This document shows positions 1 through 64,000 of a DNA stretch of 64,000 nt, in pieces. Where the stretch lies: positions 212,773 to 276,772 of the IMG/VR virus record IMGVR_UViG_3300027710_000011. One strand, 5' to 3'. Source of the DNA: a virus. Both the position numbers and the translations under genes were made by a program. Numbering within the stretch: the first letter of the stretch is position 1; each line of letters starts with the position of its first letter. Under the pieces are notes generated by a model. The model made no database searches. It was not told the DNA's origin and was given only the letters and a program-made list of their open reading frames with translations.

Positions 1-379
1 CTTTCTTATAGCCTACCTTTGAACCGTACCATTGGTCTTTGCCTAACCCGAAAGCAAGAACTCTAAGGCCGCGTGTATGCTCCTCGTTAGTAAGGATGCG
101 CACAGCGACCAAAGTTCTCGTCTCTAGTGTGGAAGACAAATCAAGCTTCGAGAAAGCTTCAAAGACTGAAAGTTTTGATTCATTCGGACTGACGATGTCC
201 TGTAGTGCTTTCGAGTATTGTTGGAAAGCACTGTCGGCCGCTAGATTTGCTTTGGTGTTTGTTACCTTGGTGTTCAACGAGTAAACATCATTTTTGATAA
301 CTTTAAACTCCTCAACTTCATTGCGACCGTGGCTGTAGGCTACTCCGGGGTATTGCTTGTCCCGTTTTGCTGCAACCAT
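1..379 (-). CDS. Unknown phage protein, 3' end outside window
   Basis: Minus-strand reading frame open from an ATG at 379 to the edge of the window (126 codons seen, no stop). The start is preceded by TAAGGAGGA at good spacing, the best ribosome binding site of this block. The protein begins MVAAKRDKQYPGV and is hydrophilic, with no membrane segment or motif I recognise. It lies 18 bases downstream of the stop of the next minus gene, so it is probably the third gene of an operon starting near 1500. Function unknown. Confidence 0.75.
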   Translation of the reverse strand, partial: MVAAKRDKQYPGVAYSHGRNEVEEFKVIKNDVYSLNTKVTNTKANLAADSAFQQYSKALQDIVSPNESKLSVFEAFSKLDLSSTLETRTLVAVRILTNEEHTRGLRVLAFGLGKDQWYGSKVGYKK

Positions 380-397
380 TTTCCTCCTTACTTCTCC

Positions 398-835
398 CTA
401 CGGATTTGGATACGAAATTACCTTGATGTACAAACTGCGCGACAACTTGCGACTGATAAGCTCAATCAACGTATAAGGAGTGCCGTCCTTAAAAGCTTTG
501 TACGTTGAAATCTCAACGTCATACAAGTTTTCAAGATGCGGGAAGTTTGCAGCGAGGCCGGTAATCAGCTGTTGCTCTTTGAAGCTGAACGGCATCGATA
601 AGCTCGAAAGTATCGATGCCTTATTCAAATGCATCAATTCTTCCAAATCGTTCGACGGCGAAAAATCTTCTGGCGTTTGTTCAGGAATGTAGTTGTGAAG
701 TTCAAACACAACGCTGCAATTGCCTTCGTCGAGTTTGTCTTCTTCAACAACCTTGACGATTGATTGAAGCACCACTTTGTCAGCAATGCGGTTTTCAACC
801 GGTGTATCCGGATTTTGATTAAAGAACTGATTCAC
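398..835 (-). CDS. Unknown phage protein, 145 aa, GTG start
   Basis: The start is a GTG at 835, chosen because AGGAAGGA lies seven bases upstream and the frame is open to a TAG at 398. The protein is acidic in its N-terminal half (EEDKLDEGN region), with a short hydrophobic stretch near residue 85 but no clear membrane helix. It sits 14 bases after the stop of the upstream gene and 18 bases before the next start, so all three genes are probably co-transcribed. I do not recognise a family. Confidence 0.75.
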   Translation of the reverse strand: MNQFFNQNPDTPVENRIADKVVLQSIVKVVEEDKLDEGNCSVVFELHNYIPEQTPEDFSPSNDLEELMHLNKASILSSLSMPFSFKEQQLITGLAANFPHLENLYDVEISTYKAFKDGTPYTLIELISRKLSRSLYIKVISYPNP

Positions 836-849
836 TGCGATGTCCTTCC

Positions 850-1500
850 TTACTGCTCAGCAACTTCACTGATTTTTTCTTCAGCTTGTACTGGAGCAGT
901 TTGTTCAAAAAAGTCGAAGCGCATTTTGATGTGGTGGCTTCGTCCGTGTTTGTGCCGCAAGTCCAAGAAAAGGTGAGGTTCTTGGTCAAGCTGGGTAACA
1001 AAAGAATATTCATGAACAATTATTTCTTGCTTGATGCTTTCCAGATACTCGAGCAGTTGCTGGAGAACAAAGCGATAGTTGATCACGCCGCACGTCAAAA
1101 GACGCGCATCTTTTGGGAAGGCTGTCGTATCGGACAGTTCAGTGAAAACGCGCCGCAGTGTCTTTGCGGCGATTTTCAAATCCTTGACTTCATTGGTCCT
1201 ATCAGCAATAGGTTCGATGCTGATCATTGCACGGTTACCTGCCTCATTGATGTCATAAAGCATCTCTGTGACAACATAACGGTCGGTGTTTTCAGGATGT
1301 GCCCGCTCGGCGGAATACATCAGTTTCGAATTGGGTTTTGCTGTGGACTGAATGGCTCTCATCAACAAACGAGTTTGGTCGATCATTCGACTCATGGCGC
1401 TTGGATACTTGCAGTGCAGGTACTTGCGAATGAAAGTCAACTCGGTGTTGTTGAAAGCAATATCGCTGGTCCTTAGCACTATTAAAGTTCTCTTATCCAT
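850..1500 (-). CDS. Unknown phage protein, about 216 aa, start uncertain
   Basis: First gene of a minus-strand block. The frame stays open up to a GTG at 1638, with ATG codons at 1548 and 1500. I chose 1500 because AAGGGA lies upstream (spacing somewhat long) and because it leaves room for a divergent promoter before the plus gene at 1651. The mature sequence MDKRTLIVLRTSD is a folded-looking alpha/beta protein with basic patches (RHKHGRSHHIKMRF near the C terminus) and an acidic tail ending EVAEQ. No known domain is visible. The 5' end could be up to 138 bases longer. Confidence 0.65.
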   Translation of the reverse strand: MDKRTLIVLRTSDIAFNNTELTFIRKYLHCKYPSAMSRMIDQTRLLMRAIQSTAKPNSKLMYSAERAHPENTDRYVVTEMLYDINEAGNRAMISIEPIADRTNEVKDLKIAAKTLRRVFTELSDTTAFPKDARLLTCGVINYRFVLQQLLEYLESIKQEIIVHEYSFVTQLDQEPHLFLDLRHKHGRSHHIKMRFDFFEQTAPVQAEEKISEVAEQ

Positions 1501-1650
1501 AGCGATTTTTCCCTTGCCTTTTGTGTTTGCAGCGTGGCGCTTGCTCATATCAAGGCTTGTCACAATTAGGTGTTGTAGTAAAAATACGCTTTCATCGTAT
1601 GTGATGACGATATTTACTCGTACTGCATTCAAGCCCACTGGAGCCTATTC

Positions 1651-2355
1651 ATGAAAAACTCAATCTTGTCTCAAGCTCTGGAGAGTTTGGAGACACCCGT
1701 TCCCGCAGCATTGCCACCTGCTACTGAACCAGTTGCACCTGCTCCACAAGCAGCCCCTCCCACTCACGTCATCAGTCGTGAGAACACGGACGCTGCTGTT
1801 GAGCAAAAGCTCGAAGCCATGAGTCGCGACAGTGTCGTGATGAATGCGCCGCTGTCCACCCTCTTCACTCGTGCGCTGAATATTCAATTGGCCAAGAAGA
1901 ACGTGGTGACTGGCGAGTTCGATGGCGTTACGCCTGCAGCCACAACTCAAGCTGAAGCCGTTGCGACTGAAAGCCAGGCGCAAGACGCTTACTTCTCCGC
2001 AGCAGCCCGCCGAGTCTTCCAAGACACTCACAAGGTGGAAGAGCGGATTGACATTACGGATCCGGTAAAGCCTGAAGTTCCTGAAAGCTTGGAAACCGGT
2101 GGTTCAGGTACAAAGCTGATTGCGCCAGCCACTCAGGAAGAAACCATCAAGTTCTTCAACTCCAACGACCTGGATGGTTTGGAGCCCAAGTTCGTTTTCT
2201 ACCGCGACGTTGGCATTAAGACTGACGGCGTGGTGAAGGAAGACTGGGAAACCCAGAAGATGATTGCTTTGAACGAGCAAAGCAGTGATGCCAATTACGT
2301 GGTTGAATCCATCGAAGTGGTGATTCGTACTCGCAAGGTTGACATCAAGGACTAA
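1651..2355 (+). CDS. Unknown, probably virion-associated protein, 234 aa
   Basis: ATG at 1651 with GGAGCC seven bases upstream. The first 45 residues are rich in Pro, Ala and Thr and look disordered. The remainder is a compact acidic domain ending in a beta-rich segment (VVESIEVVIRTRKVDIKD). Length and composition fit a small virion or scaffold-type protein, but I recognise no family. It is transcribed divergently from the 850-1500 gene and is followed 14 bases later by a hairpin terminator, so it is probably a one-gene unit. Confidence 0.75.
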   Translation: MKNSILSQALESLETPVPAALPPATEPVAPAPQAAPPTHVISRENTDAAVEQKLEAMSRDSVVMNAPLSTLFTRALNIQLAKKNVVTGEFDGVTPAATTQAEAVATESQAQDAYFSAAARRVFQDTHKVEERIDITDPVKPEVPESLETGGSGTKLIAPATQEETIKFFNSNDLDGLEPKFVFYRDVGIKTDGVVKEDWETQKMIALNEQSSDANYVVESIEVVIRTRKVDIKD

Positions 2356-2369
2356 AAGTCTGAAAAAGT

Positions 2370-2393
2370 AAAGAGGGGGTAAAACCTCTCTTT
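2370..2393 (+). terminator. Hairpin terminator followed by TTTATG
   Basis: A nine-base-pair stem with one G-U pair, starting AAAGAG and closing CTCTTT, lies 14 bases after the 1651-2355 gene. TTTATG overlaps the end of the 3' arm (2391-2396). It probably ends that transcript. Confidence 0.7.
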
Positions 2394-2631
2394 ATGTTGT
2401 CACTTGTAAAACGCTGCTAAGGACCCTACAAAGGCCATAGATGAAATAAAAAAGAAAAGTCGAGGGTAGGTAGCTACCCAAATCTGAGTTCAATACAAGC
2501 CTTTTTAAAAGGTCACTATGCCAAAAAATACTGGCTAGCTTACTAATATAGTTAAAGCTATTTTAACTAAACCTAGTATAATAGGGGGGCCCCAGACCCC
2601 CGATAGTATACTAAGAATAATAAAGAGTATA

Positions 2632-2673
2632 ATGCGCGTGCGCGCACACATGCGCACGCATACGCGCACGCGT
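2632..2673. repeat. 42-nt alternating purine-pyrimidine tract with GC inverted repeat
   Basis: Every base from 2632 to 2673 alternates purine and pyrimidine, mostly GC with some CA steps. Within it CGCGTGCGCG (2635-2644) is perfectly complementary to CGCGCACGCG (2663-2672), and the spacer holds a smaller ATGCG/CGCAT pair. AT-rich DNA with TATAAT hexamers flanks it on both sides. Such tracts favour left-handed DNA or cruciform extrusion under negative supercoiling. The function here is unknown. Confidence 0.85.
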
Positions 2674-2720
2674 TCTATAATGAGGGTTTCTTAAAAAGAG
2701 AAATTTTTTAAGAGTTAAGC

Positions 2721-2741
2721 GGCTGGGTAGTAGACCCAGCC
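2721..2741 (+). terminator. Hairpin terminator followed by TTTTATG
   Basis: Perfect eight-base-pair stem GGCTGGGT/ACCCAGCC with a five-base loop, then TTTTATG at 2742-2748. It lies in noncoding DNA with no gene directly upstream, so it either ends a noncoding transcript or marks the start of the next one. Confidence 0.7.
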
Positions 2742-2748
2742 TTTTATG

Positions 2749-2985
2749 CTGAGAAGATGAGATCTTGAAGTTATAGGCTTAGAAAAGGTTTTAAGAGGTC
2801 TTAGAGCTATTTTCGTTGCTTAGATGAGCAACGATGAGTCTGAGAGAAAAGAAAGCCGTATAGACGGTTTAAACGAATCTAGCCAATTGACAGACCAACT
2901 ACCAGAAAAAGGACTTCGTCCAAAGTCTTGAGAGATTACCCTCCCCCAAAGCCCCCTCCCGCGAAACCGGGGCGGGGCGGCTTTT
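2749..2985 (+). ncRNA. Candidate structured noncoding RNA
   Basis: Between a terminator-plus-TTTATG element and a GC-rich hairpin followed by TTTT (2948-2985) lie several small hairpins: CGTTGCT/AGCAACG near 2814-2833, CCGT/ACGG near 2855-2870, and GGAC/GTCC with a UUC loop near 2912-2922. No open reading frame with a ribosome binding site is present. The arrangement suggests a short terminated RNA, but it could equally be a leader for the gene at 3083. Expression is not demonstrated. Confidence 0.3.
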
Positions 2986-3082
2986 GACTTTACTTCCCTT
3001 TTCCTTTGTGGAGGTACTCACAACACCTCTTCGCCGTTCATGAGTGGCGGCAACCTGAAACAACGTTACTGAGGCGAACGAA

Positions 3083-4324
3083 ATGCAAGAAGCAAAGATC
3101 AGAGACATCTTCGACGATGTCTGCCGGAACGTTGTGGCTGATAAGGCATTGAGCCTGAGGATCCATCGCTATGTCGTGGACTTTATCAACCGCAACAGTG
3201 AACACTCCCAATTCTTCGGGGGCAACTTGACAGGTGTTCAAGTCGTGCGGTTTGTGGAGTCGGACAAGAACCACTGGTTCGACGATATCCTGGACGTTAA
3301 CGAACATGACTTGCAGGACAAGATCAACAAGCTGGCTTGCGTACAAGGCAAGGACGGTGTGCGTCACGTGTCTGGTGACGCTTTGAACCAATCGTGCGTG
3401 TGGCTTTGCTACAAGTTCCACAATGCATCGAATCTCACCATCGACGAGCGTGCCCAAACCATCCAAGACATCTTGCTGGCTTTGCAGTTCAAATTCCTGA
3501 CCAGTCGTTTGTTCCGTCACTTCAAGTTCCCAGCCGACCGCGCTTCGGCTGAGGCTGCGTACGCGCAGTTGTCGAACAAGTATTCGATCAAGATCTACGG
3601 TACTTGGTTGAAAGTCCTGGAAGCACGTTGCTCTGACATCACGGCAAAGACTAGCTCTCACTTCAATGTGATTGCTCGTATGGATGACGACATGGGCGTT
3701 GTTCGAATGCTCAATGACATTCAAGGTCGTCTGCGTGACATGCTCAAGAACATCTTTGGTCAGTTCGTACAGATCAAGGACGCGGGTGAGAAAATCACAT
3801 CCAGCTCCGGTGTGGTTGACTTTGACGGCGTGGAAGTGCTCAAGGATCGAAGTAAAGGCTTGGCAACTTACACCAACTACATGAACTCCGTTGTGGGTGA
3901 CAAGAACTCATTCATTCGTGGTGAGTTGCTGAAAGTGGTTCAAGACATCTTCCCTTCTGCCCCACCCAAGCACATCGTCAGTGCACTTGAATACATCTCG
4001 AACAATTACTTGAAATCTCGTTCCGACGATATTGCCAAGTTGATCGAGATGACGATGATTCACAGCTTCACGTACTTGGAGAAGAATCGTCAAACAGTTC
4101 AAGCCGGCATTAACTTGCCCAAACTGTTGGAGCGTTTGCGCGGTGTTTACACATCGTCCCGTTCTACGGATCCTGACTTGATGGATCTTCGTCGGTTTGC
4201 AGAAGTCATTGTTCGTAAGTCTGTAGATACACGCACAGATAGCGTCATTGCTTCTGTGCGAACCGCAGTCTTGCTTTACATCGTGTCTCGTGCATACACG
4301 ATGTGTCATTGGTCCAACGTGTAA
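3083..4324 (+). CDS. Unknown phiKZ-type phage protein, 413 aa
   Basis: ATG at 3083 with GAGGCG upstream. A soluble, mostly alpha-helical protein of 413 residues with mixed charge, no membrane segments and no nucleotide-binding motif. Its position before TerL and its length suggest a virion or assembly protein, but this rests on context only. A long noncoding leader region lies upstream. The gene is followed by a 76-base gap and the 4401 gene in the same direction, so the two may share a transcript ended by the hairpin at 4864. Confidence 0.75.
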   Translation: MQEAKIRDIFDDVCRNVVADKALSLRIHRYVVDFINRNSEHSQFFGGNLTGVQVVRFVESDKNHWFDDILDVNEHDLQDKINKLACVQGKDGVRHVSGDALNQSCVWLCYKFHNASNLTIDERAQTIQDILLALQFKFLTSRLFRHFKFPADRASAEAAYAQLSNKYSIKIYGTWLKVLEARCSDITAKTSSHFNVIARMDDDMGVVRMLNDIQGRLRDMLKNIFGQFVQIKDAGEKITSSSGVVDFDGVEVLKDRSKGLATYTNYMNSVVGDKNSFIRGELLKVVQDIFPSAPPKHIVSALEYISNNYLKSRSDDIAKLIEMTMIHSFTYLEKNRQTVQAGINLPKLLERLRGVYTSSRSTDPDLMDLRRFAEVIVRKSVDTRTDSVIASVRTAVLLYIVSRAYTMCHWSNV

Positions 4325-4400
4325 TATACCGTTTATGAAGGCGTCCATCAATCCTTTGGTGCGATGAATCGAGAGAGTATTTACTTCCTTCTAAAATGGT

Positions 4401-4814
4401 GTGTTCGCCATGGGTCATTTTCGATTACTTAGTCAGCTGCTTCCGAAGGCCATCGAAACTATTCGAGGTGAAAGAAGTCTGATTGAAATCACTGAAGCAA
4501 GGGCTCAGATAGAGTCCTTAGTCGCATACTCTGTTGAAGGGTATACAGTGACTATCCATTGTCAGGAAAGAAAATACAGGTGCATGTATAAGCGTTGGTT
4601 TGTGCCAAACTTCGTGATTAAAACTTACGAAGTCTTTGCCACTATCGCTGGGAAAGCACCTGACGTATTGATCGATGCTTGCGCCAGAGACAGGACGTTC
4701 CCTCGACTATTGAACTCGTGGTCCAACTCGTCCAGTCAAAAGGAAGCAGCAATAGAGGCCTTCTTAGACCTCCTACATGCCAGACTGCGTTACGCTCAAA
4801 GCACGTCTGGTTAA
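4401..4814 (+). CDS. Unknown small phage protein, about 137 aa
   Basis: Frame open from a GTG at 4401, with an in-frame ATG at 4410 that may be the true start. Neither has a convincing ribosome binding site, which is unusual in this phage. The protein starts MGHFRLLSQLLPKAIETIRG and looks helical and basic in the middle (CQERKYRCMYKRW). It precedes a long hairpin terminator at 4864, supporting a real gene at the end of a transcript. No known family. Confidence 0.55.
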   Translation: MFAMGHFRLLSQLLPKAIETIRGERSLIEITEARAQIESLVAYSVEGYTVTIHCQERKYRCMYKRWFVPNFVIKTYEVFATIAGKAPDVLIDACARDRTFPRLLNSWSNSSSQKEAAIEAFLDLLHARLRYAQSTSG

Positions 4815-4863
4815 GTCGTGAGATACATCGGCGCTTGCGCGTCAATTGCTTCAGTGATTATAA

Positions 4864-4908
4864 AAAGCCAACACCTATCCGGGAACTAACTCGGGTAGGT
4901 GTTGGCTT
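4864..4908 (+). terminator. Long hairpin terminator
   Basis: A stem of about 16 pairs beginning AAAGCCAACACC and ending GGTGTTGGCTTT, with a loop of about 12 bases, followed by ATTCC. It ends the 3083-4814 transcript. The tail is TTTATT rather than the TTTATG seen at most other sites in the window. Confidence 0.8.
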
Positions 4909-5046
4909 TATTCCGTCACTTTATCTTTTTTTATTATATACACCAAGCTTATGGTGAATGCGCTGCATCCATGCGGCCATTAAATGGAGAGGTTATGCAT
5001 CACTTCAAAGATTTTTGTCTTAGAGAGAAGTTGGAGTAACTAAGTA

Positions 5047-7227
5047 ATGATACTCTTCTTAGACGACTGGAAGAAATATCCAAGAGCAATCATCGACATG
5101 AAGACGACGAACACGTCCTTCATTCGACTGGCTTCGGTTTATCGCGCAATGGGTATCGAGAACAATGCGTTCTTGCTCGCCCTACTGAATCCAGACTTGC
5201 AAGGAGTTGATCCATACTCGCCTGATTTGACGCTTGAGCAGATGGCGGCGATCAGTTTGGAATGCAAGCACAATCCTTGGTATTTCTTTCGAGAGATTGC
5301 TAAGGTCCCTGCTTCGGGCGGTAACGACGCAATGCGGCTTCAGGCCAATCGAGGCAATATTGCATTGTTCTGGTTGTTCTTCAATCACATCACGCAATTT
5401 CTAATTCAGCCACGGCAGACAGGTAAGTCTATTAACGTTGACGCGTTGATGATCTTGCTGCTGAACATCATCTGTATTGCTACAAAGATCAACTTGCTGA
5501 CAAAGGACGACACTCTGCGTCGTGCCAACGTTCAGCGGATCAAGGACATGATGGAGGAACTCCCTCCATACCTGTTCCTGAAGGGTCCGAGTGATCTGAA
5601 CAATACAGAAGAAATTACCATCAACGCGCTGGGTAACCGTTACACGACTCACGTTCCACAAAGCTCTCCAAAGCGTGCGGATAACATGGGCCGGGGTTTG
5701 ACTACTGCGGTTATGCATGTTGACGAAGCACCCTTCCAGGTGAACATTGAGATTGCGTTGAAAGCAGCTCTGCCTGCTATGACTGCAGCTATCGAAGCAG
5801 CTAAGCGTGAAATGGCTCCGTATGGAACTATCTTCACTACAACGGCTGGTAAGAAGGATGACAAGGACGGCGCTTTCATTTATCGCGAGATGATGGAGTC
5901 TGCACCTTGGACTGAGAAGTTCTTGGATTGCAAGAACCTTGTAGATCTTGAAACAACTATTCGTACCAATAGCCGAGGAGGTAAGGTTCGAGTTCGTTGC
6001 GTCTTCAATCATCGGCAACTGGGTAAGACGGATGAATGGATGTTGCGAGCTCTGGAGGATTCCTTCCAGTCTGGCGATTCTGCTAACCGAGACTTCTTCA
6101 ACATGTGGACGTCCGGCTCTCAGACCAACCCGATCCCTATTCACTTGCTCGAGCGCATTGCTGGCTCACGCATGGAGCCTTTGGAAACAGAGATCTCCAG
6201 TCAAGACCGTTACATCACGCGCTGGTATATTCCGGCCGATACGATTCATGGCCGCATGGCGAACGGTAAGTTTGTCCTAGTCCTTGATACCAGCGAAGCC
6301 GTCGGCAATGACGATATTGGTTTGTTGCTGATCGATCTGGCTACAACCGAAGTGATTGCGTCAGGTACGTTCAACGAAACCAACTTGATTAAGTTCTCTC
6401 GTTGGCTGTTGCAATGGTTCATCCGCTTTGAGAACATCACCGGTTTGTTGGAGCGACGCTCTACTGGTGGGATGATCATGGACTACTTGATCGTTTACAT
6501 GATCGAAGCTGGTATTGATCCCTTCAAGCGCTTGTTCAACACAGTGGTGCAAGACTACCGTGAGAATCACGACAACTTCGAAGAGATTCGTAAACCAATG
6601 AATCGTCGCGATCCTCGTATCTACGATCGCTTCAAGAAGACGTTTGGTTTCTCCACTTCAGGCGGTGACGGTACGTATAGTCGTAATGGACTTTACTCCA
6701 GCACACTGATGATGGCTGCTAAGCGTGGTTGTGATTATGTTTACGACAGTACCCTTATTGACCAGGTGAATGCCTTGATCAATAAGAACGGTCGAGTCGA
6801 TCACCCGCAAGGCGGACACGACGATATGGTCATCGCGTGGCTGCTTGGTTTCTGGTTCATGACTAAAGCAGTTAACGTTGGTTTCTACGGTATTGATTCA
6901 CGACTACTGATGTCTAAGAATCAAGACTTGTCGAATCCGGCCAGCGTAATACCTACTCAAGATCAAGAGGTCCAAAACGCTCTGCGTGATAAGATCGAAG
7001 GTCTGACAGAAGAGCTCGGTAAAGAGCGTGACAAGTTTGTAGCTCAGCGTTTGGAGCAAGAGATTCGAAGTCTGATGAAATACGTCATCGTAAAAGAAGA
7101 CGAAATCTACAGCGTCGATGAACTGCTTAGAACGGCTAAGGAAAAGCGTGTTGAGAAGAAACGCTTTAACAGCTACCAGCAAAGTCCTTATCAAATGACT
7201 TCGCTGCAACCAGGTTACTATCGATAG
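5047..7227 (+). CDS. terL: Terminase large subunit
   Basis: The packaging motor ATPase and headful nuclease that drives DNA into the prohead. Visible motifs, in order: Walker A QPRQTGKS (121-128), Walker B VMHVDE with D226 and E227, a coupling motif TTTAGKK starting at T264, then the RNase H-fold nuclease with first acidic residue D414 (VLVLDTSEA) and the C-terminal GGHDD with D592 and D593. Length (726 aa) fits jumbo-phage TerL, and phiKZ gp25 holds the same place before the tube and sheath. The ATG at 5047 follows GGAGTAAC. No small terminase is recognisable nearby. The last 100 residues are charged and probably coiled. Confidence 0.93.
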   Translation: MILFLDDWKKYPRAIIDMKTTNTSFIRLASVYRAMGIENNAFLLALLNPDLQGVDPYSPDLTLEQMAAISLECKHNPWYFFREIAKVPASGGNDAMRLQANRGNIALFWLFFNHITQFLIQPRQTGKSINVDALMILLLNIICIATKINLLTKDDTLRRANVQRIKDMMEELPPYLFLKGPSDLNNTEEITINALGNRYTTHVPQSSPKRADNMGRGLTTAVMHVDEAPFQVNIEIALKAALPAMTAAIEAAKREMAPYGTIFTTTAGKKDDKDGAFIYREMMESAPWTEKFLDCKNLVDLETTIRTNSRGGKVRVRCVFNHRQLGKTDEWMLRALEDSFQSGDSANRDFFNMWTSGSQTNPIPIHLLERIAGSRMEPLETEISSQDRYITRWYIPADTIHGRMANGKFVLVLDTSEAVGNDDIGLLLIDLATTEVIASGTFNETNLIKFSRWLLQWFIRFENITGLLERRSTGGMIMDYLIVYMIEAGIDPFKRLFNTVVQDYRENHDNFEEIRKPMNRRDPRIYDRFKKTFGFSTSGGDGTYSRNGLYSSTLMMAAKRGCDYVYDSTLIDQVNALINKNGRVDHPQGGHDDMVIAWLLGFWFMTKAVNVGFYGIDSRLLMSKNQDLSNPASVIPTQDQEVQNALRDKIEGLTEELGKERDKFVAQRLEQEIRSLMKYVIVKEDEIYSVDELLRTAKEKRVEKKRFNSYQQSPYQMTSLQPGYYR

Positions 7228-7236
7228 TGACAGAAT

Positions 7237-7263
7237 AAAAGCCCAGGGCGAACCTGGGCTTTT
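7237..7263. terminator. Bidirectional terminator between terL and tail tube
   Basis: Perfect 11-bp stem AAAAGCCCAGG/CCTGGGCTTTT with a GCGAA loop, lying between convergent genes. On the plus strand it runs into TTTTATG (7260-7266). On the minus strand the tail is TTTTATTC. It can serve both transcripts. Confidence 0.85.
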
Positions 7264-7285
7264 ATGTTCACCGTAGTGAAGTGGT

Positions 7286-8152
7286 TTACACGCGCAGAGC
7301 CGTGTTGCCCAGATTTGCCGTTTGAGCAGCGTAGCCGATGTTCTGCGCAGCAGTGTCGGAATCCACAGCTTGCACGAAGGCAGGACGCAGGTAAGGGTTC
7401 GCATTGGTGATGCTGATCGAGTCGAGCATCGATTGAGCGAACGCCATCACGCCCAGGCTGTGCTGGGTGATTGCCGTGAAGGTGATGTCGTACGTGACGG
7501 TTTCACCAGCGGCAGTCTTGTCGCGACGACCAGTCACATCACCAGCGCTCTTGGGGAACATGTTGGTCGACAACCAAGCATTGATCACCTTCGAGTGAGT
7601 GATGTCGGGCTCGATGAAGAGCACGGTCATGGCGTAGCGGTCAGCCAGCATGTCGGTAGGACGCTTGGCCGTGGTGGAGATGTTGGCCACCTTGGTTTCA
7701 GGATCCATGATCAGGTTGGTGATCCAGCCTTCCAAGAAGGCATTGATCGGACGACCATCCTTTTCAACCCAGCTGAACACTGGCTGCGAACGTGCACGCT
7801 TCACATCAGTGAAGTCTTCATGCATTTCGCCACCACCGCCGACAGGCGAGCTGTCCACGGTTTCGACTTCCAAAGTCGATTGCAGGCCAGTGATGCGGAT
7901 GGCGTGACGTTCCACCAGAGCGCGCAGAGTGCTCGTCCACTTTTCAGGGTTTTCCAGATCGCGGAAACCAGTGGGCGATTCAATGAGCAGCGCAATCATG
8001 TTGCGCTGGACGTACGCCTTATTGCTCACCCATTCAGCGTATTCAGGGGCGTAGCCGTTGTGCGCACCGAATTGCAGATCCAGCATCGGAGCTGTTCGGC
8101 CCTTTGCGTAAGCCTGGCCATTCGGCAACAGTGCGTTAGTAACTCGAGACAT
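7286..8152 (-). CDS. Tail tube protein
   Basis: 288-residue protein directly downstream of the sheath gene. In phiKZ the sheath (gp29) is likewise followed by a tube protein (gp30), which is the main basis of the call. The sequence is beta-rich with a variable loop (VGGGGEMHED, about residues 108-117). The start is the ATG at 8152 (MSRVTNALLP), preceded by GAGGATAACACA. An upstream in-frame start at 8185 has no such site. Third positions are strongly C/G-biased, as in the sheath, fitting very high late expression. A hairpin separates it from the sheath gene. Confidence 0.8.
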   Translation of the reverse strand: MSRVTNALLPNGQAYAKGRTAPMLDLQFGAHNGYAPEYAEWVSNKAYVQRNMIALLIESPTGFRDLENPEKWTSTLRALVERHAIRITGLQSTLEVETVDSSPVGGGGEMHEDFTDVKRARSQPVFSWVEKDGRPINAFLEGWITNLIMDPETKVANISTTAKRPTDMLADRYAMTVLFIEPDITHSKVINAWLSTNMFPKSAGDVTGRRDKTAAGETVTYDITFTAITQHSLGVMAFAQSMLDSISITNANPYLRPAFVQAVDSDTAAQNIGYAAQTANLGNTALRV

Positions 8153-8187
8153 TGTGTTATCCTCGGATGAAAGAGATGAATGCATTA

Positions 8188-8211
8188 CCCGGTAGTTTTT
8201 ACACTACCGGG
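8188..8211 (-). terminator. Hairpin between sheath and tube genes
   Basis: Perfect nine-base-pair stem CCCGGTAGT/ACTACCGGG with a six-base loop; the minus-strand 3' side continues TAATG. It lies in the 69-base gap between sheath stop and tube start, so it may be a partial terminator, a processing site, or a terminator followed by a separate tube promoter. Confidence 0.6.
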
Positions 8212-8221
8212 CTTTGCTGCC

Positions 8222-10318
8222 TTAGCCTTGTTGAGCGTCGAGATCCGAGAGACGACGGCCGTTCACGTTCAACGTTGCCACGGTCTTCATGTTCGGACCG
8301 TACAGGTTGATTTCGGTGTGCCAGCTGTAACCATTGGCCTCGTCAGCCGCCGTGTAGTACGTACGCGGCACGACGGTGTAACGGTTGGTCAGGCGACCAC
8401 GGACGTTTTCGGAAATCCATTCATCGATGCGCTTGGCGAACTGTTCGTTCGACAGGTCAGCACGACCGGTGAACTGACGCCACGAAGCTTCGCCAACCTT
8501 CTGCAGTTCCACACAGGCCATGGCCGTGATGAAGCTGGTCAGGATCGAAGTGTCGTTGCTGTACACCGTCTTCAACGCAGGGAAGAACAGAGTTTCGCGG
8601 CCAGAGCTTTGCACCCAGTTCAAACCAGCATCCCAGTCCTTGTTGCGCACAGCGACCGAGGTGTAGCGAACGTTCACGTCAGTGAACATGTCCACTTCGT
8701 TCAGCGGAGCAACGTCGAACATGTTCTCGTTGTTCCACACGCCATTGCTGGCACCCCAAGCTGCAGCAGCACGGCGAGCCAACTGAGGAGTCAGAGGCAT
8801 GCGCTTGTTGTACTGCGAACCCAACATCTTGCCGTCGCGGCCGATGATGGCGGCACGCACCACTTGAGTGCCGTAGTATTCGGACTCAGGGTAGTTCTGA
8901 GCACGAGTGCGCAGAGCGATGGCGATCGAGTTCTCTTGCGATGCAGTAGCCGACGGCGAGTCGACATCGTGCACGGCCAGCACGCAGAACGTGTCCTTGC
9001 GCTGAGCAATGATCTTCAGCAGGTCGTACTTGGTTGCCAGCGGGAAGCCCGAGTCATAGACGATCGAAACGGGGTAACGCGCAGCGTCCAGCATGTCGCT
9101 GTTGGGATCTGCAAACTTCTGCATCCAAGCGCTCACCGAACGAGCAAAGGCCGCATTGTTCATGGTGCCGTCGGCGCCGCCGCGAGCGTAGGTTGTCGAT
9201 GCTTCGCTCAGGAGCGTCGCATTGCCACCGCTGGTTTGCAGTTGGAACGTCACGTAAGGAGCGCCAGTCGAGTCCTTGCCGGAAACCAGATTGAAGCGAT
9301 ACTGTTCATCAGCATCACCCTTCAGGTCGCACGAAGTCAGGGCCGAAGGCAGTTCAGCAGCAGTCACCAGATCCAAGATGGTCTTGACGTTGGCGTCGTA
9401 GGTGTGCATTTCACCGAACGGACCGTACTGCTTGGGCATGCCCTTGCTTTCCAGATCTTGGTAGTCCTGGATGAAACGGTCGCCGACATACATCAGCTTG
9501 CTGGTGTTGCGATCCAAGGAACCAGGCTTGAAGCTCAGATCCAAGTACTGCTCGCCGGCTTGGGTTTGCACCACGACGGGAGTGCTCAAGACATCGGCGC
9601 GTGTCACGCAAGCGATGCGGAACGGGTACAGCTTGGCTTGATCGATCAAGCGGCTGTCCAGAGGTGCATTGCCGTTGACAGTCGGAGCCCAGAGACGCAG
9701 GCCGACGTTGTTGCCGTCTGCACCTTCGCTCGGAACACGCAGATCCATGATCGGATAGCGAACCGACTGAGTCGAAGTCGTGGTGTCCACTTGGTCACCA
9801 ACGCCTTGAGAAGCAGTACCGAAAGTATCGGCTCCGTCGACGTCAGGAGTCACCTTGTCGGCAACCCACTTGACCTTGTAGCCTTGGACAGTTTTCGTAC
9901 CGTCCTTGACAGGCAAGCCGTCGACGTCCAGTTGGTACGAATTGTCAGGATTGCGCTTGTACACCGGCACTGCCGTTGCCAAGACATCCATGGACAGGCG
10001 GATTGTCGCTGCAGGACCTGCATCGTCAGGAACGATACGGACACACAGCTGGCTATTGCCTTGACTGTTGATGACGTTGTTCATCAACGAAGCATGGTTG
10101 AAGTACGACGACGTGGGGTCGAACGTAGCGTCACCATACAACGCGTTACGGCTGTTGCCTACGCAAAGCTGAGGATCGCGAGGACCCTTCTTGGCGTAGA
10201 AGAAAGACAACGGCAGGTGGGTGGGACGATCTTCAGGCACAGCGACGGGAGTGCGAAAGCTCTCGTCCTTGATGCCATTGTTGATCACTTTCGGTGCGGC
10301 GTTAACGATAGCGGACAT
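8222..10318 (-). CDS. Contractile tail sheath protein
   Basis: A 698-residue protein, almost the length I recall for phiKZ gp29 sheath (about 695). The N-terminal region (MSAIVNAAPKVINNG) and the later segment covering the Leu-Pro-rich AAELPSALTS fit the phiKZ-type sheath family rather than the T4 type. Sheath subunits polymerise around the tube and contract to drive it through the envelope. The gene heads a minus-strand unit sheath-hairpin-tube. The ATG at 10318 is preceded by GGAATCAAC, a weak site. Codon use is strongly C-biased. A 748-codon antisense frame across this gene is an artefact of that bias. Confidence 0.88.
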   Translation of the reverse strand: MSAIVNAAPKVINNGIKDESFRTPVAVPEDRPTHLPLSFFYAKKGPRDPQLCVGNSRNALYGDATFDPTSSYFNHASLMNNVINSQGNSQLCVRIVPDDAGPAATIRLSMDVLATAVPVYKRNPDNSYQLDVDGLPVKDGTKTVQGYKVKWVADKVTPDVDGADTFGTASQGVGDQVDTTTSTQSVRYPIMDLRVPSEGADGNNVGLRLWAPTVNGNAPLDSRLIDQAKLYPFRIACVTRADVLSTPVVVQTQAGEQYLDLSFKPGSLDRNTSKLMYVGDRFIQDYQDLESKGMPKQYGPFGEMHTYDANVKTILDLVTAAELPSALTSCDLKGDADEQYRFNLVSGKDSTGAPYVTFQLQTSGGNATLLSEASTTYARGGADGTMNNAAFARSVSAWMQKFADPNSDMLDAARYPVSIVYDSGFPLATKYDLLKIIAQRKDTFCVLAVHDVDSPSATASQENSIAIALRTRAQNYPESEYYGTQVVRAAIIGRDGKMLGSQYNKRMPLTPQLARRAAAAWGASNGVWNNENMFDVAPLNEVDMFTDVNVRYTSVAVRNKDWDAGLNWVQSSGRETLFFPALKTVYSNDTSILTSFITAMACVELQKVGEASWRQFTGRADLSNEQFAKRIDEWISENVRGRLTNRYTVVPRTYYTAADEANGYSWHTEINLYGPNMKTVATLNVNGRRLSDLDAQQG

Positions 10319-10798
10319 GTTGATTCCGTAAAAGAAAGGGTTTTGGATATACGTAAAGCAACAGATGGCACTTGCAAGCGGTTAACCGGTTGCCACGAAT
10401 CACAGTACGTACTTCAAGCTTTCTAAGTTCTCAAACTGCTTTGCGGGCAATAAGGAACTTTGTATTAGGCCTATTTAATTCATGCGTCTTTTTTGGAAGC
10501 CACTAGAACAAATAAGCGTTTAGGCGCGACAGCAATAGCTTGCCACACACAATCAGCTGATCAAACGCGATGGCCGCAGGTGATTGTTATGTGACAAGCT
10601 CTTGGAAAGTGGCTTAAGCCAGTGTCTTTGCAGACGCACTTATTGATGCTTCCTTGAGTTTTAAGTACTCTTCAATGAGTGCATTCAGATAAGAGCTCTA
10701 TTTAAACTCTAGTCGAACCCCGTGAAAAAGGGCCCGTGTTCATATTAAATGCACAACGGCGCTCCATGGTAGCGGATGTCTTTTTTAAGGAACCCAAA
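10319..10798. promoter_or_regulatory. 480-bp divergent intergenic region with palindromes
   Basis: Separates the sheath gene (minus) from the 10799 gene (plus). I see no protein gene. It holds a 20-bp near-palindrome (18 of 20 symmetric) at 10375-10394, about 60 bases upstream of the sheath start, and perfect 10-bp palindromes ATCAGCTGAT (10552-10561) and GGCTTAAGCC (10611-10620). TTATG occurs near 10587 on plus, and TATG near 10745 on minus. These are candidate promoter and operator elements for two late units. Confidence 0.5.
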
Positions 10799-11683
10799 AT
10801 GTCTGTGTTTCAAACCGCTTACCAGACCAGTGCTTGTGCTGGTACTGTCACAAGCAAACTCGTGGAAGCACTGATTCGTGCTCGTATTGAAAACTATATT
10901 CGAACCGAGCAAGGCTTCACCGATTTGTACCTGGTGCGCCGTGATCGCTACGTGGATGAGCTGGTGCCTTCGTTCCATCACCCGGTCGTCAGCGAAGCTT
11001 CTGGCGAGAAGTTTGTCTATGTGGACGTTCGTCCTTACGGCAAGCAAAGCGCCAGCACGCTTGATTTCGAAATCACGAATAAAGACGCTTACGACGCAGC
11101 GACTCTTCGTGGTCGTCTTCAGCAGATGTGGACAACTGGCGGTCAAGCAGCTCTGCGCGACATGCGTTTGCCAGCAATGGCATTCCCTGCCTGGATCTCC
11201 ATCAATCTCACCAAGCGTCTGAACTTCGGTCCTGCCGAGCAAGCCAAGATCTGCATCTTGGCAGGTATCTACTACCTCAGCTTGTTCAGCGATGAACCCG
11301 TTGACAAAGTGATCGTTGTCACTCAAGTGGCAAAGAACACCGGCATCAAGCCACAAGTGGTCGAGGAGGTCGTGGACCGCTATCCTTATATCGCGAACAT
11401 CAACGAGTTCTGCGAAGCAGCTAAGGAAGAAATTCAAAACGTTCGTCTGAACAATTTGAATACCGCCACGCTGTTCCCAATCATGGCCGGTACTTGGTAT
11501 GGTGCCAACTCCGCCGAGATCACTGCGGTTGCTTTGGAGCATCCGCCGACTTGGATCATGATGGTTTACCAAGCAGTCACTGCTCGGTCTTACTACCATT
11601 CGGCCCTGGCCAAAATGCTGGAGCAAAACCAGTACAAGCGCGAAGTTCGTCAATTCACCATCTCCTTGCGAGAAGGCGAGTAA
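10799..11683 (+). CDS. Probable virion structural protein, 294 aa
   Basis: ATG at 10799 (MSVFQTAYQT) with AAGGAA upstream. An earlier in-frame start at 10736 lacks a site. The protein is soluble, helical in its second half, with no catalytic motif I recognise. It is the first of three plus-strand genes between the sheath/tube unit and the terminators at 16112-16196, a place where phiKZ-like phages carry tail and neck proteins. The assignment as structural is contextual. C-biased codons suggest good expression. Confidence 0.75.
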   Translation: MSVFQTAYQTSACAGTVTSKLVEALIRARIENYIRTEQGFTDLYLVRRDRYVDELVPSFHHPVVSEASGEKFVYVDVRPYGKQSASTLDFEITNKDAYDAATLRGRLQQMWTTGGQAALRDMRLPAMAFPAWISINLTKRLNFGPAEQAKICILAGIYYLSLFSDEPVDKVIVVTQVAKNTGIKPQVVEEVVDRYPYIANINEFCEAAKEEIQNVRLNNLNTATLFPIMAGTWYGANSAEITAVALEHPPTWIMMVYQAVTARSYYHSALAKMLEQNQYKREVRQFTISLREGE

Positions 11684-11724
11684 GAATTTCGAATCCCATC
11701 TAGTAGCTTTCTCGAAAGATAAAC

Positions 11725-14346
11725 ATGGCTCAACCCAGCAGCTACGACGTGATGGGTGGTTTCCTGCAGCAACATGCGTATAAGAACGTATGGTGCACGC
11801 CAAATCAAGACAAGCAAGCGATCTTCAAACCTGCTCGGTTGACTGACCTCAACGGAGCATGGATGGATTTCAGGGTGATGTGGACAAAACACAAACTCCC
11901 TGATCAACGCTCGCGCTTTCACATCTACCAAATCGGTCAGATTCATCCACTGTTGCTCGGCTTACAGCAAAGTTCAAAGAACGTTTGGATCTCGCTGGCC
12001 GACGCATGCATCGAGATGCAGATGATGGCTGATGTGTATACGGTTAAGGGTTATCAAATCCACCGTAGTCAGATCTGGTACAAGGTTACTCCCGAACGCG
12101 ATTTGATTCTCGCTATCCGAATTCCTGAGTACGATCGCATCCCAATCGATCTTGTTCAAGAAACGATCTACGTGCGTCTATACACGAATGCTTACTTCCA
12201 GAGCGCTCGTGCAAATTCGCAAGACAACATTGTGTACGTCAAAGGCATTCAAGCCGTCACGACTGCTGACATCATGGCGATTCAGCAAGTCTTGAACGTA
12301 TACAAAGCCAAAGAAGTTGGCACTACTCGCTGCTTTGTCAATGGCCTTCTCGTCGACACTATCGACTTGATCACAGCAAAGCCAGGCGATTACATGGAGT
12401 TCGTTTTTGACGGCTCTGTGAAGAAGATCATCACTTTCGATATTGGTTCTTTGCCGCAATTCGAAAGTACGCTGGACAACGTCTACAAATTCTTGCTTCA
12501 CTACGCTGGTGAAACAGACATCATCGACTACATGGACGATGTGGATTTGTTCCTAGTCAAGGAAGATGGACAGCGCTATAAAGGTCTGTACTACAACAAG
12601 AACAATCCCAAAGCCATGCGAATGGTTACGCACAAAGACTACGCAGTCCCAGTGCAGTTCTTGACAGCCTACGCTGAGGAAGGCAGTATCTTTGCCCCTC
12701 TGAATTCACTGAAGCTAGTTCTGCATGTTCGTAACTCAGGTTACGATCGTCCACTGGTGTACGAGGAAAATCGCGTCCGTGATCTCTACAAGCTAGATGA
12801 TGAAGATTTGCTCCAAGCGATGCTTGGCGTCAATGCGCTTGTGGACGTGTGGAAGGTGGAGAATCTTGAGAACTCCGCCTATATCGGACTGATGAGCAAG
12901 AACCTCGGTGCCATCACGGTTGACGATGTTCAGAACGCTTATGGTTACAACGCCATCAGTGTTTTGATTGCAGATACTCCTCAGCACACTCAGCTGGTAT
13001 CGACACTCCAGCGCGTTCAGCTTCCATCAGCTTTGGCGATGGACTGTACTGTTTACGAGTACGACGCCGATGGCTACATGGTCGGACACAGCGTTCACAA
13101 TTCTGGAACAAGCTACACGTGTGCAAACCCAACTACACGGTTGTGTGAAGCAATCAGTGGAGCGGCAGACATCGGTCTGAATTCGTTCTGGAATGTTCGC
13201 ACGCATTCGATTGATCCTGATCAGAACTACAGGTTCTACACCTGTGGTAAGATCGGCAACATCCTGGATAACGTGTGGGTGGATGTGACAGGCTCAGGCC
13301 AGTACACGATCATCAACAGCGTCGTGACGTGGGTGAATAATCCAGATACGACGTACACATTGGTGCGGCCAAGCAAGAAGCACATTTACTACGAGCTGGA
13401 TTACTTCGCAGTCGATGGCTTGATCACGTTCTCTCTTCGTGAATGGCGTGAAGACTTGCAAACCTTCCGCACCATGGCTGTTCCGATGGGCGAGCTGGAT
13501 CTCTTCTTGAACGGTAAGTCCTTGATTGAAGGCTTGGACTACATTGTTGACTTCCCACGCATCGTCGTCAACAATAAGGAATACCTGGTCAATCCGGATA
13601 CACAACCACAGAAGCTCGGGATTCGTTTCTCAAACTTCTGTAAGTCCGACATGACTCGTCCGAATGTCCCAGACATCGGCTTTGTTCAGTACGGTGTTTT
13701 GTCGTACAACAACAAGTACGATATTCGTCACGACAAGGTCAATCGTGTAAACATCCGGGGCGCTCTCTATCGTTGGGATGAATTGAACTACGGTGAGGAT
13801 GATTTTGACATCCACGTTGTGGACGTCATGAATGGTTCTCCGTATTCCATCCGCGACATCATTGTGCCGATGAACGATTATCTGCATCAAGCAGATGAGA
13901 AGATTGATCCAACGTTTGCTCTGCGCGCGAAGTCAATGGCGATTGATAAAGCCATCTCCGACTACATGACGCTGAAGATACCTGAAAAGAAACCTCAGCC
14001 TCCGAGTGCGATTCCAGCACTCTATCAAGTTGTGAGTCCGTTCTTCAATCGGATCGTCCACGACTTGAATAGCGGCGCTTTGTGGGATGCCAAGTTTATT
14101 GAACAGTACAGCGATGTGTTTGTTCGGGAAACTTGTCAGAGGTACGAGTATCTGTTGGCATGGGATCCTGTGACGGACAAGAACTTGCTTGACCCCAACT
14201 TCGTTGTGGTTCATCCGCACAACACGGATGGCTATATCGACATGGGCGTTTACCAGTACAAGTTCTTGACCCGCGTTGCGCTGATCTACGGCTCCAACCG
14301 TATTTCGCTGTCTGGCTCGATTCGCGTAAAGCAATTCGGTCAATAA
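11725..14346 (+). CDS. Probable large virion (tail/baseplate) protein, 873 aa
   Basis: ATG at 11725, 41 bases after the previous gene, with GAAAGA upstream. An 873-residue protein dominated by beta-strand patterns rich in Tyr, Asp and Val, without signal peptide or membrane helices. Composition and size suit a baseplate or neck component. I cannot name a family. The C-terminal end (LSGSIRVKQFGQ) is a typical beta-rich ending. The next gene is only 47 bases away, separated by a GCAA-loop hairpin. Confidence 0.8.
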   Translation: MAQPSSYDVMGGFLQQHAYKNVWCTPNQDKQAIFKPARLTDLNGAWMDFRVMWTKHKLPDQRSRFHIYQIGQIHPLLLGLQQSSKNVWISLADACIEMQMMADVYTVKGYQIHRSQIWYKVTPERDLILAIRIPEYDRIPIDLVQETIYVRLYTNAYFQSARANSQDNIVYVKGIQAVTTADIMAIQQVLNVYKAKEVGTTRCFVNGLLVDTIDLITAKPGDYMEFVFDGSVKKIITFDIGSLPQFESTLDNVYKFLLHYAGETDIIDYMDDVDLFLVKEDGQRYKGLYYNKNNPKAMRMVTHKDYAVPVQFLTAYAEEGSIFAPLNSLKLVLHVRNSGYDRPLVYEENRVRDLYKLDDEDLLQAMLGVNALVDVWKVENLENSAYIGLMSKNLGAITVDDVQNAYGYNAISVLIADTPQHTQLVSTLQRVQLPSALAMDCTVYEYDADGYMVGHSVHNSGTSYTCANPTTRLCEAISGAADIGLNSFWNVRTHSIDPDQNYRFYTCGKIGNILDNVWVDVTGSGQYTIINSVVTWVNNPDTTYTLVRPSKKHIYYELDYFAVDGLITFSLREWREDLQTFRTMAVPMGELDLFLNGKSLIEGLDYIVDFPRIVVNNKEYLVNPDTQPQKLGIRFSNFCKSDMTRPNVPDIGFVQYGVLSYNNKYDIRHDKVNRVNIRGALYRWDELNYGEDDFDIHVVDVMNGSPYSIRDIIVPMNDYLHQADEKIDPTFALRAKSMAIDKAISDYMTLKIPEKKPQPPSAIPALYQVVSPFFNRIVHDLNSGALWDAKFIEQYSDVFVRETCQRYEYLLAWDPVTDKNLLDPNFVVVHPHNTDGYIDMGVYQYKFLTRVALIYGSNRISLSGSIRVKQFGQ

Positions 14347-14356
14347 CTTAAAAGGG

Positions 14357-14378
14357 CTCGAGTGGGCAACCGCTCGAG
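14357..14378 (+). promoter_or_regulatory. GCAA-tetraloop hairpin between two structural genes
   Basis: CTCGAGTGG pairs with CCGCTCGAG (one G-U in RNA) around a GCAA tetraloop. An overlapping GGGCTC/GAGCCC pairing is a possible alternative structure. It sits just before the ribosome binding site CGGAGC of the 14394 gene, so it may tune translation or act as an RNA processing site. It lacks a T-tract, so a terminator role is unlikely. Confidence 0.5.
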
Positions 14379-14393
14379 TATTCGGAGCCCTAA

Positions 14394-16100
14394 ATGGCAA
14401 ATGATCCAATCATCTCAACATCAGGCATTACTGGGTCTGACGGCATCACGCCGATCTACGATCCAGATGGTCGCTTTCAAATCTGGAACAAAAACGAAAT
14501 CTTCATGGGCCCAACAGCTCCTGGCGATAAGCGGTACGTTCCAAAGATCGATGACATGGTTGTCGAACTGGTCCCTTTGACCTGGTACCGCGTGACCAAT
14601 ATCGATCTTGCTACATTGATCCCGACTCTGGACGAGCTGGAAACCGTAGCATCCGGCGGTGATCCTACCGACAAGGATCTGCTCCTCGGTCCTGGACCTG
14701 GTACGCCCAGCGATACGTATCGCGTGTATTTGGACACATCCGTTGTTCCGCACGCAATCCGTGTCGATGCTCGTTGCTACATTCGTGGTAGCGAGAATAT
14801 GTACGCACGTCTGTTCTTGGGTTCGGATATCTCCAGCGAAGCCAACATCATCAGTTTGCAGTACGACAGTGCTGGTAACATCATCGGGAACAAAATCCCG
14901 CTGGAGTTGGCTGAGATCAACAACACGACGAACATCGCTACCAAAGTCATGCCGACCGCATACACCATGCGGGAGATCCAAGATGATGAGCGTGTTACGT
15001 TTGTGTCGTACTCGGCAGACAATCGCATCACTTCCAAGCGTCAGTTGATCTTGGAAAACTCGGCATTCATTGCCAGTGCGAACATCTCTACCAAGTACAT
15101 CGTTGGCATCTCGCTGAAGTGCCCGTTCTTGTCGGCTGCCGATCCGCATCGCATCGATTTGCCGCAGAACGTGCTGCTCACCGGTTTGAACATGATCGGT
15201 GTGGTGACGTATTCGGATGGCTCAACAAACGAGCTGCCTGTGGACGGTACCAAGTTCAAGATGCTGGGTATGGAGTCGTACCTGACAACCATCGTCGGCC
15301 ATCAAGCTGGTATTGTGTTGCGTTACCAGTTGTCTGCCAACGAAATCTCGTACGGCAACCAAGTGGGTGCAGTTCCGTTCATCTCGCAAGAGTACAAGAT
15401 CGTGACTGCTCAGGAAGACAACGCATACAGCGTCAAGCTGTTCGGTTACCCAGTGTGGCAGAATTCCGTCGCAGGCTACACCTTGCGCTGGTTCCTGTAC
15501 AACGCGCTGCGTAACGTTGTTTACGACGTCACCAATTCGATTCAGCACAGCCCCGCCGCTGCTCCGTTCCAACCTAAGCTCTACGGTGCCCTGCAGACCG
15601 TCGTGGTTAGTGTGAACCTGCAAGACGTCAATGGTTCGTATCGCAACTACCGCCATGCTCAAACCCAGCAGTTGATTCTCTGGGGTGAAGGTACGATGCG
15701 TACAACCAACTGGACGATTCTGTTCGATCAGAATCAGAACCCGGTGTACGGTTTGAATCTGCACGCCGACCTGACGTTTGTGAACTACAACTACTACAAG
15801 TTGAAGTTCGGCACTGGTGCTCAAACCAAGGCGGAATGGCTCAAGCGTTTGTACTACGACTCCAAGCCAATCATCGACCAGTTCAAAGAGCAGACGCCGC
15901 CGGCGCCTACTCACTTCCGGTTGCGGGTTGGTACGCAGGACTACGAGTACAGCGTGGACGCATGGAACGACGAGATCATCGTGGGCAACGGTCTGAACGA
16001 CAACGACACCTTGATCATCTACTTCATCAGCAAGAACCAATCGACGGATCTTCAATTGTCCGTGGCTGGCTTGCCGGTGTATCAGGTAACAGGAAACTGA
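14394..16100 (+). CDS. Probable virion structural protein, 568 aa
   Basis: ATG at 14394 with CGGAGC upstream. The protein starts MANDPIISTSGITGSDGIT and is beta-rich, soluble, and rich in Asn, Tyr and Thr, as many tail and baseplate proteins are. A Pro-rich hinge (QTPPAPTHF, near residue 500) precedes a final compact domain, which could be an adhesin-like or lever domain. It ends the three-gene block. Two strong terminators follow. No enzyme motif seen. Confidence 0.78.
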   Translation: MANDPIISTSGITGSDGITPIYDPDGRFQIWNKNEIFMGPTAPGDKRYVPKIDDMVVELVPLTWYRVTNIDLATLIPTLDELETVASGGDPTDKDLLLGPGPGTPSDTYRVYLDTSVVPHAIRVDARCYIRGSENMYARLFLGSDISSEANIISLQYDSAGNIIGNKIPLELAEINNTTNIATKVMPTAYTMREIQDDERVTFVSYSADNRITSKRQLILENSAFIASANISTKYIVGISLKCPFLSAADPHRIDLPQNVLLTGLNMIGVVTYSDGSTNELPVDGTKFKMLGMESYLTTIVGHQAGIVLRYQLSANEISYGNQVGAVPFISQEYKIVTAQEDNAYSVKLFGYPVWQNSVAGYTLRWFLYNALRNVVYDVTNSIQHSPAAAPFQPKLYGALQTVVVSVNLQDVNGSYRNYRHAQTQQLILWGEGTMRTTNWTILFDQNQNPVYGLNLHADLTFVNYNYYKLKFGTGAQTKAEWLKRLYYDSKPIIDQFKEQTPPAPTHFRLRVGTQDYEYSVDAWNDEIIVGNGLNDNDTLIIYFISKNQSTDLQLSVAGLPVYQVTGN

Positions 16101-16111
16101 TGTCTGAAAAT

Positions 16112-16137
16112 AAAAGGAGAGGGAAACCTCTCCTTTT
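16112..16137 (+). terminator. Perfect GAAA-loop terminator followed by ATG
   Basis: Eleven-base-pair stem AAAAGGAGAGG/CCTCTCCTTTT around a GAAA loop; the 3' arm runs straight into TTTTATG. It ends the 10799-16100 plus-strand unit. Confidence 0.88.
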
Positions 16138-16170
16138 ATGCTGTTTCAAACAAAAAAGAAAAGAGAGCAT

Positions 16171-16196
16171 AAACGGAGGCCTGATGGCCTCCGTTT
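16171..16196. terminator. Terminator for the converging minus-strand unit
   Basis: Eleven-base-pair stem AAACGGAGGCC/GGCCTCCGTTT with a TGAT loop. Read on the minus strand it follows the gene ending at 16203 and runs into TTTATGC. It could also back up the plus-strand terminator 35 bases away. Confidence 0.85.
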
Positions 16197-16202
16197 ATTT
16201 CA

Positions 16203-16697
16203 TCAGTCTTCGATCAGATCCCAGGGAATATTGTCAGCCAGCTTCGTGACACCTTGACGTAGGTCCTTCAAAGCTGTTCTGAGCGTCTTGTTACGGACCT
16301 CAAGCTGCTCTACCTCAGAGAGGTTATTGTTACTCTTGAACTTGGCTTCAGCGACGTCATAGTCTTCGTCAGTGACGTAACGTTGCAATTCACCGAAGCC
16401 ACCCAATGAGTAACCGATGAGTTGAGCAAACTGGACTTGATCGTGACGGCTGTAATTCGACCTCGCGATATGGTTCAAATCGAACCCTAGTGGTGTTGCG
16501 AACTCCAACATATCGTCTACGATTTTGTTAGGACGGAAACGAACCACACCAGTCTCGTCTAAATAAAGATCCTGCACGGGATGAGGTCGTGAGAATGACT
16601 GCACTGGAGTGATGGGTGTAATTTCCGTAACTTGAACTTCCGGCTGGGGTTCTGACGCCGGAGGTTTTTGCATAGTGGCCAGGATGAATTTATTCAT
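16203..16697 (-). CDS. Unknown phage protein, 164 aa
   Basis: The start ATG at 16697 overlaps the upstream stop as ATGA, indicating translational coupling. Frames extending further upstream lie inside the neighbouring gene and lack a site. The first 35 residues are Pro-rich and probably disordered. The rest is helical, with an acidic segment (VTDEDYDVAEAKF) and a likely coiled coil (SEVEQLEVRNKTLRTALKDL). Last gene of a four-gene minus block. Function unknown. Confidence 0.75.
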   Translation of the reverse strand: MNKFILATMQKPPASEPQPEVQVTEITPITPVQSFSRPHPVQDLYLDETGVVRFRPNKIVDDMLEFATPLGFDLNHIARSNYSRHDQVQFAQLIGYSLGGFGELQRYVTDEDYDVAEAKFKSNNNLSEVEQLEVRNKTLRTALKDLRQGVTKLADNIPWDLIED

Positions 16698-17161
16698 AGT
16701 TGAACCTGAATGACGACTTTGTTTTCGGTGTTCTTTTCTGCATAGTAGAAACAATGCAGATTGTTCACCTTGGTTTGCATGGCATAATACAAACCACTGT
16801 CGTCAGCAAATTGGTTTTGAATGTTTTCATTCAACCACGTCATGATCGCGGCAATCAAATCCATACAGCCCAGAGATTTGATAGTAGCAATCATGGAACG
16901 GCAGGAAGGAGAACGCAAACCTGCGTAACGGAAGTTGGGCGGCAACTCAGAAACCGTGAATACACGGAACTCCGCAACGATGGTTTGTTTTCCTTGCTGA
17001 AAGACGTAACGGTTGTACTTCCGACCGTTAACGCCGTCCAGATCTGGCTGGATAGACAGCGAGGTATTGGACGAAGTCACCGCCATTCTTCGAATGAAGT
17101 CGTAATACTTCATCTCCAACACAGAAGCGGTTTGTGGATTGATAATTGGAAACTGCGACAT
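16694..17161 (-). CDS. Unknown phage protein, 155 aa
   Basis: ATG at 17161 preceded by AAAGGATCGTTC. Soluble mixed alpha/beta protein (MSQFPIINPQTASVLEMKYY) with four cysteines that do not form an obvious metal site. It overlaps the next gene by four bases and follows the previous one by 21 bases. Probably co-transcribed with the 17183 and 17802 genes. No family recognised. Confidence 0.78.
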   Translation of the reverse strand: MSQFPIINPQTASVLEMKYYDFIRRMAVTSSNTSLSIQPDLDGVNGRKYNRYVFQQGKQTIVAEFRVFTVSELPPNFRYAGLRSPSCRSMIATIKSLGCMDLIAAIMTWLNENIQNQFADDSGLYYAMQTKVNNLHCFYYAEKNTENKVVIQVQL

Positions 17162-17182
17162 GAACGATCCTTTTTCTATTCA

Positions 17183-17851
17183 TTAACTGACTACAGCACC
17201 GCGGGCTTCTTCCAGAATCTGTTCAGAACACCCGCCTTCAACAGTGGGCTTCATCAGAATCTGCATCGTGACATTGAAGTCATCAGAGCCTTCTATCTTT
17301 GGAAAGTACCTGCAGGCCTTAAAGTAACCTTGCTTGATGTCGTTCAAGTGAAGATAGTTTTGAGCGTTATCTTGCTCACCACTTGCTTCACTCAGACTAC
17401 TCAGATATCTGAACGTTTCTGTGCGAACTGAATCAAACGGCAAGACTCTCAGCACGCTGGTTGTCAAAGGAGATACTGTTTTGGAAACGTTTTCGTATTT
17501 CAACTCAGCAAATTCCTTCTGCATGCTGTTGAATCCGCCGCTAGCGTTTCTACAAAGCTGAGCCAGTAGAAACACTTCACCATTTAACGGATTGCAAATG
17601 GTGAACTGAATGACCAGCACATCTTCTTCAACCGTAAAGCTCGTGATGCATTTTGCACCAGTGATGCCGTACATGGTCCAACTGACAAAACTGAAGAAAG
17701 CAAGGATGGCCTTAGAAATCCGATCATCCATTTTGAGCATCTCTACATCGCTCATTATCTCTTCAAGTTCGATCCGGTGGAGTTTGGAGTGGTAGATGTG
17801 GTTAATCAGTAGCACGACGTCTTCCTCGTTTGAGCCTGTATGCCAAGACAT
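17183..17851 (-). CDS. Unknown phage protein, up to 222 aa
   Basis: The long frame starts at ATG 17851, which overlaps the upstream gene by 50 bases and lacks a clear ribosome binding site. An internal ATG at 17755 (MSDVEMLKM) follows GAAGAGATA and would avoid the overlap. The extra 32 residues read like real protein, so I keep the long form with low certainty for the start. The protein is soluble and helical, with no motif I can name. Confidence 0.68.
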   Translation of the reverse strand: MSWHTGSNEEDVVLLINHIYHSKLHRIELEEIMSDVEMLKMDDRISKAILAFFSFVSWTMYGITGAKCITSFTVEEDVLVIQFTICNPLNGEVFLLAQLCRNASGGFNSMQKEFAELKYENVSKTVSPLTTSVLRVLPFDSVRTETFRYLSSLSEASGEQDNAQNYLHLNDIKQGYFKACRYFPKIEGSDDFNVTMQILMKPTVEGGCSEQILEEARGAVVS

Positions 17852-18437
17852 AGGTCAGCATTTCAGTACCATTCGCTTTCGAAGCGCGGTAGTTGATAGT
17901 AAAACCATACCTATCATTACTCAGGATCTTGTATTTTGGATTCTTATCCTTGAGCAAGACAGATGCGCCGGTAATCAGCTGTTCTATCAAAGAGTAGCTT
18001 TGCAGGTTCTTGGATATCCCGCATTCAGCATATATGTTATCCAGAGCGTTAAGACAATCCTGCCGAGTATCTATCTTCGCTTCTTCAAGCGACTCATCCA
18101 TAGAGCCGTGAAGTTGGACGACAGAGATGTTTACGTATTGGGTAAACCCACAATCTAGTTCGATCTCTCGCGGGAACTTCACCTCGAGGATGTCACCGAT
18201 GAACGTGGTGTTGTGAATGAAACGCCGATGGTGAGGACAATCCAGCTTTCTATCCGCAATCAATTGGAATGACCTGTCGCGAATCCGCCGAAAGATGTCT
18301 GCCTCGTAGCCTTCGTACATCGTATCCAGTGTTGCAATCTTTATTTCAGGAAACGCGTTGATCGCTTTATCGATCCGAACACGCTGATGCGTGTAAGGAT
18401 TGTCCCTGACATTTGTTAGTTCGAAGTCCACCCGCAT
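17802..18437 (-). CDS. Unknown phage protein, about 211 aa
   Basis: ATG at 18437 has AAAGGA immediately upstream, too close for ideal pairing. A GTG two codons later (18431) would have the same AGGA at a better distance, so either may be used. The protein has a CPHHRRFIHN segment near residue 68 and a basic C terminus (RLKRGRRRATD), which could contact nucleic acid, but no known domain. First gene of the four-gene minus block. Confidence 0.72.
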   Translation of the reverse strand: MRVDFELTNVRDNPYTHQRVRIDKAINAFPEIKIATLDTMYEGYEADIFRRIRDRSFQLIADRKLDCPHHRRFIHNTTFIGDILEVKFPREIELDCGFTQYVNISVVQLHGSMDESLEEAKIDTRQDCLNALDNIYAECGISKNLQSYSLIEQLITGASVLLKDKNPKYKILSNDRYGFTINYRASKANGTEMLTYVLAYRLKRGRRRATD

Positions 18438-18478
18438 TCCTTTCTTTTTATTGAGTCAAAAAATAAAAGTACGCAAAA

Positions 18479-18507
18479 GTAGAGATGGAGGTGACCCCCA
18501 TCTCTAC
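18479..18507 (-). terminator. Hairpin terminator
   Basis: Thirteen-base-pair stem (one G-U) GTAGAGATGG.../...CCATCTCTAC, followed on the minus strand by TTTTGCG. It separates the 18539 gene from the four-gene block downstream. Its tail lacks TATG. Confidence 0.8.
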
Positions 18508-18538
18508 TCTACGTTACAACACCGGCAAAGCCGTTGAC

Positions 18539-19018
18539 TTACTTGGAAGCCAATTGCTTGGTGGCCAGGGCCGACAGGTGAGCGCGGATGTTGCCGAGCT
18601 GACCGGTCTTGCGCGATGCGCGCAGGGTGATTTCAGGCATGATCACGCCGAACTTGTCGCTCTTCTCAGCACCAGGGGCGCCGACCAGCTTGGAGCGATA
18701 GAACACGGTGCCGAACTGGTTGCCGGAAGGGTCCTTGACGACCAGCTCGGAGGAGGCCAGCTCAGGGTTCTTCTTCATCACCGGAATGGCAGCTTCGCCG
18801 TGGGCCAGAGTTTGGGCCTGGGCCAGTTCTTCGACGAAGGTGAACACGCGCTTGTATTGCTCAACGCTCACGTCTTCAGGCAGCAGCGATTCGACGGTGG
18901 CGGCCTGGGTGGCGGCGCCGGTCTTGGGGTCGATGGTGATGTTCAGCTTGGCAGCCAGTTCGCGAGTTGCGTCGCTGATCACGATTGCTTTGACTTCAGG
19001 GGTCTTTGTTGCAGACAT
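18539..19018 (-). CDS. Abundant-type small protein of unknown function, 159 aa
   Basis: Start ATG at 19018 (MSATKTPEVKAI), chosen because AAGGA lies eight bases upstream; the ATG at 19027 overlaps that site. Third positions are almost all G or C, more extreme than the neighbours, which suggests very high expression. The protein is Ala-rich with a lysine-containing C-terminal domain (TLRASRKTGQLGN). No known fold is obvious. It could be an abundant DNA-associated or internal virion protein, but nothing in the sequence proves this. It has its own terminator and a 139-base leader with two hairpins. Confidence 0.78.
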   Translation of the reverse strand: MSATKTPEVKAIVISDATRELAAKLNITIDPKTGAATQAATVESLLPEDVSVEQYKRVFTFVEELAQAQTLAHGEAAIPVMKKNPELASSELVVKDPSGNQFGTVFYRSKLVGAPGAEKSDKFGVIMPEITLRASRKTGQLGNIRAHLSALATKQLASK

Positions 19019-19157
19019 GGGAAACATCCTTTTGGATTTTGGTTGATATCAGAGGAGTTCTTTGTGAATAGCAAGATCGTAAAGTTTGGTTGCATTACGA
19101 TCCTGAACCATCCACGCCGAGCTCCTCTATTCTCGGCATGAACGATGTCATTACTTC

Positions 19158-19697
19158 TTAACCTGGACGACGATTGAATGTCGGTCGATCAGATTGTTGG
19201 CGATAACCGCCGTCGTCACGTTGCTGGTACGGACGTTGCGGGCGATCACCGTAGCGCGGACGCTGATCAAACTGCTCTTGGAAGCCAGCTTGGATTTCGC
19301 GTTCAACCTTGTCAGCAACCGCGTTCTGCTTGTCAGCAGGAACCGTGATGGTCGAGATGTGTTTCATCAACTGCTTGCTGATGAGGCGCACTTTCAAGAC
19401 ACCAGGCTTCTGACCCGCTGGCAATTCCGCATTGTCGTCCAGAAACTTCTGAACCCGACCCCAGTTGCACAAGACAACGTAGTGGCCACTTTGTGGGTGC
19501 ACGCAAACCGACATGTGTGCAGTCACTTCGTTGTCATCTTCAGTTGCAGTCCACAAGCCACGTTGAGCGGCTTTCAAGTCTTCCAACTGCAGAGCGATCT
19601 CTGGAGCAGAAGAAATGCTTTTGGTCAAAGCGCTGAAACTAACAGTCTTTTCACAGATTGTCAGGTGAGTGCGCTTGGGTTGCTTAGTTGGTGTCAT
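19158..19697 (-). CDS. Putative nucleic-acid-binding protein with Arg/Gln/Gly-rich tail, 179 aa
   Basis: Start placed at ATG 19697 (MTPTKQPKRTHL), which follows GAGGAAC at short spacing. An ATG at 19733 has no site. Residues about 10-135 form a folded domain. The last 40 residues are a low-complexity tail rich in Arg, Gln, Gly, Asp and Tyr (RPRYGDRPQRPYQQRDD), like the disordered tails of RNA- and ssDNA-binding proteins. It is therefore a candidate single-strand or RNA-binding protein, by composition only. It lies between the prohead protease and the 18539 gene. Confidence 0.72.
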   Translation of the reverse strand: MTPTKQPKRTHLTICEKTVSFSALTKSISSAPEIALQLEDLKAAQRGLWTATEDDNEVTAHMSVCVHPQSGHYVVLCNWGRVQKFLDDNAELPAGQKPGVLKVRLISKQLMKHISTITVPADKQNAVADKVEREIQAGFQEQFDQRPRYGDRPQRPYQQRDDGGYRQQSDRPTFNRRPG

Positions 19698-19852
19698 GTT
19701 CCTCGACTTGGTTGGTGTGGTTGTCACTCGCATCTGATTTACGCGAGCGCTGTAAAAAACTTCCAGCTTTGCTGCATGAAATATTAGAAGGTTAACCCAA
19801 TACTCCAAATTGGTGATATGTGGTTATAACTATTTTCAATACACGGCATAAA

Positions 19853-19876
19853 GGACAGTGGGTGACCCCACTGTCC
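19853..19876 (-). terminator. Hairpin terminator followed by TTTATG
   Basis: On the minus strand GGACAGTGGG/CCCACTGTCC forms a perfect ten-base-pair stem with a GTCA loop, followed directly by TTTATGCC. It ends the transcript carrying the prohead protease. Confidence 0.85.
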
Positions 19877-19927
19877 CACTATGCTGCGTTATGCGCTCTA
19901 CGAGCCGTTAAACGCGTTCTAGAGCTA

Positions 19928-20701
19928 TTACCAACCGCACCACGGTGCTTCCTTCTTGAAGAGACGTTCCAGCGCCGTAGCGTCGGTCCAACCCATCGAG
20001 CTGAAGAGCTCACGACCAGTCAGGATAGCTGCAGATTCTTGAGCGATACCTGCCCCGGCGCTTGTGTTGACCGCGTACTCCATTTGAGCACGAGAGAACA
20101 CTGTTTCGGATTCAGATTCCAAAGCAGGGTTCTTGAACTTCTCAGCAACCGACATACCAGGCTCGTTAACGTAGTCGAACGTCACGACGGTACGCAGATC
20201 ACGATTCTTCACACCCATGACTTGGTAGTCCTTGGTGAAAGCACGAATCGAGAAGCACACGTTCTCAGACGGGTTCTCCAGCTGCTTAGCCAATGCCGGA
20301 CCAAAAGGACCAGCTGGTGCAACTTCGGAGAAGATAGCAATTACGGGATTGCCACGATCATCCGTCATTTCATCAAACACGAGTTCGATGTTGCGGTGAT
20401 GGCAGCAGACGCTCTTCTCGTCAATGTCCAGCACGCGACGTGCAAACATCTCGGTAGACATATTGCCTTGACGAGGATGACCGTATTCACCACGCAAAGC
20501 ACCGCGACGAACACGGCGCATCAAAGCACTGCTTTCTTCGAAGACTTGCTTGGCTTGCTCGTAGGTGTAGAAATGACCTGCCGAATTGAACATATTCAGC
20601 GCACCAACGACCATTCGATAGTAGCCGTTGTCAAGCTGCTTGAGCTTGCCGACCTTGTTTGTGCCCTGCAATGCAGTGCACGAAAAGAAAACGCTATTCA
20701 T
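19928..20701 (-). CDS. Prohead (capsid maturation) protease
   Basis: Serine protease of the herpesvirus/T4 gp21-like fold that cleaves capsid and inner-body proteins during head maturation; phiKZ gp175 is the reference. The motif RGEYGHP places the catalytic His at residue 75, and CFSIRA places the nucleophile at Ser151. His101/102 (CCHHRNIEL) may supply the third residue. Length (257 aa) is typical. ATG at 20701 with AGTAGG upstream, 21 bases after the previous stop. The order protease, two virion-type proteins, RNA polymerase beta agrees with phiKZ genes 175-178. Confidence 0.82.
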   Translation of the reverse strand: MNSVFFSCTALQGTNKVGKLKQLDNGYYRMVVGALNMFNSAGHFYTYEQAKQVFEESSALMRRVRRGALRGEYGHPRQGNMSTEMFARRVLDIDEKSVCCHHRNIELVFDEMTDDRGNPVIAIFSEVAPAGPFGPALAKQLENPSENVCFSIRAFTKDYQVMGVKNRDLRTVVTFDYVNEPGMSVAEKFKNPALESESETVFSRAQMEYAVNTSAGAGIAQESAAILTGRELFSSMGWTDATALERLFKKEAPWCGW

Positions 20702-20722
20702 ACACGACCTACTCGATCTTGT

Positions 20723-21463
20723 TCAATGCAGCAGGAGGCCTTCAATGCGTTCGACACGTTCAGATGGTGAAACCAGAGCTGACACAATGCCGTCTTGCAT
20801 GTAAGAACCACCAAGCTTGTTGGTTGTGTTTGTTGCGGAGTACATCACGCTCTTCAGCGGAATGAACGCAGGAGGATGGTTCACGAGATCTTCGGGACTT
20901 TGAATGAACTGCCGATAATACTGCGAACGGTCGTTCGGATTGCGAGCAATCATGGAGATAATCAGTTCAGTGACTTCATGGTCTCCACCAATATTTGCAT
21001 TGGCATGCTTCTTCGCCGTATCAAAGAGTTTCGCCAGTTCAGGATAACCCATGTACCAAGGCACACGTCCTTTACTGATGAACTCGTCGTAGATGCGGTA
21101 AACCAAAGTGTTCTGCTTCACCAGAGACAGCGTCGGAATGACGGTTGACCCTGCGTTAAAGCTGAACTCGTAATACTCATCGCCATCGAACACAACCTTG
21201 TTGGTTGCGATTGGGTCGATACGCATCAACGCGTTGACAATCATCACCGCGTAATACTTATCTTCCACAACGACAGCGAAGAGTCCCACGATAGTGGTTT
21301 CCACACCTACACTTGCCAAACCACGCTCAGAGAAGCGGACTGGGATGTAGATCTTGCAACTCTTGAGAGCTACCAGACTTTCATTCCCAGTCTTTGCATC
21401 AACAACTTCCGTGAGCGATCCATGCACTCGCGCAACATCTTTGACAAAACTCTTATGTTTCAC
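20723..21463 (-). CDS. Probable phiKZ-type structural protein, 246 aa, GTG start
   Basis: GTG start at 21463 preceded by GAGAAAGAA. Soluble beta-rich N-terminal half (CKIYIPVRFSERGLASVGVE) and helical C-terminal half. Its position corresponds to phiKZ gene 176, next to the prohead protease, where virion proteins are found. I do not recognise a domain. Co-transcription with the protease is likely from the 21-base gap. Confidence 0.75.
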   Translation of the reverse strand: MKHKSFVKDVARVHGSLTEVVDAKTGNESLVALKSCKIYIPVRFSERGLASVGVETTIVGLFAVVVEDKYYAVMIVNALMRIDPIATNKVVFDGDEYYEFSFNAGSTVIPTLSLVKQNTLVYRIYDEFISKGRVPWYMGYPELAKLFDTAKKHANANIGGDHEVTELIISMIARNPNDRSQYYRQFIQSPEDLVNHPPAFIPLKSVMYSATNTTNKLGGSYMQDGIVSALVSPSERVERIEGLLLH

Positions 21464-21494
21464 AGGAGTTCTTTCTCAGATGCTCAGGTCAGGA

Positions 21495-22925
21495 TCAGTT
21501 GACGCGCGTCAACAACAGCTGGCCAGAAACCCAGTAGGTGATGTAATCGATAGCCGCAATGGCTGCCGCTTCACGCACATCCAGATCCGGATTGGCTTCA
21601 CGCACATCGCTGATCGACTTCAGAATGCGGTACGCATCCGTATCGTAGAACCAGCTGGTGCCCAGCAAACGCAAGCTCCAAGCAAACAAGTTGCGAGTTT
21701 CTTCGATGCGGCTTTGTTCCAAGGCAGTGTTGAAACGACGCAGGATGATCTCGCGATCATTCAACGGCATCTCGCTGTGAGTGGAGTCAGCCATCAAGCG
21801 GCAGAACTCCGCAGCAGCGGCTTCCTTGTACTTGGTGAACATGCGGTTGTTGAAGTTCAACGCATTCATGGCGGCGTAACGAGACCACGCTGCCTTGCTG
21901 CTTTCCGCATCTGCGTCGATGTCCTTGACGGTCAGCGCAGGGCTCGACTTCAAAGCGTTGCCGAACAACACTTCGTTCGAACCACCCGATTGCAGCCACT
22001 TCACGTAGACCGATTGGTTCACCACGATCTTGCGGTTGTAGCTCGACAGCACGAGGTTGCCGGCTTTCTCACCGCGCTCAGCGTTGTTGATGCGCTGGTT
22101 CAAACGGCTTGCCACTTGCAGACGCAGTTCAGCGATCGTGTCGTTGTACTTGCTCAGCGACACTTGCGTGCCTTCTGCGGGGTTGTCCCACATCGTGCGG
22201 CAGAACAGGAAAGCAGCCAGCAAGCGCTCAGTGCCTTCTCCGGTTTGCTGGAAAAAGGCGCTGGCCGTTGTGGTCGGCGCATTCATGCCATCCGAGAACA
22301 GACGCTCCCAGACTTCTGCGATGAACGTAATGCCTTTGGCATCAGCCCATGCATCGATGACGGCATCCAGAGCTGGTGCGCCAGTGCGCAGCATCTGCAG
22401 CATGCCTTCAGTGCTGACCGAAGGGAGACCCATCAAAGGCATCTCGAAATCGCGAGACAGAACGGTCTCACCCTTCTTGATTGAATCCAGAATGCTGCTG
22501 TCAGCCAAAGGCGCTGGCAGAGCTTGCGTCACGATTTCAAAATCGTGCGCAATAATTCCGCGATAAACAGACACAGCTTCATCCAAATGACGAACAAATT
22601 CTTCGACAGCAGGAGCAACGACAGTACGGGCGTGAGCCAGATAACCTGTCACCTTGGGAGCGATCAGAGCCACCAGCTCGGATTGAGTCAGCGTGTGTTC
22701 GCAACTGCCAGTAATGCCGTCAGTCGAATTCGCAGCGTACTCGATGCTCGAGCTGCTCAGCACGTGTTGACCGGCGTTGTCTTCAAAAGACGAGATCATG
22801 CCGGGATGGCACGCACGCACGGTCGATTCCAGCAGTGAGCCAGGCAAAGCGCTGACGATAACGCCGCGTGCTTCGAAATTGGCGACTTGGTCGATCGCGG
22901 TAGAGATTGCTTGTGCGGACAACAT
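21495..22925 (-). CDS. Probable phiKZ-type structural protein, 476 aa
   Basis: ATG at 22925 three bases after the previous stop, with GGGGTC upstream. A 476-residue, mainly helical, Ala-rich protein starting MLSAQAISTAIDQVANF, without membrane segments or catalytic motifs. Its place between RNA polymerase beta and the protease corresponds to phiKZ gene 177. Codon use is C-biased, as in the sheath, which supports a structural, abundant product. Confidence 0.77.
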   Translation of the reverse strand: MLSAQAISTAIDQVANFEARGVIVSALPGSLLESTVRACHPGMISSFEDNAGQHVLSSSSIEYAANSTDGITGSCEHTLTQSELVALIAPKVTGYLAHARTVVAPAVEEFVRHLDEAVSVYRGIIAHDFEIVTQALPAPLADSSILDSIKKGETVLSRDFEMPLMGLPSVSTEGMLQMLRTGAPALDAVIDAWADAKGITFIAEVWERLFSDGMNAPTTTASAFFQQTGEGTERLLAAFLFCRTMWDNPAEGTQVSLSKYNDTIAELRLQVASRLNQRINNAERGEKAGNLVLSSYNRKIVVNQSVYVKWLQSGGSNEVLFGNALKSSPALTVKDIDADAESSKAAWSRYAAMNALNFNNRMFTKYKEAAAAEFCRLMADSTHSEMPLNDREIILRRFNTALEQSRIEETRNLFAWSLRLLGTSWFYDTDAYRILKSISDVREANPDLDVREAAAIAAIDYITYWVSGQLLLTRVN

Positions 22926-22928
22926 TTC

Positions 22929-23126
22929 TTAGACCCCCAGATTCTTCTCAGACAGGTTCTTTTCAAAACCCGATTGAGCCATGTTGAGCATCATTTCTTT
23001 GGTCAGTGGAGTGCCACCCACTGTGTCTGCCACTTCTTGCCCGAGGACTTGCTCGGCAATTGCGGCAACCAGCTCGCCGCCTGCAGCGAGTGTCACCGCT
23101 GTGGTGACCGATTGTTTGTGTTTCAT
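22929..23126 (-). CDS. Small unknown protein, 65 aa
   Basis: ATG at 23126 with GAGGCAAAA upstream; the stop at 22929 lies three bases before the next start, so the two are translationally close. The sequence is Ala-rich (AVTLAAGGELVAAIAEQVL), amphipathic rather than clearly membrane-spanning. It is separated from the RNA polymerase beta gene by a strong hairpin, so it starts the next unit downstream. Function unknown. Confidence 0.7.
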   Translation of the reverse strand: MKHKQSVTTAVTLAAGGELVAAIAEQVLGQEVADTVGGTPLTKEMMLNMAQSGFEKNLSEKNLGV

Positions 23127-23160
23127 TTTTGCCTCTGAAAAGAAAGCGGTTAAAAACTAG

Positions 23161-23190
23161 GGAGTACTGGGCAATGAAGCCCAGTACTCC
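23161..23190 (-). terminator. Terminator of the RNA polymerase operon
   Basis: Perfect twelve-base-pair stem GGAGTACTGGGC/GCCCAGTACTCC with a six-base loop, immediately after the beta-subunit stop on the minus strand. The tail is CTAGTTTTT, without TATG. Confidence 0.85.
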
Positions 23191-23197
23191 TTCACAC

Positions 23198-26100
23198 TCA
23201 GGATGCGTCGTACATCTCGACCGCTTTTTTGGCGATCACGTTCAACAGGGTTGCTGTTGTGCCGATAAGGTACGGACTCATCACAATACGGTTGTCGACA
23301 CTGATGGCACCGAAGATGCTATCGATCGGGGTGCCTGTTTCAGTACGTACGTTCTCAGAGAACACACGACCAAAAACTGTTTTCAGCTGATTACCGAAAA
23401 CACCCTTATCGCCAACACCAGCCGCAACTTCCGTGGAGATATAGATGTTGATCGCAGCGCTATCGAGCTGCAATGCATCGTTTTCAACACGGAAGTTTTC
23501 ATCCACGCTGCCGTTGAATACCTTCTTACCTTGACTACGCAGACGCGCAGTCAGCTTATGGTCAGATTCGGTAGCCAACGCACGCAGAGTCGGTGACATG
23601 TCTTCCTTCTCACCGTGATAGAAAACTTCCACACGTTCCACAGTACCAAGGATCTTGGCTTGAGGAGCTTGTGCCGTCAGGACTCGAAGCGTGTCGATTG
23701 TCGATTCATCGAGAACCCCGGAACTCGCAGTCACGGCGTCTTCGATCATACACAGAATAGAGTCGTACTCGACTTTATCGCCGACCTTCGCGACACGGTG
23801 AACCTGTTGATCAAAGTTCACCACAATGGTGCGAAGCTTGGTGATCTTGGTGCGCAACTTGTTCGACAATCTCACGCTGATAGCGCACGAGTCTTCCAAA
23901 GTGTCCGTTGATTCCAACAAAGCAGTCTTGGAGTTCGTGCTGCACTTCCAAACAATCTGTTTAGGATTGAAGAAGTCAGGCTCGAAGAAACCGGAGTTGT
24001 AAGCGATTGGATCACCTGCGTTGAAAGTGTCACCAAGCTTGAGCGTAGTGACGATTTCGTGAGGGATAGTAAGGCCAGCAGCGTTGCCGTACTTACGACC
24101 AATCTCAACACCAAGCGTTTCGCCGTCAGCGTAAGTGACGATGATGCCTGTTGCATTGAGCGACGTCACCTGACCATTCTTCTTGGCCATCACGGTATAA
24201 GTCGGTCCAACACGATAAGGAATCACTTGCTCGTAACCGGTACGAACTTGCGCTTGATGGTAACCACCGCACGCCATACCGTGAGCTTGCTGAATGCTTG
24301 CAAAGTTAGCACGCTTCATGTCGTCACGATCCAACGCAGGCGAGGCCAATGCTGTCGTAGACAATCCTGAAGTTGCTCCAGATTGACCTGGTACGTAAGG
24401 CTCTGCCATACCGCGCAGATTCTTGAACTTGGGGTCAGCCGTCAAGAACGTATTGATGCCGACGTCAGAAGAGTCCGACGTTGCTTCAGAGATCACACCT
24501 GCGTCAGAAGGATGGTAGGCACGTGTGCGCTTCACCATAGAGCGTCCAGAGCGGCCGCCAGTACCTGCGTACGTGACTGCTTCGATTTCCTTAAGCTCTT
24601 TGATCGGATTGATTTCCAGCGACTGGTCCTTAGCAGGATCTTCACTGATGGCAATCCAAACAGCGTAAGGATTCATTTCCAACGGGTGCATCGCCTTGGA
24701 TCCCTTGGCGTTGTGGACCCGCAAAGAACGAATCAGTTCAGCGTACAGCAAACCGGAGAAACGCTCGTAACCCTTAATGCGCAAGTAAGTAGCGTCCAGC
24801 TCGTGCGGGTGCTGATCAGTGGTGAGCAGCGCAGCAGCCCTAACCAGCAACTCAGTCCAAACTTGCGGCTCCTTCATCTCAGCCAAGAGTTCCTTGGTGA
24901 TCGGGTCGATGAACATCTGTGCCATCAAGTCCAATTCGCGCAAGTAACGAACACTCAAACCGTTCTCTTCAAGAACGTTAAGGTACACGTCACGGCGATT
25001 GAATTCGTGATGACCATAGTTCAACGTGGTTTCGCGATAATCTCGCCACCCACCCAGCACCAACGTAGCAACAACATCGTCGCGATTGAACACCCATGTT
25101 TCATCTTGGAAGACGATCGTCCATTCTCCAGGACCCAAGCTAGCACGCTGACCAGCAGGAACAACACGAGGTTTCACGCTGAGGCGTTTGCAAAGCTCAT
25201 CCAGACCCATCAGGTAAGACAAGACGACACCAACAGGGATCATCTTACCAAACACACGAAGTTCTGCAAACTCAACAGGGCAGCGAAGGCCGGCCAAGCC
25301 AAGCAGTTCATCCAAAGCAGGCATCGGAATGATACTGCCTTGAGAATTGACTTCGTAGATGGCGTTTTGCTTATCCATCAACAAGACGCGACCGTTCTCA
25401 ACCATACCGATGATTACGAACTTGCCGTTTTGCTCAAGCTTAGCAATCGTGGCTTCTTGTCCGCCAAACATGTTCTTGACACGCGTGTGGTCGAACAACA
25501 GTTTCCACTGGACGTCTTGACCTTCGCGATTCACGGTCAGATTGAACGCACGAATGCCTTGCGCAATCGTCGTGTAAAGGCGCGGTGCTTCAAACGAGGG
25601 ATCAAACGCATCGCCTTGCTCGATGTATGTAACCAACTTCTGATTGTCAGCCAAAGCCATTCGAACGATGTGGTCCCGCAGCCAACGACCGTAATCGTTA
25701 ACCTTCTTTGCAGACCGCTCAATGAAAGCCTTACCGTAATAGCTAGTCAAAGCCACACGTGTTGGAGTCAGCTTTCGAATCGGCATGTCGCCGCGTTGCT
25801 TACGTGTGCGGTAAACAACGCCATTGATGCGGTAAGAACCATCTTCTTCGACGCGAGGGATCTTGAATCGAAGCGTGCTAGGGATGCCTTGCAAAGGCTT
25901 AACCTTAACAACGTAATCCATCACGCCGCCAGTGACGTTTTCGATTTCGTTGACACGGTAGTCAGTAACCATCACGCCAGCATTTTGCAAGCTAATTGCC
26001 ATGTTGGCAATATCGCGCTGCATCACGTCCTTAACGTAACGTCGATCAAAGTCGAGCAAGGACGACTGCGTCATCGTTTTATCGATGATGGTTTGGCGAT

Positions 26101-27583
26101 CCGGGACCTTACTGATTTCCGTCAGCGCAGTCATCTCAGGTTTGATCTGAGTGAATTCACCCAGCGTCGTTCCGTCGGGCGCTGTAATTTGCTTGTAGCG
26201 ACCAGCGTTCTCGAGAGCACGGCGATATTCAGTCGCAGGCCATCCACCAGCGTCGGCAAGCGCGTTCGCATGTGCGACGATTGCTTCTTCCGGCGTCTTA
26301 GCTTCCGGAGGAGCGTATTCAACGAAGACAGCGTCTGGGCCTTCAGTCTCATCGTCGCCGTATGCGTTATCCGCAATAGTCGCCAATGATTCCAAGTCTG
26401 CATCGATACTGGTATTGAAGACTTCTTCCTTCGTCAACACCGGTTCATGATCGATAACTTGAGCTTGCGCGTCGAGCTGCTTTTCTTCCTGCTCTTCGCG
26501 TTCAATCTCGTCAACAAAGTCAGATACTTCAGGCTCCGGGACAGCGTCAATCTTCTCAGGAGAGATCTTCTCCTTAAGAGTCTTGCCTGCTGGCGAAACG
26601 GTCACGACTTCGGGCACGGAACCAGTGGGTAGCTGATTTGCAGCCAAGACGTCAGACTTCTTGTCTTCAGACTCATTGCCCAGATTCTCGGGAACGCTCT
26701 CGTCACGAGCAGCAGTCAGCGCCATTGCCAACCGAAGCATGTAACGCTGCATGCGAGTAGCTTCGTTACCCTTACGACCCGCCAAAGCAGGATTCTCTTC
26801 AACCTCGCGCTTTGTCGGCAGCCGCCATTCATCGAGCTGACCCAGGTTAATCACAAACCAGCGATTACCTTCACAGAACACGATGTTGACGCGAGAGTAG
26901 AACTTGGGATCGATCTTGGCGATCAAAGACTTCTCACGATTCGGCCCCAACCATTTCCACAGCTCCAGCAAAATCAAAGTTTCGCTGTATGAGAAAACGG
27001 CTGCCAGTTTTTGCGTCATGGAAGTTTCCATAACGTTAAACATAGAGACGCTTGGGAGCACGCGCGGCAGATTGAACTCGATGAATTGATTACGCGGTGA
27101 AGCGCTCGCAATCTCAGCAATCTTGGTCCAGACAGTATCGTGGATATTTTTCCAGCGATAGTAGTTGGAGTAGATGTTTCGCGGATAACGATACATCCGG
27201 TGCAGCAACGAATAGTTGAACACACCAACCGTTTGCTGATCGCGCTCCACGGCAGACAGATCGCGCATGATCCGGAAGCGAGGATTACGCGTCAGATGTG
27301 AACGCGCAATCTTGTCAGGCATGATCGGAAGCAGGCGAGGCATACCTTCCGTACCTGACAGTGCCTTGATGGTCGTCAATGGGAATGGACGATTCTTGTT
27401 GTTCTGAAGCGCCGTGGTGTCTTCAGTCGGACCATCATCCAACGGGCCTTCTCCCACGTAGTGGTAGTAAGAGTTGGCGGGCATGGACAGACGACTCAGC
27501 AAAGGCAGTGGTGGTGAAACCAACTGTGCCATTCGCCGAATGCCGTACATTCGGTAAAAGTTGTTGTATTGAATCAAAGCCAT
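23198..27583 (-). CDS. Virion-type RNA polymerase beta subunit (lacks extreme C terminus)
   Basis: A 1461-residue catalytic subunit of a multisubunit RNA polymerase. Beta-type motifs are clear in the last 400 residues: KRANFASIQQ from K1090 resembles the conserved KRxxMGxNMQ block, and GDKGVFGNQ (about 1391-1399) followed by GTPIDSIFG resembles the GDKxxGRHGNKG and DGTPxD blocks. It ends just after the region equivalent to the MNIGQILE helix, so the final clamp-binding domain is missing and appears to be encoded at 43297. The middle (about 320-480) carries an acidic, probably disordered insertion. phiKZ gp178 is the counterpart. The ATG at 27583 lies two bases after the beta-prime stop, so both are one operon. 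Confidence 0.87.
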   Translation of the reverse strand: MALIQYNNFYRMYGIRRMAQLVSPPLPLLSRLSMPANSYYHYVGEGPLDDGPTEDTTALQNNKNRPFPLTTIKALSGTEGMPRLLPIMPDKIARSHLTRNPRFRIMRDLSAVERDQQTVGVFNYSLLHRMYRYPRNIYSNYYRWKNIHDTVWTKIAEIASASPRNQFIEFNLPRVLPSVSMFNVMETSMTQKLAAVFSYSETLILLELWKWLGPNREKSLIAKIDPKFYSRVNIVFCEGNRWFVINLGQLDEWRLPTKREVEENPALAGRKGNEATRMQRYMLRLAMALTAARDESVPENLGNESEDKKSDVLAANQLPTGSVPEVVTVSPAGKTLKEKISPEKIDAVPEPEVSDFVDEIEREEQEEKQLDAQAQVIDHEPVLTKEEVFNTSIDADLESLATIADNAYGDDETEGPDAVFVEYAPPEAKTPEEAIVAHANALADAGGWPATEYRRALENAGRYKQITAPDGTTLGEFTQIKPEMTALTEISKVPDRQTIIDKTMTQSSLLDFDRRYVKDVMQRDIANMAISLQNAGVMVTDYRVNEIENVTGGVMDYVVKVKPLQGIPSTLRFKIPRVEEDGSYRINGVVYRTRKQRGDMPIRKLTPTRVALTSYYGKAFIERSAKKVNDYGRWLRDHIVRMALADNQKLVTYIEQGDAFDPSFEAPRLYTTIAQGIRAFNLTVNREGQDVQWKLLFDHTRVKNMFGGQEATIAKLEQNGKFVIIGMVENGRVLLMDKQNAIYEVNSQGSIIPMPALDELLGLAGLRCPVEFAELRVFGKMIPVGVVLSYLMGLDELCKRLSVKPRVVPAGQRASLGPGEWTIVFQDETWVFNRDDVVATLVLGGWRDYRETTLNYGHHEFNRRDVYLNVLEENGLSVRYLRELDLMAQMFIDPITKELLAEMKEPQVWTELLVRAAALLTTDQHPHELDATYLRIKGYERFSGLLYAELIRSLRVHNAKGSKAMHPLEMNPYAVWIAISEDPAKDQSLEINPIKELKEIEAVTYAGTGGRSGRSMVKRTRAYHPSDAGVISEATSDSSDVGINTFLTADPKFKNLRGMAEPYVPGQSGATSGLSTTALASPALDRDDMKRANFASIQQAHGMACGGYHQAQVRTGYEQVIPYRVGPTYTVMAKKNGQVTSLNATGIIVTYADGETLGVEIGRKYGNAAGLTIPHEIVTTLKLGDTFNAGDPIAYNSGFFEPDFFNPKQIVWKCSTNSKTALLESTDTLEDSCAISVRLSNKLRTKITKLRTIVVNFDQQVHRVAKVGDKVEYDSILCMIEDAVTASSGVLDESTIDTLRVLTAQAPQAKILGTVERVEVFYHGEKEDMSPTLRALATESDHKLTARLRSQGKKVFNGSVDENFRVENDALQLDSAAINIYISTEVAAGVGDKGVFGNQLKTVFGRVFSENVRTETGTPIDSIFGAISVDNRIVMSPYLIGTTATLLNVIAKKAVEMYDAS

Positions 27584-27585
27584 GG

Positions 27586-29211
27586 CTATTTCCGGAATCC
27601 AGTCATGTTGCGCAATACAAGTTGTATTGTCGACACACCGGTGTTGTGGATCAATTTGCCGTCCGTACCAACGTACGCACGTCGTGAGTTGATGAACTCT
27701 TTGTACTCCGCCACTGATTCTTCAGAATAGGCAATGTTGGCAGAACAAGTATCACCGTCAAAGTCAGCACCGAGACCTCCAAGCCTTGAGCTGTGTGGCA
27801 CCAAGGAGTTCATGAAGGCACTGCCTTTTACCGGGAATTCGAGTGCATCAAATTCCTCAGGCAATGGCTGCCAATTTTCATCCAAACGTGTACGACGTTC
27901 GCTTTCAATCGTCACGCGCATGTGAGTGGAGCTGGGGTAAATAGAACCAACGCCCGACACAGGGTAACGCGTCACGAGAACAGGGTAGCGACTTGAATCC
28001 TTGTACACAGCCAAGTACATCAGTTCAGTGAACGTGATGGGACTGACGTGTTGAGGATCCCGATCTGACGGCAATTCACGAATGTCTGACATCAGACGGA
28101 AAGTCATGTCCGGACCTTTGTAGATCAGGAACATATAACGACCTTCAATTTCCATGAAGCGATTACGAATACTTTCTTCTTGGTACTTCGTAATCTCACG
28201 CGCAATACCTTCGTTGGTTGCCCAACGATCGTACCACAAGCTGGCCAACATGACTTCTTCGGATTGAAGTGTTTGCTTGTTAATCAGACGAGACGCTTGA
28301 TTAACATCAGGGAACACTGGCGCCACCAACTCACGCAGCTGTTGCGTTGTGACCGGCAGCGTGGCCTTCATGTATTGGTACAGACCAATGACCGTTGAAT
28401 TGAAGTCAAGGTTACCTTTGGCACCAAGCACCTTAACCGACGTATCGATCGCGGTAATCACGTTCCGAGTACCGTTGAAAATGTTGCGAGAAGCCCAGCG
28501 GCCCAGCAGCAATTTCTTCTTCCCTTCGATCAACGAAGAGATGTATTCGTAGATTTGATTAAAACAAATCTGAATCTGATAGCGGGGTACGTTCAAAGCC
28601 GCTACGTCCTTACGGACAGAAGCATCCAGAATTGTGTTCGACAACTTGATCAGAGTCCGGTACATCTGGTTGATTTCGTCTTCAGACTTCCGGTTGTGCT
28701 GATCGATCTCAAGATCACGCAAGCCAGCAGGCATCACGATGATGTTGGTTGTCAACGCAACGTCTTTGTACTTGCGAAGCAAAGCGATACTCTGCTCACG
28801 AACGGCGGACTTGGATTCAGAGAACGCAATGTCTTGCCAGTGTGAAACGAAGAATTCAAATCCCGTGTCACCCTGTGCTGCGTTCGACTTGACGAAGTCT
28901 TTCAGATTCTCGTCCCAAGTCGCATAGAGCGTGCCGGCCATGATGTCGGCGTAGATACGCTTGAGCTTGATCAAGATGTTGTAAACCACTGGATGGAAAA
29001 CAGGCACCTTCACATCGACGTATGAGAAACGACGGTTACGCCGTTGGTCACCAACACGTCCAAAGATCTCTGTGGAGAACAAGCCATTAGGATGGAAGTT
29101 CTCAGAACTACCTTCCATGATGTCCAATGCCGAGACAGGACGAATGGCTTTCAATCGGTCTGGTGTCAAAGCCAGAATTTTGATGTTGAACGGAATTTCA
29201 GCGCGTTTCAT
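27586..29211 (-). CDS. Virion-type RNA polymerase beta-prime subunit, N-terminal half
   Basis: 541 residues. The N terminus (IKILALTPDRLKAI, then NGLFSTEIFG) matches the bacterial beta-prime start (IKIALASPDxIR, DGLFxxxIFG). GADFDGD at 482-487 is the universal metal-binding motif of the active site, with Asp483, Asp485 and Asp487. The zinc-binding cysteines after the IFG motif in bacteria are absent. The protein ends about 55 residues after the motif, so the rest of beta-prime must be a separate gene, as with phiKZ gp180 and gp80. No second half is in this window. ATG at 29211 with GGAGTAGG upstream. Confidence 0.9.
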   Translation of the reverse strand: MKRAEIPFNIKILALTPDRLKAIRPVSALDIMEGSSENFHPNGLFSTEIFGRVGDQRRNRRFSYVDVKVPVFHPVVYNILIKLKRIYADIMAGTLYATWDENLKDFVKSNAAQGDTGFEFFVSHWQDIAFSESKSAVREQSIALLRKYKDVALTTNIIVMPAGLRDLEIDQHNRKSEDEINQMYRTLIKLSNTILDASVRKDVAALNVPRYQIQICFNQIYEYISSLIEGKKKLLLGRWASRNIFNGTRNVITAIDTSVKVLGAKGNLDFNSTVIGLYQYMKATLPVTTQQLRELVAPVFPDVNQASRLINKQTLQSEEVMLASLWYDRWATNEGIAREITKYQEESIRNRFMEIEGRYMFLIYKGPDMTFRLMSDIRELPSDRDPQHVSPITFTELMYLAVYKDSSRYPVLVTRYPVSGVGSIYPSSTHMRVTIESERRTRLDENWQPLPEEFDALEFPVKGSAFMNSLVPHSSRLGGLGADFDGDTCSANIAYSEESVAEYKEFINSRRAYVGTDGKLIHNTGVSTIQLVLRNMTGFRK

Positions 29212-29309
29212 CGCCTACTCCTAAATAAAATCACAAAAATTATGAGGAAACCAAACGCAGAAGCACTAATGTATATTAGCTTTTCTGTATTTTTACATTC
29301 GAGGTTTTA
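29212..29309. promoter_or_regulatory. Divergent promoter region, RNA polymerase and tape measure
   Basis: An AT-rich 98-base gap between divergent late genes. It contains the near-palindrome CTAATGTATATTAG (29266-29279) and TTATGAGG on the plus strand near 29240. Both flanking units need a promoter here. Which polymerase reads it cannot be told from sequence. Confidence 0.5.
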
Positions 29310-32300
29310 ATGGCCACAAAAACCACCAAACATAAGACTGGTAACAGTCTAGACATCGATCCAGGCCTCGACATTCCTGAGTTTGATTTCGAATCTTTCG
29401 AAAGCGGCTTCAGCAAGCAGATGAAGGACGAAGGTCCGGTGAAGGAAGTGCTTGGAAGTTTTGCCAAAGGTGTTGGCTCTTCCTTCGTAAAGCCTGGCTT
29501 CATCGAAACCACTATCCGCAACGTACTGCCGCGAGAATACGGCAGTGCTCTAGACCTCGGTCAAGCTAGCTTGGGTTCAGCCCGATCGCTATACAATCAA
29601 GCGGTCAAAGAGCTGAAACCTGCGGTCGGTCAGCTCAAGCAACTGACCCAGCAAGTTCTTCCCAAAACGGAAGGAATTCTCTCGAAGAATATTCAAGAGA
29701 AGCTCAAGGACTGGAGTCGAGAAGAGAAGAGCGGTGAGCTGAGTGAAGAGCGTATGCGCGAAATGGCGCTCGCTGTTGAACTCGGTTCTATTTTCGAAGC
29801 TCAGGCGAAAGATACTGATCGTCGAGAAGAAGCTAATCGTCGAAGCGATCAAATCAAGGATGGTGTCGAGCAGTTGCGTCATCGCGACGAAATGGGGCGT
29901 CTGAGTGAAATCGCTCAGAACACATCACGCCTCGTTGGTTTTAACGAAGACGTCACTACAGCGGTTTACAAGAAATCACTGCAAGTACAGCTTCGTCAGT
30001 TTTATGCAGTCACTGAGTTGCTGCGTGAAACCAAGATTGCCAACATCAAGAAAACAGCACAGCTTGAAGGCGTTGTTCGCAACACCGGTATTTCGGCAGG
30101 TGCTGTTGAAACTACGAATAAGGGCTCTTTCAAGAACAAGTTCTTGGACGGTGCCAAGAAAGGTTTGTTCGGCGCAGCCCAGGGCTTTGCCAGGGACTAC
30201 GTCGGAAACATTCATGATGACCTGAGCAAGAAGCTCACCGGCGCCACCTCGTCAGGTAACGATCTGCTTAGCCAGATCAACATGATGGCTTCCATGGGAA
30301 GCATGGGCGCTGACGTAGGTATGTCGGCCAAAGGCATGGCTGGCGACATGGCTGGTAGTTTCCTTGGTGATTACTTGGCTAACAAGCTGCAAGGTAAGCT
30401 GAAGAAACACGTTGGCAAGATTCCTGCTGTACAGAAGCTAGGAGCCAAACTTGGTTACGGCATGGAGAATGCCGGCCCCTTGTTGAACGATTATCTCAAT
30501 GATCGCAACAATAAGCTTGGACCTCTGGAGCCTTTCCGGGAATACCTGACATCGATGCTGCCTAAGACTGGCGTTGACGTCACGATGGATGTGGCATCTT
30601 TGCATAAGTCTAATGAGCAAGCGCATTTCACCAATGCGACTCAGAAGTCTATCATCGAAGTCATCCCTGGTTTGCTCGCACGTATTCAGCGCGAACTCGT
30701 CATTACTCGCACAGGTAAAGATGCTCCACTGATCTCGTACGACTACAAGGCCAACAAGTTCTCTACCGTTGAGAAGTTGACGTCAGATCTGCGCGCCGCT
30801 TTCACGGGTAAGGATAAGCAAGAAGACGTGAAGAAACGCTTCGATGAGATGTTCAAACTCATCGACAAAGACGGAGAGCTGGACGAAAGCAAGCGTGAAC
30901 GAATCAAGAAACAGTTCATGGACAAAAAGTCCAAGGGCATGTCTACTGATTCCAAACACATTGCGTCCAAGTTGAATTGGGGTATGGATGAGGAAGGCGA
31001 AGCAATTGCTAAGTTCTTCCAGAAGTACTTGAAAACCGATTCCGTCGGTAAGCGTGATCCGGACTCTTTGCAAGCGATCAGGCGTCAGCGCGTATTGTCA
31101 AAGCAGATTGATCGATTGACTCGTTTCTTCGAAGACCCTCGCGCAGACGCTCAAGCTATGGCCAACCTTGGTCAACTTGATGTGCTCTCCGGGACAGGTC
31201 TCTATAACACCGAGAAGAATAGCTTTGATTTGGATAAAATCAATCAGGGCCTTTTGGGTGGCGAAGACGATACAATCTTGCAAGCTGGTGAAAACAGGAA
31301 CCCGACTCTTGTTGAAGGCTCCTCTCGCGATTCCTTGAATAGGCCTCGCCGGAACATTCAGAAGGACGCTCGCCTTGCTGCTCAAGAACGTCGTCGTCGC
31401 ATGCAAGAAGCGATGACGCCTCGTAATCAGGCGGCCGGCGCTATTCCTCAACAAGCGCCAGTGGAGCCGACACCAGTTGTTGGTGCTGAAGCTCTGAAGC
31501 AAACAGTTGAAGCCATGGTTGACACTGCAGCTCTCGAAAGGATGATGCAGGAACAAATTGCAGAGATCAAGAAGATTGATCCCAACGCAAACCTGCTGAC
31601 CGTGATCGAAGTGCTGCGTTCGATGGACAGTCGCTTGGAAGGCGGTATCAATACCTACTCCCTTGCCGAAGACTTCCTGGGTCCCGAAGCTCGTGATCGC
31701 TTCCGTGATCGCGCAAGCCGCGCAGGGCAACGTGTCAAAGGCGCTGCTGGCTCAGCTCGTGATGCAGCAGCTAATGCTGCGCGAAGGACTGCTGATGCTG
31801 CGCGTAGGGCAACCAGTAGAGTCAAAGACAAGGTTAAGTCTTTCCGTGAGACAACTTTGGGCGACGTTGCAGACGCTGGTCTTGGTGCCGCAAAATCGAT
31901 CGGAAGCTTTGGACTCGACATGGCGAGTAAGCTTGGCAGCATTGGTGTCAAAGGCGCCAAGATGGCTGGGTCTGTCGCTAGCACTGTCTTGAATAAAGCT
32001 GGTAAGACGGCTGATAAAGTTGCCGACTATTTCGGCGACGTCTTTGTTGAAGGTGAAACCGAACCACGCTTGACTCGTGCAAAGATGAAGGCTGGTAAGT
32101 ACTTCGACAAAGGTAGCAAAAAAGTCCTTACCTCTCTTGCTAACATCAAGGGCGCTGTTCTTGATGAAGAAGGCATGGAGATCTTGAGCGCTGATGAACT
32201 CGAGAAGTCCTACGTTAAGGGCTCGAAGATTCGCGCTCTGAAAGAGATCGCCACCACTGGAGCCGGTTGGATTGGTGCCGCCGGATCGATGGCTGTAAAG

Positions 32301-35300
32301 GGTCTTGGTACCTTCTACGGCGGATTGGTCAACGTCGGATTGAAGGCCTTTAAGGCTGGTTTGAAACTGCTGCCACCGTACGACGTGTATGTCAAGGGAC
32401 AGGAGAAGCCTGTTCTTACCGTGGGTGGTTTCAAAGGTGGCTTGTACATCTCTCAGAAATCTGAAAAGACTCTCTCCCATCCTCGAGAGATCGATGGTCC
32501 GGTGATGGACAAGGACGGTAACTATCTGGTTACTGAAGACGACATCCGGACAGGACTTGTTGACAAGAACGGCTTGACAGTTACCAACAAAGCTGCGCGC
32601 TTGCTGGGCAAAGTCAAGAACGTACTCGGTGCTGGCTTCAAAGCCCTCAAGGGCATTGCCGGCATGGGTAAGGAATTCCTGGTAGGCATCGGTCAAGCGT
32701 TCAAAGATATGTTCTCTGGTATCTTTGGTCTGCGCGGTGAGTACTTGGAAACCAGTAGAAGTCAACTCGATGTTCAGCGCGAAATCCTTAAGGTTTTGGT
32801 TGAACGTCTTCCTACCTCTGGCAATAAAGTCAAAGGCGATTACGACGGAGATGGGGTTCGTAATGGATCAGCTGAAGACATCAGGCGTCAAGCCGCTGAA
32901 GCGGAGAAGCAAAAAGCTGCTGATCAAAACTCCACCGAGATTAAGAATCAACCTGCTGGTGGAAAAGGCATCTTGGGTATGCTCGCCGGATTGTTCGGTA
33001 AAAAGAACAAGGGCGAAGAAGATGAAGGTGGTGACACCAACATTACTCTTGGTGGAGGCGGCGACGGAAAAGCTCCAGGTGATGCCGGTAAGGATGCTGG
33101 TAAAGCTGCAAAGTCTTCTAAGTGGCTTGGGAAAGGCGGCAGGCTTGCTCGCTTGGGTGGCGGCCTTTGGGGCGCTACTAAGTGGGCCGGAGGTGCTGCT
33201 CTTAGCATGGCTGGTCTGGGCGGTCTGGGCCTTGGTGGTCTTGCTTCAGGTGCTGCTAGTGCTGGCGGTGCCGCTCTAGGTGCTGCTGGAACAGGCCTCG
33301 CTGCTGCTGGAACAGCGCTTGGCGCCATACTGACAGCGCCTGTTCTCCTGACAGCCTTAGGCGTCGCTGCAGTGGCCACAGCTGGCTACTACGGTTACAA
33401 GTACCTGACTCGTGCTCAACTCACCACACTGAACAAAGTTCGCTTTGCTCAATATGGTTTTGCTGAACAAGATAAAGAGAAGCTAGCTATCGTCTTTGGT
33501 CTGGAACAATACTTGATGAAGAATGTCAAGTTCGATAAGGACAAGGCATACATCAATTCTGAAAAGATTGATGCAAACGAGATGATGAAGCCTTTCGAAG
33601 TCAGTCAAGGATCTAGTTTTGCTCCCCAATGGATGCTTTGGTTTGAACGTCGTTTTAAACCAATCTTCCTTGGACACGTCGCTGCACTGAAGGGTATCAA
33701 TCCTGAAATTGCACTTGCTGATGTGGATAGCAAGCTCAAGTCGGATGAGAAGCTGAAATACTTGGATGCGAGTTCGATGCCTGATGGTCCTTACGACATT
33801 TTGGAATCACCGTTCCAAGACATGAAACAACTCTCGGTTAGTTCTAGCGGCGTAAAAGCTGCAATTGAACTGGCGCGAGATGAGCTTCAAAAAGCCGTGA
33901 AGAGTGATGCTACTTCTTCCGCTGCTAAGAAGGCAGGCGCTGCCGCTACAGGCGCAGCTCTGCTTAAGAGTGGTGGCGATGGCACCAGCGTCAGTAACGG
34001 CAATGCACCTCCGTCAGGTACAAGTGATGAGGCTAGTGATGAGCTCAAAGCTGCCGCAGGCATAGGTGCTGCCGGTATGGAGTCCAGCGTGCAAGCTGGC
34101 TTGTCTGTCAGTGGCTCCAGCAACGTTCCTGGTGACTTCTTGTTCACTGGGCAAAAGGGAACCATCGACGCTTTGTCTTCCATCCGCTTTAAGGCGTACG
34201 GTTTGACAGAGATGGAAGTGCCCAAGATCAAAGATCTGGCTTTCCTTGAAAAACAAGTCAGCAAGGATGTTATCTTTACCAAGGATAGCGCCACTTACGA
34301 AGAAGATGTTCGTGACCTGCTGTCTCGAGTCAAGAGCAAGTTCGGTATTGTTGGTCCGGAAAGTCCAGAAGGTCGTGAATGGGTCAATTGGTTCCGCTGC
34401 CGTTTCCTGCCCGTCTATTTGAATTACAGAACGTTGATTCAAAAAGCAACTGGTAAAGAAGACGGTGTTGTTGGCGGAATGATGCTCAAGCCCGACCAGC
34501 AGTTGGACGTGGCTAACGCGCTGATCACTACGACCGGTATCGATCGCGGTCGTAAGGTTCCTGTCTGGGACATCACGTATACGCCTTGGACCGATTATCC
34601 GATGAATACGGATTCGGCCTCTACTGAGCTGAACATCAAGTTCTTGACTGAAGCCGTCAAGGCCGTCAAGGCTGGTGAGCAGAAATCAGCAGAAAAGAAA
34701 AAAGAAGCCGCTGCCAATGAATCGGCCGCCATCTCTCGTGGAGAAGCAGCCGATACGAAGTGGCGCGTGAATACTCCGGTTGGTCAACTCGCTATCCCTA
34801 AGGACCCTTACAGTCTGAAGAAGGATCGTGAAGCCATGGCGGAGAAGAACGGTTACGTTCAACCTGCTCCTTTGAATAGCGACGGTACCGGTGTGCGCGG
34901 TATGGGCGACTACATTAAGGGTGAGGCGATCAAACACCCTGGTAAGGGTACGGGTGGTGACATCAATTCAATTCCTGAACCAACTGGAAACAATTGGCCA
35001 GGCATGAAAGCAATGCTCGAAGCAGTCGGAAAGATAACAGGTGTTGATGCAAGTACGCTTGCTGCAATGGCTGCTATCGAATCCAGCTTCAACCCAACTG
35101 CCCAAGCAGGTACCTCCAGTGCCGCTGGTTTGTTCCAATTCGTCAACAAGACTTGGAACGGAATGATCCAGAAGTATGGTTCTAAGTACGGCATTGCGCC
35201 GAACACACCTCGAACCGATGCACGCGCTAGTGCTTTGATGGGAGCAGAGTTCATTAAAGAGAATATCGGTTATCTGAAATCCAAACTCAAGGGTAAGGAT

Positions 35301-36170
35301 ATCACGAATACCGACGTCTACATGGCTCACTTCTTGGGTGCCGGTGGCGCTACTGAGTTTCTCAATAGCGATCCCAACATGACTGGAGATCAAGTAACGT
35401 CTAAATCCATGAGAGACGCTGTTGCTGCCAACCGTCCTGTTTTCTACGAGAACAAAGGAAACGGTAGGGCTCGCACATTCGCTGAGATTTACAAACTCTT
35501 CAACCAGAAGATGGATCGTGAATCAAAGAAAGCAGGCGTCGGTAGTGGCTCGTCATCGTCCGCTGTCGCACCCACAGTGACTGGCGATAAAACGACAGGC
35601 GCTCCAGCATCAGTCACACCGGCAGCCGGAGATCGTGCTGGTGGTGGTAACGTGGCAGCACCAAGTGCTAGTGCAGCTAAGAACTCTGGCACTGCGGCTT
35701 TGGCTGCGGCGAACAGTGCTCCGGCTCCTACAAGCGCTGTAGCTTCTAACGTGACACCTGTTGTTCCTGTTCAAACACCACCCACAACGACTCAAGTCGG
35801 TGGTTCCGGTGGCGCATACACAGCACCTTCAATGCCTGCTGCAGATGCGCCTCGACCTCCGATTCGTCCTGTTCCTGATTTCGCTGGCTTCTCGCCACAA
35901 CCTCGTCCGACGGGTACGGAAATCAGTGCTCAAGGCGATGCAAATCGTAAAGCAATGGCTGACGGCATTGTTAGCATTGGTAAGATCTTGGATGATTCTT
36001 TGGATGTTCAGAAGAAGATTCTCGACGGCATCAATGTCATTGCTAAGAACGGTCTTTCAGGTGCTTCTAAAGAACCTGAAAAGCCAAAGACCCCGGTGGC
36101 TAACACACCGACTTCCCCTAATGCTCAACGCGCCGCTAAGGCTCCGGTGAGTATGGGTAGGGACTACTAA
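29310..36170 (+). CDS. Giant tape-measure protein with lytic transglycosylase domain
   Basis: 2286 residues, close to phiKZ gp181, a virion-associated transglycosylase. The order here is a charged helical N-terminal part (about 1-260), Ala/Gly-rich helical stretches, a hydrophobic glycine-alanine segment (about 1290-1370) that could insert in membranes, and a C-terminal soluble lytic transglycosylase domain (about 1895-2060) with catalytic Glu1924 in AAIESSFNP followed by SSAAGLFQF. A Pro/Thr/Ala-rich linker and a short helix follow. There are two internal duplications: about 910-973 with 1025-1088, and about 1374-1500 with 1622-1760. It sets tail length and locally cuts peptidoglycan at injection. 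ATG at 29310 after GAGG. Confidence 0.87.
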   Translation: MATKTTKHKTGNSLDIDPGLDIPEFDFESFESGFSKQMKDEGPVKEVLGSFAKGVGSSFVKPGFIETTIRNVLPREYGSALDLGQASLGSARSLYNQAVKELKPAVGQLKQLTQQVLPKTEGILSKNIQEKLKDWSREEKSGELSEERMREMALAVELGSIFEAQAKDTDRREEANRRSDQIKDGVEQLRHRDEMGRLSEIAQNTSRLVGFNEDVTTAVYKKSLQVQLRQFYAVTELLRETKIANIKKTAQLEGVVRNTGISAGAVETTNKGSFKNKFLDGAKKGLFGAAQGFARDYVGNIHDDLSKKLTGATSSGNDLLSQINMMASMGSMGADVGMSAKGMAGDMAGSFLGDYLANKLQGKLKKHVGKIPAVQKLGAKLGYGMENAGPLLNDYLNDRNNKLGPLEPFREYLTSMLPKTGVDVTMDVASLHKSNEQAHFTNATQKSIIEVIPGLLARIQRELVITRTGKDAPLISYDYKANKFSTVEKLTSDLRAAFTGKDKQEDVKKRFDEMFKLIDKDGELDESKRERIKKQFMDKKSKGMSTDSKHIASKLNWGMDEEGEAIAKFFQKYLKTDSVGKRDPDSLQAIRRQRVLSKQIDRLTRFFEDPRADAQAMANLGQLDVLSGTGLYNTEKNSFDLDKINQGLLGGEDDTILQAGENRNPTLVEGSSRDSLNRPRRNIQKDARLAAQERRRRMQEAMTPRNQAAGAIPQQAPVEPTPVVGAEALKQTVEAMVDTAALERMMQEQIAEIKKIDPNANLLTVIEVLRSMDSRLEGGINTYSLAEDFLGPEARDRFRDRASRAGQRVKGAAGSARDAAANAARRTADAARRATSRVKDKVKSFRETTLGDVADAGLGAAKSIGSFGLDMASKLGSIGVKGAKMAGSVASTVLNKAGKTADKVADYFGDVFVEGETEPRLTRAKMKAGKYFDKGSKKVLTSLANIKGAVLDEEGMEILSADELEKSYVKGSKIRALKEIATTGAGWIGAAGSMAVKGLGTFYGGLVNVGLKAFKAGLKLLPPYDVYVKGQEKPVLTVGGFKGGLYISQKSEKTLSHPREIDGPVMDKDGNYLVTEDDIRTGLVDKNGLTVTNKAARLLGKVKNVLGAGFKALKGIAGMGKEFLVGIGQAFKDMFSGIFGLRGEYLETSRSQLDVQREILKVLVERLPTSGNKVKGDYDGDGVRNGSAEDIRRQAAEAEKQKAADQNSTEIKNQPAGGKGILGMLAGLFGKKNKGEEDEGGDTNITLGGGGDGKAPGDAGKDAGKAAKSSKWLGKGGRLARLGGGLWGATKWAGGAALSMAGLGGLGLGGLASGAASAGGAALGAAGTGLAAAGTALGAILTAPVLLTALGVAAVATAGYYGYKYLTRAQLTTLNKVRFAQYGFAEQDKEKLAIVFGLEQYLMKNVKFDKDKAYINSEKIDANEMMKPFEVSQGSSFAPQWMLWFERRFKPIFLGHVAALKGINPEIALADVDSKLKSDEKLKYLDASSMPDGPYDILESPFQDMKQLSVSSSGVKAAIELARDELQKAVKSDATSSAAKKAGAAATGAALLKSGGDGTSVSNGNAPPSGTSDEASDELKAAAGIGAAGMESSVQAGLSVSGSSNVPGDFLFTGQKGTIDALSSIRFKAYGLTEMEVPKIKDLAFLEKQVSKDVIFTKDSATYEEDVRDLLSRVKSKFGIVGPESPEGREWVNWFRCRFLPVYLNYRTLIQKATGKEDGVVGGMMLKPDQQLDVANALITTTGIDRGRKVPVWDITYTPWTDYPMNTDSASTELNIKFLTEAVKAVKAGEQKSAEKKKEAAANESAAISRGEAADTKWRVNTPVGQLAIPKDPYSLKKDREAMAEKNGYVQPAPLNSDGTGVRGMGDYIKGEAIKHPGKGTGGDINSIPEPTGNNWPGMKAMLEAVGKITGVDASTLAAMAAIESSFNPTAQAGTSSAAGLFQFVNKTWNGMIQKYGSKYGIAPNTPRTDARASALMGAEFIKENIGYLKSKLKGKDITNTDVYMAHFLGAGGATEFLNSDPNMTGDQVTSKSMRDAVAANRPVFYENKGNGRARTFAEIYKLFNQKMDRESKKAGVGSGSSSSAVAPTVTGDKTTGAPASVTPAAGDRAGGGNVAAPSASAAKNSGTAALAAANSAPAPTSAVASNVTPVVPVQTPPTTTQVGGSGGAYTAPSMPAADAPRPPIRPVPDFAGFSPQPRPTGTEISAQGDANRKAMADGIVSIGKILDDSLDVQKKILDGINVIAKNGLSGASKEPEKPKTPVANTPTSPNAQRAAKAPVSMGRDY

Positions 36171-36179
36171 AAGGAATAA

Positions 36180-36200
36180 GGGTGGGGATTATCCCCACCC
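36180..36200 (+). terminator. Hairpin terminator
   Basis: Stem GGGTGGGG/CCCCACCC with a five-base AT loop, followed by TACCTTTTT; TATG occurs about ten bases later, at 36211. It ends the tape-measure transcript before the 36237 gene. Confidence 0.8.
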
Positions 36201-36236
36201 TACCTTTTTCTATGAGTAAATTAGAAGGTTACAGCC

Positions 36237-38237
36237 ATGGCTACTTTGAGTGCAAAAATCCGCGATTCCAGTTGGCTGCGGCAAGTCTTCTTGGTCCCAA
36301 CCAAGGGGAATAGCCCACTGGTCGACGACATCGACAAACGTAATGCCGCTTTTTCAACAGCAAGATTCAAGTTCGCCAATACCTCCCTAGGTGGTTCAAT
36401 GGCGATCAACCCACCTCCGCAATATACACCGAATGCTGATCGACGTGTCCCAGGCGTGCACATGTTGCGCGATAAAGCCGACCAGCCGTTGAGCAGAGAA
36501 AACCAAGGCACACTTGGTCGTTATTACAGTGAAGCCGTTGACGATAATTCCCGCATCATCAGCATGCGTATGGGAGTTCCAGCTTTCAACTCGCTGAGTT
36601 CGTTCTTCACTGGCTTCTACAACTACAACGCTGGTTTGATGGCGCGCACTGGACGTGCCACTGGTGCAATGTATGCATTGGGTATGGCAACAGGTTTCGT
36701 CGCTTCCCTGGTAGTGTGGCCGCTGATGGTCATCAACTTGGGTGGTGACCTGATTAAGTTCTTCATGAACAAACCACGTAGTAAGTATTACTACCTGAAG
36801 CCCACGATGCCTCTTTACTGGAATGCAGTCACTGCCCTGGTGAACAACATTGCAGTTAACAAAGGCATTATTCCGCGCATCCTGGACGAAGACTCCACCA
36901 ATAACTTGGATGGTCGCTTTCCGTTCAAGAAGGATGACATGGAGCATGTTTCCAGACTTATGGGCGACATTTACATGGAAGGTGGACAGATCAACGTCTA
37001 CGCCATGGCAACGCGCTATCAGCGTCAAGCTCGTAAGTTCTATGGATACATGCAAAAGAAATACATGAACGAGACGGGTTATCTGGACACGTACGGCATG
37101 GTGGAAGATTTGTATAAACACCGTGTCGATCTAGGTACCCGAGAGAATCCGTCTTTGTCAATGTACTTGAAGAAGTGGATTACTACGTCATCAGGTACAC
37201 CAAAGCAAACGGAGCAATCTCAGAAGGGCTCAGCGCCTGCGTCTACAGATGCTGGAGCTTCTAACAACACGACTGTGTCTGCAGATACTGAATCTACGCC
37301 AAAGGAAGATTCCGACATCAAGGGCTTCCTGAATTTCTTGGAAGCTGAGCTTGATGATGGATCGCAATTCATCTCGTTCCGCGTGGATAACGAATCATCG
37401 GCTCAAGAGTCCTTCAGCAATCAAACGGGTGAATCCGAGATTGCGATGAAGATCAACTCCATCTCTGGTCAATCGCGAGAAACAACGTTCAATCTGGCTG
37501 GTGGCAATATCAGTGACGGATTGCTCGGCAAGGTAGCTGGCGAAGCCGCGCAGATGGTGACTCAGTTTATCGGCGGTATTGCTGATGGACTGAATGTTAG
37601 CGGTATTGCTGCTCTTGGCGGCGCAGCATTTGTGGACATTCCCAAACACTGGACTAGCTCAACAGCTAATCTGCCGCGCATGAACTACTCGCTCTCACTT
37701 GTTTCGCCGTATGGAAACAAGTTGTCGCAGATGATGTTCATGTACGTTCCGCTTTGCATGATCTTGGCAGCAGCGTTGCCGTTGTCCACAGGTAAGCAAT
37801 CCTACACAAGTCCTTTCCTTGTGCAGTTGTTTGATCGCGGGCGTGCTCAAACGCGTCTTGGTATTATTGATTCCTTGTCGATCACCCGCGGAACGACACA
37901 TCTGGGATTCAATAATGCTGGCAATGCCATGGGTATTGACATTTCGTTCAGTATCCAGGACTTGAGTTCAGTCATGCACATGCCTCTGGTTCAAGGCTTC
38001 TCGCCAGGAGCTGGTTTGTTTGATGATGAAACAGTTTTCTCTGACTACATGGCGATCTTGGGATCGCTGACGGTCAACGAGCAAATCTATCCTCTGGAGA
38101 GACTGCGCTTGCGTTTGACCAGGAACATGTCCAACGTGAAAACATGGTTCTCATCAGCTCACTTTGCGCAATGGGTTACTGACCTTGGCCCAATGCAACT
38201 GATCAGTGCTTTCTACCCTGGTCAAGTCAACCGTTAA
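36237..38237 (+). CDS. Probable virion protein with membrane-type segments, 666 aa
   Basis: ATG at 36237 after AGAAGG. Lies where phiKZ gene 182 would be, after the tape measure. Two hydrophobic stretches are visible: about residues 145-172 (MATGFVASLVVWPLMVINL) and about 497-520 (MFMYVPLCMILAAALPLS). They could be transmembrane or buried helices. A Thr/Ser/Ala-rich disordered linker lies near 320-360. The remainder is mixed alpha/beta. It may be a tail-tip or pilot protein that contacts the membrane, but that is inference from segment content and context. Confidence 0.72.
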   Translation: MATLSAKIRDSSWLRQVFLVPTKGNSPLVDDIDKRNAAFSTARFKFANTSLGGSMAINPPPQYTPNADRRVPGVHMLRDKADQPLSRENQGTLGRYYSEAVDDNSRIISMRMGVPAFNSLSSFFTGFYNYNAGLMARTGRATGAMYALGMATGFVASLVVWPLMVINLGGDLIKFFMNKPRSKYYYLKPTMPLYWNAVTALVNNIAVNKGIIPRILDEDSTNNLDGRFPFKKDDMEHVSRLMGDIYMEGGQINVYAMATRYQRQARKFYGYMQKKYMNETGYLDTYGMVEDLYKHRVDLGTRENPSLSMYLKKWITTSSGTPKQTEQSQKGSAPASTDAGASNNTTVSADTESTPKEDSDIKGFLNFLEAELDDGSQFISFRVDNESSAQESFSNQTGESEIAMKINSISGQSRETTFNLAGGNISDGLLGKVAGEAAQMVTQFIGGIADGLNVSGIAALGGAAFVDIPKHWTSSTANLPRMNYSLSLVSPYGNKLSQMMFMYVPLCMILAAALPLSTGKQSYTSPFLVQLFDRGRAQTRLGIIDSLSITRGTTHLGFNNAGNAMGIDISFSIQDLSSVMHMPLVQGFSPGAGLFDDETVFSDYMAILGSLTVNEQIYPLERLRLRLTRNMSNVKTWFSSAHFAQWVTDLGPMQLISAFYPGQVNR

Positions 38238-38247
38238 AGAGACGGCA

Positions 38248-38275
38248 TACAGGAGGGGGTTCTCCCCTCCTGTAT
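38248..38275. terminator. Bidirectional terminator with TATG on both strands
   Basis: Twelve-base-pair stem ATACAGGAGGGG/CCCCTCCTGTAT with a short loop between converging genes. The plus side continues TATG (38276-38279) and the minus side reads CTGTATGCC, so both exits carry TATG. Confidence 0.85.
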
Positions 38276-38282
38276 TATGTCG

Positions 38283-39527
38283 TCACGAACCAAAACCACC
38301 GCTGTTGGTAAGCCAGCTATTATCTTGGTTACCTTGGTTGTTATTGTTGTTCTTATTTGAAAAGAACCCAGCAACTTGACCAATGGTTCCGACCACTCGA
38401 GGATCGAGTGTTCTGTTTTTCTTGGTAACAGATGGTTGGTTGTAAGACTCTTGCCACAGACGCGGGAAGTTAATCTTCAACTGAGCGTCAACAGTTGTTT
38501 CACCAAACATCAAAGCAAGGCCTTGCACCTTATTTCGATCACCTTCCACCAAGCTCTTGACACCGATAGCAATCAGCTCTTGAAACTCACGACTACCACC
38601 AAGAACGCGAAGCAAGTTAAAGGTGGTTGTACCGGTCGTTCCAGTGGCATCGCCAATCCGGTCAATGACGTTCCATTTTGAATCGGTGTTTGTAAAGATA
38701 CCAATCAAATTAGCATAATCATTAACCTGGGCACCAGTGTTACGGCCGTAGTTGTCATAACGGTAACTCTGCTTGATTTGACCAGCATAGTTAGGCAAAA
38801 CAGCACTAAGTATTTGCCCACCCTGACCTTGCGTCAACTGAGACAAATTACCAAGATCACCGTTCTTGACCAGAACAGGTCCAGCGGCTGCTGCAACCTT
38901 AGTGAGCAGTTCTTTGTTATCAGTAACTGCCGAGGAAGCTTTGGTGAAGAAGTCGTATGACTTTGGAATACCGAGATCACTACCCTGTGTGATGCCTCCG
39001 GACAGCATGGCCGCATGCGCATCAACGTCGTACGCATAACACATCCCATCAGTGCTTGCATTCAGAGATGTGAGATTGAACGAGTACGCATTGACATCAG
39101 TAGCATAGCTGCTGAAAGCAGTCATGTCTCCAAAATTGGCAGACGGGACTTTAAAGCTGTCCGCACCCATCTTGAAGTCCATCGTTCCAGAATCTTTGAA
39201 CTTGTCCATAATGCCAGATTTGGCTTTATCAGACATATCCCTCAAACTAGAACCAATACCGGGTGCCGCTTTGAGCAAACGTCCAGTAATGTCACTGGTG
39301 TTTAAACCAAGACCACCAGTCTTGGTCATGGACAGCAAACTACCTGCTGAGCCAATAGCACCTTTACCGCCATTAGCCAGTAGCTTAGAGATATCAAATC
39401 CTAAGCCAGTGTCTTTTTTATCGATAATGCTGTTAACGACGTTCTTACCACTGGCAGAGTAAACGTCGACAGCCGCCAATGTGTCTGACGGTCCAGAGGA
39501 AAACGTGGTTGAAGCCAACGGATTCAT
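38283..39527 (-). CDS. Probable virion structural protein, 414 aa
   Basis: ATG at 39527 with CGGAG upstream. Rich in Gly, Ser, Ala and Asn, with a low-complexity Asn run near the C terminus (NKNNNNNQGNQDN) and helical repeats in the first third. No membrane helix or enzyme motif. Composition and place beside the tape-measure block fit a tail protein. Flanked by terminators on both sides (38248 and 39573), so it is a single-gene transcript. Confidence 0.72.
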   Translation of the reverse strand: MNPLASTTFSSGPSDTLAAVDVYSASGKNVVNSIIDKKDTGLGFDISKLLANGGKGAIGSAGSLLSMTKTGGLGLNTSDITGRLLKAAPGIGSSLRDMSDKAKSGIMDKFKDSGTMDFKMGADSFKVPSANFGDMTAFSSYATDVNAYSFNLTSLNASTDGMCYAYDVDAHAAMLSGGITQGSDLGIPKSYDFFTKASSAVTDNKELLTKVAAAAGPVLVKNGDLGNLSQLTQGQGGQILSAVLPNYAGQIKQSYRYDNYGRNTGAQVNDYANLIGIFTNTDSKWNVIDRIGDATGTTGTTTFNLLRVLGGSREFQELIAIGVKSLVEGDRNKVQGLALMFGETTVDAQLKINFPRLWQESYNQPSVTKKNRTLDPRVVGTIGQVAGFFSNKNNNNNQGNQDNSWLTNSGGFGS

Positions 39528-39572
39528 TATTTTTTCTCCGTTTTAACAAAAAAAGAATGTACTACATCATAA

Positions 39573-39608
39573 GGAGTCTTGATAACCCTTTCGAGTTATC
39601 AAGACTCC
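39573..39608 (-). terminator. Hairpin terminator followed by TTATG
   Basis: Perfect fourteen-base-pair stem (GGAGTCTTGATAAC and its complement) with an eight-base loop; the minus strand continues TTATGATG. It ends the three-gene 39617-41324 unit. Confidence 0.88.
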
Positions 39609-39616
39609 ATCATGCA

Positions 39617-40204
39617 TCACTCTTCTCGCTGATCCCGGCAACCCTGGGGAGGATTGCCATTCGCAACGTTCTGAGCGTAACGAAGGGCCGCTGCTTTCCA
39701 GCTTTTAGGGACGGTACCGTTCTTCAAGGCAGCTCGAATCTCTTCGAACCCTGCAGTAAGCCAAGCGCTTTCGCGCGGCGTAACAGTTACGTACTTCTCT
39801 GGATCAGAGCGATCCGGGAACAAGTAGTAATGCTTGAAGGGAAGTTCGGACTCCATGATCATGTCTGAAAGATTGCGATCCTGGATGATCTTCTGGTAAT
39901 TGCCGGCCATGATGTCTTCACAGAAATGCTCGTACCAACGAGTGTGAAGATTGCTCGCGTGCTGCTTAGCCTTCAATCCAATCAAGTGACGAAGCTCTTC
40001 GTGACAAAAGCCTGTACTGACGTAGTGCCAGTATCCTTCCATAGACTGGAAGGAACCGTAATACGGATGAATGAAAGGCGAATGCGCAAAGTGGGACAGT
40101 CTCTTACCAATTAACGTCATGGCTTTACCGGCCAAGATGTTGATGTGGCTGAAACCGTCATTCTCAGGACCGTACGGCGATGGTTTTCTTTTCCTTCTTG
40201 CCAT
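39617..40204 (-). CDS. NADAR-like (YbiA family) protein, 195 aa
   Basis: ATG at 40204 with GGAGGTAATAA upstream. The order of short motifs resembles the NADAR/YbiA fold: LSHFAHSPF (36-44) for the usual LSNFxxSPF, SMEGYWHY (54-61) for SVEHAYQ with Glu56 as the candidate catalytic acid, an EAKxxG-like KAKQHA segment (78-83), and a distal EDIM...YQKIIQDRNLSDMI block like the usual vM..al..KF..n..L...L. NADAR proteins cleave N-glycosidic bonds, including reversal of ADP-ribosylation of DNA guanine. A role against host ADP-ribosylation defence is inference. The family call is by eye only. Confidence 0.55.
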   Translation of the reverse strand: MARRKRKPSPYGPENDGFSHINILAGKAMTLIGKRLSHFAHSPFIHPYYGSFQSMEGYWHYVSTGFCHEELRHLIGLKAKQHASNLHTRWYEHFCEDIMAGNYQKIIQDRNLSDMIMESELPFKHYYLFPDRSDPEKYVTVTPRESAWLTAGFEEIRAALKNGTVPKSWKAAALRYAQNVANGNPPQGCRDQREE

Positions 40205-40214
40205 TTATTACCTC

Positions 40215-40787
40215 CTATGCTTGATCGGCAGGGGTATCTTCAGGGATGGTGATGGAGCTGCTGGTCAAAGGACCAAGCGGCTGAGAGGGTTCGTGTTGGT
40301 CATCATCACCCTCATTCAATTCATCCAAACCTTGGTTGTAATCCAAAGTCACCGTCGGTCCACGATGCTCAGACTGCATGCCATTACGGTGCTCAGCAAT
40401 GATCACGATTTGAAATCGTTTCCACTGCAAGAACATCAAGGTCTTGCAAAACACCTTCCAGGTCATGCTGCTTCGATTGAACTCTTTGTGCAAGTTCCCT
40501 CGAATGCTTGTGCGATCACGGCGGTTCAACTCAACGTGATCAATCGGAGGCTTGTTGGGATCAGTATTACGACTGTCCTTTTCACGTCGACGACGCTCAG
40601 CACCAGCAATCTCAAAACGAAGGTACTCCTCCATCAAGCTGTTCCAACGATACCCGTTGATACCCATATCGAACTGGATGATTCGAAACAGGTTGGTGAG
40701 TACGCCAGTAATGCCGGTAGCCGGTGGTGTCCGTGGTTTGCTACCGTTACCAGGTTTTTGGTAATACGATCCTTTTCTTTGCATCAT
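40215..40787 (-). CDS. Unknown phage protein, 190 aa
   Basis: ATG at 40787 with AAAGGTAG upstream; the stop is ten bases before the next start. The N-terminal 25 residues are basic and Gly/Pro-rich, then a helical core with aromatic residues (TWKVFCKTLMFLQWKRFQIV near 110-130) and an acidic C-terminal tail (ELNEGDDDQHE). The core could be DNA- or protein-binding, but I recognise no family. Middle gene of three. Confidence 0.73.
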   Translation of the reverse strand: MMQRKGSYYQKPGNGSKPRTPPATGITGVLTNLFRIIQFDMGINGYRWNSLMEEYLRFEIAGAERRRREKDSRNTDPNKPPIDHVELNRRDRTSIRGNLHKEFNRSSMTWKVFCKTLMFLQWKRFQIVIIAEHRNGMQSEHRGPTVTLDYNQGLDELNEGDDDQHEPSQPLGPLTSSSITIPEDTPADQA

Positions 40788-40796
40788 TTCTACCTT

Positions 40797-41324
40797 TCAA
40801 TCCGCAAGCACAGTGGAAATGGCACTGTGAATGCTAGTTAGGTTGCCAAGTGTTCTCAGCAACATTCTGAAGTGATACTCTTCAATACCAGCTTCCGCTT
40901 TGGCTAGGACTCTTGCGAATCCTAGCATTGTTTTTGCTTCTATCACCAATTCCCCAATGGTACTTTGAGGAATGTAGTTTCCAGAAGCCGAGATGAAGAA
41001 CGAGTCCAGCTGAATTTCTATTTGGTTGAACGGAAACTCGCTGGATAAGAGCTGAGGTTTTGGTGCCCCCAATTCTTCATTGATCTTTCTCATGAATTTG
41101 AGAAACTCCAAAATGTCGTTGTGAGTTGTTTTCACAAAGACCAACCTGGCTTCCAACGGACTGTACTTCAGGTGGAGTTTTTCTTCTACTTGGTCTACCA
41201 TATTCTGGCAGGCTTCAACGACCTTTTCGTTGGTTGAAATTACGACAGGTCGCTGATTAAAACGTAGGGTAGCTTTGAATCTTTCGACACAAGCCTTGAT
41301 ATAACGGATGAGTCTTCCGTACAT
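40797..41324 (-). CDS. Unknown phage protein, 175 aa
   Basis: ATG at 41324 (MYGRLIRYIKACVERFKATL) with GGAAAC upstream. A basic amphipathic N-terminal helix is followed by a mostly helical soluble protein. No signal peptide or catalytic motif. First gene of the three-gene minus unit that includes the NADAR-like protein, and read from the TATG-rich divergent region at 41384-41425. Confidence 0.72.
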   Translation of the reverse strand: MYGRLIRYIKACVERFKATLRFNQRPVVISTNEKVVEACQNMVDQVEEKLHLKYSPLEARLVFVKTTHNDILEFLKFMRKINEELGAPKPQLLSSEFPFNQIEIQLDSFFISASGNYIPQSTIGELVIEAKTMLGFARVLAKAEAGIEEYHFRMLLRTLGNLTSIHSAISTVLAD

Positions 41325-41383
41325 TTTGGTTGTTTCCTTTTGGATTAGAAGTCACACGCACTGAGCGCACGACTTGTTTTATG

Positions 41384-41425
41384 ACTTATGTGTATGAGGT
41401 ATTACTCACGCATAGTCACATAAGT
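41384..41425. promoter_or_regulatory. Divergent TATG promoter candidate with inverted repeat
   Basis: ACTTATGTG (41384-41392) and CACATAAGT (41417-41425) are perfect complements, each carrying TTATG reading inward from its own side. Further TATG copies lie at 41380-41383 and 41393 (plus) and near 41412 (minus). Genes diverge on both sides (41324 minus, 41470 plus). This is the best candidate in the window for a symmetric late promoter pair. Confidence 0.55.
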
Positions 41426-41469
41426 GATATGTAGCTGAAAGTAATTTCATCCTATCTTTGGAGCTAATC

Positions 41470-41931
41470 ATGGAAGCTGGTACGGTAGTTGTTGATCCAT
41501 GCATCGACGCAGGGTCGATGACGGACGACCAAATTCTTGCACTCACTCAACAGACTCGCGTCAGGATCGTTAAGAACTTGGTGAACAAAACACCCGGTGG
41601 TTTGCCAGGTGATCAAGAAGAACGCGAAGCGCTTTTCAAAGCGATGGACGGCTTGGATAAAGTGGCACTGACTCGCAAGCGCATCGATGCCGATAAAGAA
41701 TCGAGCAGCGGTGTTTCTCACGCAGTTGGTTTGGTTGCCGCACTGCTTCGTCAATCCAAAACGAACTATAGCTTGGCCGACGTTGTTGACTCTGGTCGAG
41801 AAATTCCTCGACTCGGCGACGACATCCCGGACCCAGTCTTGGTCCCAGGTGAAACAGAGATCAACGCTGGTCAGTTGGATTACGATTCGTTCGTAGCAGG
41901 CCGCGCACAGCCAGCTAAAGCTGAGCAGTAA
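41470..41931 (+). CDS. Unknown phage protein, 153 aa
   Basis: Start ATG at 41470 (MEAGTVVVDPC), chosen for GGAG upstream; an earlier in-frame codon at 41458 overlaps that site. Acidic, helical, ending in an Ala/Lys tail (AQPAKAEQ). Solitary plus-strand gene between two minus-strand units, with its own promoter candidate and a terminator six bases after the stop. No family recognised. Confidence 0.75.
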   Translation: MEAGTVVVDPCIDAGSMTDDQILALTQQTRVRIVKNLVNKTPGGLPGDQEEREALFKAMDGLDKVALTRKRIDADKESSSGVSHAVGLVAALLRQSKTNYSLADVVDSGREIPRLGDDIPDPVLVPGETEINAGQLDYDSFVAGRAQPAKAEQ

Positions 41932-41936
41932 CATAT

Positions 41937-41971
41937 ACAGGGTACTGGGTCGTATTGACCCAGTACCCTGT
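41937..41971. terminator. Bidirectional terminator with TATG on both strands
   Basis: Perfect fifteen-base-pair stem ACAGGGTACTGGGTC/GACCCAGTACCCTGT with a GTATT loop between converging genes. The plus side continues TATGACG and the minus side TATATG. Confidence 0.9.
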
Positions 41972-41978
41972 ATGACGT

Positions 41979-42764
41979 CTATAGTTCCATCAGCTCTTCA
42001 TCACTGATGCTACTGTGCTTCATCTGCAATCGCCTAACATCATCAACTGCGTCACGAATGCAGAACATGTCGATGGTTAGAAAACGAATCGAGAATCCCG
42101 GAGAAGCTGCCAGTCGAGCTGCTTCAAAAGGATCAAGTTGCATTTCAACCATCTTCTTGTTCTCTTCAGGTGTTGGAAGTTTTTCCAAAAGCCTGGGAGC
42201 ATAGATGATCATGTTTGGCATCCTGGTGACCTTGAATGCTTCACCGTGCATTCGTAGCCAATCAGGAAAGTCGTACATCACCAACACAGCGTATTGGGAT
42301 TTACAAATCGCTGGAGTGAGGAACTCGTTCGGAATACTGACGACATTGAACTCAGCTGCGTCGCCGATATGGAATTCCAAAGCACCAACAAGATCACTCT
42401 TCTCTTCTTCATCCATCTGATAAGGATGAATGTTGATGTCAAAGATCATTGCTGTCGGAGCGGCACCTGCAAAAACTTCTTCAGCCGCAGACTTAATGAA
42501 GGACGCCATCAGCAGAGTGATCTGAGACATCATGGAGCACTTCAATGTCTCGACATCACGCTTTTTGTAGAGTTCAACAAACTCATCGTGATCAACACCG
42601 TCAAAGCGATCTTGAATACGTTCGAAATATCTGCGTCCTTCAAGAAGCTTCTCTAATTTCTCTGGATACTTCTGCGCAATCACGCCTAAACGTGTATCGA
42701 GCAGAGCATCCAGAGAAACCATGATCTTATCGACCGTTGGCGCGGGAGCTTTCTCCTGACTCAC
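41979..42764 (-). CDS. Unknown phage protein, 261 aa, GTG start
   Basis: The start is taken as GTG at 42764 because GAGGAAC lies upstream and the codon falls two bases after the upstream stop; the longer frame to 42806 overlaps the neighbour and lacks a site. Soluble acidic helical protein (SQEKAPAPTVDKIMVSLDAL) with a beta-rich middle. Position would correspond to phiKZ gene 147. Co-transcribed with the 42767 gene. Function unknown. Confidence 0.75.
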   Translation of the reverse strand: MSQEKAPAPTVDKIMVSLDALLDTRLGVIAQKYPEKLEKLLEGRRYFERIQDRFDGVDHDEFVELYKKRDVETLKCSMMSQITLLMASFIKSAAEEVFAGAAPTAMIFDINIHPYQMDEEEKSDLVGALEFHIGDAAEFNVVSIPNEFLTPAICKSQYAVLVMYDFPDWLRMHGEAFKVTRMPNMIIYAPRLLEKLPTPEENKKMVEMQLDPFEAARLAASPGFSIRFLTIDMFCIRDAVDDVRRLQMKHSSISDEELMEL

Positions 42765-42766
42765 GT

Positions 42767-43270
42767 TTAGTTCCTCGCATGCGTCAAGGTAATGCCTTGA
42801 TTCCAATACATCAGAATCAGACTGACGCAGACTACCCAGGGATTACTGGAAAGCACTTCCAGGATTTCATCGTACGTCATCATGCGACTAGACAACTCTT
42901 CTGGCATCAAAGAAGAGTTGGTCTCTTGACAGAACAGCGCTCCGCTTCGAGCAATCAGTTCGTTCAGAGCTTCCAGATCTTCTTGCTTGTTGCTGTAACG
43001 AGCAACGAAAGCAGAGTAGATTGAGAAGATCAAATCACGAGTGTTGGCATTTGTGAACACCTTGCGATGATAGGTGTCGATACCGTCGACTGTCAGGAAA
43101 GAATACAGGAAAGTCTCACCTGTCAAGCTCAGCAGAAAAAGCTGTGCTTCTTCCGACAAACTCTTGTCAATACCGAGGCGTGCCAGTGATTGCGAGACTG
43201 CTTCATTCAGAAGAATGTTCACAGTCTTTTCAGGGGATGACAGTTGATACGGAATTACTTTCTCAGTCAT
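42767..43270 (-). CDS. Unknown phage protein, 167 aa
   Basis: ATG at 43270 with AAAGGAC upstream. Helical soluble protein (MTEKVIPYQLSSPEKTVNIL). A hydrophobic stretch near the C terminus (PWVVCVSLILMYW, about 144-156) is too short to be a certain membrane helix. Next to the detached RNA polymerase beta domain, at the position of phiKZ gene 148. No known domain. Confidence 0.73.
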   Translation of the reverse strand: MTEKVIPYQLSSPEKTVNILLNEAVSQSLARLGIDKSLSEEAQLFLLSLTGETFLYSFLTVDGIDTYHRKVFTNANTRDLIFSIYSAFVARYSNKQEDLEALNELIARSGALFCQETNSSLMPEELSSRMMTYDEILEVLSSNPWVVCVSLILMYWNQGITLTHARN

Positions 43271-43296
43271 ACTTGTCCTTTAGTACTCGATCAAGC

Positions 43297-43968
43297 TTAA
43301 CCCAAGGTGTTATCCAAGTGGCAACTGATCAAGTAGGTTTTGAGTGTTTGCGTGGATTCCACGCCTGAAGACAAATGCTCGATGGAGTCCTGATAGACCT
43401 TACCGGTACGCGCGATCGAATCATTCATCGCATTGAAGCCTTGACGATCACCACCGCGATACTTAATCAGCTCAGTGATCATTCGGTCAAGACCCTTGGA
43501 TGCCAGAATTTGAAGCTCTGGGTAGGAGATCTTCGAACCCTTGGAAGAACCAACAGGCTGACCTGTCAAGTTATCGACCGAGGATGTGTTCTCCGGAATG
43601 GTGATCTTCTTGACCAGCAGCTGTGCTTGACGACGCAGTGGAAGATCAACGATCAGGTACTTGGGGTTAGACAGGTAGGAAGGACTACCGGCTTTACCGT
43701 CCATCCAAACGCGCTCGAAGAAGTTGTGTCCCAGAGATGCAGCGATGTTGAAGTTGTTCTGAACATCGAGCTTCTTGGGACTTTGATTCGGAGCAAGAAC
43801 GCAAAGACGAATCTCACCGGTTTCCAGCTTCTTCATCCAGATACCGAACGCTTCATCGTCCATGCCGGCAAAGAGGCTTTCGTAAGCTTCCTTGTTTCCA
43901 CCGCCTGGGAGGATTTTCTCCACATGCTCAATGATAAAGCTTTGAACTGCTGCGCGATTACCAGCCAT
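43297..43968 (-). CDS. RNA polymerase beta C-terminal domain as a separate subunit
   Basis: 223 residues. The C-terminal half aligns by eye with the end of bacterial beta: LTGQPVGSSKG (134-144) for VTQQPLGGKAQ, ISYPELQILASKGLDRMI (147-164) for FGEMEVWALEAYGAAYTL, then GDRQGFNAMNDSI (173-185) for DDVNGRTKMYKNIV. In bacteria this segment anchors the beta-prime N terminus. The 1461-residue beta at 23198 stops just where this begins. It lies three genes downstream of the UvsX-like gene, the spacing I recall between phiKZ gp149 (beta C-terminal part of the virion polymerase) and gp152. ATG at 43968 with AGAGGAAAC. Confidence 0.75.
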   Translation of the reverse strand: MAGNRAAVQSFIIEHVEKILPGGGNKEAYESLFAGMDDEAFGIWMKKLETGEIRLCVLAPNQSPKKLDVQNNFNIAASLGHNFFERVWMDGKAGSPSYLSNPKYLIVDLPLRRQAQLLVKKITIPENTSSVDNLTGQPVGSSKGSKISYPELQILASKGLDRMITELIKYRGGDRQGFNAMNDSIARTGKVYQDSIEHLSSGVESTQTLKTYLISCHLDNTLG

Positions 43969-43979
43969 GATGTTTCCTC

Positions 43980-44486
43980 TTATGCGTAAGGTGTGTTGTC
44001 AGCAAACACAATGATGAGAGTTGTTTGAATACTCTTATCTGCGTTACTGATAGTGAACATGTGTTCAGCTCCACGAGATACAAGATCCCAGAAGACAATA
44101 ACACGTGTTGCATGTTTTTTCATATCAACGTTGCGAATGAAACCGGCCGCCTTTTTGAATTTATCCCAGTCCGCGGGGAATCTGGAGTATTTCCACCTAT
44201 TCACTTTAGCCCAGTGAATAACCATGGCGTCAGGTCCATCTAGTGCATCGCCACTAATGATCACACAATTTGACTTATCTAACTTGTCAGTTAGCTTTCG
44301 CATCATAAAGTCAAATTCATCATAGTTGTTGTAACTACGACTACCTGCCGCAACAATGCGTTGCTCGAAAGCAAACACATCGTCGCGGCTGACCAGGAGA
44401 TCCTGGTCATCTTCTTTATTTATTTCGGCACGTTTGCGGTACGGGCCAAGAACGGAGCTACGTTCTCGTCGATCAGAGTTTTCCAT
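43980..44486 (-). CDS. DUF2493/SLOG-family (YspA-like) protein, up to 168 aa
   Basis: From residue 43 the pattern IVAAGSRSYNN ... CVIISGDALDGPDAM ... FPADWDKFKKAAGFIRN ... VIVFWDLVSRGAEHM matches DUF2493, a Rossmann-like SLOG family thought to bind nucleotides or nucleotide-derived ligands. The ATG at 44486 has AAGA upstream but overlaps the previous gene by 67 bases. A GTG at residue 37 would remove the overlap and leave the whole domain intact, so the start is uncertain. It sits between a beta-domain gene and an unknown small gene in the UvsX unit. Confidence 0.75.
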   Translation of the reverse strand: MENSDRRERSSVLGPYRKRAEINKEDDQDLLVSRDDVFAFEQRIVAAGSRSYNNYDEFDFMMRKLTDKLDKSNCVIISGDALDGPDAMVIHWAKVNRWKYSRFPADWDKFKKAAGFIRNVDMKKHATRVIVFWDLVSRGAEHMFTISNADKSIQTTLIIVFADNTPYA

Positions 44487-44764
44487 TCTTCATGAGTCCC
44501 TTGATCGACGAGAAGGTAACGAGTCATGTCTGCCTTCGGATCATTCGTTTCAGCAATGATCAAGTGCAAGCACCGATTGACCATCATCCGACGCCAAGTG
44601 CCGGAAGAAGCCTTGTCGAAAGCACCAGGGCATTGAACTTGGAGTTCAGCTTGCCAGGCAGTTGGGTTCGGATGACCAGAAGCAGCCAGTGCATTGGTCA
44701 CGTCTTGAACAGGGTCAAAGAAAGCATCAATGACCGGAGCGAGTTGTTGAGGTTGTTGTGTCAT
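44420..44764 (-). CDS. Unknown phage protein, 114 aa
   Basis: ATG at 44764 (MTQQPQQLAPVIDAFF), 16 bases after the UvsX-like gene; the ribosome binding site is weak. Soluble and helical, with conserved-looking Trp and Cys residues (PTAWQAELQVQCPGAF, near 35-50). Corresponds in position to phiKZ gene 151. Its 3' end overlaps the DUF2493 gene if the longer start of that gene is used. Function unknown. Confidence 0.72.
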   Translation of the reverse strand: MTQQPQQLAPVIDAFFDPVQDVTNALAASGHPNPTAWQAELQVQCPGAFDKASSGTWRRMMVNRCLHLIIAETNDPKADMTRYLLVDQGTHEEWKTLIDENVAPFLARTANVPK

Positions 44765-44780
44765 GATGGTCTAGTTCTAT

Positions 44781-46244
44781 TTAGCCGATAGGAAGTGCCG
44801 GAGTCGGGAGCTTCAGTTTTGCCTTCTGTTCTTCAGTGAACCAGAAAGGAACGTACGAACCTTCGCGCATCAACAGCAGATCCATGGTGGACAAGAATGG
44901 GAGATGATCTTTCTCGTCTTCCATTGGTACCCAGTAGTAACGGGTGTTCAGAAGAACGTTCCAGTCGTAGCCGATCTTGATCAGATCGTCGTACAGCTCT
45001 TTTGGAGTGCACAGCAAACCAGGACGCAGGTGGTGCCACAGGTCGTTCATCTGACACATCTCGGACGTGATGTTCAGAGCACGACGCAGTTCTGGATGAC
45101 GATCGATCTTGCCGCGAACCACAGTGCGCGACAGCTTGATCTCAGGACACAAAGCCAACGAGTAGTTGAGGTTGTTACCTTCCAGACCGTAGCGGCCGTT
45201 TTCCTTGATGTGGTGGAATTCAGTCAACGAAGCCAACACACCTTCTTCTTGCGACACGACGATTGGGAATGCCATGCCAGAAGGACCCGACTTGCTGCGC
45301 AGCTGCTTGACGGTCACAACGCACAAGTCGGTATCGTTCTTCAAGCTGTCATCCGTATCACGAGGATACTCAGGCGCCTTTGTTGAATCATTCTTCAAAG
45401 GAGCTGCGTTGTGACAATGCCAGCAGTTGTTCATCACGAAGGTGAACTTCTCAGGTGCACCCTTGATCTTCATGCCTTGAGGCATGTGCTGCAACTTCTT
45501 GGGCTTTGGATTGCGAGGATCCATGTTGAACTCGTCACCCAAGTGAGTCGACATCAGCACGAAGTCGTACGCGCCGTTGGCCAGGCCAGGGATTTCCATG
45601 AGGAAACGGTTCTTCTGCATACCTTGACGCATCGAAACCATGTTGGCACCAGCCTCACCCAAGCTGTTCTCGTCTTGCATCGTGATCACGTCTTGTGTCA
45701 CGAACTCACTGAAGCTGTCCACCTCAGTGAAAGTAGGCAGGGTCACGACCATGTTGGACTTGCCGTCACGGTCCACGAAAGGCGTGGTGACCTTGAACTT
45801 CTTTTCTTCCTTGCGCTTGAGCTGCAAGAATTCCTTGTACTTGTCGTAGAACTCGTCACCGGTATAGATGGTCTTGTCGGTGATGGTCCAGCGAGCTTGA
45901 ACTTCCGGATTGCTTGAATCCAAAATGTCAACGCCACCGAACAAGTCCTTGTACACTTGATAGTTCTTCAAGTGCCATTCATGAATGTTGATCTCGGTGT
46001 CGTACGTACGAGCAATCGAGTTGTTGAACCGGGACATCGCTGCGAGCATCATGTAATGCATCAGCGTTGACTTGAAGTTGTTACCAATACCCACAACGCC
46101 AGTCAAGGAACCCAGGCCACCGTTGAGGATGTGTTCGCCGCGAACGCCCTTCTGGTACGAGCCAGTAGGGATGTCCATGCAGGCACCGACGTTAATCATG
46201 ATTTTGATAACGGGTGCTGGAGTGAAAGTGTTAGTAAATTGCAT
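44781..46244 (-). CDS. UvsX/RecA-like ATPase with atypical P-loop
   Basis: 487 residues. GVVGIGNNFKST (49-60) is a Walker A-like loop in which Phe replaces the usual Gly before the Lys, and RTYDTE (79-84) resembles the xDxE segment of RecA-fold ATPases. A CxxC/H-like cluster (NCWHCHN, near 270) could bind metal. phiKZ gp152, described as UvsX-like, holds the equivalent place. It would polymerise on ssDNA for recombination or repair. ATG at 46244 with GGGATC upstream. First gene of the minus unit running to 41979. Confidence 0.65.
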   Translation of the reverse strand: MQFTNTFTPAPVIKIMINVGACMDIPTGSYQKGVRGEHILNGGLGSLTGVVGIGNNFKSTLMHYMMLAAMSRFNNSIARTYDTEINIHEWHLKNYQVYKDLFGGVDILDSSNPEVQARWTITDKTIYTGDEFYDKYKEFLQLKRKEEKKFKVTTPFVDRDGKSNMVVTLPTFTEVDSFSEFVTQDVITMQDENSLGEAGANMVSMRQGMQKNRFLMEIPGLANGAYDFVLMSTHLGDEFNMDPRNPKPKKLQHMPQGMKIKGAPEKFTFVMNNCWHCHNAAPLKNDSTKAPEYPRDTDDSLKNDTDLCVVTVKQLRSKSGPSGMAFPIVVSQEEGVLASLTEFHHIKENGRYGLEGNNLNYSLALCPEIKLSRTVVRGKIDRHPELRRALNITSEMCQMNDLWHHLRPGLLCTPKELYDDLIKIGYDWNVLLNTRYYWVPMEDEKDHLPFLSTMDLLLMREGSYVPFWFTEEQKAKLKLPTPALPIG

Positions 46245-46393
46245 CTTGATCCCAGAGAAAGATTATCTGTCAGAAAATCCATGATTCACGTAAGAAAATG
46301 CATCTATAAGTTATGAAAGAATATCAATGCTGTGCTACAACTGATGTTGATTTTCTCAGCATCGTTCATCTTTGATCTTTACGGTGTAAGAAA
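46245..46393. promoter_or_regulatory. Divergent intergenic region
   Basis: 149 AT-rich bases between the UvsX-like gene (minus) and the 46394 gene (plus). It contains TTATG on plus near 46312 and no strong hairpin. Promoters for both directions are expected here but I cannot place them exactly. Confidence 0.4.
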
Positions 46394-47254
46394 ATGAATC
46401 ACACAACTTCTAATCCTGAATTCCGTACTTTGGAGCTGATTAACTCCCGCCTGGCGCTGGAGAGCACGGCTTTGGAGTCGTTCTCTGAAACAGTCCGCCG
46501 CATCGTTCCATCGCTGTCGTCTTCGCTCAAGACGTTCGCTGCAAATTCCAAGGCCGTTTTTGCCAATCAGCGCGGTGTGTCGAACTTCAACTACAGCGAG
46601 GCCGAGTTCGAAAGCCTGGTCCGTACGCTGGAAGGCCACAAGTACACCAATTTGATGGATCTGCGTTTCTATATCCCTGAAGGTTTCAAGGGAAACATCA
46701 CTGCTTATGCAGTAGCTTTGCAGAACGCTCAAAAGCACGTCAGCGCCACTGCGGCTGACGTCGTTGTTCCGTACAACATCTTCATCAGCAAGCTGCTGAC
46801 AAACCCGATTGCAGTCAAGGACACACGTCTGCAAATGATCAATCTGGGCAAAATCAAGCAAGCTCGTGAATTCTTGAAAGCTCAGTTAGGCGAGTACTTC
46901 CAACCCGGTTCCACTGCATCGACTTGCAAGCTCGGGGACGCTGTCACTAGCAATAGTGACTGGAAGCCGCTGCGCGAAACACTGAAGATCATCAACAACG
47001 ACTTTGATCCCAAGCTCGTGAAGCAGCTCAACAACTCCGTTGACGACAGCTCGATGCTTCTGGATGAGCTGAGCAATTGCACACGCGAAAGCGGCCTGCG
47101 TGACATCTCTCCACAAACGCTGCGCACGCTGGGCGACGGCACGCTGGAAGTCGCTCGTGAAGTTGAGTTCTTCTCTCTGGTGAACTATCAGATCGGCGTC
47201 TTGCTTACCGTGATGGGTCAGAACACAGAGTTCCTCAAGAAAGCTCTCAAGTAA
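46394..47254 (+). CDS. Probable virion or internal head protein, 286 aa
   Basis: ATG at 46394 (MNHTTSNPEFRTLEL); only a weak GGTG site. Predominantly helical with heptad-like patterns, soluble, no enzymatic motif. C-biased codons suggest abundance. It is next to the UvsX-like gene, at the place of phiKZ gene 153, which I recall as a virion protein. Followed by the 47266 gene after 11 bases, so both are one transcript. Confidence 0.72.
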   Translation: MNHTTSNPEFRTLELINSRLALESTALESFSETVRRIVPSLSSSLKTFAANSKAVFANQRGVSNFNYSEAEFESLVRTLEGHKYTNLMDLRFYIPEGFKGNITAYAVALQNAQKHVSATAADVVVPYNIFISKLLTNPIAVKDTRLQMINLGKIKQAREFLKAQLGEYFQPGSTASTCKLGDAVTSNSDWKPLRETLKIINNDFDPKLVKQLNNSVDDSSMLLDELSNCTRESGLRDISPQTLRTLGDGTLEVAREVEFFSLVNYQIGVLLTVMGQNTEFLKKALK

Positions 47255-47265
47255 AGGAGAATGAC

Positions 47266-47598
47266 ATGTCCGCCTTGAGCAGTAAGATCCGGAAAGTTGA
47301 AGGCGGGTACGTTCATTGGTGCCCTGCTTGCAACACGACGCATTTCTTTCGGGAACGCATTCCTTTTGAAACCAGGCCAACCTGGACGTACGACTATTGT
47401 CACGACCACCCGTCCTTTGATCCATCGATGAACATCAATAGTCCTCAAAGCACTGATGATCCATCCGATGTGATCCCTGCTTATTGCTGTCATTACCGAC
47501 TGATAAGCGGATACCTCCACTACTGCAGCGATTGCACTCATGCATTCCGTAATCAGGTGGTGGAACTTCCCGATCTGCCTGCTCATCTTGCTGCATGA
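47266..47598 (+). CDS. DUF6527-like zinc-binding-type protein, 110 aa
   Basis: ATG at 47266 with AAGGAG upstream. The pattern YVHWCPACNTTHFF, then WTYD...HPSFDPS, then CCHYRLISGYLHYCSDCTH and VELPDLP, is that of a small phage and prophage family often seen in proteobacteria (DUF6527). The two CxxC pairs probably hold a zinc ion. Function is not known to me. It precedes a terminator with TTTATG. Confidence 0.72.
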   Translation: MSALSSKIRKVEGGYVHWCPACNTTHFFRERIPFETRPTWTYDYCHDHPSFDPSMNINSPQSTDDPSDVIPAYCCHYRLISGYLHYCSDCTHAFRNQVVELPDLPAHLAA

Positions 47599-47625
47599 GA
47601 GTAGACGGAATAAAAAAGCATATGG

Positions 47626-47654
47626 GACCTGTGCAGGGATCACCCGCACAGGTC
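47626..47654 (+). terminator. Hairpin terminator followed by TTTATG
   Basis: Nine-base-pair stem GACCTGTGC/GCACAGGTC with an inner GGG/CCC pair and ATCA loop, then TTTATGCC (47655-47662). It ends the 46394-47598 transcript and faces the minus-strand gene ending at 47668. Confidence 0.88.
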
Positions 47655-47667
47655 TTTATGCCGTCGT

Positions 47668-48099
47668 TCAGGAGACGATCAGTTCCTGATTCTTCATCAA
47701 CTGGATCAAGTCTTCGCGCATCCCCTTCCGATTGGAGTACTTCAACCATGAAGGGATTTCGTTCAGAATTGTGTTGACGAGATCTTCAGCAGGCGCTGCG
47801 TCGGATTGTGGTGTCGGGTAGAGCATCACGTTCCCAGCATCTGTTTTCCAGATGACCTTGCTCAAGTGCACGGGTAGTGCCAGAGCTTGGTCTTCACTGC
47901 TCAACGCCATGACGGAGTTGAGTTTGTGCAGCGTTGTTGAGTTGAACTTGCTCTTGTCGCCGCAGAATCTCGCTGAGAGCGAGGCGAACAAGATCAAGCG
48001 CTTCGTTCGAGTCGGAAGGATCCGACTCAGAAGTGCCGAAATGCCAAAACGTGAGCGATGTGCTTTTGTTCCGGCCTCTTGAAAGTTCTTTTCACTCAT
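47668..48099 (-). CDS. Unknown phage protein, 143 aa
   Basis: ATG at 48099 (MSEKNFQEAG) without an obvious ribosome binding site. Basic N-terminal part (RSRFGISALLSRILPTRTKR), then an acidic helical C-terminal part. No domain recognised. It lies 68 bases downstream of the RNase H gene in the same direction and is bounded by a terminator. Confidence 0.65.
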   Translation of the reverse strand: MSEKNFQEAGTKAHRSRFGISALLSRILPTRTKRLILFASLSARFCGDKSKFNSTTLHKLNSVMALSSEDQALALPVHLSKVIWKTDAGNVMLYPTPQSDAAPAEDLVNTILNEIPSWLKYSNRKGMREDLIQLMKNQELIVS

Positions 48100-48167
48100 G
48101 GTTACAAAGACGCGTACATGAGATCACTCTCACTTAAGCGTCTACCTCGTAGTTGAACAAAAGAGTA

Positions 48168-49772
48168 TCAGGCGATCAATCTGAGGTTGCTATAGTAACC
48201 CGCCCAGATACCCACACATCCCTGTGCCTTGATCACTGTTGCGTACCGGAAGGCCTTTTCACTTTCAGCCCACGTAATAACGTAGACTTCTGGTTTCTGA
48301 CCATCAAGCCGCTTCAGGGAATTCCGAGCAAGCAAATCCGAACCAATGGTGAGTTTAAGCTTGTAGGGCTCAGACCCATCTTTGAGCGGATGTGCAATAT
48401 CAACCTCGAGCACTGCGAGGCCGACGCTGATTTCTGGACGCAGTTTGTGGAATGGTACTTCCACGCCCTTTTCCTTCTTCGGCGTAACCTCGTAGAGCAG
48501 CGACGTAATGTCGGTGGACTTAATGTGTTCCTTGCCTTCCAAGAAATCAGACAAGTTATGGTCAAGCGCTGTCAGCGCATCAACCGCACGCATCGAAATC
48601 CTCGCAGGCTGGTAATCACGAGTCAAGGGTGTATCACCCACAAAAGACAGATCCATCCGATATCCGTTGGGCGGTTGAATGCCCAGCTCTCCATAGGTAT
48701 TCAGGAAGTAAGTCACTTCCGGATTGAACAAATTGGACAAGTTCACGGAGAACAAGGAATCTGAACCCTTGGAGTATTTTGCCTGCAATGTACGGATATC
48801 GTCGATTGTCTTATCGAACTCTTCCATGCGCACCACAGCGAACGAGCCGTCGCTCATCCGGTTGCCCAAGAGCTCTTCGTCCTTACCGTGGTTGCCCAGA
48901 TAATAGATGCCGTTGATGCTTGCACCTGGCAACGTATTGAAGTAGACATAGCGGTGAGCTAAGAACGGATGTCGTTCATTGTCAATCTTCCAATACCCGT
49001 CAGCATTTGTGGTGCGGACGTCTTTGAAGTTTTCATCTTTGGAATGCATCGCTTTGAACACACCGAGCGTAGCCAGCTTGTCCGTACGCTCGTTACCAAC
49101 ATCACCGCTGTGGCCACGAACCCAATCCACCTTCAGGATAATACCTGCGTCTTTGAGACGATGGTAGACCTCACGGATCTTTTGCCACAACGGAACATTG
49201 GAAATGGATGAACCATCGGGCTTGAGCCAGTTGTTCTTTGCCCAGCGATCCATCCAGCCATCAATACCTTTACAAGTATATTGAGAGTCGGAACGAATCT
49301 GCAAGTAGCGCAGTTCACGTCCTGGTTCAGACTTCTTCAACTCTTCTTCGAAATGCTCCAGTGCCAACAAAGCACCAGTCATTTCGGCAGCGTTATTGGT
49401 AACACTCAAACCAGCTACAGCGATGATGTCGATGTAGGATTCAGGCATGACCATGACTGGATCGCCATTTTGAATTCGCTTGAGAAACCAAGCCTCATCG
49501 CGACCTTCCGGCGATTGAGTTTCAGTCTTGGAGATGTAACCGAACGTGGAAGTCACAATCGATCCAAGACCGCATCCCTTCACAGTGCCAGCAGTGTCAG
49601 CAATGTATCCGTGCAAGCCTGTGCCGCCGAAGCCAGGATTTGTAGGACGAGCACCGCCGTCGGCATAGATCACCATACCACGAACACTGGCAGTATTGCG
49701 ATCTTCTTTCTTGATCTTTTCTTTTTTAGCAACTGGTGCATCCACCAATTGTTCTTGAACGGCATCACTCAT
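48168..49772 (-). CDS. Ribonuclease H with long C-terminal extension
   Basis: The N-terminal part is an RNase HI fold. The catalytic acids are visible as D38 (YADGGARP), E130 (NNAAEMTG), D162 (IRSDSQY) and D231 near VRGHSGDVGNERTD (H221). An insertion of about 50 residues separates the first strand pair from the helix carrying E130. The last 300 residues form a separate domain I do not recognise. phiKZ gp155 is the expected counterpart. It would remove RNA from RNA-DNA hybrids during replication. Start ATG at 49772 with AGGAGAA; 534 aa. Genes with similar extensions are uncommon in cells. Confidence 0.85.
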   Translation of the reverse strand: MSDAVQEQLVDAPVAKKEKIKKEDRNTASVRGMVIYADGGARPTNPGFGGTGLHGYIADTAGTVKGCGLGSIVTSTFGYISKTETQSPEGRDEAWFLKRIQNGDPVMVMPESYIDIIAVAGLSVTNNAAEMTGALLALEHFEEELKKSEPGRELRYLQIRSDSQYTCKGIDGWMDRWAKNNWLKPDGSSISNVPLWQKIREVYHRLKDAGIILKVDWVRGHSGDVGNERTDKLATLGVFKAMHSKDENFKDVRTTNADGYWKIDNERHPFLAHRYVYFNTLPGASINGIYYLGNHGKDEELLGNRMSDGSFAVVRMEEFDKTIDDIRTLQAKYSKGSDSLFSVNLSNLFNPEVTYFLNTYGELGIQPPNGYRMDLSFVGDTPLTRDYQPARISMRAVDALTALDHNLSDFLEGKEHIKSTDITSLLYEVTPKKEKGVEVPFHKLRPEISVGLAVLEVDIAHPLKDGSEPYKLKLTIGSDLLARNSLKRLDGQKPEVYVITWAESEKAFRYATVIKAQGCVGIWAGYYSNLRLIA

Positions 49773-49835
49773 GTTGATTATTCTCCTGCGCAATAACTGT
49801 AGTCAAAGAATGACTTTAATGCGTAATTAAGAGCC

Positions 49836-50333
49836 TTATTGAACTACAACCATGCGACAGGTGGCTACGTGCTTCCTATAAGCCTCAGCATCTTGCGCTT
49901 GCTCAATCTTGGAATACTGATACATCTTCTTCATCATCGTCAGCAAAGCGCTGTTAAAGCGATCAGGAGAGAGTTTAGCCATCTCTTCCATCTGTGCTTC
50001 TGTCAAACGCGGTAAAGGCCCGTGCTTAGGCGGTATCAGTCTTGCGCACATTTCAACCTTTTGAACCGAAGCAGCCGCCGCGACCGGCTTGACGACGTCA
50101 GTCTGCTCATCATCGTTCATGGCGTTCTTCAGCTTACTCAGGTTGTCAGCGGTGATCTTTGAACCGCTCGGAACGTTAGGTTGTCCTACGCTTATGTCGA
50201 GATCGCGACCAACTTTGACGCCAGTATTGATATCCACGTAAGAGTAAGAAACAGGGTCTTTGTAAACCGTGCAACTAGCGAGACAAGTGATGCAGAAAAG
50301 CATCATCGATAGTCGTGTAAAGAAGTTGTTCAT
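49836..50333 (-). CDS. Lipoprotein, candidate outer-membrane spanin
   Basis: A signal peptide (MNNFFTRLSMMLFCITC) ends in a lipobox LASC, giving a lipidated Cys near residue 21. The mature 145 residues are hydrophilic and helical, consistent with a periplasmic coiled-coil or linker. It follows a small membrane protein gene by two bases (stop 50336, start 50333). Such a pair suggests a two-component spanin that fuses the membranes during lysis of a Gram-negative host. Spanins are usually shorter, so another envelope role is possible. ATG with AAGGAC upstream. Confidence 0.6.
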   Translation of the reverse strand: MNNFFTRLSMMLFCITCLASCTVYKDPVSYSYVDINTGVKVGRDLDISVGQPNVPSGSKITADNLSKLKNAMNDDEQTDVVKPVAAAASVQKVEMCARLIPPKHGPLPRLTEAQMEEMAKLSPDRFNSALLTMMKKMYQYSKIEQAQDAEAYRKHVATCRMVVVQ

Positions 50334-50335
50334 GA

Positions 50336-50677
50336 TTAGTCCTTGAAGACGTCCTTAAGTTTCTTGTGATTCTCTTCTTGATTAGAGATCGAATCTGGTG
50401 CCGAAGCTGCGCTGGAAGACATTACGGGTTGTTCAGCGCGAGCTGGCTTACCCGGTGTAGGTTTAACAACGGTTCCTTGCTTAATGCTTTCTTCTCGCCT
50501 TTTTGACGCCATATCGTAAATCTTCCCAAGTGAGAAGTAGTTCAACAATAGGGACAAGGTTAGCATCAAGATCAATGCCGACAGGAGCTTGTTTGAAAGT
50601 ACGACTTCTTTAAGACTTTTGCCTGCAAAGAACATCTCACTTACAAAAGGCCAGATTGCCTTTATGAGGTCAAACAT
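50336..50677 (-). CDS. Small membrane protein, candidate inner-membrane spanin
   Basis: 113 residues with one strong hydrophobic helix (about 31-50, LLSALILMLTLSLLLNYFSL), an N-terminal amphipathic segment, and a charged C-terminal region that is Pro/Ser/Ala-rich rather than a clean coiled coil. ATG at 50677 with AAGGATG upstream. Directly upstream of the lipoprotein gene. i-spanins have an N-terminal membrane anchor and periplasmic tail; this fits loosely. A holin-like or other role cannot be excluded. Confidence 0.55.
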   Translation of the reverse strand: MFDLIKAIWPFVSEMFFAGKSLKEVVLSNKLLSALILMLTLSLLLNYFSLGKIYDMASKRREESIKQGTVVKPTPGKPARAEQPVMSSSAASAPDSISNQEENHKKLKDVFKD

Positions 50678-50819
50678 ATGACATCCTTAATCCTGTGTGT
50701 GTAAATCACATTTGTTGTGATTTTTGCGCGTATACCCGCGCTCTTAATCATCACTAGAGTGCAGCTGTGCACCTCGTGTTGACTCCCAAATAACGCCAAC
50801 TCCGGTTTGGAGATTTTCA
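50678..50819. promoter_or_regulatory. Divergent intergenic region with hairpin
   Basis: 142 bases between the membrane-protein gene (minus) and the 50820 gene (plus). AAATCACA/TGTGATTT (50703-50710 with 50716-50723) forms a hairpin followed by TTT, and GTGCA/TGCAC symmetry lies near 50760-50773. Possible operator or terminator-like elements; promoters expected for both sides. Confidence 0.4.
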
Positions 50820-52172
50820 ATGTACGCTTCCAAAAGTTTTTGCAACGTCGGGCAGTTCATGTCCAACGTTCCAGGTACCAACTCGCCAATTGGCGAAATT
50901 ACTCCTGATGGACTGACCTTCTCTCGGGAAGTTGGGATCTACGAAGACCCAACCATCGCTGGCTTCACCTTGTACAACTTCAAGAGCGCTACCGATGGTC
51001 AAGGTGGTGGTCCGGTAGTTGTTCCCGGCAGCCTTGTCAGCAAATCGATTGCGTTCATGCGGTTTTTGGTCAACACCATCACCGCAGCTCCTGGTCAGGT
51101 TTACGTTGATGAACTGCTTCAAGCACTGGTAACATACGGCGCTCAAAACGGTATCAGCGAGATCACTCTGGGCGCGATCGTCAAGCACGATCAAGTCTGG
51201 TGCCCAGATTGGGTAAAGTTCAAAATGGATTCCCTGGCTCTTACAGCCGGCGGAGCAGTCATTGATAACGAGAACACCGTCTGGTTGTCGAGCGCTGCTT
51301 TTGAGACACAATACAGCGAGTATCAAATCGTCGTGGTTCCTCCCATCGACAATTTGGATTTGTTTTTTGGAACAGGTGCTAGCGTTGTCAACATGATCAA
51401 CGCCATCAGTTTCCCACAAATCATTGACCGAATGAACGTGTTTCGTGGAGGTCATCCTGAGACGACTTATCGTTCGGATGAGTACGAATACATCTTCGCG
51501 CTGAACAGCACTATTCGCAAAAATGTGAACTGGCCTGTTCTGATCTACGGACCTGCTGGCAACAACATCGATGCGATCAAGGACGCATTGATCGAGTACA
51601 TCCTGGCCCACAGTTCGTACGATCGGGCTGCTTGGACGCAGATCTTCCCAGACATCTTCAAGCGTACTGAGTTCATCCTTGCGCCTGTGTGGCAGAATTA
51701 TGCGATTGCCAATCGCACACAAGCTGCCGGTGTATATTCGCCAATCGGTTTACTTACTGAGATGGCGACATACATCAAACGTGTGGCTCCAGCTTACGTG
51801 GCGACGCATGTTGACGCGAACGCTTGCTTGCTGGGTCATCCGTATCGGTCGTTGAATCTGATGGCAATTGGCGGGATCGATAACCGCGATGCGAAGTATC
51901 GGATCAGTCAGATCTTCCCTGACTACATCAATGTCTCCACAACGAGCATTGAGTTCAACCGCATGGCGCCTGAGACACAGTTGTGGGCCTTGGCCTTGGC
52001 AGAGATGATCATCTTGGCTGAAACCATGAACAAGTACACCACGTTGCCGCAAGGCTACATGAAGGTGACACGTGATGGAATTCTCTATATTGTCAAGACC
52101 ATCGGGAAGATCCAGTACCTGATCGCTACAAAGCGTTCGGTGTACGACCTCCTTGGACTGGTGTACGATTGA
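50820..52172 (+). CDS. Probable tail or baseplate protein, 450 aa
   Basis: ATG at 50820 with GGAG upstream. Soluble, mixed alpha/beta, 450 residues (MYASKSFCNVGQF), with no catalytic motif seen. It heads the plus-strand region that carries all fibre genes to the end of the window, which favours a baseplate or fibre-attachment role. C-biased codons suggest good expression. Assignment by context only. Confidence 0.7.
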   Translation: MYASKSFCNVGQFMSNVPGTNSPIGEITPDGLTFSREVGIYEDPTIAGFTLYNFKSATDGQGGGPVVVPGSLVSKSIAFMRFLVNTITAAPGQVYVDELLQALVTYGAQNGISEITLGAIVKHDQVWCPDWVKFKMDSLALTAGGAVIDNENTVWLSSAAFETQYSEYQIVVVPPIDNLDLFFGTGASVVNMINAISFPQIIDRMNVFRGGHPETTYRSDEYEYIFALNSTIRKNVNWPVLIYGPAGNNIDAIKDALIEYILAHSSYDRAAWTQIFPDIFKRTEFILAPVWQNYAIANRTQAAGVYSPIGLLTEMATYIKRVAPAYVATHVDANACLLGHPYRSLNLMAIGGIDNRDAKYRISQIFPDYINVSTTSIEFNRMAPETQLWALALAEMIILAETMNKYTTLPQGYMKVTRDGILYIVKTIGKIQYLIATKRSVYDLLGLVYD

Positions 52173-52183
52173 GAGGCTAAGCA

Positions 52184-52798
52184 ATGTCTCTAGTCCCTCC
52201 AATCAACGTAGCTGGTATTTACAGCCTTTCGGGGCCGTGGAGCCAGGACGTTGTTCCCAATACTCCATACACGTGCGTTGCCGTCCGTAAGTTCGTAGAC
52301 ATCATCCGTAAAGGCGAGGATCCATTCACGCTTTATTACGCACCGAAGTCTTTGAATGTTGCGGACTATCAGCGAGACAGTCAGTACGGAGAATGCATCG
52401 TCACTCTGCGAAGCGCAGGCGGGCAATTCATCTACGTACCTACGTCTTACATTCAATCATACCCTAACCAATCCGGCATTCCTTACGCTGTTATGGTCCT
52501 GGGTGTGAATCTGGGTGCAGTTCCAAATCACGCTGACTTGTCAGTAATTCGCCAGAAGATCTCTGATGTCGTTCAGGGGTACTACGGGATTACGCCGTCA
52601 ATTCAACAAGCAGTGATCTCTGAGGTGGTGACGAAGACCGCAGCTGATCACGGAGCAATCGAAGCAGCGCGCCAATCAGCGATCATCGAGCGGCAGACGG
52701 ATTATTCAAAGCTACTCTTGGCTGAACAAACGATCCTGTCTCAAGCCCAGAAGATCGCTCAACTCGAAGCGTACATCAAAGCTCGTTTACCGATTTAA
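52184..52798 (+). CDS. Unknown tail-region protein with C-terminal coiled coil, 204 aa
   Basis: ATG at 52184, eleven bases after the previous stop, with GAGAGG. N-terminal 110 residues are beta-rich (INVAGIYSLSGPW). The last 60 are a helical, heptad-like stretch (LLLAEQTILSQAQKIAQLEA) suitable for trimerisation. It could be a small fibre or connector. No family recognised. Confidence 0.7.
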   Translation: MSLVPPINVAGIYSLSGPWSQDVVPNTPYTCVAVRKFVDIIRKGEDPFTLYYAPKSLNVADYQRDSQYGECIVTLRSAGGQFIYVPTSYIQSYPNQSGIPYAVMVLGVNLGAVPNHADLSVIRQKISDVVQGYYGITPSIQQAVISEVVTKTAADHGAIEAARQSAIIERQTDYSKLLLAEQTILSQAQKIAQLEAYIKARLPI

Positions 52799-52809
52799 GG
52801 ATTCTTTTC

Positions 52810-53238
52810 ATGTATCTCGATCTATCATTCGTTGTTGAGCTGGTGACTGATGTCTGCACTTGGGCTGAACGTAATCCTGTCTTTGCGACCATCGTCGCAA
52901 CAGGTGCTTTCCTGCATGCGTTTTTTGCACTGTACGTCGTCGTGACGGCTTTGTACAGAGCGCATCTGGATAAGACGATGACCAAGGTAGGTTACATCCT
53001 GGGCTACCCGTTGCTGATCCTGGCTGGATTGGTTGACGTTCTTGCTCAGTTCACCATCTTTACCATTGTCTTTGTGGAGCTTCCGCAAGAACTCTTGGTG
53101 ACGGATCGCCTGCGTCGATACCTGATCGGTGGCGGAGATGTGTATGGTTGGCGTTACCGCGCTGCCAAGTACATCTGCAGCAAACTGCTGGACTACTTTG
53201 ATCCACGTGGCGGCCATTGCATTCCGTTGAAGACTTGA
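52810..53238 (+). CDS. Membrane protein with two helices and GGHC ending, 142 aa
   Basis: ATG at 52810 with AAGGATT upstream. Two hydrophobic helices, about residues 25-49 and 62-90, are separated by a charged turn (RAHLDKTMTK), giving an N-in/C-in or N-out/C-out hairpin. The C-terminal part (YRAAKYICSKLLDYFDPRG then GHC) resembles small proteins I remember from other proteobacterial phages, without a known role. A lysis or superinfection role is conceivable but unsupported. It closes the transcript before the terminator at 53248. Confidence 0.68.
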   Translation: MYLDLSFVVELVTDVCTWAERNPVFATIVATGAFLHAFFALYVVVTALYRAHLDKTMTKVGYILGYPLLILAGLVDVLAQFTIFTIVFVELPQELLVTDRLRRYLIGGGDVYGWRYRAAKYICSKLLDYFDPRGGHCIPLKT

Positions 53239-53247
53239 CGGAATAAT

Positions 53248-53274
53248 AAAGAGGAGGGTAGATCCCTCCTCTTT
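53248..53274 (+). terminator. Perfect terminator followed by TTTATG
   Basis: Eleven-base-pair stem AAAGAGGAGGG/CCCTCCTCTTT around TAGAT, running straight into ATGACC (TTTATG). It separates the 50820-53238 unit from the first tail fibre and may double as its promoter. Confidence 0.9.
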
Positions 53275-53320
53275 ATGACCGGAATTCTTTGACATCGCAG
53301 TTTTCACATGAAAGAGAATT

Positions 53321-56008
53321 ATGAAAGATATTAGTGCAGGTGACTCGTCACCGAAGCTCGATAAGAGTTCTTTGATCGATTCTGCTACCGCGCTAAATCT
53401 GTGGTATAAGTTCGTCGAACTCACAAATGACTTTACCACTCCTCTCCAGTTCAACAAAGCCACGTTGACTATCGGTAACACTGTGTCTCGTAACACAGCA
53501 ACTGACCAACGTGGCTTCGAATTGCAAGACACCACAGGTACCAAGATCGCAGCACTGCGTAGTCCAGCTGCATCTAATTTGGTTTACTTGGAATCTGCAT
53601 TGGGTTATCCATTGTCTCTGCGCGTAAGTAGCGCGGAGATTGCGCAAGTCAGTGCTACCGGCTTGGGTATCGGAATGTCAGCAGCTGAGAAGCTGTCAAT
53701 TGGTAGCGCTTCTAACAACACAAATAACGCACTCGCAATTTATGCTCAAACATCTGCAGGAAGCCAAAGCTTTGCTTCCATCACTCAAGAAGCGGCGGTT
53801 GGTTCCACAAACTTCCGTTATGGTAGTGGCCCTGGTGGTACTACTAAGCATCTGGTCTTCACTGGTAGTGGTGGGAACCAAACATTTCTGACATCCACTG
53901 GTGACCTTGGTCTGAACTCCAATGGTCCAGCAAGCGTCCTTTATTCTGGCGCTCGTTACTTGACGGTTCAAGGCCCGTCTGGTCCAGGCGTTCTTGAATT
54001 CGCATCAAGCGTAGCCGATGCAACGCTTGGTGTTCGCGGTGTTGTCTGCTTGTCAGACATTGGCAATACAGTACTCAGTGACAAACGTGCCGCAGCGTTT
54101 GACATGGGTACAGTTGGTACCACTGCAAATAACAGAGGCGGTTACGCTCGCATCCTTGCTAAGGCTGACGGCGGTGCTTTGGCTGAAGCAGCTGTCTTTT
54201 ATAGCAACCAAGTCAAGATCACTCCTGCCTTGGTTGTTACAAACACAATCACCGCTACGTCCTTCAGAGCCAACCAAGGTCTATCATCCGGTGACAACGG
54301 CGTCACGGGTTATGCTTTCGGAACTGATGGCGATACAGGACTGTTCGCAGTTGGTTCCGGAATCGCATCGACGAATCTAAGAATGACGCTGAACGGCGTC
54401 AACTGTGTCGATACATCTATCGTTAGCGGTAGTCCTTACACCGCTTTTGGTTCAACCGGAGCAAGACCTGTTGCAATCAGCACCTCAAATGGAACGATTT
54501 CATTCAAAGGTGATCCAGGCGGCTGGGCTATGGGTCCAGTATGGTTAAGCAATGATGGAACGCAAGTTGCCACCATTGCTGGTGTTGGCGGCGGAAATAC
54601 GTTTAGCTACATCAGTATTGGTCCGACATACAGCGCACCATGGATGATGATTGTTCCTTCGACTGGTATTCATTTCCAGATCAAGGCTCAATCCAATTCG
54701 ACACTAGGTCAGATCAAAGATCAGTCAGCAGCGACTACTGCTGGCTTGGTTGTGCAGACCAATCAATCAGGTGTGCTGGGTGTAGACGGTGCTTTCATCA
54801 CTTACATGAACAAGGACGGCAGTAAGCTGTTCTCGGCAGGTATGGATGCCGACGGTGAATTCAAAGTAGGTGGTGGATCTCTTGGTGCTTCAGCTAAGAA
54901 GATTTATCACGAAGGATTCAACCCAGGCGCAATGACGTACCGTGCGACATTTCCTATCGCTGATGCTGATTTGTATCGGCCATCAGGCTTGTATCAAATG
55001 CAGAACGTTGGAAATACTGCTTCGTTTGGTGTTTTGGAGTTTTCAGACATTGGCGGCTCCGCATCACGTGTTCAGCAAGTCTTCTGGTACGGGAACAATC
55101 CAGGACAACCAGCATCTGGCGATGAGATGTATTTTCGCGTCGCCCGTGACTCCCAGTCAAATTTTGACTCGTATCCAACCTTAGGTAATCGCGTCTGGCA
55201 CTCTGGCAATATCTCGCCGATGACAACCAGTACAGATTATGCGACACCCACTGGGTTTGGAATGCGCGCTACAGTTGCTCCGACTAACGTTGGTGATACG
55301 TGGTTCAGTACGCCGTCCTACGCTACAGGGCAAGGTGATGGTCGCACTCATTTTGGCTATTTGATTGACGCAAGTGCCGCTAAGACGTGCTATAACTACA
55401 TTCGTGGTGCACGTACGTATTTCGATGGCTCTGTCAGTATGGGCGCCGTCGGTATTGTCTCCGGACGTTCAGCGAAGTTGACAATCTCTTATTCCGGTGA
55501 TGGTTCACAGCACGGTATCACTCTGAATAGCTCATCCATCAACGCAACGGCTGCCATCATGTTCTGTACCGGTGGTACCGACGTGTCACCAGGAACATTG
55601 CAAGGTAGCATCAGTATCTTGAACAACACGGTTTCCTACAACCAAACGTCTGATTTGCGTATCAAGGAAAACGTCAAGCCTGCTGCTTGGGCCACTAGCA
55701 AGATCAAAGCCATTGAAGTCATCGAGTATGATCTCAAAGATACAAAGACACATGTCGAGTACGGCTTTGCTGCTCAGCAACTCAACGCCGTCATCAAACA
55801 AGCGGTCACACCTGGTAATGAAGGTGAGATCGAGGAAGCTGGTGACGTGTGGCAGGTTGATAACTCAAAGATCGTTCCTCTGCTGGTTAAGTCTCAGCAA
55901 GAAACGATCGAAGCGCTTGAAAGTACGACCAATGCATTGAAAGATGCGTTGGAAATGATCTCCGTTCTTCAATCCGAACTCCGTGATCTGAAGAAGAAGG
56001 TGGGGTAA
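53321..56008 (+). CDS. Tail fibre with S74-type intramolecular chaperone
   Basis: 895 residues. The N-terminal 20 residues (SAGDSSPKLDKSSL) are shared in pattern with two other fibre genes here and are probably the attachment domain. The middle is a long beta-rich, Gly/Ser/Thr-rich shaft. The C terminus is an intramolecular chaperone/auto-protease: cleavage before Ser777 in TSDLRIKENVK is expected, releasing a 119-residue trimerisation chaperone with a final coiled coil (ESTTNALKDALEMISVLQSE). Typical of phage endosialidase-type and other fibres. ATG at 53321 with AAAGAG upstream. Confidence 0.85.
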   Translation: MKDISAGDSSPKLDKSSLIDSATALNLWYKFVELTNDFTTPLQFNKATLTIGNTVSRNTATDQRGFELQDTTGTKIAALRSPAASNLVYLESALGYPLSLRVSSAEIAQVSATGLGIGMSAAEKLSIGSASNNTNNALAIYAQTSAGSQSFASITQEAAVGSTNFRYGSGPGGTTKHLVFTGSGGNQTFLTSTGDLGLNSNGPASVLYSGARYLTVQGPSGPGVLEFASSVADATLGVRGVVCLSDIGNTVLSDKRAAAFDMGTVGTTANNRGGYARILAKADGGALAEAAVFYSNQVKITPALVVTNTITATSFRANQGLSSGDNGVTGYAFGTDGDTGLFAVGSGIASTNLRMTLNGVNCVDTSIVSGSPYTAFGSTGARPVAISTSNGTISFKGDPGGWAMGPVWLSNDGTQVATIAGVGGGNTFSYISIGPTYSAPWMMIVPSTGIHFQIKAQSNSTLGQIKDQSAATTAGLVVQTNQSGVLGVDGAFITYMNKDGSKLFSAGMDADGEFKVGGGSLGASAKKIYHEGFNPGAMTYRATFPIADADLYRPSGLYQMQNVGNTASFGVLEFSDIGGSASRVQQVFWYGNNPGQPASGDEMYFRVARDSQSNFDSYPTLGNRVWHSGNISPMTTSTDYATPTGFGMRATVAPTNVGDTWFSTPSYATGQGDGRTHFGYLIDASAAKTCYNYIRGARTYFDGSVSMGAVGIVSGRSAKLTISYSGDGSQHGITLNSSSINATAAIMFCTGGTDVSPGTLQGSISILNNTVSYNQTSDLRIKENVKPAAWATSKIKAIEVIEYDLKDTKTHVEYGFAAQQLNAVIKQAVTPGNEGEIEEAGDVWQVDNSKIVPLLVKSQQETIEALESTTNALKDALEMISVLQSELRDLKKKVG

Positions 56009-56036
56009 AAAGAGAGACCCATTAGGGTCTCTCTTT
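56009..56036 (+). terminator. Perfect terminator followed by TTTATG
   Basis: Twelve-base-pair stem AAAGAGAGACCC/GGGTCTCTCTTT with an ATTA loop directly after the fibre stop codon; TTTATG at 56034-56039. It separates the two S74 fibres. Confidence 0.9.
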
Positions 56037-56095
56037 ATGCTGTTCTTTTTTATTGCGAATTTTGTGTACTTTGCATCTAATTCTGAGGATAACAA

Positions 56096-59000
56096 ATGTC
56101 TCAAATCGACGATCTTTCCGCTGGCGACAGTACACCGAAGCTGGCAAAGGCTTCGTTGATGTCGATCACGCAAGTGCTTAACCGCATGGCGTACACGATT
56201 AAGACGCCTGATAGCGCAGTGGCGCCAGACGCGTTGCAGATTTCTACAGACGGGAATATGAGTCTGGGAAATGTTCCTTTGGTCTATTCAACTGTTGGTC
56301 GTAACTTCTCGGTGTCCAACACCAATAGCACTGGGACAATTTCTGATAAGGCGCAAATCTCTATTTCCAGTGTTAATAATAGCGCCGTAATGAGTCTGCA
56401 GGCCTCTGGTGCCAGTAGCTCTTATTTCAATGCAATTGAGTTTTGCAAAGCCGACACGACTGTCGAGTTTCGCATTAGGCACAAACTCACCGAGACCGCT
56501 TTGAAAATTGATGCGACTAACAATAACGTTAATCGGTCAATTGTTCGTTTCAATACCACCGGCGAGATGGTTCTTGGTGACACCAACTCTGTCGTTGGCA
56601 AACTGATGATTATCGGTGGTACTGCTGTGAACGGTGGCGAAGCCGTAATGTTTGCGCAGTCAAGTGATCCCGCAAACGTACCTGCTTTGATCACAGGTAC
56701 AAACGGCGGCTCGCTGCAAGTCTGTGGCGGCAACAATGCGCTTAATAGTGCTCGTGGTGCCCAGATCGATTTCAACTCCGGAAGTTTTGCCGGTGGCTCG
56801 GGTCACCTGGTATTCCGCGCTGGTACAAATACCGGCGGAGCACCGTCTCCTGAAGTAGGACGTTGGTATCCAGGAGGTTTCTTAGGTATCAACACCGGTA
56901 TTGAAGGTGCGGCCAGCATGCTTCACGTCCGCGCTCCTACCGGGGTTCGCGGCCGCGTGATTGCTGAATCCAACGCCGATATGGCGGGTTTCACAGCGCG
57001 CCGTACCAATGGCACGTATGCTGCTCCTACCGCTATTCAAAGCGGTGACACACTTGGCTTTTTCAACACACACGGTTCAACTGGTGTTTCGTTGAATTAT
57101 GCGGTTGGCGCAACTATTCAAATGTTTGCAACGCAGAACTGGTCCACCAGCGCAGCTGGTTCTGCAATGCAGTTTACTACGGTACCAAACGGTACAACGT
57201 TGTCGCAATTAAGCTTGTGGTTGGACCATAACGGTTACGCTGGCTTTAACACCACTGCACCACCGGCACAGTTCACTGTAGCTTATGGCACCGGTGTTAA
57301 CGGGTACGAACTTCAAACGAGCGCCGCTTCTGTTGGAATTTCAACTCGTAATCGCAGCACCAGCGTGTTTACTCAACTAGCTACCGCAGCAAAACGCCAT
57401 GTGTGGTCTGTTGGTGACGTCACGCCCGTGGACGCAATGTTGTTGGAGAACAACGGCCTCCTGGCAGTTGGAACAAGTTTGGCATCCGGCGGAACAGGTA
57501 ACACCGCGATTGAAGGCAGAATCATCGCTGCCACGCAACCGTTGAATACTGGTCTGACCATTGCTGATTCCGGTAACGGCGCTGCTGGCATCTATTCTGG
57601 TTTGAAATTCAAACTAGGCGCCCGTCACGCTACTTCAGGCGGCATTGAGTATTTTGACATCACGACTCGACCTGGTGATGCGAGTAACGGTGTTAGCAAC
57701 CAGTCCGATATGGCGTTGATTCGACTGGAGGCTTCAAAGAGCCTGACGCCTCGTCTGTTGTTGCAACCTTCCGGTGGTCTGCAGCAAGTGGTTGTTGGTG
57801 CAGGTACTTCCAACGGCAGCGGTAAGCTCGTTGTCGAGCAAGAAACCAGTTACGCCTCTCCAGGCATTACCGTCATCGGTAAGAGCGGAGCGACTTCGTC
57901 TGCGGACATTGTGATCAGTCGTAACGGCGCCGTCAGTAGCCTACAGGGAAAGATGCCTTGGCTGCAATTTGATTCGACCGATGCTGCGTTCGCTGGAAAC
58001 AACTCTGCTGCAATCGGTGCTGCTGGAAACAGTGTTGAGATCTGGAACTACGTTAGTAACGTATGGACGCAGAAGTTTGTTGTCGGACAAAGTACCACAA
58101 CAAGCAACAACAGCTTCATCGTTAACGGCGGTTCTGCCACTGCTCTTACAGTGCGAGGAGCTGCTGCTTCCAATAGCAGCGTTATCTTGCAGAGCAATAC
58201 CAGTAACGGCGCAGCTCATTGGATCACTTCGAAGCTCGATGGCTCTTTCCATTTGGGCGGTAATGGCGCAGCTGATCCAGCTGTTGGACCGATTGCTGTG
58301 TCGTCGAACATGCGCAGTGTTGGCTTGTTTGCACCAAGCGTAGCAAACCTTGGGAATACATACAGTCACAGCGGGACAGCTCGTGTATTGAGTGTCTATA
58401 ACCCAGACACAACGCTGAACGCCCAGGCCCACATCTTTTTAGGCGTAGGCAATACGACTCAAGCAAGCAGCGCAATCGGCGGAGTTTCGTTCGTTCTTCC
58501 AGGTATCAACAGCGACGGAACAGCGCGTGTCGCGAACATTGGTGCCTCCACCGATGACTTGCATGAGTCAAGCTCGCCAGCCGGCATGATCACGATGGCG
58601 ACAAAAGGTATTGCTAACAGCACTGCCACTACACGTCTGGTGATTCGGAGCTCTGGTAACTTGACATTGGGTAACACGGTTACACAAGACCTTGCGCGGT
58701 TGTACATTTATAACGAAGGTCGCAACGTAGATGGTGTTCGTGTAGACATGAACGACGCGCCCAACAACGCTTCGAACTTTGTTTCCATGAGAAACAACAC
58801 CTCCGGTTACTCAATGACTTTCGTAGTCAGCGGGAACATTGCAGGATCGATCACGCATCCGTCAGCAACGACGACGGCGTACGGAACATCGTCAGATGCT
58901 CGTATCAAGGAAAACGTCAAACCCTCAGAGGACAGTGGCGAGATCATTGATGCCTTGGAGATCGTTCAATACAACATGAAAGCAGACGGTTATTACATCC

Positions 59001-59236
59001 CGTTTGGTTTCGTTGCGCAAAAGCTATACACCGTTTATCCAACGGCTGTTATCGCTGGCGACACGAGTTTGGACATCGGTCCCGATTCAAAGATTTGGGG
59101 TATTGACGCTACGAGACTTGTGCCCGTGGTCGCTAAGGAAGTTCAATCGCTGCGTAAGCGCGTTGCACAACAAGATGCAGATATCGCTGAGCTGCGAGAA
59201 CTGGTTAACTTGTTGCTGCAGGAAAAGGGGAAGTGA
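56096..59236 (+). CDS. Second tail fibre with S74-type chaperone
   Basis: 1046 residues. The N terminus (DLSAGDSTPKLAKASL) matches the preceding fibre and the 61232 protein. A long Gly/Asn/Thr-rich beta shaft follows with many internal hydrophobic repeats. The C-terminal chaperone begins at Ser933 (SSDARIKENVK), giving a 114-residue released domain ending in a coiled coil (RKRVAQQDADIAELRELVNL). The DNA around RIKENVK is identical to the first fibre for about 20 bases. ATG at 56096 with GAGG. Confidence 0.85.
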   Translation: MSQIDDLSAGDSTPKLAKASLMSITQVLNRMAYTIKTPDSAVAPDALQISTDGNMSLGNVPLVYSTVGRNFSVSNTNSTGTISDKAQISISSVNNSAVMSLQASGASSSYFNAIEFCKADTTVEFRIRHKLTETALKIDATNNNVNRSIVRFNTTGEMVLGDTNSVVGKLMIIGGTAVNGGEAVMFAQSSDPANVPALITGTNGGSLQVCGGNNALNSARGAQIDFNSGSFAGGSGHLVFRAGTNTGGAPSPEVGRWYPGGFLGINTGIEGAASMLHVRAPTGVRGRVIAESNADMAGFTARRTNGTYAAPTAIQSGDTLGFFNTHGSTGVSLNYAVGATIQMFATQNWSTSAAGSAMQFTTVPNGTTLSQLSLWLDHNGYAGFNTTAPPAQFTVAYGTGVNGYELQTSAASVGISTRNRSTSVFTQLATAAKRHVWSVGDVTPVDAMLLENNGLLAVGTSLASGGTGNTAIEGRIIAATQPLNTGLTIADSGNGAAGIYSGLKFKLGARHATSGGIEYFDITTRPGDASNGVSNQSDMALIRLEASKSLTPRLLLQPSGGLQQVVVGAGTSNGSGKLVVEQETSYASPGITVIGKSGATSSADIVISRNGAVSSLQGKMPWLQFDSTDAAFAGNNSAAIGAAGNSVEIWNYVSNVWTQKFVVGQSTTTSNNSFIVNGGSATALTVRGAAASNSSVILQSNTSNGAAHWITSKLDGSFHLGGNGAADPAVGPIAVSSNMRSVGLFAPSVANLGNTYSHSGTARVLSVYNPDTTLNAQAHIFLGVGNTTQASSAIGGVSFVLPGINSDGTARVANIGASTDDLHESSSPAGMITMATKGIANSTATTRLVIRSSGNLTLGNTVTQDLARLYIYNEGRNVDGVRVDMNDAPNNASNFVSMRNNTSGYSMTFVVSGNIAGSITHPSATTTAYGTSSDARIKENVKPSEDSGEIIDALEIVQYNMKADGYYIPFGFVAQKLYTVYPTAVIAGDTSLDIGPDSKIWGIDATRLVPVVAKEVQSLRKRVAQQDADIAELRELVNLLLQEKGK

Positions 59237-59247
59237 TTTATGAAGAA

Positions 59248-59276
59248 GGGGTCTGGTGTAGTGTTAGCCAGACCCC
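59248..59276 (+). terminator. Hairpin terminator
   Basis: Nine-base-pair stem GGGGTCTGG/CCAGACCCC with an eleven-base loop, 12 bases after the fibre stop. TTTATG lies on the upstream side here (59237-59242), not after the stem. Confidence 0.75.
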
Positions 59277-59311
59277 TGTCAGGGTTTTGATAAAAGTTAA
59301 AAGGACAATCG

Positions 59312-61048
59312 ATGAGTGATCCTATTCAAAAACCGGTAGTCGTGAGAAACTCTCTCACGGTTATCGGACCAATTGGAGCAGCCACACTGGTTACGACCGG
59401 GCTCGCTACTTTGGCAAGCGCAAATATTCAAGGCACGGCAGTCGTTGGCACCTCACTGATTGTTTCTGGTCCTGTAACTGGAACTTCATTTAGCGGTATT
59501 GGCACCTCGTTGTCTGCACTGAATGCATCCAACTTAGAATCAGGTACTGTACCAATTGCTCGACTCGGCACAAGTGGTGTAGCAGGTGCTACCACGTTCC
59601 TGCGGGGTGACAATAGCTGGAGCAGTGTAGTTACGGCAGTAACCGTTGTAGCTGCTAACGGTATCTCAGGTTCTATTGCAACCCAAGGTACCACTCCAGC
59701 AATCACATTGACTCTGGGCGCCATCACGCCCACCAGTATCAATACAGCAGGAAGTGTGACGGCAGCTTCTTTCAGTGGTTCTGGCGCTAGCCTGACTTCT
59801 CTGAATGGTACTAACGTTTCCAGCGGCCTCATTAATCCAGCTCGACTGGGTACAGGTACACCAAGCTCTGCCTTCTTCTTGCGAGGAGACGGTACTTGGA
59901 ATTCTGTTGTTGCTATTGCATTGCAAGGCTCAGGCTTGGCTAATACGAATGCAGCGATGGGTTCATCGGTAGCGGTCGGTACTTATGCCGCTACCGCTGG
60001 TGTGACATGGATCAGCTCTGCTTCAGCTACGAACGGAAAATCGTGGCAGATGTGGACAACGCCATCCGGGAATTTGTTCCTAGGTACCTTGAGTGATGAT
60101 GGTGCTTCGAATACTGTTGGCGTTACGTTCACTCGTAGCGCTCTGACGGTTACTAATATTGCTTTTGCGGCCACAACTGTGACAATGAATGCCGCAGTCA
60201 GCGGCACGTCGTTCAGCGGTTCGGGTACGGGTTTGACCGCATTGAATGCGTCTAACTTGGCATCAGGTACCGTACCGACTGCGCGTTTGGCGTCAGGCAC
60301 CGCTAATAACCAAACGTTCCTACGCGGCGATGGTTTCTGGGCCGTTCCTTCAGCTTCTGGAGATATCTCAGTAACTACTGTTAACAGTAGTGGAATGGGA
60401 ACTTTTGGTAGCTTGTCGGTTAATGGCGCCACAACGCTGAGTACGTTGTCCGTGAATTCAACAACGACTCTTGCGAGTTTGACTGTAAATTCAAACGCAA
60501 GCTTCAGCGCTGGTTTCACCGCTAATGGTTCCGCAAGCATTGGTGGTTCATTGTCAGTTGCTGGATCGTTGACGACTGGCGACGTCACCGGCACGGTGTT
60601 CATTCCAACTTCTAACACTCCGCCGGCGTACGGCGTGTACGAAGGTAGTACGGTTGGCGGAGTCGGTATTGCTACAGGTGGTCTGGAACGTTTGTCAGTT
60701 TCACCTTCCGGCGTAATTACGCAATCTGGGCCAGTGGTTAGCATTATCAATACGTTAACCTCGCCTGTTGTGGATTGTTCAAAAGGCAACTACTTCAAGA
60801 GAACGTACACCAGTGCACAAACCTGGTCGTTCATCAACGTCCCAGCGGGCGTCTTCTACAGCTTCATCCTGCGCATCACTCGCAGTGGTTCTGCCGCTGC
60901 TCAAACATGGCCGTCAAGTGTCAAATGGTCTGGTGGTGCTGTGCCGGTCCTATCCAACACCAACGGCGGTAATGACATTTTTGAGTTCATGACAGATGAC
61001 GGCGGCGTCAGCTGGCGCGCATTCCGTCGTACCACGACAACTACGTAA
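59312..61048 (+). CDS. Repeat-containing tail fibre protein, 578 aa
   Basis: ATG at 59312 with AAAAGGAC upstream. Three copies of a roughly 50-residue unit (pattern: TSFSGxGTxLxALNASNLxSGTVP...RLG... FLRGDxxW) start near residues 55, 148 and 297; such units occur in many fibres. The shaft ends in a Thr/Ser-rich region and a small C-terminal domain with aromatic residues (KRTYTSAQTWSFINVP), possibly receptor-binding. No S74 chaperone is visible. Confidence 0.82.
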   Translation: MSDPIQKPVVVRNSLTVIGPIGAATLVTTGLATLASANIQGTAVVGTSLIVSGPVTGTSFSGIGTSLSALNASNLESGTVPIARLGTSGVAGATTFLRGDNSWSSVVTAVTVVAANGISGSIATQGTTPAITLTLGAITPTSINTAGSVTAASFSGSGASLTSLNGTNVSSGLINPARLGTGTPSSAFFLRGDGTWNSVVAIALQGSGLANTNAAMGSSVAVGTYAATAGVTWISSASATNGKSWQMWTTPSGNLFLGTLSDDGASNTVGVTFTRSALTVTNIAFAATTVTMNAAVSGTSFSGSGTGLTALNASNLASGTVPTARLASGTANNQTFLRGDGFWAVPSASGDISVTTVNSSGMGTFGSLSVNGATTLSTLSVNSTTTLASLTVNSNASFSAGFTANGSASIGGSLSVAGSLTTGDVTGTVFIPTSNTPPAYGVYEGSTVGGVGIATGGLERLSVSPSGVITQSGPVVSIINTLTSPVVDCSKGNYFKRTYTSAQTWSFINVPAGVFYSFILRITRSGSAAAQTWPSSVKWSGGAVPVLSNTNGGNDIFEFMTDDGGVSWRAFRRTTTTT

Positions 61049-61060
61049 AAGGACATAAAG

Positions 61061-61089
61061 AAGGAAGCGGTTGGCGACCGCTTTCCTTT
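61061..61089 (+). terminator. Hairpin terminator
   Basis: Imperfect stem of eleven pairs with one bulge (AAGGAAGCGGT/ACCGCTTTCCTT), 13 bases after the fibre stop. The tail is TTAAGG; no TATG follows. Confidence 0.65.
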
Positions 61090-61231
61090 AAGGTAGTTTT
61101 TTACCCGAAATGATTTGACAACAGTTATTGGATCTGACAAGGTTTATTTACGTAAGCATGTCGATCATCAGGGATTTACTACTCTTAAAGAGAAGTGTTC
61201 TTCATTCGCCATAAACTCTGCAGAGGTTTCG

Positions 61232-62611
61232 ATGTCAGATATCAGTACAGAAAATCTAGACAATGATCTAGACTCACCGTTGCTCGCGCGACCAAGCCTT
61301 CTTGACGCCGTCACTCGTGTGAGCGCTTTGAGCCGCTATATCCAGACCGCTGATCCCGCGACTTTGCTGGTGACGAACAAACTGTCTGTGATTGGTGATG
61401 TTCGTGCGAACAGCAACCTTCACGTTCAAGGACAACTCAGCTTCGGTAATGCCGGCACAGCCGGTTATGTGCTGACCTCTCAAGGTCCTGGTCTGCCTGC
61501 GACCTGGAGCACAGTGGCTGCTGGTGATAAGTACAAAGCTACTTCCACAAGCAACCTGACAATTGATGCGGTCACTCCAAAGACCGTGGTTATCGAGCCA
61601 GATCTGTCGTATTCGACAGGCCAATCTGTCGTGGTAACAAATAACGCAACCCGCTATATGGGTGGCACTGTTCAATCCTATGACCCCGCGACTGGCAGCT
61701 TGGTATTTGCAAACGAATACCAGCTCGGAAGTGGCTCTTTTTCGTCATGGACGGTGAACATCGCTGGTAAGAAGGGAACTGATGGTACCAACGGTACTGC
61801 TGGTTCTTCGTGGTACAACGGCACCACTGTTCCTTCGGCCGGTACCGGCGTAGACAACGACTACTACATCAACAAGACCAATGGTGACTACTACCAGAAG
61901 CAGGTAGGTGCTTGGGTCTTGCAAGGCAACTTGACGGGTCCTTCGGGATCTGGTGGTGGAGGCGGTAGCTCTACCGTCTACTCGACTACGTCCAGGTATC
62001 AGGCAATTACCACGGCCGGTGAAGGCGTGACGATTGTTTCCTCAGCCTCGGTTAAAACAGGTATTTCTTGGTCACGCGTAGGATCTACGATGACCATCGT
62101 AGATCCTGGACACAATCGGTTGTCGGGTCAGCGCGTCATTCTGAGAAATACCAACGTACCTGTGTTTGACACACTTACGCTCACCCTAACCGCCGACACT
62201 TTCGATGTCACTTGTGCTGACACTGGTCCAACCAGTGGTACAGCTGCGGCCTATTCGATGGGCTTCACATTTGCCTATGTTGGCCCAGCAAACGCAAAAA
62301 CTGGCGGCGTCGTCAGCGCTCCTCCTGGATCCGATTGCGTGTTGCTGAGTATTCGTATCCACATGGCTGCGAATACTCGTGCTACTACCACTTGGCAACT
62401 CACAGTTCCAAAGGGTAACGTGAACGGCGCAGGCGGCCAAACCGGTCTGGACGACATGTCTATTCCAGTGCAGCAGATTCGTCAAGACAGCATTGCGCTA
62501 CCGGCAGTGGGTAACACCATTGCGTGCAACGTAGGTGGAGATTGGGGCGTGTATACGTTTGGCGCTCTGCCAGCCGCTACAACGGGTATTCACATCCTCG
62601 CTAACTTCTAA
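61232..62611 (+). CDS. Tail fibre protein with collagen-like linker, 459 aa
   Basis: Start at ATG 61232 (MSDISTENLDNDLDSPLL), chosen for GAGG upstream; a longer frame from 61115 lacks a site. The N terminus (DSPLLARPSLLDA) echoes the attachment motif of the two S74 fibres. The middle has a collagen-like segment (GKKGTDGTNGTAG) and the YNGTTVPSAGTGVDNDYYIN module common in fibres, then a GSGGGGGS linker and a C-terminal beta domain of about 180 residues. Probably a fibre or a receptor-binding tip. Confidence 0.8.
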   Translation: MSDISTENLDNDLDSPLLARPSLLDAVTRVSALSRYIQTADPATLLVTNKLSVIGDVRANSNLHVQGQLSFGNAGTAGYVLTSQGPGLPATWSTVAAGDKYKATSTSNLTIDAVTPKTVVIEPDLSYSTGQSVVVTNNATRYMGGTVQSYDPATGSLVFANEYQLGSGSFSSWTVNIAGKKGTDGTNGTAGSSWYNGTTVPSAGTGVDNDYYINKTNGDYYQKQVGAWVLQGNLTGPSGSGGGGGSSTVYSTTSRYQAITTAGEGVTIVSSASVKTGISWSRVGSTMTIVDPGHNRLSGQRVILRNTNVPVFDTLTLTLTADTFDVTCADTGPTSGTAAAYSMGFTFAYVGPANAKTGGVVSAPPGSDCVLLSIRIHMAANTRATTTWQLTVPKGNVNGAGGQTGLDDMSIPVQQIRQDSIALPAVGNTIACNVGGDWGVYTFGALPAATTGIHILANF

Positions 62612-62620
62612 GGAGCGAAA

Positions 62621-63313
62621 GTGGATACTCGTCCCATCAACGCATCGCTTTTAGTAGACGCTTTCACGCCTACTGGAAATCCCGGCGAGTACACGTTTGA
62701 CAATGCGTTCTACAACAACCAGGCTGACCAAACTGGTAATGGTGCTTACGACGTTCAGGTAGATTTTGTACTTTACGTACCTGCCACGAACTTCAACACC
62801 GGCGGGTCTCTTACCGGCGTTGTTCATCGTTATAAGTTAACAACTGTTACTGTTGTAGACAGTAGCCACATTAGTGGCACGATGATTTGGGATGAACTCG
62901 GCCAAGAAGGTTTAGAAGTCCCAACTAACGGCGCCGGTTGTGGTTTGAGTCAGGCAAGTCCGTCTTCAAAGTACGGATATGCGCCAGCTGACGCCCTTTA
63001 CTCTGAGTTACCACCAGGTTTTACCGTTCAGTCTGTTCAGACTGATCTGTGGAACATCACTGACATTGCATCGCCTGGGCCAGGGCCTGGTCCAAGTGGT
63101 TCTGTCTACAAACGAACTATCGGCGATTCTGTTGCCGATAGCTTCACCCTTCATCACGCGCTGAATACCCTGGACATAAGCGTCACAGTTTATGAACTGA
63201 GTACCGGTGCTGATGTGTACGCTGGCGTCGTTCGAACGGGTCCGAACGATGTTAGGATTGATTTCGCGTACCCAATTGAAACGAACAGTCATCGCGTGAT
63301 TGTTCGTTCCTGA
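62621..63313 (+). CDS. Small tail-fibre-associated protein, 230 aa, GTG start
   Basis: GTG at 62621 with AAGGAG upstream, ten bases after the previous gene. Beta-rich N-terminal domain of about 145 residues, a Pro/Gly linker (SPGPGPGPSGS) and a C-terminal domain of about 70 residues (TIGDSVADSFTLHHALN) that looks like a small trimer or cap domain found at fibre ends. Probably a fibre-assembly or fibre-tip component. No chaperone motif. Confidence 0.72.
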   Translation: MDTRPINASLLVDAFTPTGNPGEYTFDNAFYNNQADQTGNGAYDVQVDFVLYVPATNFNTGGSLTGVVHRYKLTTVTVVDSSHISGTMIWDELGQEGLEVPTNGAGCGLSQASPSSKYGYAPADALYSELPPGFTVQSVQTDLWNITDIASPGPGPGPSGSVYKRTIGDSVADSFTLHHALNTLDISVTVYELSTGADVYAGVVRTGPNDVRIDFAYPIETNSHRVIVRS

Positions 63314-63377
63314 TCTCCCCAACTAGACCGGCATTTCGCTTGTCTTATCTTCACCACCTCCCTTAGGAGTTTTTCTC

Positions 63378-64000
63378 ATGTTCCCAAAGTTTCACGGTAT
63401 TGCCCTGGCAGCGAACAGCTGGATCAGCAACGCAGTTGTGGAGAACCTGGCTGCTGACCCGACGCCCCTGGGTGCCGGTCGCATCTGGTACAACACTTCC
63501 GACAAGGGCCTGAAGTTCAGCTCGCTCGACGCTGGCGGCGCCATCGTTGTGCAAGTGGTCGCCACTGGTGCCGACGTTGCTGCTGCTGTTGCAGCCATCG
63601 CCGCTCTGGGCGCTCGCGTCACTGCCGTTGAAGGCAGCTACATCAACAAGGACGGTTCCGTTGCCTTCACTGGCGATGTGAATGCTGGCGGCAACAAGGT
63701 CGTCAACGTTGCCAATGGCACGGTTGGTTCGGATGCAGTGAACTATAGCCAGCTGCAAGCTGCTATCACTTCGCTGGCCAACGCCTTCCTGTACGTCGGT
63801 ACCGTTGCTGGCGGTGCTGACGCTGGTGCTGCCTTCGACATGTCGACGTCGGCCGACGTGACCGTTGGTGCCTACTACAAGGTTTCCGCTCCCGGTTACT
63901 TCAAGGTCGGCGCAGCTGGCGTCCCCTTCTTCGCCAACACCAACGACGGCCTGGTCTTCAACAGCCTGAGCGGTGTTGACGTCATCGACAACACCAACAG
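63378..64000 (+). CDS. Tail fibre/virion protein, 3' end outside window
   Basis: ATG at 63378 with TTAGGAG upstream, open to the window end (207 codons). Begins MFPKFHGIALAANSWISN, then a module (LGAGRIWYNTSDKGLKFSS) typical of fibre and virion proteins in large phages. A short Ala/Val heptad region follows, then GDVNAGGNKVVNVANGT, a fibre-shaft repeat. Third positions are strongly C-biased, unlike the upstream fibres, suggesting a more abundant product. Its C-terminal part is not visible. Confidence 0.8.
   Translation, partial: MFPKFHGIALAANSWISNAVVENLAADPTPLGAGRIWYNTSDKGLKFSSLDAGGAIVVQVVATGADVAAAVAAIAALGARVTAVEGSYINKDGSVAFTGDVNAGGNKVVNVANGTVGSDAVNYSQLQAAITSLANAFLYVGTVAGGADAGAAFDMSTSADVTVGAYYKVSAPGYFKVGAAGVPFFANTNDGLVFNSLSGVDVIDNTN

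Follow-up and report, generated by a model that had tools for sequence, protein, structure and literature searches.

A candidate supercoil-responsive, Z-DNA-prone tract in a conserved non-coding region of phiKZ-like jumbo phages

Whether Z-DNA has a function in bacteria and phages is a long-standing debate, in large part because the candidate sites lie scattered and show no conservation. Z-DNA-forming sequences have been described near promoters, such as in the 5' flank of c-myc, where they undergo a stress-induced B-Z transition (PMC3024258). In the phiKZ family of phages, the promoters of the vRNAP and nvRNAP polymerases are AT-rich for the early genes, and comprise TATG (phiKZ) or AACA-6N-TA/G (AR9) for the late genes (PMC5312081). 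The DNA analyzed here, hereafter the window, corresponds to the last 64 kb of a 276,772-bp virus record. The TerL protein it encodes shares 57% identity with its counterpart in Burkholderia phage FLC9 and 40-44% with those of phiKZ-like phages infecting Pseudomonas or Xanthomonas, and the source virus is a phiKZ-like jumbo phage.

The features of the locus are listed in Table 1. A reading made from the sequence alone had pointed to a 42-nt purine/pyrimidine alternation with complementary 10-bp arms and flanking TATAAT hexamers, located in a large non-coding gap. Every step of the alternation was checked: the tract, which reads ATGCGCGTGCGCGCACACATGCGCACGCATACGCGCACGCGT, is CG-rich and has no break, the two arms are exactly complementary, and TATAAT hexamers are indeed present at 2628 and 2676. 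The gap is the only long one in the window without a credible gene. Its placement "upstream of terL" is loose, as TerL starts 2.4 kb downstream, with two genes in between, and the gene directly downstream of the region is that of the conserved head protein. The tract is exceptional in length. The second-longest alternating run of the window is 14 nt, the longest run in Markov-simulated 64-kb sequences is 23 nt, and chance would yield ~2e-8 runs of 42 nt per 64 kb. Within the entire 276,772-bp record, it is the only alternating run of at least 22 nt.

Table 1 Features of the tract and its surroundings (window coordinates).
Feature	Position	Strand	Remarks
gpA gene	850-1638	-	gene order
gpB, conserved left neighbour	1651-2355	+	234 aa
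Non-coding control region holding the tract	2356-3082		727 bp
AAAAAATACTG element	2523-2533	+	one exact copy in the record
TATAAT box and GC hairpin	2574-2613	+	GGGGG 2584-2588 / CCCCC 2597-2601; ~20-30 AT-rich bases left of the tract
TATAATG across the tract's left edge	2628-2634	+	sequence scan
Alternating CG-rich tract (the element)	2632-2673		matching tracts at the equivalent position in L002, L003, L040, L064 and L199
Left 10-bp inverted-repeat arm, CGCGTGCGCG	2635-2644		exact reverse complement of the right arm
Right 10-bp inverted-repeat arm, CGCGCACGCG	2663-2672		exact reverse complement of the left arm
Lowest-onset B-to-Z segment	2635-2672		38 bp; published energies of PMC3024258
TATAATG right of the tract	2676-2682	+	putative promoter box; CGCGT-NN-TATAATG spacing also in L003
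Intrinsic-terminator-like hairpin and T run	2721-2745	+	right of the tract
gp23-like head-protein gene, right neighbour	3083-4324	+	phrog_2921; homologues annotated structural head protein in several records
gp24-like gene	4401-4814	+	gene order
Terminase large subunit TerL	5047-7227	+	downstream of the gp24-like gene

The region surrounding the tract contains several hairpins, as well as the AAAAAATACTG element, of which a single copy is found in the homologous region of many relatives. TATAAT boxes occur three times on the plus strand of the 64 kb, all of them inside this region. The two TATAATG copies of the window are both at the tract, and a role of TATAATG as a phage-wide promoter was therefore rejected. 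No sigma-70-type -35/-10 pair with a 16-18 nt spacing was detected between 2300 and 3150, where only -10-like TATAAT boxes are present. A tRNA search, a family search with gpB, and a DNA-level search of phage records with the non-coding region returned no match. In many relatives, a AAAAAATAC(TG) element, often GTAAAAAAATACTG, occurs once per homologous non-coding region, in either orientation (for instance at L013 4576-4584), and is possibly a phage promoter or origin element. Ten relatives (L022, L026, L033, L034, L038, L046, L056, L061, L063 and L065) have their sole 40-bp blocks of at least 90% G+C upstream of gp23, within 2.5 kb of this gene; these blocks are mostly GGC/GGGC-rich, G-rich rather than alternating, and the region often carries an extreme-composition block of some kind. 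Further downstream, between gp24 and TerL, a strong hairpin (4864-4909) flanked by A/T runs, and by a minus-strand TATAAT to either side, resembles a two-way terminator.

Using TerL and gp23 as queries, we retrieved 56 homologous loci, representing 642 kb. The tract is present in the three genomes of the window's lineage, in the three genomes of a second lineage, and in none of the other loci. Its absence from close relatives had been put forward as evidence against a function, but both viruses that share the gene order of the window, L002 and L003, have such a CG alternation in the corresponding gap. That of L003 is a 25-nt tract, GCGCGCACGCGCGCACGCACGCGTA, followed by GTATAATG, and its CGCGT-NN-TATAATG motif is identical to that of the window; that of L002, CGCGCGCGAGCGTGCGCATGTGTG, has its alternation broken once. 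The gp23 proteins of these relatives are only ~55% identical to that of the window, and their G+C content is 58% for L003 and 39% for L002, a range that spans the lineage. A second query for further members of this lineage found none. The second lineage comprises L040, L064, and L199, the latter from a Paraburkholderia adhaesiva assembly and encoding proteins 92-96% identical to those of L040 and L064. Here, the tracts are located upstream of gpB: in L040 and L199, a strong tract stands on either side of an AT-rich core containing a hairpin, and in L064 the right-hand tract is short. In all six tract-bearing genomes, the elements follow the same order, GC hairpin, AT-rich spacer, and CG tract. 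The L003 (61.8 kb) and L040 (138.9 kb) contigs have alternating runs of at least 20 nt only at the tract, and at full strictness none is found in those of L002, L064, L023, L024, and L027; the L002 tract and several tracts of the second lineage contain one or two alternation breaks. Three phiKZ-like jumbo loci, L198, L199, and L200, lie on 284-286 kb and 144 kb contigs from Paraburkholderia/Caballeronia isolate assemblies, which suggests that these isolates carry whole phage genomes.

Most relatives, including the FLC9 group, possess the non-coding region without the tract, and hence the tract is not essential to the basic role of this region. The best Z site of the FLC9-group loci is a 17-nt alternating run in the coding end of gpB (L013 6035-6051; ~120 bp upstream of gp23 in L027 and L032), encoding Arg-Val-Arg-Ala-Arg. 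Since this run is coding, we did not take it for the element. The same group also has, upstream of gpB, a 12-codon mini-ORF, MAENPSSVANLS, that is nearly invariant (L013 4802-4840; L030, L031, and L032) and could represent a leader peptide or belong to an RNA. In the AT-rich relative L023, positions 109-137 hold TATAATG and then an alternating hairpin, GCATGTATGTAT-TTTTTT-ACATACATGC, a layout that resembles the left TATAATG and tract of the window.

We then defined as strongest Z-prone tracts those with a 20-bp segment costing at most 12 kcal/mol with published B-Z energies (PMC3024258). The 642 kb contain eight of them, all within 1.5 kb upstream of gp23, a zone that represents 12.9% of the bases (nominal P = 7.5e-8, uncorrected for kinship). 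Counted by kinship, only two independent gains are left, giving 0.129 squared, or ~0.017. On a gp23 tree built without L199, the tract marks the three genomes of the window's clade together with L040 and L064 and needs two changes, fewer than in all 500 shuffles, a comparison inflated by the near relatives. Persistence within the window's lineage is itself informative, since the flanks of its members by now align poorly. Substitutions in the tract of this lineage comprise 18 transitions and 4 transversions, versus 446 and 505 in its flanks. In the second lineage, the right-hand tract has 17 transitions and 2 transversions, versus 130 and 207 in the flanks, whereas the left-hand tract, with 7 transitions and 9 transversions, shows no transition excess. 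Part of this excess is built in, as the aligner brings two alternating tracts into phase, and the pairwise counts depend on one another. Transitions preserve a purine/pyrimidine alternation. In the comparison suggested by the sequence-only reading, of alternation rather than exact bases, the bases differ and the alternation persists at the same location in the two lineages. Because transitions keep the alternation while hairpin strength is not kept in L003, the conserved property is, as judged from these alignments, the alternation and its Z propensity, and not a cruciform or an RNA stem.

For a 5-kb domain, the tract is computed to switch to Z-DNA at a superhelical density sigma of ~-0.038, the lowest onset across the window and the 40 kb to its left; elsewhere in these 104 kb, the computed onset lies at -0.045 or beyond. 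The model is a simplified, single-run one, in which competing melting and cruciform extrusion are left out. The locus combines three traits expected of a Z-DNA regulatory element, namely a long CG/CA alternation (42 nt), a computed onset within physiological superhelicity, and an alternation kept beyond the exact sequence. The proposal of a Z-DNA-prone, supercoil-sensitive element is supported by the alternation kept in two lineages and by this lowest computed onset, and the recurrence in position suggests a working switch rather than a chance sequence. We infer that the tract is under selection, and propose with moderate confidence that, within a conserved non-coding control region of phiKZ-like jumbo phages, it serves as a Z-DNA-prone element that responds to supercoiling. 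Its role is most likely that of a torsion sink or insulator reacting to transcription near the TATAAT/hairpin units. An RNA polymerase moving rightward into gp23 would leave negative supercoiling behind it, which would flip ~38 bp to the left-handed form and absorb roughly 7-8 turns. This flip would clamp or reset the torsion around the adjacent TATAAT/hairpin units and AT-rich stretches, and thereby tune or insulate transcription, or unwinding, at the region. In this model, Z-DNA would form during infection, with transcription control or insulation as the putative output. Torsion in the phage nucleus is plausible, since host topoisomerase I is reportedly imported into this compartment (PMC13282480). 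It is distinctly unlikely, in our estimate, that the two lineages independently evolved B-Z torsion switches gating the opening of a control site (an origin or master promoter region) in the phage nucleus; on that view, the one tract of the window's lineage and the paired tracts around an AT-rich core in the other would be dedicated switches.

Several other explanations were weighed against the Z-prone element. The inverted repeat had suggested a cruciform. However, 8.8% of dinucleotide shuffles of the tract that keep its alternation reach arms of at least 10 bp, so the repeat is not an independent oddity. Its arms are no longer than the alternation predicts, inverted repeats are not enriched, and the tracts of the relatives have arms of only 4-6 bp with a loop; the cruciform was hence rejected as a conserved feature. 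The tract could also act as RNA, forming a stable GC hairpin as part of a structured leader or small RNA, whose transcript would putatively extend from the TATAAT at 2577 or 2628 to the terminator-like hairpin. Consistent with such a role, the single-strand fold of the region is far below that of its shuffles (z -8.3, 20 shuffles), the right part without the tract and the left flank still gives z -3.3, the isolated tract folds at -23.7 kcal/mol, the two tracts of L199 can pair mutually around the hairpin, and, in the FLC9 group, the hairpin after TATAAT retains its pairing via paired changes. The fold of the tract is, however, ordinary for an alternating sequence (19% of shuffles are as good), and that of L003 is worse than most of its own shuffles (91% are equal or better), indicating that pairing is not what is kept. 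An Rfam search yielded only sub-threshold matches, none above the gathering score, and we consider a function as RNA rather unlikely. Another reading, which we consider quite improbable, has a phage or host protein binding the tract as an array of CG-rich words such as GCACGC, with the alternation as a by-product. Such a protein might initiate replication, act in segregation or packaging, or be a nucleoid protein, and the site is essentially single-copy and fixed in position. By eye, GCACGC or GCGTGC is found in seven of the eight strongest tracts, but such words are expected in any CG/CA alternation, and no longer word is common to all tracts.

The same region could be a replication origin, possibly primed by transcription, where the tract would block unwinding or absorb torsion. 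It is single-copy, complex, and AT-rich, with hairpins and the conserved AAAAAATACTG element, and often holds an extreme-composition block, as the G+C-extreme 40-bp blocks of the ten relatives mentioned above are all on the same side of gp23. Against this stand the absence of iterons and the cumulative GC skew, a check that the sequence-only reading had called for: no switch is seen near the region over ~40 kb to the left and 60 kb to the right in this genome, and no clear one over ~50 and 36 kb in FLC9. The literature searched yields no origin for a phiKZ-like phage, and overall we regard an origin as very unlikely. A packaging site, also suggested, is argued against in its terL-linked form, as the region follows gpB and gp23 while TerL is inverted in many relatives; a terL-linked pac site was therefore rejected. 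Finally, the tract might be a neutral simple sequence, a CG/CA dinucleotide repeat grown by slippage where coding constraint is lacking, and then decayed. It does look like a degenerate dinucleotide repeat, its length varies among relatives, and many of them lack it. Yet it occupies the same place in every sampled member of two lineages despite protein identities of ~55% and G+C contents of 39-58%, its alternation is kept, and no tract of equal strength is found elsewhere in the 642 kb, which makes neutrality highly improbable.

How does the Z-prone element compare with known systems? In the FLC9 genome (LC667451.1), the corresponding region shares with that of the window a TATAAT, a GC hairpin, and the AAAAAATAC element beside gpB/gp23. 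It differs in its location, which is upstream of gpB and not in the gap separating gpB from gp23, in the opposite orientation of its AAAAAATAC element, and in the absence of a Z-prone tract. The phiKZ-family promoters belong to the same phage group, but the TATAATG of the window, found only twice, is no general promoter. When viral contigs were scanned for the word formed by the tract and TATAATG, 10 of the 11 matches were non-homologous, several of them being sigma-70-like promoters. Five unrelated viral contigs (L174, L178, L179, L181, and L184) have CGCRYGCGT-NN-TATAATG exactly as in the window, but with a TTGACA-like -35 box and a short CG spacer, whereas in the window the -35 box is absent and the tract spans 42 nt. 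The spacers of these five promoters, between the TTGACA-like box and TATAATG, are of the CGCGCGCGT type.

Z-prone sequences near promoters are of an already known kind. In the literature searched, thin for subscription journals, we found no description of a position-conserved tract gained twice in jumbo phages. Like the c-myc-type Z sites, the tract combines a CG/CA alternation and a low computed onset with a position beside promoter-like AT-rich DNA. Unlike these sites, it is a predicted Z-former, resides in a lytic jumbo phage, is essentially single-copy, and is kept in position across lineages. It also flags a conserved control region of phiKZ-like phages. With both position and alternation kept in two lineages, and with sister lineages that are naturally devoid of the tract, this conserved, essentially single-copy site offers a clean comparison for a direct test of Z-DNA function.
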